Assembly (NCBI GenBank): GCA_003552125.1
Contig: PUON01000074.1
Span: forward strand, 1-41,954
DNA from: Dehalococcoidia bacterium
GTDB lineage: Bacteria; Chloroflexota; Dehalococcoidia; GIF9; AB-539-J10
Direction: 5' to 3'
DNA length: 41,954 nucleotides
Under the pieces are notes generated by a model. That model did no database searches. It was given only the letters and a program-made list of their open reading frames with translations, and was not told the DNA's origin. Positions 1-41,954 of the stretch are shown here, piece by piece (the first letter of the stretch is position 1; each line of letters begins with the position of its first letter). The position numbers were made by a program, and so were the translations under genes.

Positions 1-935
1 AGCCACTGTATGACCGCGCCCGCCGCAAATATTGCTCCTTCCAGTACATACACGGGTTCTTCTGACGTGCCGCAACCAAGCGTCGTAATCAGACGGGAAT
101 CACACGGTCGTGTCTCACCGGCGTTCATCAAGACAAACGCGCCCGTTCCATAGGTGTTCTTAGCTGTCCCGGGGCGTATACAGGCCTGGCCGAACAGGGC
201 AGCCTGTTGGTCCCCAGCAACTCCGCTGATTGGCACTCCGGGCGGTAGTCCGCCCCCCTCAACCGTCCAACCGAAGCTCCCCGAAGACGCCCGTACTTCA
301 GGCAACACCGAATGCGGAACACCGAACAGCGACAGTAGTTCCTCGCTCCAACTCAGCCGGTCGATATCGAACAGCATGGTGCGGGACGCATTCGTAAAGT
401 CTGTTGCATGTACTGCACCACCAGTCAATCGCCATAGCAACCACGAGTCCACGGTACCCACGCGAAGGCGCCCATTTCGTGCAGCTTTGCGGACAGTGTC
501 CACATGGTGCAGCAGCCACTCGATCTTGCTCGCAGAGAAGTACGAGTCGATCGGCAGGCCAGTAATACTGCGGACCATCTGCCGCATGTCTTCATTCGTA
601 TTGAGAGCTGCGCACCGCTCCGCCGAACGCTTACACTGCCAGACTATCGCGTTGTGAAGCGGTTGCCCTGATGACACATCCCACGAGACTACCGTCTCCC
701 GCTGATTCGTAATGCCGATGCAGACAATAACGGGAGATGCTACCTGCAAGAGCACTTCACGGATGCAGTCGATCACACTTCGCCAGATCTCTTCGGCATC
801 ATGCTCGACCCAGCCGGGAAAGGGATAGTACTGGGGAAATTCACGATAGGCAGCTGCAACCGGAACCCCATCTGTTCCATACAACAGGGCGCGGCTGGCT
901 GTGGTGCCCTGATCGATGGCGAGAACGTACTCCAT
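1..935 (-). CDS. glpK: glycerol kinase (FGGY family), C-terminus cut off by window edge
   Basis: Manual translation from ATG at 935: MEYVLAIDQGTTASRALLYGTDGVPV...VGITNQRE-like 'CIGITNQRETVVSWD...AIVWQCKRSAERC...KIEWLLHHV...GTVDSWLLWRLTGG...TDFTNASRTMLFDI...GVAGDQQAALFGQACIRPGTAKNTYGTGAFVLMN'. The frame stays open to base 1. Not in the ORF track because it has no stop inside the window. Confidence 0.93.
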   Translation of the reverse strand, partial: MEYVLAIDQGTTASRALLYGTDGVPVAAAYREFPQYYPFPGWVEHDAEEIWRSVIDCIREVLLQVASPVIVCIGITNQRETVVSWDVSSGQPLHNAIVWQCKRSAERCAALNTNEDMRQMVRSITGLPIDSYFSASKIEWLLHHVDTVRKAARNGRLRVGTVDSWLLWRLTGGAVHATDFTNASRTMLFDIDRLSWSEELLSLFGVPHSVLPEVRASSGSFGWTVEGGGLPPGVPISGVAGDQQAALFGQACIRPGTAKNTYGTGAFVLMNAGETRPCDSRLITTLGCGTSEEPVYVLEGAIFAAGAVIQW

Positions 936-1093
936 TACTCTTCGCCTGCTGACAAGGTGCGGCAGCTAGTGGCGCAGGTCACCGGAATCTGCCATTTCGA
1001 GAATGACTTTTCCTCTACATTTAGGTAGGGACACAGAACGTTCGTGGTAGGGACAGCTCGATCAGGAACGACACTACAACTGATGCCACCCCA

Positions 1094-1435
1094 TCAACCT
1101 CCGGCCATGACCTGTTCGGCAGCCACCAGGAATTGGTTCAATTCGCGAAGTCTCACACTTAGCGTCTCGCGCCCCTTCTCGGTGAGCCAGTAGCATCGGC
1201 GGTGACTGTGCGCCACCGCGTGCCACGAACTCTGCACCAACCCCTCTTCCTCAAGCCTTCGGAGCGCCGTATATACAGTGCTGGCAGTCAAGCGCAAATA
1301 TCCGTTGCTGCGGAGCTCAATTTCTTTCGCAATGCGATAACCGTGACTTGGCCACTCGCCAATAACGGACAGCATGAGAGGCTCGACGAGCCCTCGCATA
1401 AGTTGATTGGCGTAACGACCTATCTTGTCAGCCAT
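1094..1435 (-). CDS. PadR family transcriptional regulator
   Basis: 113 aa; 'LSVIGEWPSHGYRIAKEIELRSNGYLRLTASTVYTALRRLEEEGLVQSSW...RRCYWLTEKGRETL' is PadR winged-helix pattern. Confidence 0.9.
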   Translation of the reverse strand: MADKIGRYANQLMRGLVEPLMLSVIGEWPSHGYRIAKEIELRSNGYLRLTASTVYTALRRLEEEGLVQSSWHAVAHSHRRCYWLTEKGRETLSVRLRELNQFLVAAEQVMAGG

Positions 1436-1443
1436 GTCCCCTG

Positions 1444-1449
1444 ATTATA
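1444..1449 (-). promoter_or_regulatory. putative extended -10 (TGG-TATAAT) of padR, 8 nt before ATG
   Basis: Reverse complement reads ...GATGGTATAATCAGGGGACATG. Confidence 0.6.
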
Positions 1450-1480
1450 CCATCCTCAATCAACGCAACCGGAGGCATCA

Positions 1481-1508
1481 TTGGCAACCGACTATTCGAT
1501 GCTATAAT
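1481..1508 (+). promoter_or_regulatory. putative promoter of htrA: TTGGCA-16 nt-TATAAT with TGC extended -10, 8 nt before ATG
   Basis: TTGGCA 1481-1486, TATAAT 1503-1508, ATG 1517. Confidence 0.7.
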
Positions 1509-1516
1509 CAGAAAGT

Positions 1517-2641
1517 ATGAAGACGCTACGCACTCGCACGCGCATAGCGGTACTGCTAACCCTGTCCCTCGCACTTCTCGCAGGCTGCATCGTAGTCCCC
1601 CCCTCTTCACCACCTGAAACCCCTCCTGCAACTCGGCCGGCAACCCCCAGTGAGCATCTTGACCCGACGTGGCGTTTCCCTGCTGCAGCGGGCGTGCCAA
1701 ATGACCCTCTGCCTTCATTTGTCGATGTGGTGAGTGAGGTACGACCTGCTGTCGTATCCGTAATGACCGAGATGGTGGCGTATGATCTCTTCAGTCAGGC
1801 GTACATACAGGAAGCAGCAGGATCAGGCATCATCATAGACTCCAACGGCTACATCATCACGAACCATCACGTGGTGCAGGGCGCCAAAGACATACAGGTG
1901 GAACTCTTTGATGGCACCACTTACAGCGCTACAATAGTCGGCATCGATCCCCTTACGGATCTGGCCGTAATCCGCGCCGAGGCGACTGGATTGCCTTTTG
2001 CGACATTGGGGGAATCAGCAGACTTGGCTGTAGGTGAGTGGGTCGTTGCAATAGGTAACGCCCTTGGAGAGGGAATTTCAGCAAGTGAAGGGATCGTCAG
2101 CCGGCTTAATGTGTCTGTTACGGTGGGGGGTAACACACTGCGCGGCCTGATACAGACCACAGCAGCCATCAATCCGGGTAACAGCGGAGGTCCGCTTTCG
2201 AACATGGCGGGGGAAGTCATTGGAATCAACAGCGTGAAGGTGGCCACCATCGGTGTTGAGGGTATGGGTTACGCCATATCAGCCGATAGTGCGCGGCCGG
2301 TAGTGCAGTCACTGATCAACCAGGGCTACGTCGTCAGGCCTTGGCTCGGCGTCTCCCTCTACACTGTTGACCGTTTCACCGCGAGGGTCAATCAGTTGTC
2401 TGTGGATGAAGGCGTTCTCATAGTCGAAGTCAGCGCCCGCAGCCCGGCGTGGGAAGCAGGCCTCGAGAGGGGAGACGTCATCGTTGAGTTCGAGGGCACT
2501 CCGGTGAGGACGACCAACGACCTGTTGCAGGGAATAGTGGACAGCTCCATAGGCGACGAAGTCGAGATTGTGTACGTGCGTGGGGAGGACAGGATAACCA
2601 CGGCTGCAACCCTCAGAGAGAGCCCCGCACCGTGGGATTAG
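1517..2641 (+). CDS. HtrA/DegP-like trypsin-fold serine protease with one PDZ domain, predicted lipoprotein
   Basis: Lipobox 'LALLAGC'; catalytic regions ITNHHVV, DPLTDLAVI, NPGNSGGPL; C-terminal PDZ 'GVLIVEVSARSPAWEAGLERGDVIVEFEG'. Confidence 0.95.
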   Translation: MKTLRTRTRIAVLLTLSLALLAGCIVVPPSSPPETPPATRPATPSEHLDPTWRFPAAAGVPNDPLPSFVDVVSEVRPAVVSVMTEMVAYDLFSQAYIQEAAGSGIIIDSNGYIITNHHVVQGAKDIQVELFDGTTYSATIVGIDPLTDLAVIRAEATGLPFATLGESADLAVGEWVVAIGNALGEGISASEGIVSRLNVSVTVGGNTLRGLIQTTAAINPGNSGGPLSNMAGEVIGINSVKVATIGVEGMGYAISADSARPVVQSLINQGYVVRPWLGVSLYTVDRFTARVNQLSVDEGVLIVEVSARSPAWEAGLERGDVIVEFEGTPVRTTNDLLQGIVDSSIGDEVEIVYVRGEDRITTAATLRESPAPWD

Positions 2642-2718
2642 TCATTCCGCAATGAAGCTCGACCAGAGCAGCACAACAGGCCAGGGTGCACAGGTAACGA
2701 TAACGATCAGCTATCCGC

Positions 2719-5700
2719 TCAGTCTATACGCCTGAGGCCAAGGGTCAATTCATTGCCGTCGAGTTTCAGAGTCTGAGAGTGGGCATCTTCCGGAGGCTGC
2801 GCATTCCGCAATTCCTGGCTCAATGTCTCCTGGCGTATATACTCATCGAACGCCTCGAAAACCTGTTGCAGAATCCCACTGCCGGAATAGAAGACAACGA
2901 TGTGGTCGGATATCTCCAACTCCGCCGAGCGCCGCATCATCTGCAAACGCCGCACGATCTCACGCGCGAAGCCTTCAGCTACAAGTTGGTCGGACAGCTC
3001 GGTCACAACACCCACTCGATAGCGCTCGTCGCTGGAAACGGCAAACCCCGGTTCCTCATCCCCCAGCGCGGCAGTCAACTCCACATCCTTCACATTGAGT
3101 TCATCCTTGATGTGCTCAATCAGCGCGGCAACACCTGTCCTCTCATTCTCTAGCGGAATCTGGATTCTTGCAACGGACAGCGGCTGTCTGACCTTGATGC
3201 CAGCCTTGGCCCGCGCAGCACGTCCCAAACTCGCCAGGTTCATCACCAACTCCATATCTCGGTTCAGTGCCTCATCAATCTCACCGGTCACGGCCACCGG
3301 GTAGTCAGTCAGATGTACACTCTCAGGTGCACACTCATCCACAGAGCGTACGATGTTCTGGTACACCTCTTCGGTGATGAAGGGTGCGATTGGCGCGAGC
3401 AGTCCAATGGTAGTCGTGATACAACGGTACAGCGTCTCGTGCGCAGCCAGCTTATCATCGTCATTCTCGCTCTTCCAGAAACGGCGCCGACTGCGCCGCA
3501 CATACCAGTTGGATAACAGATCAATGAACTCCTCGACGCGCCTAATCGCCTGAGTGAACGCGTACCCATCCATGGCGTTCGTCACATCGAGCACCAGCTG
3601 GTTCAACTCCGAGATAATCCATCGATCGAGCTCAGCCAAAGACCCGCTGCATTGCTGTCCGGGAACAAATCGGTCGATATTGGCATACAGGACGAAGAAC
3701 GAATACGTGTTCCATAATGTCAGCAAGTGACGCCGCATCGTCTCGGACAGGACCTGCAACGAAAAGCGATGGGTGTTCTCCGGAGGCACGGATGAGAGCA
3801 TATACCAGCGAACAGCATCTGCACCGTACTCGTTGAACACCATCCACGGATCGATGATGTTACCTTTAGACTTGCTCATTTTCTCGCCATTCGCATCAAC
3901 CACGTGACCAAGGCAATGGACATTCCTGAAGCATGGGCCGTCGAACACCATCGTCGACAGCGCGTGAAGACTGTAGAACCATCCTCTGGTCTGATCGATT
4001 GCCTCGGTGATGTAGTCAACAGGAAACATCTGCGAGAACGTATCCTGGTTTTCGAACGGATAGTGCCACTGCGCCCAGGTCATAGCTCCAGAGTCAAACC
4101 AGCAATCAAGTACCTCAGGAGCCCGCTGCATCCTGCCACCGCACTTGGAGCAAAGATACGTTACCTCGTCGACATAGGGACGATGGAGCTCTATGTAATC
4201 TTGGAAACCCTCGACACCGGGTTTGGATGCAATCTCGGCACGGCTGCCGACACACTCGAACTCACCACATTCAGGACACTCCCACACAGGTAGCGGAGTC
4301 CCCCAGTAGCGCTCACGAGAGACCGCCCAGTCAACGTTATTCTCAAGCCAGTCGCCGAATCTGCCATGCTTGATGTATTCGGGAAACCAGTTGATCTCCT
4401 GGTTTCCGGATACGAGGCGCTCCTTCTTGGCAGTAGTCTTGATATACCACGATCGCTTGACGTAGTACAGAAGCGGGGTGGCACAGCGCCAGCAAAAAGG
4501 ATACGTGTGCTTAATGGTTTCACTCCGGAACAGCAGCCCCCGATTTCTCAGGTCATCGATTACATCGGGATCGGCCTCTTTCACGAACTTCCCGGAGAAC
4601 GGATATGTGCCGGTCACCTTGCCGTCTAGATCGACCTGCTGCACGAAATCGAGGCCTTCCTTCTTACCAGCCTCAAAGTCCACTTCACCAAACGATGGCG
4701 CAATATGAACAACCCCCGTACCATCGTCGAGCGAAACGAACTCGGCGGTGATCACCGGATACGTCAGTCTGTCCGGCTTCTCCTGCGATTCAAATGAAGG
4801 CATGGACAATCGCATCACACCGTAATCGTGAGGATCGAACAGAGGTTCGTATCGGAGTCCTGAGAGACTCGCTCCCGATACCACGCCAACACGTTCGTAA
4901 CCGGTCACACCTACGGTATCGATGAGCGTGGCCGCCATAATGAGATGTTCGGATTCTCCCGCGAGCACCGCATACTCGGCATCCTCCGAGATCGCGAGCG
5001 CGGTGTTTCCAGGCAGCGTCCACGGAGTGGTGGTCCAGGCCAGAAGGAAGACATCCCCAAACTCATCTCCAAGAATCTCACGCAGTTCAACCGAAGACTG
5101 TGCCAGTGCCTCAGAAGTGATGCGGAACTTAATATATACGGATGGGTCTTCAGTATCCTCCTCGTAACCCAGCGCCACCTCGTGGGAGCTTAACGATGTC
5201 CCACATCGCGGACAGTGTGGTGTCGTTCTATACCCTCGATAGACCAGGCCCTGGTCCCAGAGCTGCTTGATGGCCCACCACCCTGACTCAATGTAATCAT
5301 CCTTCAGGGTGATGTAGGGGTCGTCCATGTCGATCCAGTGACCGACACGCTCTACCATTGTCTCCCATTGCCGAATGTATTTGAACGCACTCTCCCGGCA
5401 ACGCTCATTGAACGCTGCCACGCCATATTCTTCGATCTGTTTCTTACTCTTCAGGCCAAGAGTGTGTTCAACCTCCAGTTCAACCGGCAACCCGTGAGTG
5501 TCCCAGCCAGCCTTACGCGGGGCGTAGAAGCCACGCATGGCCTTGTAACGGCACGGCACGTCTTTGAACAGGCGGGATAGCACATGGTGTATGCCAGGGC
5601 TGCCATTGGTGGTCGGGGGACCGTCGTTGAAGCTGAAAAGAGGCTGGCCGCGCCGCTGTTCGAGACTCTTCTCGAAGATGCCGTTATCCTTCCAGAACCG

Positions 5701-5757
5701 AAGAGTCTCAACCTCCATGTCAGGGAAGCGAGCCTTGGAATCAACAGCTCTAAACAT
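2719..5757 (-). CDS. ileS: isoleucyl-tRNA synthetase, type 2 (IleS2-like)
   Basis: 1012 aa; 'GWDTHGLPVELEVEHTLGLKSKKQIEEYGVAAFNERCRESAFKY', 'HCPRCGTSLSSHEVALGYEE', 'WTTTPWTLPGNTALA', KMSKS in 'NGEKMSKSKGNIIDP'. Confidence 0.97.
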   Translation of the reverse strand: MFRAVDSKARFPDMEVETLRFWKDNGIFEKSLEQRRGQPLFSFNDGPPTTNGSPGIHHVLSRLFKDVPCRYKAMRGFYAPRKAGWDTHGLPVELEVEHTLGLKSKKQIEEYGVAAFNERCRESAFKYIRQWETMVERVGHWIDMDDPYITLKDDYIESGWWAIKQLWDQGLVYRGYRTTPHCPRCGTSLSSHEVALGYEEDTEDPSVYIKFRITSEALAQSSVELREILGDEFGDVFLLAWTTTPWTLPGNTALAISEDAEYAVLAGESEHLIMAATLIDTVGVTGYERVGVVSGASLSGLRYEPLFDPHDYGVMRLSMPSFESQEKPDRLTYPVITAEFVSLDDGTGVVHIAPSFGEVDFEAGKKEGLDFVQQVDLDGKVTGTYPFSGKFVKEADPDVIDDLRNRGLLFRSETIKHTYPFCWRCATPLLYYVKRSWYIKTTAKKERLVSGNQEINWFPEYIKHGRFGDWLENNVDWAVSRERYWGTPLPVWECPECGEFECVGSRAEIASKPGVEGFQDYIELHRPYVDEVTYLCSKCGGRMQRAPEVLDCWFDSGAMTWAQWHYPFENQDTFSQMFPVDYITEAIDQTRGWFYSLHALSTMVFDGPCFRNVHCLGHVVDANGEKMSKSKGNIIDPWMVFNEYGADAVRWYMLSSVPPENTHRFSLQVLSETMRRHLLTLWNTYSFFVLYANIDRFVPGQQCSGSLAELDRWIISELNQLVLDVTNAMDGYAFTQAIRRVEEFIDLLSNWYVRRSRRRFWKSENDDDKLAAHETLYRCITTTIGLLAPIAPFITEEVYQNIVRSVDECAPESVHLTDYPVAVTGEIDEALNRDMELVMNLASLGRAARAKAGIKVRQPLSVARIQIPLENERTGVAALIEHIKDELNVKDVELTAALGDEEPGFAVSSDERYRVGVVTELSDQLVAEGFAREIVRRLQMMRRSAELEISDHIVVFYSGSGILQQVFEAFDEYIRQETLSQELRNAQPPEDAHSQTLKLDGNELTLGLRRID

Positions 5758-5759
5758 CT

Positions 5760-6395
5760 CTAGCGCCCCTTTGGATGAATAACGACCTTCCGCTCAATCT
5801 CCTCACCAACGCTCTCGGTATACACATCAGGATGATTCGCAAGTGCAAGATGAACGACACGACGTTCATCCGGCGGCATGGGCTCAAGCGCCATGGATCT
5901 GCGACGGTATCTGGCCTGATCGGCCAGTTTTCGCGCCAAATCTTCCAGGGCAGTGTATCGCCGTCTCTTGTATCCACACACGTCTATAGAGAGCGCCGGC
6001 CAGTCAGATTCGCGCGATGCGATGATCAGGCGCACTAGATGCTGCAGTGCAGACAGTGTCATCCCACGGCGCCCAATGAGGACACCGAGGTCATCTCCCT
6101 CGATATTGAGCACTATCGAGTCCGCCACCCGTTCACATATAACCTCGCCGTCAAGCTCCAGAAGGCCCAGAATCTGTCGCACTACCTCAGCACCAATCTC
6201 AGCACTGCGGTCGTATACCGCGCCAGGCTGAGGATCGTCAACGAGTTCTTCGATATCGAAATCGTGGGGTGTGGTTTCTTCTACAGCAGCATCATCTGCC
6301 GCACCGTCTGCGTCACCTTTTCGGACGGATTCTGCCGCCATCTGCAGTGGACCATCATCGTTGTGATCACTCACGTCAGGGTCAGGATCGTACAT
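5760..6395 (-). CDS. jag: Jag/KhpB-like RNA-binding protein (KH + R3H)
   Basis: Adjacent to yidC; 'DDLGVLIGRRGMTLSALQHLVRLI...DVCGYKRRRYTALEDLARKLADQARYRRRSMALEPMPPDERRVVHLALANHPDVYTESVGEEIERKVVI'. Confidence 0.93.
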   Translation of the reverse strand: MYDPDPDVSDHNDDGPLQMAAESVRKGDADGAADDAAVEETTPHDFDIEELVDDPQPGAVYDRSAEIGAEVVRQILGLLELDGEVICERVADSIVLNIEGDDLGVLIGRRGMTLSALQHLVRLIIASRESDWPALSIDVCGYKRRRYTALEDLARKLADQARYRRRSMALEPMPPDERRVVHLALANHPDVYTESVGEEIERKVVIHPKGR

Positions 6396-6438
6396 TGAAT
6401 ACTCCTCATCTGGCGAGGCTCTCCACTACGGGAGAACA

Positions 6439-7194
6439 CTAGCTGGGCTTGGTAACAGCCTTTGACGCGCCACGCCGCAGGTAACCCCATCCACCACCGA
6501 CTACGTACTGCGTACCAATGCCAATAAGATTCGATATAAGCCAGAAAAGTGGCAGGCCGGCCGGGAACATTATAGTGAAGAGGCCGAACATGAGCGGCAT
6601 CATCATGAGCATCATCTGGTTCGTCGATGCCTGCCTGGGATCTGGCGACGGTGGCGTCGTCATCTTCTGTTGTACGAACATGGTGCCACCAACAAGAATG
6701 GCCAGGATCATAGTGGTATCGGGTTGTCCAAGATCAAGCCAGAGGAAACTGCTGTTCACGGGAATCGCCCTGGCAATCGTCTCAGATCTATACAGGTGCT
6801 GAGAGAGGTCAAGGAGGTTCTCAGGGGTTGTCGCCAGCGTCTTGATGATAGACTGGTACAGCGCGATCCAGACAGGAAACTGGATAAGCATGGGCCACAT
6901 GCACCCGACAGGGTTGATCCCTGCCTCCTTGTACAGCTTCATCGTCTCCTGCTGGAGCTTCGCCTTATTCTTCGCGTACTTCTTCTGCAGCTCCTTCATC
7001 TTGGGCTGCAGTTCCTGCATAGACTTCATGGACTTCGTCTGTTTGATGGTAACCGGAGTCAGCACCAGGCGCACAACGATAGTGAAGACAATGATGGCCA
7101 GTCCAAACTCAATCGCGCTAGGCATTGCCCCGGACAGCGCAATAAGGCTGTTCATGGCAGGGCGCAGTATGATTACGTTCCATACTTCGATCAT
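6439..7194 (-). CDS. yidC: YidC/Oxa1 membrane protein insertase
   Basis: 'FTIVVRLVLTPVTIKQTKSMKSMQELQPKMKELQKKYAKNKAKLQQETMKLYKEAGINPVGCMWPMLIQFPVWIALYQS' is the family signature. Confidence 0.96.
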   Translation of the reverse strand: MIEVWNVIILRPAMNSLIALSGAMPSAIEFGLAIIVFTIVVRLVLTPVTIKQTKSMKSMQELQPKMKELQKKYAKNKAKLQQETMKLYKEAGINPVGCMWPMLIQFPVWIALYQSIIKTLATTPENLLDLSQHLYRSETIARAIPVNSSFLWLDLGQPDTTMILAILVGGTMFVQQKMTTPPSPDPRQASTNQMMLMMMPLMFGLFTIMFPAGLPLFWLISNLIGIGTQYVVGGGWGYLRRGASKAVTKPS

Positions 7195-7202
7195 CTAGTG
7201 CA

Positions 7203-8420
7203 TCACTCCATGTCCAAAGGGAAACTATACGCGACGGACCGTGCCACCGGATCTATCGCGAAGAGAACGTTGTTCTGTGCACGCACGTACACCAGCCCGT
7301 CCAGATAAAGGGGAGATGCGACGACTTCCGCGTTCACTGTGGAAGCTCGGTCCCTCGTCGGATCAGGGACTCTTGCACCCATACCTGACGCGCGATCCAC
7401 AACATGAACGTCGCCGCTCTGAGAAACCACTACTATGCTGTCGTTTGCCAGCACAGGACTACCTGCGATCGAATCATCAGTATCGTACGGCTCCACCCAT
7501 CGGGCGACACCGGTCTCGCGATCCAGAGCATACAACATGCCGTCCAGAGACGCAGCATAGAGCACATCATCAACAATCAGCGGAGTAGACCAGAACCAGT
7601 TGTTGGCATGGAATTCCCACGCTTTGGTCTCCGCACCAAGTGGAACTGCGATCAGGCTCCTGTTGAAGGTGCCGACGTACAGAATGTTCCCAACTATAAC
7701 TGGAGAAGACACGAACCCGAACTCTCCTTCATACGACCACGGCAACGTCTCTCCCGTCGCGGCATCAAGGGAATAAACGTGTCCATCAAAGGTGCTCACA
7801 TACACTACTCCGTCGCTCACCGCCGGAGTCACCCAGAGTTTTCCATCCAGGTGCTCGGACACCCACAATTCATCGCCGTAGGCACGGTCGAGAGCATAGA
7901 CAACTCCATGCGTCCGGCCACGATCTGAAACGGAGCTCGCTACGAACACTTTGTCTTCGTAAACTGTCGGATCACCCACGATCGGACCGATCGAATCATC
8001 TGTTCTCGGATACATCCACTCGCCCGCACGCAGTTGAGGGAAACTCATCCCAGCAAGCCGCGCATCAGGATCCAGCATCAGCACCTTACCATCATAGGTT
8101 CCTACACAGATGTGGCCATCGGTCAGCACCGGCGTAGCGTACAAGGTTGATGCGACTTCAGAAGTGCCACAGCCGAATGTACCCCTCACAAGTGTCGTAA
8201 CAGGATAAGCCCATTCCTCGGTAGATGGAAATGGCTCTCCAGCTGCCCGGGCAGACGGGTTCACTGCCAGTATCTGTCCATCAGCTGAGCCGACGTACAG
8301 GTGCTCACCGTCGCTGACGATACCCGCAAACCCCTGCGCTGCCGGCGCTGCGCAGCCGAAAGTCGAAGCCGCAACAAGAATCGCTGCCAACGCGATCAGA
8401 GGCAATCTAACAGACTTCAT
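7203..8420 (-). CDS. PQQ-like beta-propeller repeat lipoprotein (BamB-like fold)
   Basis: Lipobox 'AASTFGCAAP'; repeated 'LYVGSADGQILAVNP', 'HICVGTYDGKVLMLDP', 'VYVSTFDGHVYSLDAATGE', 'LYAASLDGMLYALDRETG'. The track starts at a TTG at 8423; ATG at 8420 overlaps the yidD stop (TGATG). Confidence 0.88.
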   Translation of the reverse strand: MKSVRLPLIALAAILVAASTFGCAAPAAQGFAGIVSDGEHLYVGSADGQILAVNPSARAAGEPFPSTEEWAYPVTTLVRGTFGCGTSEVASTLYATPVLTDGHICVGTYDGKVLMLDPDARLAGMSFPQLRAGEWMYPRTDDSIGPIVGDPTVYEDKVFVASSVSDRGRTHGVVYALDRAYGDELWVSEHLDGKLWVTPAVSDGVVYVSTFDGHVYSLDAATGETLPWSYEGEFGFVSSPVIVGNILYVGTFNRSLIAVPLGAETKAWEFHANNWFWSTPLIVDDVLYAASLDGMLYALDRETGVARWVEPYDTDDSIAGSPVLANDSIVVVSQSGDVHVVDRASGMGARVPDPTRDRASTVNAEVVASPLYLDGLVYVRAQNNVLFAIDPVARSVAYSFPLDME

Positions 8421-8662
8421 CAATTCGTAACACGCATCCTCTCAGTGGATTCAATGGTAGCGGAGGGAACCGGGTCATATCGTGACTGAGAAAAGGGATG
8501 ACACCTGCACAATCTGTACACTCCGAGGGTAAGACCCCTCAGAACACCGTGCCGCTCGATGCTTTCAGCCATATATTCTGAGCACGTAGGCTGGAACCGG
8601 CAACGATGAGGAGTCACCTCAGAAATTGTCCTCTGGTACAGACGAACCACTGCAATGGCCAT
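8420..8662 (-). CDS. yidD: YidD membrane protein insertion efficiency factor
   Basis: 'MAIAVVRLYQRTISEVTPHRCRFQPTCSEYMAESIERHGVLRGLTLGVYRLCRCHPFSQSRYDPVP'. I trimmed the start from 8740 to the ATG at 8662 to match the family N-terminus. Confidence 0.92.
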   Translation of the reverse strand: MAIAVVRLYQRTISEVTPHRCRFQPTCSEYMAESIERHGVLRGLTLGVYRLCRCHPFSQSRYDPVPSATIESTERMRVTN

Positions 8663-9002
8663 CGAGGCAATCCGACGTGCATACGCCGGCTCGCACGAGT
8701 AGTTCCCGTAATTCGCGTTCGAGATCTCGGTACTCTGCACTCTGTATACTCGTTCGGGCGATCACCACCACATCCCAACCCGGTGGTACCGCCCGGATAT
8801 TGGTTGCCGCTCGAATGCGCCGCTTGGCGCGGTTGCGTACCACGGCGCCTCCCACTTTCTTTGATACCACCACACCGAGACGACTCACCCCAAGACCGTT
8901 GGGAAGCACCCTGACTACCATCATCGATCCCGCATAACTCCGCCCTTGGCGAAACACAGCAACGAACTGTTCACGCCTGGTGAGAGACCACGGTCTGTTC
9001 AT
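8619..9002 (-). CDS. rnpA: ribonuclease P protein component
   Basis: 'LTRREQFVAVFRQGRSYAG...VSKKVGGAVVRNRAKRRIRAA...DVVVIAR'; between rpmH and yidD. Confidence 0.95.
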   Translation of the reverse strand: MNRPWSLTRREQFVAVFRQGRSYAGSMMVVRVLPNGLGVSRLGVVVSKKVGGAVVRNRAKRRIRAATNIRAVPPGWDVVVIARTSIQSAEYRDLERELRELLVRAGVCTSDCLDGHCSGSSVPEDNF

Positions 9003-9009
9003 TCAGGAG

Positions 9010-9150
9010 CTAGACAGGTGTAAGCTTACGACGCCCCTTGAGTCGGCGCGCTTTCAAGACTCGCATGCCGGCTTTGGTGGAACTACGCGCGCGAAACCCA
9101 AGCTTCCTCGCGCGGGGAATCCTCTTTGGTTGATAGGTCCGTTTCGGCAT
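9010..9150 (-). CDS. rpmH: 50S ribosomal protein L34 (46 aa, below ORF-track cutoff)
   Basis: Manual translation: [46 protein letters not shown]. Confidence 0.96.
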
Positions 9151-9159
9151 AATTCTCTC

Positions 9160-9462
9160 CTACGAACTGGACGGTGCCGACGCGGTCCATCCAGTCTGCC
9201 AGATGTGCCCCGGACCATACGGCAACAGCGCAAGGAAACGCGCGCGCTTAATTGCCTCGGAGAGCCGGCGCTGGTGTTTGGAACACGCCCTGGACTTATG
9301 GCGCGACGCTATCTTGCCGCCACCCTGAATGTAGCGCGCCAACAAGGCCGTATCCTTGTAATCGATCGGAATCCGGTCAGCACAGAACGGACACACTCTG
9401 GGCCGGCTGCCACGAAACCTCGATCGCCTTCTAGTAGATCCCCCGTATCGGTAGTTCGGCAT
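9160..9462 (-). CDS. rpsR: 30S ribosomal protein S18
   Basis: '[60 protein letters not shown]'. Confidence 0.96.
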
Positions 9463-9480
9463 TCACTCACTCCTCAATGT

Positions 9481-9876
9481 CTAAGGGTCAAACGGCATGT
9501 CGTCAGGGACGATATCTCCTTCTTCAGGAAACGACGCCGCACCGGACGGTCTGCCGAGAAATACTACGCTGTTGGCGGTTACCTCGAGACTGGTGCGGTT
9601 CTGGCCATCCTGTGCCTGCCATTCGCGTGCATGCAATCGGCCCTCAACGTACACTTGCTGGCCCTTCTTCAGATACTGGTTGCACTGCTCGGCTTGCCTG
9701 CCCCACACCGTTACACGGAACCAGTCCGTCTCTTCGCGCGCCTCTCCCTTGGAAGTGGTGAATCGATGGGTGGTCGCCATGCGAAATGACGTAACGGATT
9801 TTCCATCAGCAGTGTACCGCATTTCGGGATCAGCGCCCAGATGCCCGATAAGAATCAACTTGTTGAGAGTCGCCAA
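9481..9876 (-). CDS. ssb: single-stranded DNA-binding protein
   Basis: 'NKLILIGHLGADPEMRYTADGKSVTSFRMATTHRF...ETDWFRVTVWGRQAEQCNQYLKKGQQVYVEGRL'; acidic C-terminus. Confidence 0.96.
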   Translation of the reverse strand: MATLNKLILIGHLGADPEMRYTADGKSVTSFRMATTHRFTTSKGEAREETDWFRVTVWGRQAEQCNQYLKKGQQVYVEGRLHAREWQAQDGQNRTSLEVTANSVVFLGRPSGAASFPEEGDIVPDDMPFDP

Positions 9877-9879
9877 TGG

Positions 9880-10167
9880 TTATTTGCTCCTCTTAATCAC
9901 GAGGTAGCGAAGCACATCCAGATCGTTCTCGAGTACCTCTCGGATCTCACGCACATGCTCCGGTTCCAGTTTGAACCGCATCATACCGTAGTTTCCCTCA
10001 ATGTACTTCTTGATCGGATACGCCAGCCGTTTCTTGCCCCAGCGCTGTGTCTCGTCTACAACGCCCTGCCGTTCAGTAATCATATGACCGACATTTTCAA
10101 GTTTCAAGGAAACAGCGTCGTCGGTCGCCTCCGGACTTACGATAGCTACAAGTTCATAGTCGCACAT
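9880..10167 (-). CDS. rpsF: 30S ribosomal protein S6
   Basis: 'CDYELVAIVSPEATDDAV...ETQRWGKKRLAYPIKKYIEGNYGMMRFKLEPEHVREIREVLENDLDVLRYLVIKR'. Start trimmed from 10176 to ATG 10167 because the upstream ATG lies inside the TATAAT box. Confidence 0.94.
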   Translation of the reverse strand: MCDYELVAIVSPEATDDAVSLKLENVGHMITERQGVVDETQRWGKKRLAYPIKKYIEGNYGMMRFKLEPEHVREIREVLENDLDVLRYLVIKRSK

Positions 10168-10174
10168 GGCGAAC

Positions 10175-10180
10175 ATTATA
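10175..10180 (-). promoter_or_regulatory. putative extended -10 (TGT-TATAAT) of the rpsF operon, 7 nt before ATG
   Basis: Reverse complement ...GACATGTTATAATGTTCGCCATGTGC. Confidence 0.6.
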
Positions 10181-10185
10181 ACATG

Positions 10186-10920
10186 TCAGTAGCCAACGTG
10201 TAATCGTCTTTGGAGTGAGACGGGCAATCCGGCCTGCTGCATCGACTGAGCGACAGCAACCACGTTATAGGACACGCGGTGGAAAGACACCTCGCCGACA
10301 GAAGTGTCCAGAATCGCATAGGCTGCCCGAGCATCCCCGTCCCTCGGCTGACCGACCGAGCCCGGATTGATCATTAGTCTCCCTTCGAGCTTCTGTACGG
10401 AGGCAGTCGGAGCGGCGGGATGCCGGCATTCTGCAGCCCGACTCATGTACGCAATCAGCGGCCTGTGTGTGTGCCCAATGAGAGCATGCCGTTGCTCGCA
10501 CCACGGCCCCAGCATTCGAACCTGAGAGGCAGCAACAACATACTCCCAGACAGGATCGCGTGGGGAGCCGTGAACGAGCAGGAAGTCTCCCACACTGCAC
10601 CGGATAGACAGATCAGAGAGGAATCGCTTTGATGAGAGGGTGAGTCTGCATCGGGTCCAACGACAAACCTCCGCTGCATCAGCGTTGAAACGATCCAGAC
10701 TAACCTTTCCCAATACCGCCAGGTCGTGATTCCCCGAGACACCAGCGAAAGGATACGCGGAAAGAACTTCGATACACTCATTGGGGGCGGGGCCAGAGCC
10801 GACGACATCACCCAGGAGCCAGATCGCATCGAACGGTTCCAGACGATCGGCACTGTCAAGAACCGACCGCAGTGCTTCAGCATTAGAATGCACGTCGGCC
10901 ACAACAAGATACCGGCCCAT
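10186..10920 (-). CDS. calcineurin-like metallophosphoesterase (YfcE/MJ0936-type)
   Basis: 'MGRYLVVADVHSNAEAL...WLLGDVVGSGPAP...GNHDLAV...LLVHGSPRDP...ALIGHTHRPL...MINPGSVGQPRDGDARAAYAILD'. The track begins two codons upstream (10926). Confidence 0.9.
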   Translation of the reverse strand: MGRYLVVADVHSNAEALRSVLDSADRLEPFDAIWLLGDVVGSGPAPNECIEVLSAYPFAGVSGNHDLAVLGKVSLDRFNADAAEVCRWTRCRLTLSSKRFLSDLSIRCSVGDFLLVHGSPRDPVWEYVVAASQVRMLGPWCEQRHALIGHTHRPLIAYMSRAAECRHPAAPTASVQKLEGRLMINPGSVGQPRDGDARAAYAILDTSVGEVSFHRVSYNVVAVAQSMQQAGLPVSLQRRLHVGY

Positions 10921-10928
10921 CACCATGC

Positions 10929-10934
10929 ACTATA
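10929..10934 (-). promoter_or_regulatory. putative extended -10 (TGC-TATAGT) of the metallophosphoesterase gene
   Basis: Reverse complement ...GCGTGCTATAGTGCATGGTGATGGGCCGG; 8 nt to ATG 10920. Confidence 0.5.
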
Positions 10935-10953
10935 GCACGCGAGCCGCACAGCT

Positions 10954-10981
10954 TTGAGTGCTACCTGTCCGATGATATAAT
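10954..10981 (+). promoter_or_regulatory. putative promoter of thiL: TTGAGT-16 nt-TATAAT, extended TGA, 7 nt before ATG
   Basis: TTGAGT 10954-10959; TATAAT 10976-10981; ATG 10989. Confidence 0.65.
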
Positions 10982-10988
10982 CGCGCCG

Positions 10989-11987
10989 ATGGATCTGTCT
11001 ACCGTCGGCGAGTTCGGTCTCATAGAACTTATCAATGATGTGATACAACCCACGCTCCACACACCCTCAGTTGCTGCCAGGAGAACGGTGATTGGCATAG
11101 GTGACGATACTGCCGCATGGGCCGGTTCCGATGCGCTGCAGCTTGCGACTACCGATTCGCTGGTAGAAGATGTTCATTTCTCATTCAACTGGTGCGCATG
11201 GGAGGATCTGGGACACAAATCGCTCGCGGTTAACCTCAGCGATATTGCAGCCATGGGTGGCGTTGCCTTGTACGCTCTCGTATCGCTCTCCTGCCCGGGC
11301 GATGTCGACTCTGACTCAATTGTTAGCTTCTACAAAGGCATGACCGGGCTTGCTACAGAGCATGGTGTGGTGATCATCGGGGGAAATCTGACCAGGTCGC
11401 CGTTCGTCACATCCTCCGTGTTCGTGATGGGCGAATCTCCAACAGGAAGGCTGCTGCGCCGTTCTTCGGCACGCCCTGGAGACGTTATCGCAGTGACCGG
11501 CTCACTCGGAGCCGCGGCTGCAGCACTGACATTGCTTACCCGTGAAGGTTGTGCGCCGGCCTACACACCCGAATGTCTCAGACACGCCCTTGTCCGACCT
11601 CGCCCAAGATTGAACGAAGGCCGACAGTTGGCAGATGCAGGCGTGGAGTGCGCCATAGACGTCAGCGACGGGCTGCTCAGCGACCTTTCGCACATTTGCG
11701 AGTGCAGCCGCACAAATGCAACAATTCGCATCGATCAACTGCCGGTGTCGCCAGAGTGTCGCGAAGTTTCCCTGGATCCAGTGTCACTCGCGCTCTCCGG
11801 TGGAGAGGCATACGAGTTGCTGTTCACCTGTCCTGACCGAATAGTTCAGAAGGTGATGAGTCAACTTGATTGTCCCGTGACGGTGATCGGACAGATTCAA
11901 TCCACGTCAGACACACCTTCTGTAATAACGCTCGATCAGGATAACAGGCCGATAGATACCCACGGCACGGGATGGCGGCATTTCTAG
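10989..11987 (+). CDS. thiL: thiamine-monophosphate kinase
   Basis: 'GIGDDTAAW...TTDSLVEDVHFSFNWCAWEDLGHKSLAVNLSDIAAMGGVALYALVSL...GGNLTRSPFV...AIDVSDGLLSDLSHI...SGGEAYELLFT'. Confidence 0.95.
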   Translation: MDLSTVGEFGLIELINDVIQPTLHTPSVAARRTVIGIGDDTAAWAGSDALQLATTDSLVEDVHFSFNWCAWEDLGHKSLAVNLSDIAAMGGVALYALVSLSCPGDVDSDSIVSFYKGMTGLATEHGVVIIGGNLTRSPFVTSSVFVMGESPTGRLLRRSSARPGDVIAVTGSLGAAAAALTLLTREGCAPAYTPECLRHALVRPRPRLNEGRQLADAGVECAIDVSDGLLSDLSHICECSRTNATIRIDQLPVSPECREVSLDPVSLALSGGEAYELLFTCPDRIVQKVMSQLDCPVTVIGQIQSTSDTPSVITLDQDNRPIDTHGTGWRHF

Positions 11988-11997
11988 CAGGTTGAAG

Positions 11998-12471
11998 ATG
12001 CGTACGACTGTAATTACGACGAGTTCTCCCGATGAAACGGTTACGCTGGGCCGAAGCATCGGCGAGTCCTGTGAACCAGGGGACGTGATACTGCTCTCCG
12101 GAGAACTCGGCACGGGCAAGACATGCCTTATTGGAGGGATCGCTGCCGGCCTCTCGGTGGCGGAATACACGTTCAGCCCCTCTTTCGTGCTGGTCCGCGA
12201 ATACCATGGGCGGCTCATGCTGTATCACATGGACTTCTACAGGATCGAATCTCCTGAGGAGGCGGCCGACATTGGCATCGAGGAATACCTCTATGGAGAC
12301 GGTGTCTGCGCAATCGAATGGTCCGAGCGGGCCTCAGAGTACCTCCCAAGTGATCATCTCTCAATCAAGCTGGAATACACTCCCGGGATTGAAGACACCC
12401 GATTGATACAGATCAGTGCACACGGTGCCCGGCACGAGCGCCTCATGCAGCAACTCAGGATACAGAGATAA
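11998..12471 (+). CDS. tsaE: tRNA t6A biosynthesis ATPase TsaE
   Basis: 'LLSGELGTGKTCLIGGIAAGL...FSPSFVLVREYHGRLMLYHMDFYRIESPEEAADIGIEEYLYGDGVCAIEWSERA'. Confidence 0.95.
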   Translation: MRTTVITTSSPDETVTLGRSIGESCEPGDVILLSGELGTGKTCLIGGIAAGLSVAEYTFSPSFVLVREYHGRLMLYHMDFYRIESPEEAADIGIEEYLYGDGVCAIEWSERASEYLPSDHLSIKLEYTPGIEDTRLIQISAHGARHERLMQQLRIQR

Positions 12472-12490
12472 GGATGAAGCCTAACTTATA

Positions 12491-13150
12491 ATGGAACTCA
12501 TACTCGACGCATCCGCGGAGTCAACGGCCATAGGTCTTTCGGATCAAGGGACCCTGAAATGGGACTCGGCAAACCTCGACCCTCAACAGCACACGCGACA
12601 GCTGTTGCCAGCCATATTGAGTGCCCTTGAGCAGACCGGCACCGCCTTTCGGGAGATCGGACTGGTCGTAGTGGCACTTGGCCCGGGACCATTCAACGGT
12701 TTGCGGGTCGCAGCAGCCACCGCTAAGGGGATCGCTGTGGGTGTGGAGGCCGCTCTCGTGGGCGTGCCGACCATGCGCGCCGAGGTTCATCGTTGCCCTT
12801 CATCGCTCCACCAGGTACGTCCTGTGTTGCGTGCGGGAAGAGCGGGATTCAGCACCGCCCTGTACGAGTGGCAGGGCCACGCATGGGAGCAGGTTGAAGA
12901 GTTGACATACATTGCCCTTCAGGATGCTCATCTGCTTGCGGACAGCACGGTCACGCTGTGTGGAGATACGACAATCCTGCCACATGCACAGTCACAGAAC
13001 TGCCCGGAGACCTGCCCGAGCAGACTGCAGACGCTGGCTTCGCTCGGGTGGAAGGACTATGCAGAGGGACAAACTGTGATTCCGGCAGCTCTGCAGCCGA
13101 TCTACCTCCGCCCACCCCACATCACTACCCCGCGAGACAGGAGACACTGA
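12491..13150 (+). CDS. tsaB: tRNA t6A biosynthesis protein TsaB
   Basis: 'MELILDASAESTAIGL...HTRQLLPAI...LVVVALGPGPFNGLRVAAATAKGIAVG'; adjacent to tsaE. Confidence 0.9.
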   Translation: MELILDASAESTAIGLSDQGTLKWDSANLDPQQHTRQLLPAILSALEQTGTAFREIGLVVVALGPGPFNGLRVAAATAKGIAVGVEAALVGVPTMRAEVHRCPSSLHQVRPVLRAGRAGFSTALYEWQGHAWEQVEELTYIALQDAHLLADSTVTLCGDTTILPHAQSQNCPETCPSRLQTLASLGWKDYAEGQTVIPAALQPIYLRPPHITTPRDRRH

Positions 13151-13151
13151 C

Positions 13152-14222
13152 ATGGAACTACCGAGTCTGGGCAGCCCGGATCTTAATACATCATCGCTCG
13201 ATTACTGTTTCGGTTGCGGCGAGCTTAACCCGATCGGACTGCACCTGAAGCCTCGCTTCGACGGTGAAAGAGTCAGTTCCAGCTTCACCCCACACCTTGA
13301 GCACCAGGGGTGGCACAACGTTACCCACGGAGGGATCCTGTATAGCGTACTTGATGAGATAACGGCGTACGTGGTGCTCTGTTCGGGCTACAGCTTTGGA
13401 GTCACCGCACGAAGCGCAATCAGGTTCAGGCAGGTTGCCCCAACAGATCAGACACTGACTGCACACGCCTGGGCGACCAGGGTCACGCCCAGATTCATCG
13501 ATGTCCATGGTGTCCTCGAGGTAGCGGGTGGCGAGATCGTGGCCGAGGTTGACTCCACATTCATACCCGGGGATCGCTACCGCAGGGCCTTCTTATGGGA
13601 CATGGATGGAGTGATTGTGGACTCGGCGGATGCTCACTATCTGTCATGGAAAGAGGCATTCGCACAGCGCGGAACCGCCTACAGCGAGGAGGAGTTCAAA
13701 GCGCTGTTTGGTTCACGGGACGACCTCATCATCAGGGAGGTCATGGGCCCACTTCCGCCGGATAGCGTAGATGAGATAGCTGAAGACAAGGAGCAGCGCT
13801 ACCGCGACCTGGTTCGTGGACGGGTGAAGGTCTTTCCAGGGGTAATTCCGCTGCTCGGTGCGATGAAGCACGGAAAGTATCCGGTCGCGCTGGGCAGCTC
13901 AGCGCCACGTGAGAACATCGACGCGATCATTGACGAACTTGGATTGGGCGATGTATTTGACGTCATTGTGAGCGGCACGGACGTAGACGAGGGCAAGCCA
14001 AGCCCGGAGATATACCTCGCAGCCGCCCGGCGATTGGGTGTAGATCCGACCGACTGCGTGGTCTTCGAGGACGCCCCCCTCGGTGTTGAAGCTGCTGTCC
14101 GCGGCGGCATGAAGTGCGTGGCCGTTACGAACAGCCATCCTGCTGAGTCGTTGCAGGATGCCACCCGCGTTGTTGACTCTATAGAGGATATCGACCTTGT
14201 TCAATTGATACGATGGTTATAA
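13152..14222 (+). CDS. fusion: N-terminal PaaI/4HBT hot-dog thioesterase + C-terminal HAD (beta-PGM-like) phosphatase
   Basis: N-term '[23 protein letters not shown]...[24 protein letters not shown]'; C-term '[24 protein letters not shown]...[68 protein letters not shown]'. One continuous ORF. Confidence 0.92.
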
Positions 14223-14244
14223 CTCGAAAGGAGAACCCACCTAC

Positions 14245-14718
14245 ATGTCATCACGTGAAAGCGAAATCCAGCGAACTCTAGTCCTCGTGAAGCCGGACGC
14301 CATGCAACGCGGTCTCGCAGGTGAGATTATCTCCAGACTGGAGAGAAGAGGACTTCGCATCGCAGCAATGAAACTGATGCAGGTGGACAGCGAACTCGCA
14401 GGAAGACACTACCAGGCCCACGTTTCCAAGCCCTTCTTTGCCGACTTGGTTTCCTTCATCACATCCTGTCCGATAATTGCACTGGTCGTCGAAGGCCGAA
14501 ACGCAGTAGACGTCGTGCGTCAGACGATGGGGCAGACAGATTCAGCAAAGGCAGCACCGGGTACGATTCGTGGGGATTTCGCCTTGGATATCCAGAATAA
14601 CCTCGTCCACGGCTCGGATTCAGCGGAGAGTGCGGAACGAGAGGTCTCGCTATTCTTCAATGACAAAGAGCTTATGACGTACAGTCGAAGCATCGATACC
14701 TGGCTCGGGAGCCCCTGA
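14245..14718 (+). CDS. ndk: nucleoside diphosphate kinase
   Basis: '[36 protein letters not shown]...[33 protein letters not shown]'; SD AAGGAG upstream. Confidence 0.97.
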
Positions 14719-14725
14719 TACAGAA

Positions 14726-15076
14726 TTACTGGATCCGCAGGACCTGAACTGCGTCTTTCCACAACTGCTCGAGTTGGTAGTACTCCCTCTCTTCAGGTGC
14801 AAAGATGTGGACAACTACGGCACCGTAATCAGCCAGCATCCAGCCCGAGCTAGCTGAACCCTCCTTGTGCAGGGGCATCTCATTGCGTGCCTTAAGGGTT
14901 TCGAGGATCGCATCCCAGATTGCCTCCAACTGGCGTTCGCTCTCCCCGCTACATACGACAAAGTAATCGGAGAAGGAACAGGAGGCACGCACATCAAGAA
15001 TCACCACATCCACCGCCTGCTTCTCCGAGGCGACGTCAGTTGCGAGACGTGCGATATCGACTGGCTCCAGTACCAT
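14726..15076 (-). CDS. rsfS: ribosome silencing factor RsfS
   Basis: 'VVILDVRASCSFSDYFVVCSGESERQLEAIWDAI...GWMLADYGAVVVHIFAPEEREYYQLEQLWKDA'. The upstream in-frame ATG (15091) overlaps a TATAAT, so ATG 15076 is preferred. Confidence 0.93.
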   Translation of the reverse strand: MVLEPVDIARLATDVASEKQAVDVVILDVRASCSFSDYFVVCSGESERQLEAIWDAILETLKARNEMPLHKEGSASSGWMLADYGAVVVHIFAPEEREYYQLEQLWKDAVQVLRIQ

Positions 15077-15250
15077 ACCTCCGAACGGCATTATAGCATC
15101 TCATCCACGGGCCCACGCGAGTCGAGAGCGCTCACCGTACAGGCGTGCACGCTCCGAAGAAGAAACTGGCGACGCGGGTAGACATAGGGTGGATTGGAGA
15201 TCGCGGCGAGCAGACAGTACGTCACTTTTCCCGTGTTCGCGCTACCTTGC

Positions 15251-15256
15251 TATAAT
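15251..15256 (+). promoter_or_regulatory. putative extended -10 (TGC-TATAAT) of ftsH, 6 nt before GTG
   Basis: CTACCTTGCTATAATGGCAACGTGCAGAACTTAACA. Confidence 0.6.
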
Positions 15257-15262
15257 GGCAAC

Positions 15263-17104
15263 GTGCAGAACTTAACACCTCGCAGATGGCAGAGCAGTAT
15301 CTACTATCTGCTTCTATTCGTTGCCGCGCTCGCGCTCCTCGTACTCTTCATGCCTGAAGGCACTGGACCGGAGAAGGTCAGCATCACGGAATTTGTAGCT
15401 CAGGCCGAAAGGGGTGCCATAGACCGGATTGTGCAAAAGGACGACTCGGTCACGGGATACTCCCAGGACCAGAGTCGGTATACTGCAGATTACTTTGGCA
15501 GCACAAACGATCTCATGGAAATCCTTCGGGATTATGGTGTTACCGTTGGCGAAAATGGGGTCGCACTGGAGGTTGAGGCATCTGGCCATGATTGGGGCCT
15601 GATAGCACTCCAGGTCTTTCTGCCCATCGGACTTCTCGCAGCATTGTTCATATTCTTCTTCAGGTCGGCCCGCGGCGCTGGCTCACAGGCATTCAGCTTC
15701 GGGAAGAGCCGGGCCCGCCTGAATTCGCCCGATCGACCCCAGATCACGTTCCTGGATGTCGCTGGAAGCGAGGAGGCTAAGGAAGAGGTCCAGGAGATCG
15801 TCGAGTTCCTGAAATCGCCTGACAAGTTCCAGTCCCTTGGGGGTCGCATCCCCCGCGGCGTTCTCCTTGTCGGCTCTCCTGGAACAGGGAAGACACTGCT
15901 CGCAAAGGCGATCGCTGGCGAGGCACAGGTTCCTTTCTATTCCATAAGCGGCAGCGAGTTCGTCGAGATGTTCGTTGGTGTGGGTGCTGCACGAGTCCGC
16001 GACCTTTTTGACCAGGCCAAACGAAATTCGCCATGCATTATCTTCGTCGATGAGATAGACGCCGTGGGGCGCCATCGGGGAGCAGGTGTTGGTGGCGGTC
16101 ACGACGAACGCGAACAGACTCTCAATCAGATCCTGACGGAGATGGACGGATTCGATACTAATGCGAAGGTTATCGTGGTCGCAGCCACAAACCGACCGGA
16201 TATTCTTGACCCTGCCCTCCTTCGTCCGGGAAGATTCGACCGCACAATTGTGGTCGACCTGCCCGATATCAAGGAACGGGTGGCGATACTCAAGGTGCAC
16301 ACGAAGGACAAGCCGCTCAGTGATGACATCGACCTTGAGGTTATCGCCCGCCAGACTCCCGGCCTTAGCGGTGCAGATCTTGCAAACATCACTAATGAGG
16401 CTGCGCTGCTGGCTGCGCGACGCAATCTGAAGAGAATCGGGCCTAGAGAATTGGAGGATGCTGCAGACAGAGTACGGATGGGTCCCGAACGCAAGAGTCG
16501 CGTTATGAGCCAACATGAGAAGCTCATCACAGCATACCATGAAAGCGGACACGCTCTCGTCGCACGCATGCTGCCTAACGCTGATCCCGTCCATAAGGTA
16601 TCGATCGTCGCCCGCGGAATGGCCGGCGGGTACACACAAGTCCTGCCCGCGGAGGACAGGCACTACTGGTCACGATCGCAACTCGACGATCAGATCGCGA
16701 TGATGCTTGGCGGCCGTGCGGCGGAAGAGCTTCAATTTGGCGATATCACCACGGGCGCACAGAGCGACCTCAAGACAGCAACCACAGTTGCCCGCCGTAT
16801 GGTCACCGAATGGGGTATGAGCGATAAGCTGGGCCCGCGAACCTTCGGACAGCGCCAGGAGATGGTGTTCCTTGGGAAGGAAATCAGCGAGCATCGTGAC
16901 TACAGCGATCTGGTGGCCCAACAGATAGATGAAGAAGTCCACAACCGCATCCACACTGCGTACACCACTGCGAAGAAATTGCTGGAGGAGAATCTCTCCA
17001 AGCTTCAGCAGATAGCAAGCCTGCTTATGGAGAAGGAGACGATCGTCGAGGAAGACCTCGCCTCCGTATTTGACGAAGCGCCGACACAGCCTTCAACGAC
17101 TTGA
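15263..17104 (+). CDS. ftsH: ATP-dependent zinc metalloprotease FtsH
   Basis: TM at N-term, '[25 protein letters not shown]...[18 protein letters not shown]', SRH, '[13 protein letters not shown]'. The track starts at 15194; GTG 15263 fits the family N-terminus ([20 protein letters not shown]). Confidence 0.97.
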
Positions 17105-17130
17105 AGCTGTACCAGCGAAGAGTAATCGCG

Positions 17131-17172
17131 AACCGCGCGCCTATGTTCCAAGGCGCGCGGTTTCTTCTTCTA
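17131..17172 (+). terminator. rho-independent terminator of ftsH
   Basis: AACCGCGCGCC (17131-17141) - 10-nt loop - GGCGCGCGGTT (17152-17162), then TTCTTCTTCT. Confidence 0.85.
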
Positions 17173-18802
17173 TTACCGATTCGTCCAGCTTCTTGAACAG
17201 TGGCTTTGCTTCACCAAGCGCCTGGCCCGGAGACGGCCGAACCATCTGCCAGCCTTGCTCCAGCAGGGTATCTCCAAGTCCAAGCGACCTGTGCAACGCC
17301 TCAGAGCTGAATGGCAGATACGGACTGAGCATCGTGCTCAAGGCTGCAAGTACGCCCATCACCGTGTACAATGACCTGCCCGCAGTATGGCGAGACTCCT
17401 TGATCGTCTTCCACGGAGCCTGATCGTCGAGATACCGATTCGCCTGCTGTGCCAGCGCCATTGAGTACCGCATGCCCTCTCTGAAGCTGCACTTCGCCAA
17501 TGCACCCCGCACGTCGATCAGAGTCTGCTCCGCCAGTGCCAGAAGCTCTTGCGATTTCGGATCCAACTCTCCAGGATCGGGGACTACGCCTCCGAAGTGA
17601 CGATGCGTGAACGTCAGGACGCGATGCGCGAGATTGCCATATGTCCCGACCAGCTCATCATTATTCCGGTGAACAAACTTGTCCCAGGAGAAATCACTGT
17701 CCTGCGTTTCCGGCATGGAAGCCGAAAGGTAGTACCGCAGTGGATCGGGGTCATACCTCTCGAGGTAATCATCAACCCAGACGGCCCAGTTTCGACTCGT
17801 AGAAAGCTTCTGACCCTGAATGTTAAGAAACTCGTTGGACGGCACGTCGTACGGCAGATTGAGTCCTCCGTACGCGATGAGAGTGCCCGGCCAGCTGAGC
17901 GTATGGAAGAAGATATTGTCCTTACCTATGAAGTTGAAGATCCGCGCTTCCTGCTTCCAATACCGCTCCCACAATGTGTCGTCTCCCTGCAGCTTGGCCC
18001 ACTCCTTAGTGGCTGAGAGATACCCGATCACCGCCTCAAACCACACGTATATACGCTTGCGCTCGTATCCCTCGAGGGGAACGGCTATCCCCCAGTCTAT
18101 GTCGCGGGTAATTGCGCGATCGCGCAATCCCTCGTCGAGAAAACGGCGCGTTGCACCGATCACGTTAGGACGCCAGTGGCTCATGCCATTGACCCAGGCA
18201 GACAGCTGATCCTGAAGGGCACTCAGCTTGAGGAAGAAGTGCTCGGAGTATTCGAAACGTGGCTCAGTCGCACAGAGAACACACCGGGGCTCGCCGAGGT
18301 CTATCGGGTCAAGCGGCTTTCCACAAGACTCGCACTCATCACCACGAGCATTGGACGAATTGCAGTTGGGACACATCCCAATCACATAACGGTCAGGTAG
18401 GAAACGTCCGCAAGAGGGACAGTATGCTTGAAGCACAGCTTCCTTGTACAGATAGCCCTTCGTGAGCAATCTAAGGAATATATCTTGCGTCACTTCCGCA
18501 TGATTCGCGGTGCCGGTAGTCGTATACAGGTCCCATGAGATGCCAAGCTTGCCCCAGCAATCTACGAAAAGTGCGTGATACTTGCGCGCTATGGCTTCTG
18601 GTGTCGTACTCTCCTTTTCAGCTCTAATAGTAATCGGCGCACCATGCTGGTCGCTGCCGGATACCATCAGCACCTCATTACCTATCATGCGGTTGAACCG
18701 GGCGAATATATCGGCAGGAAGGTACGCACCGGCAATGTGTCCCAGGTGCAATCGTCCGTTTGCATAGGGCCAGGCCACTCCTACGTGGATACGTTCTGAC
18801 AA
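17141..18802 (-). CDS. metG: methionyl-tRNA synthetase without C-terminal tRNA-binding extension
   Basis: 'IHVGVAWPYANGRLHLGHIAGAYLPADIFARF', 'CPSCGRFLPDRYVIGMCPNCNSSNARGDECESCGKPL'. The track begins at 18820; a TTG at 18802 behind AAGGAGG gives MSERIHVGVAWPY. Confidence 0.95.
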   Translation of the reverse strand: MSERIHVGVAWPYANGRLHLGHIAGAYLPADIFARFNRMIGNEVLMVSGSDQHGAPITIRAEKESTTPEAIARKYHALFVDCWGKLGISWDLYTTTGTANHAEVTQDIFLRLLTKGYLYKEAVLQAYCPSCGRFLPDRYVIGMCPNCNSSNARGDECESCGKPLDPIDLGEPRCVLCATEPRFEYSEHFFLKLSALQDQLSAWVNGMSHWRPNVIGATRRFLDEGLRDRAITRDIDWGIAVPLEGYERKRIYVWFEAVIGYLSATKEWAKLQGDDTLWERYWKQEARIFNFIGKDNIFFHTLSWPGTLIAYGGLNLPYDVPSNEFLNIQGQKLSTSRNWAVWVDDYLERYDPDPLRYYLSASMPETQDSDFSWDKFVHRNNDELVGTYGNLAHRVLTFTHRHFGGVVPDPGELDPKSQELLALAEQTLIDVRGALAKCSFREGMRYSMALAQQANRYLDDQAPWKTIKESRHTAGRSLYTVMGVLAALSTMLSPYLPFSSEALHRSLGLGDTLLEQGWQMVRPSPGQALGEAKPLFKKLDESVIEEETARLGT

Positions 18803-18914
18803 GTAAGCCTCCTTAGCCACGTGCCGAAGTGCCGGCGGAAGATGTCATGTGCGTCGGTGACACGGGGTGAGTGTCGATTATAGCTTAGACATTTAGGCGA
18901 TGCCAGCAGCTTCC

Positions 18915-18943
18915 TTGACTCTATAGAGCGAGCGGGGTATATT
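18915..18943 (+). promoter_or_regulatory. putative sigma70-type promoter TTGACT-17 nt-TATATT
   Basis: Upstream of guaB-like gene; SD GGAGGG before ATG 18973. Confidence 0.7.
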
Positions 18944-18972
18944 CTTCTTCACTTTTAGCCGCTGGAGGGTTC

Positions 18973-20115
18973 ATGCAGTATCCCAGATTCAAGGAAATGG
19001 AACGATCCTATGGTTTTGACGAGGTGGCACTGGTTCCAGGAGACGTTACCATAAACCCAGATCAGACAGACATCACTTTTGCGATTGGATCGCACGTATT
19101 CGACTTCCCGATCATTGCATCGGCCATGGACGCGGTGGTCAGTCCCTCCAGCGCCATTTCATACGGCAGACTTGGCGGACTAGCTGTTCTTAACCTTGAA
19201 GGAGTACAGACGCGTTACGAGGATGCTGACACCGTACTGGAGAGAATTGCGGTAACGCCGCAAGCCGAGGTGACAGCCCTGTTGCAGAAGCTCTATGCGG
19301 AGCCTATCAAGGAAGGGCTGGTCGCCAAGCGCATCCGCACCATCAAAGAAGCGGGCATTGCGTGTGCCGCCTCGATAACTCCTGCCAATACCAAACGTCT
19401 TTCTCCCATAGCACGTGACGCAGGGATGGATATTCTTGTCGTCCAATCGACGGTGACGACGGCTACCCATCTGTCGAAGAGCGCTAAGGGACTGGTCCTG
19501 AGTGAGCTATGTGAACAGATCGGTATACCAGTTATAGTGGGCAACTGCTGCAGCTACAATGCCGCACTCGAGCTGATGAGGACCGGCATCGCCGCGGTTC
19601 TCGTTGGGGTCGGGCCGGGTGCCGCATGTACTTCACGCGAGGTCCTCGGAATAGGTGTTCCGCAGGTTTCCGCCACCTCGGAGTGCGCTGCGGCAAGAGA
19701 AACGTACTTCAAGGAATCAGGACATTATGTATCCATAATCACGGATGGAGGATTCCGCGTGGGCAGCGATATCTGCAAGGCGCTTGCAGCCGGTGCAGAC
19801 GCCGTAATGGTGGGATCCCCTCTGGCTCAGGCAATCGGAGCACCCGGCGGTGGCTTTCACTGGGGGATGTCCCATCCGCATCCAGCACTGCCAAGGGGGA
19901 CCAGAGTCAAGGTGGGCAGCGTTGCCTCACTTGAGCAAGTACTGTTTGGTCCGACATCCGTTACGGACGGCACTCAGAACTTCGTTGGAGCACTTCGCAC
20001 CAGCATGGGTATGTGTGGCGCACGCGACATCCGCGAGATGCAGCACACACGCATGATCATCGCTCCATCAATCAAGACCGAGGGCAAGTACCTGCAGATG
20101 ATACAGGGCGCTTAG
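18973..20115 (+). CDS. IMP dehydrogenase-family protein without CBS domains (GuaB3-like)
   Basis: 'DITFAIGSHVFDFPIIASAMDAVVSPSSAISYGRLGGLAVLNLEGVQTRYED'; Cys loop 'VGVGPGAACTSREVLGIGVPQ'; 'ITDGGFRVGSDICKALAAGADAVMVGSPLAQA'. Confidence 0.9.
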   Translation: MQYPRFKEMERSYGFDEVALVPGDVTINPDQTDITFAIGSHVFDFPIIASAMDAVVSPSSAISYGRLGGLAVLNLEGVQTRYEDADTVLERIAVTPQAEVTALLQKLYAEPIKEGLVAKRIRTIKEAGIACAASITPANTKRLSPIARDAGMDILVVQSTVTTATHLSKSAKGLVLSELCEQIGIPVIVGNCCSYNAALELMRTGIAAVLVGVGPGAACTSREVLGIGVPQVSATSECAAARETYFKESGHYVSIITDGGFRVGSDICKALAAGADAVMVGSPLAQAIGAPGGGFHWGMSHPHPALPRGTRVKVGSVASLEQVLFGPTSVTDGTQNFVGALRTSMGMCGARDIREMQHTRMIIAPSIKTEGKYLQMIQGA

Positions 20116-20142
20116 GCGCTGCTCCCGAGCAGGACGACAATA

Positions 20143-20172
20143 AGAACGGCCCGCCATGTGGCGGGCCGTTCT
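20143..20172 (+). terminator. strong hairpin, likely (bidirectional) terminator between guaB-like gene and the convergent unknown gene
   Basis: AGAACGGCCCGCC (20143-20155) ATGT GGCGGGCCGTTCT (20160-20172): perfect 13-bp stem; only a weak T-tract. Confidence 0.75.
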
Positions 20173-20233
20173 ATTCCACAAAAATGCCGCCGGGCCTGCG
20201 AGAAGCAACTACCAGTCGCACGCCAACCGACAG

Positions 20234-21019
20234 CTACTCGTAATCATCATCTTCCCCGTCGCCCTCTTCATCATCTACCCTGCCATTCTCGACGACGCTC
20301 ATCCTTCCAATGGAAACCACACGGCCTCTATCTGCCATACGTGCGTCGTATGACGCATTGCAGATCGCCTCGTGTACAGCACCAAACACTGCCTCGCCAT
20401 GAGACACGTCAACCATCAGTGCGTCAACCCCCGCACGCCAGAGAGAAGTGACCTGATCCGTCTGAATCGCTTCGTCCACCAGCAATACCACAGGCGTGCC
20501 TGTGAGACTGTGCACACGTCGACAGCTTACGGCACCGGACAATCGTTTCGGATCCACGTCACTGGACTTCATAACGAACGCGTCGACACCCAGATCCGCA
20601 ATCGCACGTAGACGGCCAGCCTCAAGCCCGGCTTCCACTACCACAAACTTGCCCCATGAGTCTCGTGACAATAGGGCGGAAGGTCCCTCCATCTCCGTAA
20701 TTACGAAATCAATGGAACGATCGGAATCGTCCACGGACGAAGCTGCCTCCGATGTCGCCCAGATGCCTATCGGGATCGCTTCATTGGGCAGCAAATGGAC
20801 GACAGAAGCAGTGGCCTCGGCAGTCGCTTCTTCGGCAACTACAACAGCGTCTGCAAGTGGTAACGCCGGTTGAACCTGCTCAGCGCTCGTCCCTGGCGGC
20901 ATGCGCGCGATCAACAGCATTCGCCGCGCAGTGCTTTCGAGTGCACCGAAACCGAATCCAATAGGTTTTGAGGTCTTGTGAAGTCTTTGAAGCCGATCGC
21001 CTATTCTGCTCAACAGCAC
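20234..21019 (-). CDS. conserved-looking hypothetical protein, possible (beta/alpha) barrel, acidic C-terminal tail
   Basis: 261-aa ORF, stands alone on its strand; alternating beta/alpha pattern ('ADAVVVAEEATAEA', 'SIDFVITEMEG', 'LGVDAFVMKSSDVD', 'TPVVLLVDEAI', 'AGVDALMVDVSHGEA'); ends DDEEGDGEDDDYE. Confidence 0.75.
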   Translation of the reverse strand: MLLSRIGDRLQRLHKTSKPIGFGFGALESTARRMLLIARMPPGTSAEQVQPALPLADAVVVAEEATAEATASVVHLLPNEAIPIGIWATSEAASSVDDSDRSIDFVITEMEGPSALLSRDSWGKFVVVEAGLEAGRLRAIADLGVDAFVMKSSDVDPKRLSGAVSCRRVHSLTGTPVVLLVDEAIQTDQVTSLWRAGVDALMVDVSHGEAVFGAVHEAICNASYDARMADRGRVVSIGRMSVVENGRVDDEEGDGEDDDYE

Positions 21020-21184
21020 ACTCCCACAACCGTACTCACAGCACTTGCCCTTTCATCTCTGGCCACATATCAGGAAACCGCACAAAGATGACGCGAGACA
21101 ACATCGTACCCGTAAATGCGGTGCATACAGTAATCTGGCATGAGAACGGTCTGCAGCCTGACAAATAGCTCCCCGTTACTCCTC

Positions 21185-21826
21185 TCATGAATGCTCAGGC
21201 TCGATCTCCGCTTCCTCCGTCATCTCCTCAACCTCTTCGGGTTCCTCCTCAACCTCGACGACAGGCTTCCGCTCGGCTTCGATCCTGGCGACAACTACAT
21301 CCCGATCATTGAGGATCACCACGCCATCAGGCGGATGGATATCACCGACACGCAACGCATCCCCGGCATCCACCAGTCCGCTGACGTCGATATCCAGCCG
21401 CGCGGGGAGATCTGAAGGCAGACACTCAACACTCAGCGAAGACGATTCGATCTCAAGCCTATTCGCCTTCGATACAAGAGCGGGAGCTTCTCCTACAACG
21501 TGGACAGGGACCTCCACAGTCATCTTCTCCTTGCTCCTTACCTGGTAGAGGTCAACATGAAGCAGTTGTCCGCTGACCGGTTTTCGCTGGATCTCGCGCA
21601 CAAGAACGGTTCGCGACCTCTTCTCACTGGCGACTTTGAGACTGATCAGTCGGGACTTGCCTGCACGTGATATCACTCGCTCGATCTCTACAGTAGGCCC
21701 CTGCAGTGCGACCGAGTGTACTCCATGGCCGAACAGATGCGCCGGAGTCATTCCGGAACGACGCAACGCATTGTTGTGTTTTCCAAACGTGTCTCTGTGC
21801 TCCAATGCGAGGGAAATCTTGTCCAT
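21185..21826 (-). CDS. rplY: 50S ribosomal protein L25 (CTC/TL5 type)
   Basis: 'LALEHRDTFGKHNNALRRSGMTPAHLFGHGVHSVALQG...ISLKVASEKRSRTVLVREIQRKPVSGQLLHVDLYQVRSKEKMTVEVPVHVVGEAPAL' with acidic tail. Confidence 0.95.
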   Translation of the reverse strand: MDKISLALEHRDTFGKHNNALRRSGMTPAHLFGHGVHSVALQGPTVEIERVISRAGKSRLISLKVASEKRSRTVLVREIQRKPVSGQLLHVDLYQVRSKEKMTVEVPVHVVGEAPALVSKANRLEIESSSLSVECLPSDLPARLDIDVSGLVDAGDALRVGDIHPPDGVVILNDRDVVVARIEAERKPVVEVEEEPEEVEEMTEEAEIEPEHS

Positions 21827-21885
21827 AACGGTAGCTCCTGTTTCCTCGGGCCGCGTCGATGCGCTGGCCGCAACGCTATAACCGG

Positions 21886-21913
21886 ACTATGCTATCACCA
21901 GTACGAGCGTCAA
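21886..21913 (-). promoter_or_regulatory. putative promoter of rplY: TTGACG-16 nt-CATAGT
   Basis: Reverse complement ...GATTGACGCTCGTACTGGTGATAGCATAGTCCGG. Confidence 0.5.
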
Positions 21914-21936
21914 TCAAGCCAACTCTCATCAGGCGC

Positions 21937-21989
21937 TTGCGTCCGCAAATTGTCTGCCCTATTATTCAGTCACCACGCAATGATTGCGT
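21937..21989 (+). promoter_or_regulatory. putative promoter (TTGCGT-17-TATTAT) followed by 15-nt palindrome ACGCAATGATTGCGT
   Basis: TTGCGT 21937-21942, TATTAT 21960-21965, palindrome 21975-21989. Confidence 0.5.
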
Positions 21990-22037
21990 AACCCATCTTA
22001 CACGCGTCCAATCTTTCTTCAACGGAGGTACGGAGCT

Positions 22038-23330
22038 ATGAAACAGGACTATCTGCTGCCCAGTCCACCACCACCTGCCATCAGAGAAGCCATGGCGAAA
22101 GCCGTTCAAAGGAAAGAGAAGGGGTTGGATGTTTACGACTTCAGCAGCGGGAACATCGGAAACCTCATGGTGAGCCAGCACATATTCTCTCGGATGGAAG
22201 TGACCGTTGCGGATACGGTCATCCCGGACCTCCGAGCAGTCGCAGAAGGACTCAGGGATGGCCTTATGGCTGCCAATTATCCTACTCCACAAGGTGTAGC
22301 ATATTCTCCCACGGGCGGCACTGATCCCATTCGGGCGCTGGTTGCACGATACTACCGTGAGCTTCACGGCATCCCCATCGAAGATGATGCATCGGATCGG
22401 GTGATCGTCACTGCTGGAGGCCAGCAGGCCATGACCGCGGCGCTCCGCTCGATAAAGCCTGGTACGCCTGTACTCGTGCCACAATGGGAGTATGCCCCCG
22501 CATCAGGAGTGATCAAAGCTCACGGACTTGAAGAGCTCCGGGTGACCATGAAGGACGACCTGTCCATCGATATGGATGACTTCCAAAGCAAGGTTACACC
22601 CGGGTCAGTGAGTTACGTGAGCATGCCCAACAACCCAACCGGCTATATGTCCCCTGAGCAGTTGAGAGACATGGTTCGGATCATGGTCGCCTACGAGGGA
22701 GCAGTTGTGTGGGACGCACCGTACCTGCTGACGCTTCTCCGTCTTGACGGCAAGACAGCTTCGTACGATGCCATGCTGGTACAGGACACTCTTAACGCGC
22801 TGCGCGAGATAGGAGAAGAATATCACCAACACCTGTGCATACTGTCGAGCCTCTCGAAGTCGTGTCTGATTGCCGGCCTCAGGTTTGGCTTCGCGTACGG
22901 CAGCACGCAGTGGGTGGATAACATGGAGGCCATCGTCGGGCGTGAGAACCTGAGCAGTCCGACACCATCATTCATTACCGGCAAGGAGGTACTCCGCCGC
23001 TTCCTGGATGAACCCAGGAGCTACGAGTGGGTCTGCAGAGTCCTGGCCAACCGCTTGAATATCCTCATCGAGGAGACAGGCCCGCACCTGATACTGCCGG
23101 GCAATGGCTTTTTCGGAGCACTCTACGTACTGGTGAGTACGGGTAACCAGCCGTGCAAACCATTCGCAGATCGCCTCATCGAAGAGAGCGGAATTGTCAC
23201 CGTCCCCTGCAACCAATTCTACGGCGGCGAGGCCCACGCGGTGAGGTTGTCGCTTGTCTCAGTGCCCTGGACCGAGAATGAGGATGGCTGGATAGCCAGC
23301 GTAAAGGCGCTTAAATCGGCACTGTCGTGA
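22038..23330 (+). CDS. PLP-dependent aminotransferase, class I/II fold
   Basis: 'VTAGGQQAMTAALRSIKPGTPVLVPQWEYAP', 'NNPTGYMSPEQL', 'WDAPYLLTLL', PLP-Lys 'LSSLSKSCLIAGLRFGFAYG'; SD GGAGG before ATG 22038 (track starts 21984). Confidence 0.92.
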   Translation: MKQDYLLPSPPPPAIREAMAKAVQRKEKGLDVYDFSSGNIGNLMVSQHIFSRMEVTVADTVIPDLRAVAEGLRDGLMAANYPTPQGVAYSPTGGTDPIRALVARYYRELHGIPIEDDASDRVIVTAGGQQAMTAALRSIKPGTPVLVPQWEYAPASGVIKAHGLEELRVTMKDDLSIDMDDFQSKVTPGSVSYVSMPNNPTGYMSPEQLRDMVRIMVAYEGAVVWDAPYLLTLLRLDGKTASYDAMLVQDTLNALREIGEEYHQHLCILSSLSKSCLIAGLRFGFAYGSTQWVDNMEAIVGRENLSSPTPSFITGKEVLRRFLDEPRSYEWVCRVLANRLNILIEETGPHLILPGNGFFGALYVLVSTGNQPCKPFADRLIEESGIVTVPCNQFYGGEAHAVRLSLVSVPWTENEDGWIASVKALKSALS

Positions 23331-23383
23331 AGACAGAATACCCTGCAGCGCATCTGAAGTGCTGCTTGCACAGATAAGCAGGC

Positions 23384-23415
23384 GACCATCCGGCGAGTCG
23401 GTTCGCCGGATGGTC
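23384..23415 (+). terminator. hairpin downstream of aminotransferase
   Basis: GACCATCCGGCGA-GTCGGT-TCGCCGGATGGTC, perfect 13-bp stem. Confidence 0.6.
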
Positions 23416-23423
23416 TGTCGTAG

Positions 23424-23447
23424 AACCCGACTTCGCTGTTGGGTTTT
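23424..23447 (+). terminator. rho-independent terminator-like hairpin with T-tract
   Basis: AACCCGA-CTTCGCTG-TTGGGTT followed by TT. Confidence 0.7.
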
Positions 23448-23493
23448 ACTTGCGATATATGCCCCTACTATAATTGCCGATCGGAGGTGCTAC

Positions 23494-24015
23494 ATGAGTG
23501 AAGCCTTGACCATCGTCGAGCAAATCCTCGACGAGCACAAGCAGATACACGCAGACTTCAAGGTGCTGAACCAGGTAAGCGGGGACGTCGAGGCTGCTGC
23601 ACAATTGCAGAGCGATAAGACAAAGGAGTACTTCGTCCCTCGCAGTTTGGATGACGAGGGACGCGGACTGGCTCACTGGAAGGAAATGCTCCGGAATATC
23701 GATTCCGGGCTGAAAGCACACTTCCACAAAGAAGAGACCGCACTATCCGATGCGTTCAAGAGGGAAGGCACTCCAGACCTCGAATCGGCACTGTATGACC
23801 TGCTCGCCGAGCACGAGAAGATCAACGCACACATTGCAAAGCTGCTGAAAGACGCGGACGACATTGCATCTGGCGGTATGAAGATTGAAGTGTGGGAAGG
23901 CAAAGGATGGGGCATGAAGGTCAACATCGACCAACTGCGCAGTGAGATAGAAGAGCATGCCGAACGAGAGCGCGAGCTCCTGGGGCGCATGAAGAACCAT
24001 CTGCGCGGCAGCTAG
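23494..24015 (+). CDS. hemerythrin HHE cation-binding domain protein
   Basis: 'DEHKQIHADFKVL', 'LKAHFHKEETALSDAF', 'LLAEHEKINAHIAKLL', 'IEEHAERERELLGRM'; TATAAT 23469-23474 and GGAGG before ATG 23494. Confidence 0.88.
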   Translation: MSEALTIVEQILDEHKQIHADFKVLNQVSGDVEAAAQLQSDKTKEYFVPRSLDDEGRGLAHWKEMLRNIDSGLKAHFHKEETALSDAFKREGTPDLESALYDLLAEHEKINAHIAKLLKDADDIASGGMKIEVWEGKGWGMKVNIDQLRSEIEEHAERERELLGRMKNHLRGS

Positions 24016-24256
24016 AGCGCAGCACCCAGAGTATCGGGTCTATCGTATTCCCCCAAGGGGCTCATCCCAAACGTATGGGCTCCTTCTGACGCTGAACATC
24101 ACTGCACAGCCAGTCACACGAGACTCTCGTCGTCGCTGAATATGAGCATGCGCACAGATGTGTTCTATAATGATGATTGATACATGCTGGGATGAGTTTC
24201 GAGGACAAGACGCAGGCCCAAGTCCCACAAAACAATGAGGCGCGGAAGGGGGAATT

Positions 24257-25189
24257 ATGCGTAGAGGTGCGGGTATCCTGGTGACATCGCTCTTAATCTG
24301 TACTCTATTAGTCGGAGGCTGTACGGCCGGTGGTGACGGCAAAGGACCAATAGAGGTTGGCTCTAAAATCGACACGGAAGGCGCCCTATTGGCTCACACT
24401 ATCATGCTGCTGCTGGAAGACAACGGCTTTGACGTGATAGACAAGTCGGAATTCGGTCCTACTCAGATAGTGCGCAACGCGATCATCAGCGGCGAAATAG
24501 ACATCTATCCGGAATACACAGGTAATGGCGCCTTCTTCTTCGATGGGACGGATCCCGATGTGTGGAAGGACGCGGGCCGGGGATACGAGACGGTAAGACA
24601 ACTTGATCTTGAACAGAACGATATCGTCTGGCTCACGCCCGCCCCTGCAAACAATACGTGGGCCATATCCGTGGTCGCCGCCCTCTCCGAAGACGAGGGG
24701 CTCAGGACGCTGGATGACCTCTCCAGCTACCTTGCCGACGGAGGGTTCTTCAAGCTCGCGTGCTCTGAGGAGTTCGTGACCAGCCCGGCAGCGCTGCCCG
24801 CGTTCCAGGAAGCGTACGATTTTGAACTGACCGACAGCCAACTTCTCGTGCTTGCGGGAGGGAACACAGCCCAGACACAACAGGCCGCAGCACAGGGCAT
24901 CGATGGGGTAAACGCCGCCATGGCGTACGGCACCGATGGTTCACTGGCAGCGTTAGGCCTGACGATTCTCGACGACCCGAGGGGTGCTCAGCCTGTGTAC
25001 GAACCGGCTCCAACCATTCGCCGTTCGGTGTACGAACAGTATCCTGAGATCGGTGACATCCTGAGTCCAGTGTTCCAATCGCTCACCCTGGAGACACTGC
25101 AGACACTGAACGCCAGAATAGCGCTGGGCGGCGAACAGGCATCTCACGTGGCAAGAGACTACCTTACCTCCAACGGATTCATTGAATAG
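24257..25189 (+). CDS. osmF: osmoprotectant ABC transporter substrate-binding lipoprotein, OsmF/YehZ type
   Basis: Lipobox 'LLVGGC'; 'VGSKIDTEGALLAHTIMLLLEDNGFDV', 'SGEIDIYPEYTGNGAFFF', 'WLTPAPANNTWAISV', 'GVNAAMAYGTDGSLAALGL'. Confidence 0.9.
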   Translation: MRRGAGILVTSLLICTLLVGGCTAGGDGKGPIEVGSKIDTEGALLAHTIMLLLEDNGFDVIDKSEFGPTQIVRNAIISGEIDIYPEYTGNGAFFFDGTDPDVWKDAGRGYETVRQLDLEQNDIVWLTPAPANNTWAISVVAALSEDEGLRTLDDLSSYLADGGFFKLACSEEFVTSPAALPAFQEAYDFELTDSQLLVLAGGNTAQTQQAAAQGIDGVNAAMAYGTDGSLAALGLTILDDPRGAQPVYEPAPTIRRSVYEQYPEIGDILSPVFQSLTLETLQTLNARIALGGEQASHVARDYLTSNGFIE

Positions 25190-26393
25190 TACCGTGAGTC
25201 TCGTGGCAGGCAGACAGGTGGAGTATCCCGGCCCAAGCCGCGTCGCCACGCTGGGTTCTCTGATGGGTGTAGCGTCGCTTGCCCTTCCATGGCTGACCGT
25301 GCGTAGCAGCCGTCTCGCGGAAGGTGAGAGTATCAGTCTCTTGGGCACAGCCAATACTCTCACGGCCGTACTCATCGCCGCATTGTGGGTTGTCGTGCTG
25401 GCGTTGAGCCTTCGTCCTGCAACAAGGATGAACGCTTATGCCCTCGCCTGTCTGGGAGCGACACTTCTGCCTCTCACCCTGCTGACCGCGGGAATGGGAG
25501 CAGAGAGACTTCTGGCCGATGCACCGGCCGTCGCCCGTGCATCGTTAGGCGGAGCCGTGTGGCTCAGCCTGCTCGCCGGTTATTTCGTGCTCCACACATC
25601 GCTGTCCGCGCTCAAGGACCGTCCTTGCGCGCGTCGAGTGCTCATGCTCATAGCGCCGGGGCTCATCCTCCTGCTGGGACTGCTCGGGGCATTCGAAAGC
25701 CTCGCTCTATCCGCCGAGTTCACCGGTAACGAGCAAAGGTTGGCCCGCGAGACCGGCCGCCACCTGGCTCTTGCCCTTGGCAGCGTCTTCATTGGCGCAC
25801 TGATAGCAGTCCCTCTGGGAATCGCTGCAACACGGCACCGACGCACGGAGCGTCCCATTTTCCTTATTGCCAGCACAATCGAGACGGTACCAAGCCTGGC
25901 CTTGTTCGGACTCATCATCGCGCCTCTTGCGGCCCTCTCTTTCGCATATCCTGCACTGCGAGAGCTCGGCATACGGGGCGTTGGCGCGGCACCTGCGTTG
26001 ATCGCCCTCATCCTGTACTCACTGCTGCCGATCGTGCACAATACCTATGCCGGCCTGAAACAGGTAAGCCCCGCTGCTCTCGACGCCGGACGTGGCATGG
26101 GAATGAGCAATCGACAGCTCTCCTGGAGGGTTGAGTACCCTCTGGCCATTCCACTTATCGGCGAGGGTATACGTACTGCCACAATACAGTCGGTCGGCAA
26201 CACCGCCGTGGCAGCCTTGATTGGTGCAGGCGGACTGGGACACTTCATCTTTCAGGGACTGGGGCAGGCAGCACCCGACCTCATTCTGCTTGGGGCCCTC
26301 TCAGTTATCGCGCTCGCGCTGGTACTGGACACAGTCGCCCGCAGTGCCATCAAAATGCTTACTCCCAGAGGTTTGCGCCGGGAGGGAGACTAA
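25182..26393 (+). CDS. osmoprotectant ABC permease, YehY type with extra N-terminal TM region
   Basis: 403 aa; BPD permease 'RHLALALGSVFIGALIAVPLGI...ALILYSLLPIVHNTYAGLKQVSPAALDAGRGMGMSNRQLSWRVEYPLAIPLIGEGIRTA'; overlaps previous gene by 8 nt. Confidence 0.92.
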   Translation: MNSTVSLVAGRQVEYPGPSRVATLGSLMGVASLALPWLTVRSSRLAEGESISLLGTANTLTAVLIAALWVVVLALSLRPATRMNAYALACLGATLLPLTLLTAGMGAERLLADAPAVARASLGGAVWLSLLAGYFVLHTSLSALKDRPCARRVLMLIAPGLILLLGLLGAFESLALSAEFTGNEQRLARETGRHLALALGSVFIGALIAVPLGIAATRHRRTERPIFLIASTIETVPSLALFGLIIAPLAALSFAYPALRELGIRGVGAAPALIALILYSLLPIVHNTYAGLKQVSPAALDAGRGMGMSNRQLSWRVEYPLAIPLIGEGIRTATIQSVGNTAVAALIGAGGLGHFIFQGLGQAAPDLILLGALSVIALALVLDTVARSAIKMLTPRGLRREGD

Positions 26394-27475
26394 TGATCCT
26401 GATGGAGGAGCTAACCAAGCGGTATGGCGAAAGCCTCGCGGTGGACACCCTGTCGGTCGAAGTGGCCGCTGGCGAGGTGTGCGTGCTCATCGGCCCGTCG
26501 GGCTGCGGCAAGACTACCACGCTCCGCATGATCAACAGGCTCGTAGAACCGAGTGAAGGACGCATATTCATCAATGGCGAGGACACGCGCAAGAGACCAC
26601 CAGAACTGCTTCGCCGCAGCATAGGTTATGCAATTCAGAGCGTCGGCCTGTTCCCCCACATGACCGTGGAACAGAATATCTCCGTCGTTCCGAGTATCCT
26701 CGGTTGGGATCGCTCGCGCATCTCGAATCGCGTTCATGAACTCCTGCTTCTTGTCGGATTGGATCCCGCTGGCTACACCCATAAGTATCCAACCCAGCTG
26801 TCTGGCGGCGAAGCCCAGCGTGTGGGTGTGGCCAGAGCACTCGCAGCTGACCCTCCCATCCTGCTCATGGATGAGCCATTCGGCGCGGTGGACCCCCTCA
26901 CACGTGAACGACTGCAACAGCAATTCCTCAGCATTCAGAAGGAACTGAGAAAGACCGTCGTGCTGGTGACTCATGATCTTGATGAAGCAGTCCGCCTTGC
27001 GGACAGAATCGCGGTGATGCGCGCCGGCAAATTGGTCCAATTCGACACGCCAGAGCGGCTTCTTGCAAGCCCCACCGATGCCTTCGTCCGTAGCTTCGTG
27101 GGCGCGGACCGTGCACTCAAACGGATTTCCCGCGTACCGGTTACCTCTATGATGCAGCCTGTGAAGACGCTCGTGCGCTCTGGAGACACGCTCTCTGGCG
27201 ACGTCTCACAAGTGCCGAGGTTTGCCTGGGTCACAGATGCAGATGGACGCCTGCTCGGATGGCTCGACACGGCACAATCCCGGTCCCCCGACTCAGTATT
27301 CGAGATCGACGCCGCCCAGGTAGAGTATCTGACGGTACCGGATTCCGCCAGTGCCCGGGATGCCCTCTCCAGGATGCTCGGGCAGGGAGTGCGCTCGATC
27401 CCGGTGATCGATGAATCACGGCGCCTCCTGGGAGAGGTCACCCTTCGATCCATTGAGGAGGTGACCGCTGAGTAG
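26393..27475 (+). CDS. osmoprotectant ABC ATP-binding protein (YehX/OpuCA type)
   Basis: 'LIGPSGCGKTTTLRMINRLVEPSEGRIFINGED', 'QLSGGEAQRVGVARALAADPPILLMDEPFGAVDP', CBS-like C-terminus. Confidence 0.95.
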   Translation: MILMEELTKRYGESLAVDTLSVEVAAGEVCVLIGPSGCGKTTTLRMINRLVEPSEGRIFINGEDTRKRPPELLRRSIGYAIQSVGLFPHMTVEQNISVVPSILGWDRSRISNRVHELLLLVGLDPAGYTHKYPTQLSGGEAQRVGVARALAADPPILLMDEPFGAVDPLTRERLQQQFLSIQKELRKTVVLVTHDLDEAVRLADRIAVMRAGKLVQFDTPERLLASPTDAFVRSFVGADRALKRISRVPVTSMMQPVKTLVRSGDTLSGDVSQVPRFAWVTDADGRLLGWLDTAQSRSPDSVFEIDAAQVEYLTVPDSASARDALSRMLGQGVRSIPVIDESRRLLGEVTLRSIEEVTAE

Positions 27476-28232
27476 CCCGTCAGCCTCATCGAATCTCAGG
27501 CTGCGCTGGATTCTCATTGCTGGCGCTGCAATCGCATTCGTGATACTTATCAGCCAGGATGCCTGGTGGATCTGGTTCCTCGGATCGCTCTTCCCCGCGG
27601 AATCGCAACTCCTTCACCCTCGGGCCAGCCTGCAGACACTCGTGCTGCAGCACGTAGCGTTGATCGGGATCTCGAGTTCTCTGACTATCGCAATTGGCGT
27701 ACCACTGGGCATCCTCGTAACGCGCACTTATGGCAGGCCATTTCTCGGCATCACCAGCGATCTCACCGCGCTGGGTCAGACCTTTCCACCCGTAGCAGTC
27801 CTTGCGCTGGCCGTCCCCCTTACCGGCTTCGGCTTCAGGCCCACCATTCTCGCACTGGTTCTTTACGGACTACTGCCTGTGGTACGTAACACCATTGCCG
27901 GCCTGACCTCGGTACCGGGAGAGGCTCGCGATGCTGCTCGGGGCCTGGGCATGACCGGCGCACAGATCCTGCTTCGTGTGGAGCTACCTCTCGCAGCTCG
28001 AATAATACTCGCTGGAATACGCACGTCAGTTGTCATCAACGTCGGGACGGCAATGGTAGGCGCCGTGATCGGTGCAGGAGGCCTCGGTTCACCAATAATC
28101 GCCGGCCTCATACAGAACAACCTGGCTTTCATCATACAGGGAGCTCTACCGGCTGCCTTCCTTGCATTGCTGCTTGATCAGGCGATCGCCGGCGTTGAGA
28201 CGCTCGTCCCGGGCAACAGGGCGACCGCTTGA
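27468..28232 (+). CDS. osmoprotectant ABC permease (YehW type)
   Basis: 'LVLYGLLPVVRNTIAGLTSVPGEARDAARGLGMTGAQILLRVELPLAARIILAGIRTSVVINVGTAMVGAVIGAGGLG'. Track starts at GTG 27540; the frame is open upstream to a CTG at 27468, so the true start is uncertain. Confidence 0.9.
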   Translation: MSSPSASSNLRLRWILIAGAAIAFVILISQDAWWIWFLGSLFPAESQLLHPRASLQTLVLQHVALIGISSSLTIAIGVPLGILVTRTYGRPFLGITSDLTALGQTFPPVAVLALAVPLTGFGFRPTILALVLYGLLPVVRNTIAGLTSVPGEARDAARGLGMTGAQILLRVELPLAARIILAGIRTSVVINVGTAMVGAVIGAGGLGSPIIAGLIQNNLAFIIQGALPAAFLALLLDQAIAGVETLVPGNRATA

Positions 28233-28295
28233 TCACAGGACAACGGCCTGTCCATCCCGACGCGGGTCCGAGGCCGCACAGTAGCCCCCGGGAAG

Positions 28296-29831
28296 CTACA
28301 CTATGAACTGACCCCCACCAAACACCGGATCGCCATAGGCACGGGATCGCACATGGTATCCCCACTCCCGCAGTGTCGCCGCAACACTATGCGAGAAACC
28401 CTGCTCAAGCAACACTTCGCCATTGGCGTCCACGAACCATCGCGGGGCATCGCACGCCGCCTGTGGGTTCTGTCCATGCCCACACACACGCAGAAATGCC
28501 TGCACGTGACCCTGAGGCTGCATCGGCCCACCCATGACACCGAAACTCATCAACGGGCACCCGGATGCCGAGGCGAAAGCAGGCGCCAGTGTGTGGAAAG
28601 GACGCTTCCCTCCGGCCACGACGTTGGGATGCCGCGGATCAAGTCCGAAGCAGGCCCCTCTTGATTGCAGGCTGATACCCGTATCGGGAATCACGATGCC
28701 CGAGCCGAAGTCCAGGTAGTTGGATTGAATGAATGACACCATCATGCCCGAGGAATCAGCTGCACTGAGGTACACGGTATCGCCGCCCGATTGTCCGGAA
28801 TCAGATGTTACTGGCCTGCGATCCCAATCTCTCATGCGATCAAGCAGGATCGCAAGACGTCCGTCATCCAACAGTGATGCCACATCACACTCCATGACCT
28901 CGGGATCAGCCACGTGGGAACGCACCTCACTATGGGCAATGAACATCGCACGCAGCTGCAGATCCAAACTCTCAGCAGAATCGAGAGGAAGATCGGCGAC
29001 CCCACTCTCCCGCAGCAGCGTGAGGGCCACAAGGGCGGCAACTCCCTGGCTATTAGGAGGGATTTCATGCAACGTGTAGTCACCGAAGCCGAGAGACACC
29101 GGACGCACCCAGGCAGGAGCATGAGACCCAAGGTCCTCCTCAGTAAGCAATCCTCCAGTCTCACGCGCGTACCGAGCTATCTGATCGGCCAGACGACCTC
29201 GGTAGAAGGACTCCCCGAATGTCTCAGCGATTTCCGAGAGAGTGTCCGCCTGCGCTTCGCATCGAAAGACTTCACCCACAAGCGGAGCACGTCCCCGAAC
29301 AAGAAAAGTGTCACCAAACGACTTGAACGCACGATGCCTTTCCGCAGCCCGAGCCCAGTTCCACGCGATGTACGGTGGGACGATGAAACCCTCGCGTGCA
29401 TATTCGATCGCCGGTTCAAACAGCTCCGCGAAGGGCAGCACGCCAAACCTTCGCGACAGCGAAATCCAGGACGAAACCGCACCGGGTACGGTTACGCTGT
29501 TCCATCCGGTAGTCGGCATCTGCGAAAGCCCACGGAACATGTCGAGCGTCCAGGCACGCGGGGATCGCCCGGATGCATTCAGTCCATGAAGTCTATCCCC
29601 GTCCCACACGAGAACGAAACAGTCGCCGCCAATACCGTTCATGGTCGGCTCGACCACGGTCAGTGCTATTGCAGTCGCAACGGCCGCATCAACCGCATTT
29701 CCGCCACACAGCAGCATCCGAATGCCCGCCTGTGCTGCAAGAGGGTGTGAGGTGGCAACGGTGCTGGATCCAAAAACAGGAGTGCGAACGGATGTATTAG
29801 CGTTCTGCCAATCGAAGAGGTGTGGTTCCAA
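28296..29831 (-). CDS. gamma-glutamyltransferase family (Ntn) protein, no signal peptide
   Basis: 'ATSHPLAAQAGIRMLLCGGNAVDAAVATAIALTVVEPTMNGIGGDCFVLVWD', 'SGGDTVYLSAADSSGMMVSFIQSNYLDFGSGIVIPDTGISLQSRG'. Possible TTG start at 29831 behind GGAG (track start 29912). Confidence 0.9.
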   Translation of the reverse strand: MEPHLFDWQNANTSVRTPVFGSSTVATSHPLAAQAGIRMLLCGGNAVDAAVATAIALTVVEPTMNGIGGDCFVLVWDGDRLHGLNASGRSPRAWTLDMFRGLSQMPTTGWNSVTVPGAVSSWISLSRRFGVLPFAELFEPAIEYAREGFIVPPYIAWNWARAAERHRAFKSFGDTFLVRGRAPLVGEVFRCEAQADTLSEIAETFGESFYRGRLADQIARYARETGGLLTEEDLGSHAPAWVRPVSLGFGDYTLHEIPPNSQGVAALVALTLLRESGVADLPLDSAESLDLQLRAMFIAHSEVRSHVADPEVMECDVASLLDDGRLAILLDRMRDWDRRPVTSDSGQSGGDTVYLSAADSSGMMVSFIQSNYLDFGSGIVIPDTGISLQSRGACFGLDPRHPNVVAGGKRPFHTLAPAFASASGCPLMSFGVMGGPMQPQGHVQAFLRVCGHGQNPQAACDAPRWFVDANGEVLLEQGFSHSVAATLREWGYHVRSRAYGDPVFGGGQFIV

Positions 29832-30012
29832 AGTACTCTCCAACCGGTATCCTCGTCCGGAAGTCACGGGAGTATAGCAGACTGACACACGCCGCGAGTG
29901 CAGGGCGAACACTGTAAGGCAGACACAATCGCTGAGATCGACGTGATGCGGGTCATCTGTTTCGCCATTTCAAGCTAGACAATACCGAGCTTATTCTGTA
30001 ACTTGTGAGGCC

Positions 30013-30723
30013 ATGATGAGCACAATGCCGGAAAACGAAACAGTAATTCACGTATTCGGTGAGATCGACTTCAAAATCACGACCGAAGATGTGCTGCGCG
30101 CCATGAAGATACGCAAGGTAGCGCCTTCGCTGGAGAGGACGGCCGCAACTCTCGTTGAGCGGGCGACGGAGGTGGCACGACCGAAAGCCCTTTGCCGTGT
30201 CAGCTACATTGAGAGCCGAACCGATGACAGCGTGACGATTGAGCACCAGTTCTTCACCAGCCACGTACTGAGGCAGAACCTCGAGGGTATTCAACGTGTC
30301 TTTCCATTCGTAGCCACCTGCGGAACCGAGCTGGAACAAATCATGCCGGACAGGTCTGATCTCATGGCCTCATATTGCCTCGACACCATCATGATGCTCG
30401 CGGTACAACACGCCCGCCGTCACCTGGAAGGATTCCTTAAGGAGACCTACTCCCTGGGTCAGATCTCTCGCATGGCGCCCGGGTCGCTTGAGGACTGGCC
30501 ATTGCAGGAACAGCGTCCTTTGTTTGACCTTCTCGGTGATGTGGAGCACCAAATTGGTGTGCGTCTGACTGAGAAATGCCTGATGATTCCCATCAAGTCC
30601 GTGTCAGGTTTGTATTTCCCCACCGAGGTCCGTTTCGAGAGTTGCCAACTGTGCTCGCGGGCTAATTGCCCCGGAAGGCGGACTCAATTCGACCCCCAGG
30701 CGGCCGCCCGGTACGGCGTCTGA
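30013..30723 (+). CDS. stand-alone vitamin-B12-dependent methionine synthase activation-domain-like protein
   Basis: 'FVATCGTELEQI...DLMASYCLDTIMMLAVQHARRHLEGFLKE...LTEKCLMIPIKSVSGLYFPTEVRFESCQLCSRANCPGRR' resembles the SAM-binding MetH activation fold. Confidence 0.7.
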   Translation: MMSTMPENETVIHVFGEIDFKITTEDVLRAMKIRKVAPSLERTAATLVERATEVARPKALCRVSYIESRTDDSVTIEHQFFTSHVLRQNLEGIQRVFPFVATCGTELEQIMPDRSDLMASYCLDTIMMLAVQHARRHLEGFLKETYSLGQISRMAPGSLEDWPLQEQRPLFDLLGDVEHQIGVRLTEKCLMIPIKSVSGLYFPTEVRFESCQLCSRANCPGRRTQFDPQAAARYGV

Positions 30724-30842
30724 TGTACCCTTCACTTGACGCCTCGTCAATTCGATGCCAGCATAGGGTGGCCGATAAACGTCAGCGGCGGCGTTACCCA
30801 TTACTCCGCGGGCAGCATGATCCCAATTACAAGTCATGATCC

Positions 30843-33224
30843 ATGGATGAGAAGAGCCTCGAACTGCTTGAGTTTCAGGCGGCCAAGAACAGGGTCGCCA
30901 GATATGCGTCGTTCGATTTGAGCCGACGGGCGATACTCGATCTGAAGCCCCTCACCAACCGAAAGCGCGTTCAGGAACGTTTACATGAGAGTGCGGAGGC
31001 ACGCCGCCTCCTTTCCCTCTCGCCCGGCTTCTCCATTGGCCTCATAGACGACATCCGCCCGGCAGTGGCCTTGGCTGCGCAGGGACACGTTCTGCAACCT
31101 GAGGACCTGGTCACGATCGCACGTTCGCTTGAGACCGGGGCAGATGCCAGACGGCATGTGGAGGAGGTCCAGGATCAGGTGCCCCTTATTTGGACAATTG
31201 CCGAGGCCTTGAGCGATCTGCGCTCGTTGGCGCGCGATATCACCAAAGGCATCGGTCCGGCCGGAGAGATACTCGATTCGGCATCCCCTCGCCTCGGCCA
31301 GATCCGCAGGCGCATCATCGAGGCGCGCGCAGATCTGGTGAGCCGGCTCGAAACTCTTATGTTATCCACAGAGGGACAGGGGCTCATCAGCGACCATGTA
31401 GTCACCCAACGCGAGGGACGATACGTCATTCCAGTAAAGGCGGAGCATCGGCGCACCCTGCAGGGGATCGTTCACGACGTATCGAACAGCGGCGCTACGG
31501 TCTTCATGGAGCCGTGGAGCACCGTTGAGTACGGCAACGCACTGCGAGAACTCGAGTTGGAGGAGAGGGACGAGATACAGCGTATCCTTGCAGAACGCAG
31601 TGAGGCCATAGGTCGTCACAGGGTGCAGGTGGAGCGGGATGTGCCGGCCATCACTGACCTGGATATCGCTGTGGCCAAGGCACGTTACGCGGCTGAGGCT
31701 CACGCCGTCGAGCCGGTGCTGCTTGACGAACGCAGCAGAAAAGGACAGGGAACGCTCATCGATCTGCGGAAGGCACGGCACCCTCTTCTGGGACCGGAGG
31801 CGGTTCCCCTGTCGATGAAGCTGGGGGATGGCTTCCGGGTTCTTGTAGTCACCGGACCGAACACAGGGGGTAAGACGGTGCTGCTCAAGACGGTAGGCCT
31901 GCTCGCAGCCATGACGCAGGCCGGTCTGCCCATTCCCGCCGCGGAGGGTACCGTCCTGCCGGTATTCGACCAGGTCTTTGCCGACATCGGTGACGAGCAG
32001 AGTATTGAGCAGACCCTGTCCACATTCAGCTGGCACATCGGTAACATTGTGCGTGTCGTCAGCAATGCAACCGACCGCAGTCTGGTGCTGCTGGATGAGC
32101 CCGGCTCAGCCACCGATCCCGCGGAGGGATCAGCGCTTGCCCGTGCGCTCCTGCACCACTTCCTCGATGTCGGGTCGCTCACGCTCGCCGCCACACACTA
32201 CACCGACGTTAAGGTCTACGCGCACGCAACACCTGGATTGCAGAACGCATCACTGGAGTTCGATCCGGAGACGCGACGGCCCACCTACCGTCTTCAGATG
32301 GGATTCCCCGGGGTGAGCAATGCGCTGGCAACTGCAGAACGTCTCGGGCTTCCGCAGCATCTGGTCGAATCGGCGCGTGAGATGATGCCAAAGGCTGAAC
32401 GGGATCTGACCGACCTTCTGAATGACCTCGAAGCTGAGCAACGCGTAATTGGGGACCTGAAGTCGTCTCTCACCGACGAGATAGCAGTGGTGGAGAACCT
32501 GAGGACTACACTTGATGCCGAACTCGCACGGCTCCAGACCGAGGACCGCGAGGCCGCCCGCGAGTCAAGGGACTCCGTGGCACGGGAGGCAGCCGCGCTG
32601 CATCGGCAGATTCGCGAAGTTGCATCTGAACTCAAGCGCGCTCGCAACAAGGAACAGCTCGAGCGCGCTCGCACGACGCTGGGAGTCGTCCAGGAGAAGC
32701 TCCGTTCAGAGGCACTACAGGTGCCCCCTCCCACAACGACAGAGGAAGAGAAGCAGCCCGGCCTGACAGCGGATGAAGAGATACGCCCCGGGGACATCGT
32801 ACGTGTACGCGGAACCTCTACTGACGCACGGGTGGTCTCCGTCTCCCAGAAGACCTTTCAGATAGAGGTCCAATGTGGTTCGGTGCGACTCTGGCTCGGT
32901 GTCGACAGCGTGGACAAGATTGCCGATACCATGCATCGCAGCGAGGACTCCGTTTCGGTCAAGGTAAGGAAGCTCGACCGCACGGTACCACAGGAGCTTG
33001 ACCTTCGGGGCAAGCGGGCGGAGGAGATAGAGCCGGCACTCGATTCTTACTTCAACGCAGCAACCATGGCGCGCCTGCCGAGCGTGCGCATCATCCACGG
33101 TTTCGGTACGGGAACCGTTCGCGACATAGTACGGCAGTATCTTCGCTCACACAGACTGGTGAGCTCGTTCCGACCGGGCGAGAAAGGCGAGGGGGGCGAC
33201 GGCGTCACTGTCGCAGAGCTTTAG
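30843..33224 (+). CDS. mutS2: MutS2 family ATPase with C-terminal Smr domain
   Basis: 'VTGPNTGGKTVLLKTVGLLAAMTQAGLPIPA', 'LVLLDEPGSATDPAEGSALARALL', 'ATHYTDVK', Smr 'LDLRGKRAEEIEPAL...RIIHGFGTGTVRDIVRQYLR'. Confidence 0.96.
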   Translation: MDEKSLELLEFQAAKNRVARYASFDLSRRAILDLKPLTNRKRVQERLHESAEARRLLSLSPGFSIGLIDDIRPAVALAAQGHVLQPEDLVTIARSLETGADARRHVEEVQDQVPLIWTIAEALSDLRSLARDITKGIGPAGEILDSASPRLGQIRRRIIEARADLVSRLETLMLSTEGQGLISDHVVTQREGRYVIPVKAEHRRTLQGIVHDVSNSGATVFMEPWSTVEYGNALRELELEERDEIQRILAERSEAIGRHRVQVERDVPAITDLDIAVAKARYAAEAHAVEPVLLDERSRKGQGTLIDLRKARHPLLGPEAVPLSMKLGDGFRVLVVTGPNTGGKTVLLKTVGLLAAMTQAGLPIPAAEGTVLPVFDQVFADIGDEQSIEQTLSTFSWHIGNIVRVVSNATDRSLVLLDEPGSATDPAEGSALARALLHHFLDVGSLTLAATHYTDVKVYAHATPGLQNASLEFDPETRRPTYRLQMGFPGVSNALATAERLGLPQHLVESAREMMPKAERDLTDLLNDLEAEQRVIGDLKSSLTDEIAVVENLRTTLDAELARLQTEDREAARESRDSVAREAAALHRQIREVASELKRARNKEQLERARTTLGVVQEKLRSEALQVPPPTTTEEEKQPGLTADEEIRPGDIVRVRGTSTDARVVSVSQKTFQIEVQCGSVRLWLGVDSVDKIADTMHRSEDSVSVKVRKLDRTVPQELDLRGKRAEEIEPALDSYFNAATMARLPSVRIIHGFGTGTVRDIVRQYLRSHRLVSSFRPGEKGEGGDGVTVAEL

Positions 33225-34417
33225 ACCTGGCGTGTCAGGCCGTAGGTCTCCGCTGCCCTGCGGAAGCCCTCAAGCGACGCCTCCAGCGTGCGATCATTCA
33301 CGCAGTACGAAATACGGAAATATCCGGGAGCTCCGAATCCCCGTCCCGGAACGACGAGAATTAGAAGACTCAGCAATTCGCGAACGAACTCTACATCATC
33401 CTCCATTGGCGCCTTGGGGAACATGTAGAACGCCCCCTGCGGCCGCACGACATCGTACCCCATCGCCGTCAGTTCACCGTACAGCAGATTGCGCTTCCGC
33501 TCGTAATCGGCTACCGATACCGTCACGTGCTGCAGGTTTCTAACAAGGTGCTGCATCAGCGCCGGAGCATTCACGAAGCCGAGCACACGATTGCAGTGTA
33601 TGAATCCGGCCATCAGGTCATCGTGTTCGTCACACTCGGGATTCAGTGCAGCGTAGCCAATTCGTTCGCCAGGCAAGGCGAGATCCTTGGAATGGGACGT
33701 TACCACGATACTGTTATGGTAGTGATGAAAGACCGATACCGGAAGCAGCCTGTCGAACAGGATACGTCGATAAGGCTCATCGCTGATGAGGTATATCTGC
33801 CGTCCGATCTCCGATTCCTTGCGCGCGAGTATCTCTCCAATGGCACGGATTGTGCGCTCGGGGTATACCACACCGGTTGGGTTGTTTGGCGAATTGACCA
33901 CGACAGCCTTCGTCTGCGGCCCGATCGCCACTTCCAGCTGTTCAAGGTCCGGTAGGAAATCACGGTCGCAGCGTACCACACGAGGCTTCCCTCCATGATT
34001 GTCCACGTACCCGAGGAACTCGACGAAATATGGTGCAAGGATTATTACCTCCTCGCCTGGGTTGAGCAAGGTCTTCAGCACCGCGTTCATGGCCCCTGAC
34101 GCTCCGCAAGTCATCAGTACATCGCGGGCAGTGACACCAACTCCGGTCTCGCGTGCCAGTTCCTGGGCAACCGCCGCACGGGTCTCCTCGTAACCCGCAT
34201 TGGCCATGTACCGGTGCATACCGGGTACCGGATGCTCAGCCAAACGGCGAAGCTCTCGGACAAATTCGTCCGGAGGTTCCACGATAGGATTGCCAAGAGA
34301 GAGGTCGCAGATTTTGTCGGCACCGTGCAAAGCCTTCAGCGACGCGCCTTCTTCAAACATGCGCCGTATCCAGGATCCCTCCACCATCTGTTGACGGACG
34401 TTCTCTGACATGGACAT
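33221..34417 (-). CDS. class I/II aminotransferase (aspartate aminotransferase-like)
   Basis: 'MTCGASGAMNAVLKTLLNPGEEVIILAPYFVEF', 'VVNSPNNPTGVVYPE', 'SHSKDLALPGERIGYAALNP'. Its stop shares bases with the mutS2 stop (TTAG). Confidence 0.94.
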   Translation of the reverse strand: MSMSENVRQQMVEGSWIRRMFEEGASLKALHGADKICDLSLGNPIVEPPDEFVRELRRLAEHPVPGMHRYMANAGYEETRAAVAQELARETGVGVTARDVLMTCGASGAMNAVLKTLLNPGEEVIILAPYFVEFLGYVDNHGGKPRVVRCDRDFLPDLEQLEVAIGPQTKAVVVNSPNNPTGVVYPERTIRAIGEILARKESEIGRQIYLISDEPYRRILFDRLLPVSVFHHYHNSIVVTSHSKDLALPGERIGYAALNPECDEHDDLMAGFIHCNRVLGFVNAPALMQHLVRNLQHVTVSVADYERKRNLLYGELTAMGYDVVRPQGAFYMFPKAPMEDDVEFVRELLSLLILVVPGRGFGAPGYFRISYCVNDRTLEASLEGFRRAAETYGLTRQV

Positions 34418-34549
34418 CTACGTATCCGACCTCCGGTTCGCTGCAATCCGCGTTGCACTCAAAGCCCCGGATGGGTGAGTGGCATTGCGTGGCGGCAATT
34501 CTAGCATAGGGATTTGTTGACTGACGGTCCGCTAGTTGAGGATCCGGTC

Positions 34550-34578
34550 TTGCCAAACACACACAAGGTGCGCATAAT
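34550..34578 (+). promoter_or_regulatory. putative promoter TTGCCA-17 nt-CATAAT
   Basis: TTGCCA 34550-34555, CATAAT 34573-34578; SD GGAGG before ATG 34599. Confidence 0.6.
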
Positions 34579-34598
34579 GCTCACAGGAGGCGGTAGGC

Positions 34599-35075
34599 AT
34601 GGCCAACGGACAGTCCTCACAAAGTGCAACTCCTCCCCCATTGGAACTCCTGGCCGCGAACGAGCGCGCCATTGCCGCGCTCTACGAAGAATACGCCCGT
34701 CAGCATAATGACAAGGCCGCCTTCTGGCTTGCACTGGCCGCTGCAGAATACCGGCATGCCACCTGGATAGAAGAGTTAAGTACGCCCCGGGCAAACGCCG
34801 ATCCTGCACACTATCGCTTCAAGAGTGAGGCAATATCGTCTTTCACCCGTTATGTACGCGAACTGGAAGAGGCTGCAAGACGCGGCGGCATTGCGTTCGC
34901 CACGGCGCTGTCCCTGGTTCACTACATCGAGACTGCGCTCATCGAACACAGGTTCTTTGAACAACTGGAGGCACGGGGCAGCAACGCGCAGAGAGTTATG
35001 TCAGCTCTTCGGCGCGAGACGGAGGAACACGTAACCAGAGTCAAAGAAGAACTCTCCCGTGTGAATCCTGCCTGA
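34599..35075 (+). CDS. ferritin-like/rubrerythrin-fold protein
   Basis: 158 aa, all-helical; 'AALYEEYARQHNDKAAFWLALAAAEYRHATWIEEL', 'HYIETALIEHRFFEQLEA', 'EEHVTRVKEEL'. Confidence 0.65.
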   Translation: MANGQSSQSATPPPLELLAANERAIAALYEEYARQHNDKAAFWLALAAAEYRHATWIEELSTPRANADPAHYRFKSEAISSFTRYVRELEEAARRGGIAFATALSLVHYIETALIEHRFFEQLEARGSNAQRVMSALRRETEEHVTRVKEELSRVNPA

Positions 35076-35097
35076 CACCTATCGCACGGGAGAGTTC
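35049..35097 (+). terminator. long hairpin overlapping the 3' end of the ferritin-like CDS
   Basis: GAACTCTCCCGTG (35049-35061) and CACGGGAGAGTTC (35085-35097): perfect 13-bp arms, 23-nt loop containing the stop codon; no clear T-tract. Confidence 0.55.
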
Positions 35098-35124
35098 CTC
35101 GTTCGCTCTCGCCTGCAGTCTTGC

Positions 35125-36150
35125 CTAGTCCGTCGAGGAATCAATAAGGACCTTCATGAAGTCCGCTTTGCCACCGACGATCTCCTCGAAAGTCTCCTGT
35201 ATCCTGCTCACCGGGCGAATGTCGGACACCAGCTTCTCAAGCGGGAGGTTGCCCTCCACCACCAGGCGAATCGCCTCATCGTAATCTTCCTTCACATAGT
35301 TGCGCGCGCCGATCACCGTGTGCTCGCGCCAGAGGATGGTCCGCAGGTCCACCATCATGGGTTCGGCGAATATAGCGACGATGACGATCCTGCCTCCGGT
35401 CCTCGGCAACTTCGTCATCATGTCCGCACCCGCCTGCGTGCCCGTCACCTCGAAGACGACATCGGCACCCGCACCTCCTGTCTGGTCGAACACATACTTC
35501 ACCAGATCCGCCTCCGTCGGATTCACCACATCGAAACCCAACTCTCTGGCCAGATTCACGCGTGAGGAATTCACCTCTGAGACAACCACGGTAGCTCCCT
35601 TCTCGCGGCATACCAACGCCTCAAGCATGCCGATGGGACCCGCCCCCAATATGACGCAGAAGTCGTCGGCCGTTACCTCACCGTAACGGACATCATGCGT
35701 GGCCACAGCCAGGGGCTCTATGAGCGCAGCGTGAACGAGGTTCACTTCCGCAGGTAGCTTGTGTAGCAGATGCGCAGGCACCGTCCATGACCCCTGGAAT
35801 GCACCGGGCGACGTAATCCCGATGAAGTTCAACTGGGGACAGATGTTGATATGCCCTCTGGCGCAGGAAGGACACCTGCCACACGCATCGGTCGGCCTCA
35901 GCACAACCCGGTCACCCGGCTTGAATTCCGTCACGCCCTCTCCCACTTCGGCCACAGTGCCGACCGCCTCGTGGCCAACAACCTGTGGCGGCTTAAGCCT
36001 GTGGTCCATGTGCCCCAGGAAGACGTGCACATCCGTGCCGCACACACCAGCATATGCGACCTCAATCCGTGTCTGTCCCGGTTCAGGGGGAATTACCTTG
36101 GACTCGCCGACGGAGAACTGCTTGTTGCCTTCGTAGTACGCTGCTTTCAT
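35125..36150 (-). CDS. zinc-dependent medium-chain alcohol/polyol dehydrogenase
   Basis: 'YAGVCGTDVHVFLGHMDHRLKPPQVVGHEAVGTVAEVGEGVTEFKPGDRVVLRPTDACGRCPSCARGHINICPQ'; 'VILGAGPIGMLEALV'. Confidence 0.95.
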   Translation of the reverse strand: MKAAYYEGNKQFSVGESKVIPPEPGQTRIEVAYAGVCGTDVHVFLGHMDHRLKPPQVVGHEAVGTVAEVGEGVTEFKPGDRVVLRPTDACGRCPSCARGHINICPQLNFIGITSPGAFQGSWTVPAHLLHKLPAEVNLVHAALIEPLAVATHDVRYGEVTADDFCVILGAGPIGMLEALVCREKGATVVVSEVNSSRVNLARELGFDVVNPTEADLVKYVFDQTGGAGADVVFEVTGTQAGADMMTKLPRTGGRIVIVAIFAEPMMVDLRTILWREHTVIGARNYVKEDYDEAIRLVVEGNLPLEKLVSDIRPVSRIQETFEEIVGGKADFMKVLIDSSTD

Positions 36151-36168
36151 TACTCCTCCACTATCGCC

Positions 36169-37404
36169 TTATCGTTCGAGGAGATCGCTGGATGCCTCCC
36201 AGAGCTTCTTCCTCGCCTCGGCCATCGTTGTCATAACCGCTTCGGGGTCAGCACCGCACACCTTCGCGATGACACGAACCATCTCGTCTTCCTTGGGTGG
36301 ACAGCCCGGTACGTAGGCGCTTGCGCCCGGCAGATCCGCTGCGCACTTGCCCAGTGCAACCACCTTACCCTGCGTTCCAGCGTCCGACGCGTTGCCAATG
36401 ACCACGGTCAATCCGGTCATCTGCTCGCCATAACCCGCCTGCTTCATGTAGGTTATGGCGCTCACCAGTTCGTTGGTACAGCCGCTGCAGGCGGACTCAC
36501 CCTGCACGATACTCACCTCGGGATACCGCGACTGGAACACATCAAACCCCATAGTGAACACCTTGCGGTGTTCCTCAATGCGCTCACCCACCAGATCCAC
36601 GGCCGCAAGTTCCACTCGCTTGCCCTCACGCTCACCCATGTAGTGGAAGTGCATTATCTGGGACGGGTCAATGCCCATCAGTGCAGCGCCGACCATATCT
36701 ACGTAGAGTGGGTCGCTGCCGGCCACGATGAGCCCCATCTCGACACTATCCTGTGGAGCCTGCCACAGACCTTCCATACCCACCGTGGCATCGATGACGG
36801 CATAGTGCGGCGGAACCACCGTGCACAGATCGACGATCGCCATATCCAGACCAAGACGATGGCTCTTCCGTTTCTCCGCGCCGGGCATTACGCCCTTCAT
36901 GTTCTTGAGGGAAAGGGTCGCATGCGTCCGAATATGGGTCTTGAGCACCGGCACGCTGATAATGACGTCGCTCTCCAGCGCCGTCTTCGCGATACGCACA
37001 GTGTCCATCACCAGCGCGTCAGGAACGGTCAACTCTTCGAAAGAGTCCTTATTCAGGTTCCGCAACTCGACGCCCAGTCGCTCAGCCACTTCCGTGACTC
37101 CGGATGAGTCAAACGATTCCTGCGTACTGAATCCGGCGAAGTCATAGCCAGCAATAGCACCATCGCCGATGACGACTGAAGCAGGATTCCTCTCCAGCAC
37201 GAGCTTGGTGACGGCCTCTACGACATCGCCATCCGTCATGCATCCGCTGTGCCGGGGCGAGGGCTTACACTGGTTGGGCTTGATGAGTACCCTGCTAAGT
37301 GAACCTATCAGCTCGTCAAGTCCTCCAGCAAGCTCGACAGCCTTGCGGACTGCGCTCTCAACATCATGTGACGTTACCTTCGTGAGCGAAACTCGATTTG
37401 TCAC
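36169..37404 (-). CDS. DUF362-type protein with C-terminal Cys motifs
   Basis: 'VLIKPNQCKPSPRHSGCMTDGDVVEAVTKLVLERNPASVVIGDGAIAG', 'VLKTHIRTHATLSLKNMKGVMPG'. GTG 37404 behind AGGGGG preferred (track 37476). Confidence 0.85.
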   Translation of the reverse strand: MTNRVSLTKVTSHDVESAVRKAVELAGGLDELIGSLSRVLIKPNQCKPSPRHSGCMTDGDVVEAVTKLVLERNPASVVIGDGAIAGYDFAGFSTQESFDSSGVTEVAERLGVELRNLNKDSFEELTVPDALVMDTVRIAKTALESDVIISVPVLKTHIRTHATLSLKNMKGVMPGAEKRKSHRLGLDMAIVDLCTVVPPHYAVIDATVGMEGLWQAPQDSVEMGLIVAGSDPLYVDMVGAALMGIDPSQIMHFHYMGEREGKRVELAAVDLVGERIEEHRKVFTMGFDVFQSRYPEVSIVQGESACSGCTNELVSAITYMKQAGYGEQMTGLTVVIGNASDAGTQGKVVALGKCAADLPGASAYVPGCPPKEDEMVRVIAKVCGADPEAVMTTMAEARKKLWEASSDLLER

Positions 37405-37454
37405 CGCAACACCCCCTGTTCTGTTCGACTCCGCATCGGCCGGGCGACCACGGC

Positions 37455-37483
37455 AGTGTAATCCGGTGTATTTCAAGTGTCAA
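37455..37483 (-). promoter_or_regulatory. putative promoter TTGACA-17 nt-TACACT upstream of DUF362 gene
   Basis: Reverse complement CCTTTGACACTTGAAATACACCGGATTACACTGCC; -35 37478-37483, -10 37455-37460. Confidence 0.7.
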
Positions 37484-37507
37484 AGGTATTCCTGCAAACG
37501 ACAACGC

Positions 37508-38503
37508 TCAGTAGCCAAGCGATTTATCCACAATATTCAGCAGTGGTTCGCCCGCGAGAAACCGGCCCAGATTCTCGGCGAAGAGCCGAGCCGCACCCAC
37601 ATCGTAGGCCGCGATATCACCAGACACATGAGGACTGAAGATAACGTTCTGCATCCGCCTCAGCGGGCTGTCCGGCGGCAGCGGCTCTTCCAAGTATACG
37701 TCGAGTCCCGCACCCGCGATGCGTCCCTCCTGCAGGGCCCGAATCAGTGCCGGCTCGTCGATTATCGCACCTCGCGCGACATTGATGAGGCGGGCCGATG
37801 GCTTCATCACCGCGAGCTCGTCCTGCCCAATCAATCCACGGGATTCATCCGTAAGTGGAAGGGCAAGCACGACGAAATCGCTCACAGACAGCAACTCGTG
37901 CAATTGGGCCAGTGGCAGCAGCAGATCGACGTTCTCCTCAACTTCACCAATGCCTGCGGAACGCCTCGTCGCAATTACCTTGAGGTCAAAGAACTGCGAG
38001 ACACGCGCTACCTCGCGACCGATGCGCCCCAGTCCCACAATGCCGATCGTCTTGCCCGCCAGAATGTCCACAGGGAACCATTTCCACCGGCCTTCGATCT
38101 GTTGATAGAAGCTGCGCGGCGCCTGCTTCACGAACATCAGCATCAGCATCAGTACGAACTCGGCGATGGTTAACTCGTGTATGCCACTCATGTTGGTTAC
38201 CGTCACATCGCTTCGGCACAACTCCGGAATCATTATCCTGTCCACTCCTGTGGAGATGGTCTGCAGCCACTTGAGTCGTGGCGAACGCTCTAACAGACGA
38301 TCGGGAAGCTTCAGTGCATAGATAACATCCGCCTGCGCCAGTTGTGCATCAAGCTCAGGAGTGACGGCCGAGTCGCCCTCTCTCTCCGCACGCGCAAGAT
38401 CCGAGGCATCGACAACCTCCAACTGGTCGGATGCTGCCCGGATGATGTCAATAGCTTCCTGTTCGATCCGGTTTAGAATGAGTACACGTCTCCTGTCTGC
38501 CAC
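37508..38503 (-). CDS. D-isomer-specific 2-hydroxyacid dehydrogenase
   Basis: 'LAGKTIGIVGLGRIGREVARVSQFFDLKVIATRR', 'LINVARGAIIDEPALIRALQEGRIAGAGLDVYLEEPLP', 'SPHVSG'. GTG 38503 preferred (track 38665). Confidence 0.94.
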   Translation of the reverse strand: MADRRRVLILNRIEQEAIDIIRAASDQLEVVDASDLARAEREGDSAVTPELDAQLAQADVIYALKLPDRLLERSPRLKWLQTISTGVDRIMIPELCRSDVTVTNMSGIHELTIAEFVLMLMLMFVKQAPRSFYQQIEGRWKWFPVDILAGKTIGIVGLGRIGREVARVSQFFDLKVIATRRSAGIGEVEENVDLLLPLAQLHELLSVSDFVVLALPLTDESRGLIGQDELAVMKPSARLINVARGAIIDEPALIRALQEGRIAGAGLDVYLEEPLPPDSPLRRMQNVIFSPHVSGDIAAYDVGAARLFAENLGRFLAGEPLLNIVDKSLGY

Positions 38504-38587
38504 AGTAGCTCCTCTCAATTGATGTTCTTCTGCGTGTAAACCACGCAGTCCGCCCAGGCAATTGCCCGGGAACTCACATCTTACACG

Positions 38588-38617
38588 TTGACAGCATGAA
38601 CCTTCCATGCCTAGTAT
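38588..38617 (+). promoter_or_regulatory. putative promoter TTGACA-18 nt-TAGTAT with dyad in spacer
   Basis: TTGACA 38588-38593; TAGTAT 38612-38617; GCATG 38594-38598 / CATGC 38606-38610. Confidence 0.55.
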
Positions 38618-38637
38618 TGCGCGGAAAGGAGTACGAG

Positions 38638-39033
38638 ATGGCAACCTATCACTATGATCACGCACATATCATCAGCCCTGATCCCGAGGCGGCAGCCGCG
38701 TTTTTCGTGGACAAATTCGGCGCCACCATCAAGAGCACCGGTACCGCTCCAGACGGTACGACCATGGTGGCGACCGATCTCGCCGGCACCAATATATTCT
38801 TCAAGGGGCGCGCGGAGAAGCCCTCAGTAGATGCTCCTCCGCCGGGCAGCAGCTACGGACTGGAGCATCTTGGAATCGTGACCAATGACCTTGATGCCGC
38901 GGTTGCCGAGCTCAAGGCCAAGGGTGTGCAGTTCGTCCAGGAGATCACCAGCTTCAGGCCAGGCATTCGCATCTCATTCCTGCTTGGCCCTGACGACACC
39001 CTGATCGAGCTCCTGGAGCGAACGCCCGTCTAG
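38638..39033 (+). CDS. VOC/glyoxalase-family protein
   Basis: 'HYDHAHIISPDPEAAAAFFVDKFGATIKSTG...YGLEHLGIVTNDLDAAVAELKAKGVQFVQEIT...FLLGPDDTLIELLERTPV'; SD GGAAAGGAG. Confidence 0.92.
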   Translation: MATYHYDHAHIISPDPEAAAAFFVDKFGATIKSTGTAPDGTTMVATDLAGTNIFFKGRAEKPSVDAPPPGSSYGLEHLGIVTNDLDAAVAELKAKGVQFVQEITSFRPGIRISFLLGPDDTLIELLERTPV

Positions 39034-39136
39034 GTCCGACTGACGGAGCCGAAGCCGAAGCAGTAACCTGCGGCACTTCCACCTTCAGGTGTCAATCAAG
39101 TGCAGGGGATTTGTGGCGTGAAGTGCAGCCGTTGTC

Positions 39137-39165
39137 TTGACGACTCACTGGTCTCCCTATACACT
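39137..39165 (+). promoter_or_regulatory. putative promoter TTGACG-17 nt-TACACT
   Basis: -35 39137-39142; -10 39160-39165; ATG 39178 only 12 nt further. Confidence 0.5.
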
Positions 39166-39177
39166 CACAGGATACCG

Positions 39178-39558
39178 ATGCAGTGCCCCAGGTGCCACAC
39201 AGATCTCATTGTCGTTGAGTACCACGATATCGAACTGGATTACTGTCCGGCGTGCGAAGGCCTCTGGTTCGACCACGGTGAAATGGAGTTGGTCGCTTCA
39301 AAGATGGGCAGTTCTGCGGACGCCGTCGCACCTCAGCAATCGGCAGATACCAACGAGAAGAAGCTCAAGTGCCCGGAGTGCCACAAGGTAATGGACAAGC
39401 GACTCCTGGGCGCCACTGACCCCGTGGTTGCAGACGTGTGCCGGCTGTGCGGCGGCCTCTGGCTCGATCACGGGGAGCTGGAGCAGATAGTGCGCCAGCA
39501 TCAGGAACCCGGGGACAGTCCGGTGATCGAATACCTGCGCGACACGTTTCGCGCCTGA
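39178..39558 (+). CDS. tandem TFIIB-type zinc-ribbon protein
   Basis: Two copies of CPxC-X15-18-CxxCxGLWxDHGELE: 'MQCPRCHTDLIVVEYHDIELDYCPACEGLWFDHGEMEL' and 'LKCPECHKVMDKRLLGATDPVVADVCRLCGGLWLDHGELEQI'. Confidence 0.85.
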   Translation: MQCPRCHTDLIVVEYHDIELDYCPACEGLWFDHGEMELVASKMGSSADAVAPQQSADTNEKKLKCPECHKVMDKRLLGATDPVVADVCRLCGGLWLDHGELEQIVRQHQEPGDSPVIEYLRDTFRA

Positions 39559-39624
39559 AGGAAACTGCAGAGCATGACGGTCGGACGAGGCTCCGGCCCA
39601 GTGCCGGATTGAGGAGTGTGCAGC

Positions 39625-40188
39625 ATGGATTTGTGGATCTGGATAGTGATCGGCGTGGTTGTCATCCTCGCTATCAGCTTCATCAGCACCTACAACGGGC
39701 TTGTCAGGGCAAGGAACCAGGTCAAGAATGCATGGGCGCAGATAGACGTCCAGCTGAAGAGGCGCTACGACCTCGTACCGAACCTTGTTGAGACCGTAAA
39801 GGGCTATGCGAGGCATGAGCGGGAGACCTTCGAGATGGTGACGAAGGCCCGGAACCTCGCCCAGCAGTTGACCTCCGCCGGAGCGGGAGAGCGCGGCAGG
39901 GTGGAGAGCGAACTCAGCTCGGCACTTGGCAGACTCCTGGCAGTCGCCGAGAACTACCCCGAGCTCAAGGCCAACCAGAACTTTCTCGCCCTGCAGGAAG
40001 AGCTGACGTCGACCGAGAACAAGATCAGCTTCGCACGCCAGTACTACAACGATGCCGTGCTGCGCTTGAATAACAGGACCCAGGAGTTTCCCTCCAACAT
40101 CGTGGCCAGCATGACCGGGTTCAAGGCTGCGGAGTACTTCGAGACCACACTCGAGGCAGAGCGCCAGGCACCCAGGGTCAGTTTCTAG
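39625..40188 (+). CDS. lemA: LemA family protein
   Basis: 'YNGLVRARNQVKNAWAQIDVQLKRRYDLVPNLVETVKGYARHERETFEMVTKARN...AVAENYPELKANQNFLALQEELTSTENKISFARQYYNDAV'. Confidence 0.97.
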   Translation: MDLWIWIVIGVVVILAISFISTYNGLVRARNQVKNAWAQIDVQLKRRYDLVPNLVETVKGYARHERETFEMVTKARNLAQQLTSAGAGERGRVESELSSALGRLLAVAENYPELKANQNFLALQEELTSTENKISFARQYYNDAVLRLNNRTQEFPSNIVASMTGFKAAEYFETTLEAERQAPRVSF

Positions 40189-40209
40189 CAGAACGGAGTT
40201 CGTGGCAGC

Positions 40210-41421
40210 ATGTGGGAACAGATTCGAGCGAACCAGATCCGCTCAGCCTTCGTCATGATATTCATGGGCCTGCTGCTCATCGCGGTGGGCTTTGTAATCG
40301 GTCTCTATTTTCTCGGGACCGCGGCGGGTGGCATCGTGATCGCACTCATCGTGTGGGGCATCTTGAACCTCGTCGCCCTGTTCCAGGGCGACAACATTCT
40401 CCTGTCACTGGGGAAGGCCCGCAAGGTAAACAAAGAGGAATTCCCGCGTCTTTACAACATCGTCGAGGAGATGACCATCGCGTCCGGCTTGCCCAGAATG
40501 CCGGACGTCTACATCATCGATGATCCGGCACCCAACGCCTTCGCTACCGGTCGGAAGCCTGAGAAAGCGGCCATCGCCGTCACCTCCGGTCTTCTGCAAA
40601 AGCTCAACCGGGATGAGCTCCAGGGCGTCGTGGCTCACGAACTGGGCCACATCAAGAACCGCGACACCCTGCTCATGGCCATAGGTGGTATCCTCCTCGG
40701 GACGATTGTGCTTCTCTCCTACTTCGCCAGTCGCATGCTCTTCTTCGGAGGAGCCTCACGTGGGGGCCGACGCAGTGGTGGCGGTTCGGGAGGTGGGGGC
40801 GCTCAACTGATCATCATCATAATCGGTATCGTGCTCATGATCCTCGCCCCTATCGCCGCACGGCTTCTTTACTTCGCGCTCTCACGCAAGAGGGAGTACC
40901 TCGCCGACGCATCGGCAGCCCTCTACACCCGCTACCCAGAGGGACTCGCTTCCGCTCTTGAGAAGATAGCAGGCACACCGACTCAGCTTCAGGCGGCCAA
41001 CAACGCAACGGCCCCAATGTACATCGTTAATCCATTTCGCAAGGCAGGCCAGGCAGCCTCCAACCTGTCGAGTACGCACCCACCAATATCCGATCGCGTC
41101 CGCGTGCTCAGATCGATGGGTGGTGCGTCCTTCGCGGACTACGATGCGGCATACAGGAACGTCCGCGGCAGCCGCGGCGGCGTGGTGCCTCGGGGTGCGC
41201 TCGGACTCACGGGTGATGCTCCGGTAAGACCGCCATCGACGGAGACAGAGCCGGTCACACAGACCGAGGCGGCGCGTGCGCGCGAAGTCTCCGACGCGCT
41301 TTGGAAGACAAACAAGTACCAGACCGTGGAGTGCGAGTGCGGCGCGAAACTCCGCGTCCCACCCGGAACTAGCTTGTCGCAAGTCAAGTGCCCACGCTGT
41401 GGCACGACCCACCCGGTCTGA
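40210..41421 (+). CDS. htpX: HtpX-like M48 zinc metalloprotease with C-terminal zinc-ribbon extension
   Basis: HExxH in 'GVVAHELGHIKNRDTLLMAIGG'; 'REYLADASAALYTRYPEGLASALEKI'; C-terminus 'ECECGAKLRVPPGTSLSQVKCPRCGTTHPV'. Confidence 0.94.
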   Translation: MWEQIRANQIRSAFVMIFMGLLLIAVGFVIGLYFLGTAAGGIVIALIVWGILNLVALFQGDNILLSLGKARKVNKEEFPRLYNIVEEMTIASGLPRMPDVYIIDDPAPNAFATGRKPEKAAIAVTSGLLQKLNRDELQGVVAHELGHIKNRDTLLMAIGGILLGTIVLLSYFASRMLFFGGASRGGRRSGGGSGGGGAQLIIIIIGIVLMILAPIAARLLYFALSRKREYLADASAALYTRYPEGLASALEKIAGTPTQLQAANNATAPMYIVNPFRKAGQAASNLSSTHPPISDRVRVLRSMGGASFADYDAAYRNVRGSRGGVVPRGALGLTGDAPVRPPSTETEPVTQTEAARAREVSDALWKTNKYQTVECECGAKLRVPPGTSLSQVKCPRCGTTHPV

Positions 41422-41433
41422 GCACGACTGGGC

Positions 41434-41954
41434 TCACTCCGAGGCGTGGTCGGCAATGCGAACGCCTGTCAATCGCTCATACGCCGCTGCCAGTGACTGG
41501 TGTCCCTTCTTGCCCATGCCGCCCGCCTCAACCGCATTGTAGAGTTGCTGCACCATCGAGGTGGCGGGCAGCGTCATTTGAAGGTTACGTGCCTCAGCCA
41601 TGAGGATGTCCAGGTCCTTCTGCACCGTCTCAACCGTGCCTCCGGGCTCCAGGTCGCCCTGCAACAACCGGCCACCAAGGTTTTCGAACTGCCACGAGCC
41701 ACCGGCGCCGCCTTTGACCGCCTCGTACACACGCCGCACATCGAGCCCGAGGCCTGCGCCCAGCGTCAGCGCCTCCACGGTGGACAGCATGTTTACCAAA
41801 ACCAGTACCTGGTTGCAGAGCTTGGCACCCTGCCCCGCGCCGTTCTCCTCTCCCACGTGGACGATGCTGCTCCCCATCGCCTGCAGCACAGGCAGAGCAC
41901 GCTCAAACGCCTCCGTGCGACCTCCGACCATTATCGACAGCGTTCCCGCCTCAG
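41434..41954 (-). CDS. 3-hydroxyisobutyrate dehydrogenase-like NAD(P)-binding protein, N-terminus beyond window
   Basis: Frame open through the edge: '...EAGTLSIMVGGRTEAFERALPVLQAMGSSIVHVGEENGAGQGAKLCNQVLVLVNMLSTVEALTLGAGLGLD'. Confidence 0.92.
   Translation of the reverse strand, partial: EAGTLSIMVGGRTEAFERALPVLQAMGSSIVHVGEENGAGQGAKLCNQVLVLVNMLSTVEALTLGAGLGLDVRRVYEAVKGGAGGSWQFENLGGRLLQGDLEPGGTVETVQKDLDILMAEARNLQMTLPATSMVQQLYNAVEAGGMGKKGHQSLAAAYERLTGVRIADHASE

Follow-up and report, generated by a model that had tools for sequence, protein, structure and literature searches.

A GIHH class I signature in the housekeeping type 2 isoleucyl-tRNA synthetase of an uncultured Dehalococcoidia bacterium and its predicted relation to mupirocin resistance

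Isoleucyl-tRNA synthetases (IleRS) of type 2 in which the class I signature HxGH is replaced by G/AxHH show a mupirocin Ki raised by about 200- to 10^3-fold (Brkic et al. 2023, PMC10485003). The ileS gene located in a 41,954-nucleotide contig of a Dehalococcoidia bacterium (here called the window, contig C135) encodes GIHH at this position, which raises the question of whether the motif is a true swap, whether the gene is a housekeeping or an acquired copy, and what the enzyme's response to the drug would be. The reading to which a probability of roughly 0.88 is assigned is that the gene encodes the housekeeping IleRS2 with a G/AxHH motif, made resistant to mupirocin by a clash of His57 with the drug; from this we infer the Ki and the insensitivity of the organism. 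The published active-site swap is thereby extended to the sole IleRS of an uncultured Dehalococcoidia, as a clade-wide trait.

The gene (positions 2719..5757, minus strand) encodes a protein of 1012 amino acids, assigned to ileS by TIGR00392, the Pfam domains PF00133, PF08264 and PF19302, and matches in the PDB. Residues G55, I56, H57 and H58 are encoded by the codons GGC ATA CAC CAT on the minus strand (5595..5584, that is 5584..5595), as the original prediction had stated and as translation and alignment confirm. In phmmer comparisons with solved structures, the stretch DGPPTTNGSPGIHHVLSRLFKD aligns without gaps with 1ILE, the Thermus IleRS2 (HVGH), and with both the wild-type Priestia megaterium IleRS2 (PmIleRS2) and its mutant 8C8W (GVHH). 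GIHH is thus placed directly on HVGH of the former and on GVHH of the latter, with glycine at the first position and histidine at the third and fourth, and on these alignments the register of the motif is regarded as certain. The first long catalytic helix (H57-74) of the AlphaFold2 model (mean pLDDT 90.7, input of 28 sequences) bears residues 55-58 at its N-terminal tip. A true HIGH motif elsewhere in the protein is ruled out by the alignment and the model.

The second class I signature, KMSKS, described as intact in the original prediction, is indeed so by sequence and alignment (residues 626-630, 3868..3882, minus strand). The T-rich editing peptide WTTTPWTLPGNT spans residues 241-252. Asp360 (4678..4680, minus strand), invariant in 28 of 28 sequences of the alignment (A1), is probably the post-transfer editing aspartate, a role described in PMC4861432, and would correspond to yeast D334 and S. 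griseus D333.

The swap is specific to IleRS, since the MetRS of the window reads HLGH and the ValRS, LeuRS-like and CysRS-like proteins of the same genome keep HVGH, HIGH and HMGH, respectively. The nearest named relatives are Dehalococcoidia MAGs at 75-84% identity, three of which bear CSSed isolate names. All close relatives show the same four residues at this place, so GIHH is not a product of chance or of sequencing error. As the window is just one of the 175 contigs of a draft genome, one might suspect an error of sequencing or assembly, or else a paralogue that is inactive and degenerate; such an origin is nevertheless hardly credible, as the identical motif is found in those independent MAGs and the open reading frame is full-length with all other conserved residues kept.

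The assignment to type 2 in the original prediction is supported by several lines of evidence. The protein scores 915.7 bits against TIGR00392 (cut-off 621.4) and contains the IleRS2-type C-terminal domain PF19302 (DUF5915, residues 901-1010). By the signatures defined in PMC4861432, it carries the eukaryote-like, IleRS2-type HYPFE (residues 565-569, 4051..4065, minus strand), while the IleRS1 signatures NKIL and SSL are absent. In a quick LG+G4 tree with the motif columns masked, the window IleRS is nested in a Chloroflexota IleRS2 group together with the Thermus thermophilus and P. megaterium IleRS2 (SH-aLRT 99), and the IleRS1 of E. coli, S. aureus and P. megaterium are grouped in a separate clade (SH-aLRT 100); the branches at the root of this tree are long and its deep order is uncertain. 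The best PDB sequence match is 1ILE, followed by PmIleRS2. The top fold matches of the AlphaFold2 model are the PmIleRS2 structures 8C8V, 8C9D, 8C8W and 8C8U, and the match runs along a PmIleRS2 structure whose C-terminal domain is fully resolved.

The position of the gene and its copy number bear on the choice between a native gene and an acquired one. ileS is the last gene of the same-strand cluster rnpA-yidD-PQQ-yidC-jag-ileS. Directly upstream of it, across a 2-nt gap, lies jag/khpB with KH and R3H domains (5760..6395; PF01424, PF13083; synteny), preceded by the membrane insertase gene yidC/oxaA (6439..7194; PF02096; synteny), a gene for a PQQ/BamB-like beta-propeller protein (7203..8423; PF13360; synteny), yidD (8420..8740; PF01809) and rnpA, encoding the RNase P protein (8619..9002; PF00825), all on the minus strand. 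The yidD and rnpA frames (8420-9002, minus strand) overlap by about 120 bases with the listed GTG start of yidD, and a later start is possible. Nine further loci (L007-L012, L016-L018) have this cluster upstream of their ileS, and two more (L047, L048) have it with gaps that are slightly wider, which gives 11 other Dehalococcoidia or Chloroflexi loci with this synteny.

The draft genome (2.09 Mb, 94% complete, 3.4% contamination) contains a single ileS, and the remaining hits are the ValRS, LeuRS-like, MetRS and CysRS-like genes, all with canonical HxGH. The second ileS that an acquired resistance might involve was not found in this 94%-complete genome, and the completeness and contamination values leave a small chance that one was missed. 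A DNA pattern search of nine genomes, covering the organism and its relatives, detected no canonical HxGH IleRS. Because ileS is single and its synteny with the rnpA-yidC-jag operon is conserved, the window ileS is the vertically inherited housekeeping gene, in agreement with the original prediction, which had placed it at the end of a large essential operon and taken it as probably the housekeeping rather than an acquired copy.

It could be argued that a MupA-like resistance copy has joined or replaced the native ileS, because the NCBIfam models of MupA, a plasmid-borne homologue, and of MupB match the protein with 832.8 and 785.3 bits. These scores are, however, far under the MupA family cut-off of 1900 bits, identity to plasmid MupA is just 42%, and the protein is monophyletic with those of other Dehalococcoidia. 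Acquisition was rejected on the single copy, the synteny and the MupA/MupB scores, and is considered very improbable.

The published kinetics provide the basis on which the behavior of the housekeeping enzyme may be predicted. Millimolar Ki values are reported for two natural G/AxHH IleRS2 enzymes (PMC10485003, PMC4861432). The Ki of DrIleRS2, with natural ALHH, is 6.6 mM and falls 823-fold, to 8.1 uM, on the change to HVGH (PMC10485003); the S. griseus IleRS2, with a non-canonical motif (PMC10485003), has a Ki of about 10 mM (PMC4861432). The reverse change, from HVGH to GVHH, raises the Ki from 0.20 to 35 uM in the T. thermophilus IleRS2 and from 1.08 to 460 uM in PmIleRS2 (PMC10485003). The enzymatic background matters, because the engineered motif gave just micromolar values in these two enzymes. 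In IleRS1, the same swap abolishes activity (PMC10485003).

The proposed mechanism relates to the displacement of the motif helix in IleRS2, which allows the third residue to be bulky. For mupirocin to bind, the helix must shift back, and the histidine at position 3 then clashes with the drug (PMC10485003). The window IleRS has all the sequence features that this mechanism requires; binding of mupirocin would push its motif back and lead to a clash of His57 with the drug. The Ki of the window enzyme would probably lie between high micromolar and millimolar values, and we infer a value above 0.1 mM. Judged from its published relatives, the purified enzyme is very probably mupirocin hyper-resistant. 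The hyper-resistance foreseen in the original prediction thus stands as regards the motif, which is the published swap (Brkic et al. 2023), and the enzyme type, and is carried over to the window enzyme itself by analogy. A literature search for Chloroflexota IleRS together with mupirocin returned no paper, nor did it turn up an assay of this protein or of another Chloroflexota IleRS; Chloroflexi sequences are mentioned near the early IleRS2 branch in PMC10485003.

The distribution of the motif shows that it is far from a peculiarity of one genome. A strong match was found in 357 of the 393 genomes of the class, usually one per genome. At the level of the phylum, a DNA pattern that allowed either HxGH or GxHH had a match in 186 of 400 genomes, and among the matches listed, read by eye, every IleRS2 was GxHH except in five genomes (G014, G050, G441, G471, G506). 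When 30 pattern-negative genomes were searched with TIGR00392, a single ileS was recovered from each of 29 at the threshold applied, and every one of these reads G/AxHH. GxHH is thus close to fixed in the sampled Chloroflexota, and GIHH is an old, lineage-wide trait, fixed and probably ancestral in the lineage of the window. The swap announced in the original prediction is real, and it is normal in Dehalococcoidia and in most sampled Chloroflexota. This near-fixation is what the present analysis adds to published work; it is a useful data point and less of a surprise.

Several variants of the motif were also observed. Chloroflexi bacterium RBG_13_51_18 (L013), in a Dehalococcoidia clade adjoining a GIHH sister, has ALHH, as does Deinococcus radiodurans. 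One genome of the same order as that of the window (G325, locus L068) reads GIHL; the fourth histidine is leucine there, which may reflect a damaged copy or an error of sequencing. HYGT, with threonine in place of the fourth histidine and with intact KMSKS, is found at three loci (L028, L030, L036) of Candidatus Moraniibacteriota and one other bacterium. Two Dehalococcoidia genomes of family f17 (G014, L112 and G050, L114) have a HYGH IleRS that groups with Spirochaete and Patescibacteria enzymes, and the other members of this family have a GVHH/MHKS-type IleRS, which suggests replacement by gene transfer in the two.

Because GxHH is nearly fixed in Chloroflexota, recent mupirocin selection is unlikely to be the cause of GIHH in this organism. 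The motif may instead be an alternative catalytic form of ancestral origin that drift or an unrelated constraint has fixed, with resistance as a by-product in a lineage where mupirocin never acted as a selecting agent. This explanation, which concerns the evolutionary reading and not the biochemistry, is given even odds. It agrees with the near universality of GxHH in the sampled Chloroflexota, its presence in two deep IleRS2 clades and the lack of catalytic cost in the wild-type ALHH DrIleRS2 (PMC10485003), but it cannot be told apart from selection in the distant past by an antibiotic resembling mupirocin, and selection is the explanation favoured by the published authors (PMC10485003). The motif is clade-wide, and intrinsic target-level mupirocin insensitivity is therefore expected for most sampled Chloroflexota. 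Such a distribution bears on the question of whether the motif began as drug resistance or represents an alternative catalytic design.

A second deep IleRS2 clade (SH-aLRT 100), distinct from that of the window and devoid of HYPFE, carries the stretch DGPITANNPM-G/AVHH-AWGRTYKD. In this clade KMSKS is changed to xMHKS: the first lysine is lost, and E, P, A, D, Q or R takes its place. Its hosts are other Dehalococcoidia and Chloroflexota families (L109-L132 except L112 and L114; L149-L176), Marinimicrobia and Parcubacteria (L037, L041-L043 for the latter two), and in most genomes checked the xMHKS type is the sole ileS. The literature searched, to which the published figure comparing both motifs did not belong, yielded no paper that mentions such an MHKS loop in isoleucyl-tRNA synthetase. 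This side finding may be more novel than GIHH of the window and, if true, would mean that both class I signatures are altered in a sole, essential synthetase. Tentatively, and with odds somewhat below even, GxHH may be ancestral and nearly fixed throughout Chloroflexota, within two deep IleRS2 clades, of which the one not containing the window is also xMHKS. If true, the swapped motif would be a phylum-wide alternative catalytic solution, and resistance would be its side effect rather than an adaptation of scattered species.

Both the GxHH form of IleRS2 and its association with hyper-resistance have been published before, and the window enzyme joins that group. Its counterparts are the IleRS2 of D. 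radiodurans (ALHH) and S. griseus, housekeeping enzymes with the same architecture and with motif residues 1 and 3 swapped; the window enzyme differs in its Dehalococcoidia origin and in having GIHH where that of D. radiodurans has ALHH. In two actinomycete relatives, the 22-residue motif stretch is near-identical to that of the window. The closest solved sequence, the T. thermophilus IleRS2 (1ILE, 48% identity in the fold alignment), shares the catalytic layout and HYPFE, but has the canonical HVGH and the Ki of 0.20 uM given above. The best fold matches are those of PmIleRS2, in which the tip of helix alpha-1 is displaced by a shift of 1.7 A. The motif arrangement of 8C8W is that of the window; however, 8C8W is a laboratory mutant with engineered hyper-resistance, and the natural PmIleRS2 has HVGH. 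Staphylococcal MupA is likewise IleRS2-related and confers mupirocin resistance, but it is a plasmid-borne second copy with the 42% identity noted, and the window protein scores far below the MupA family cut-off.
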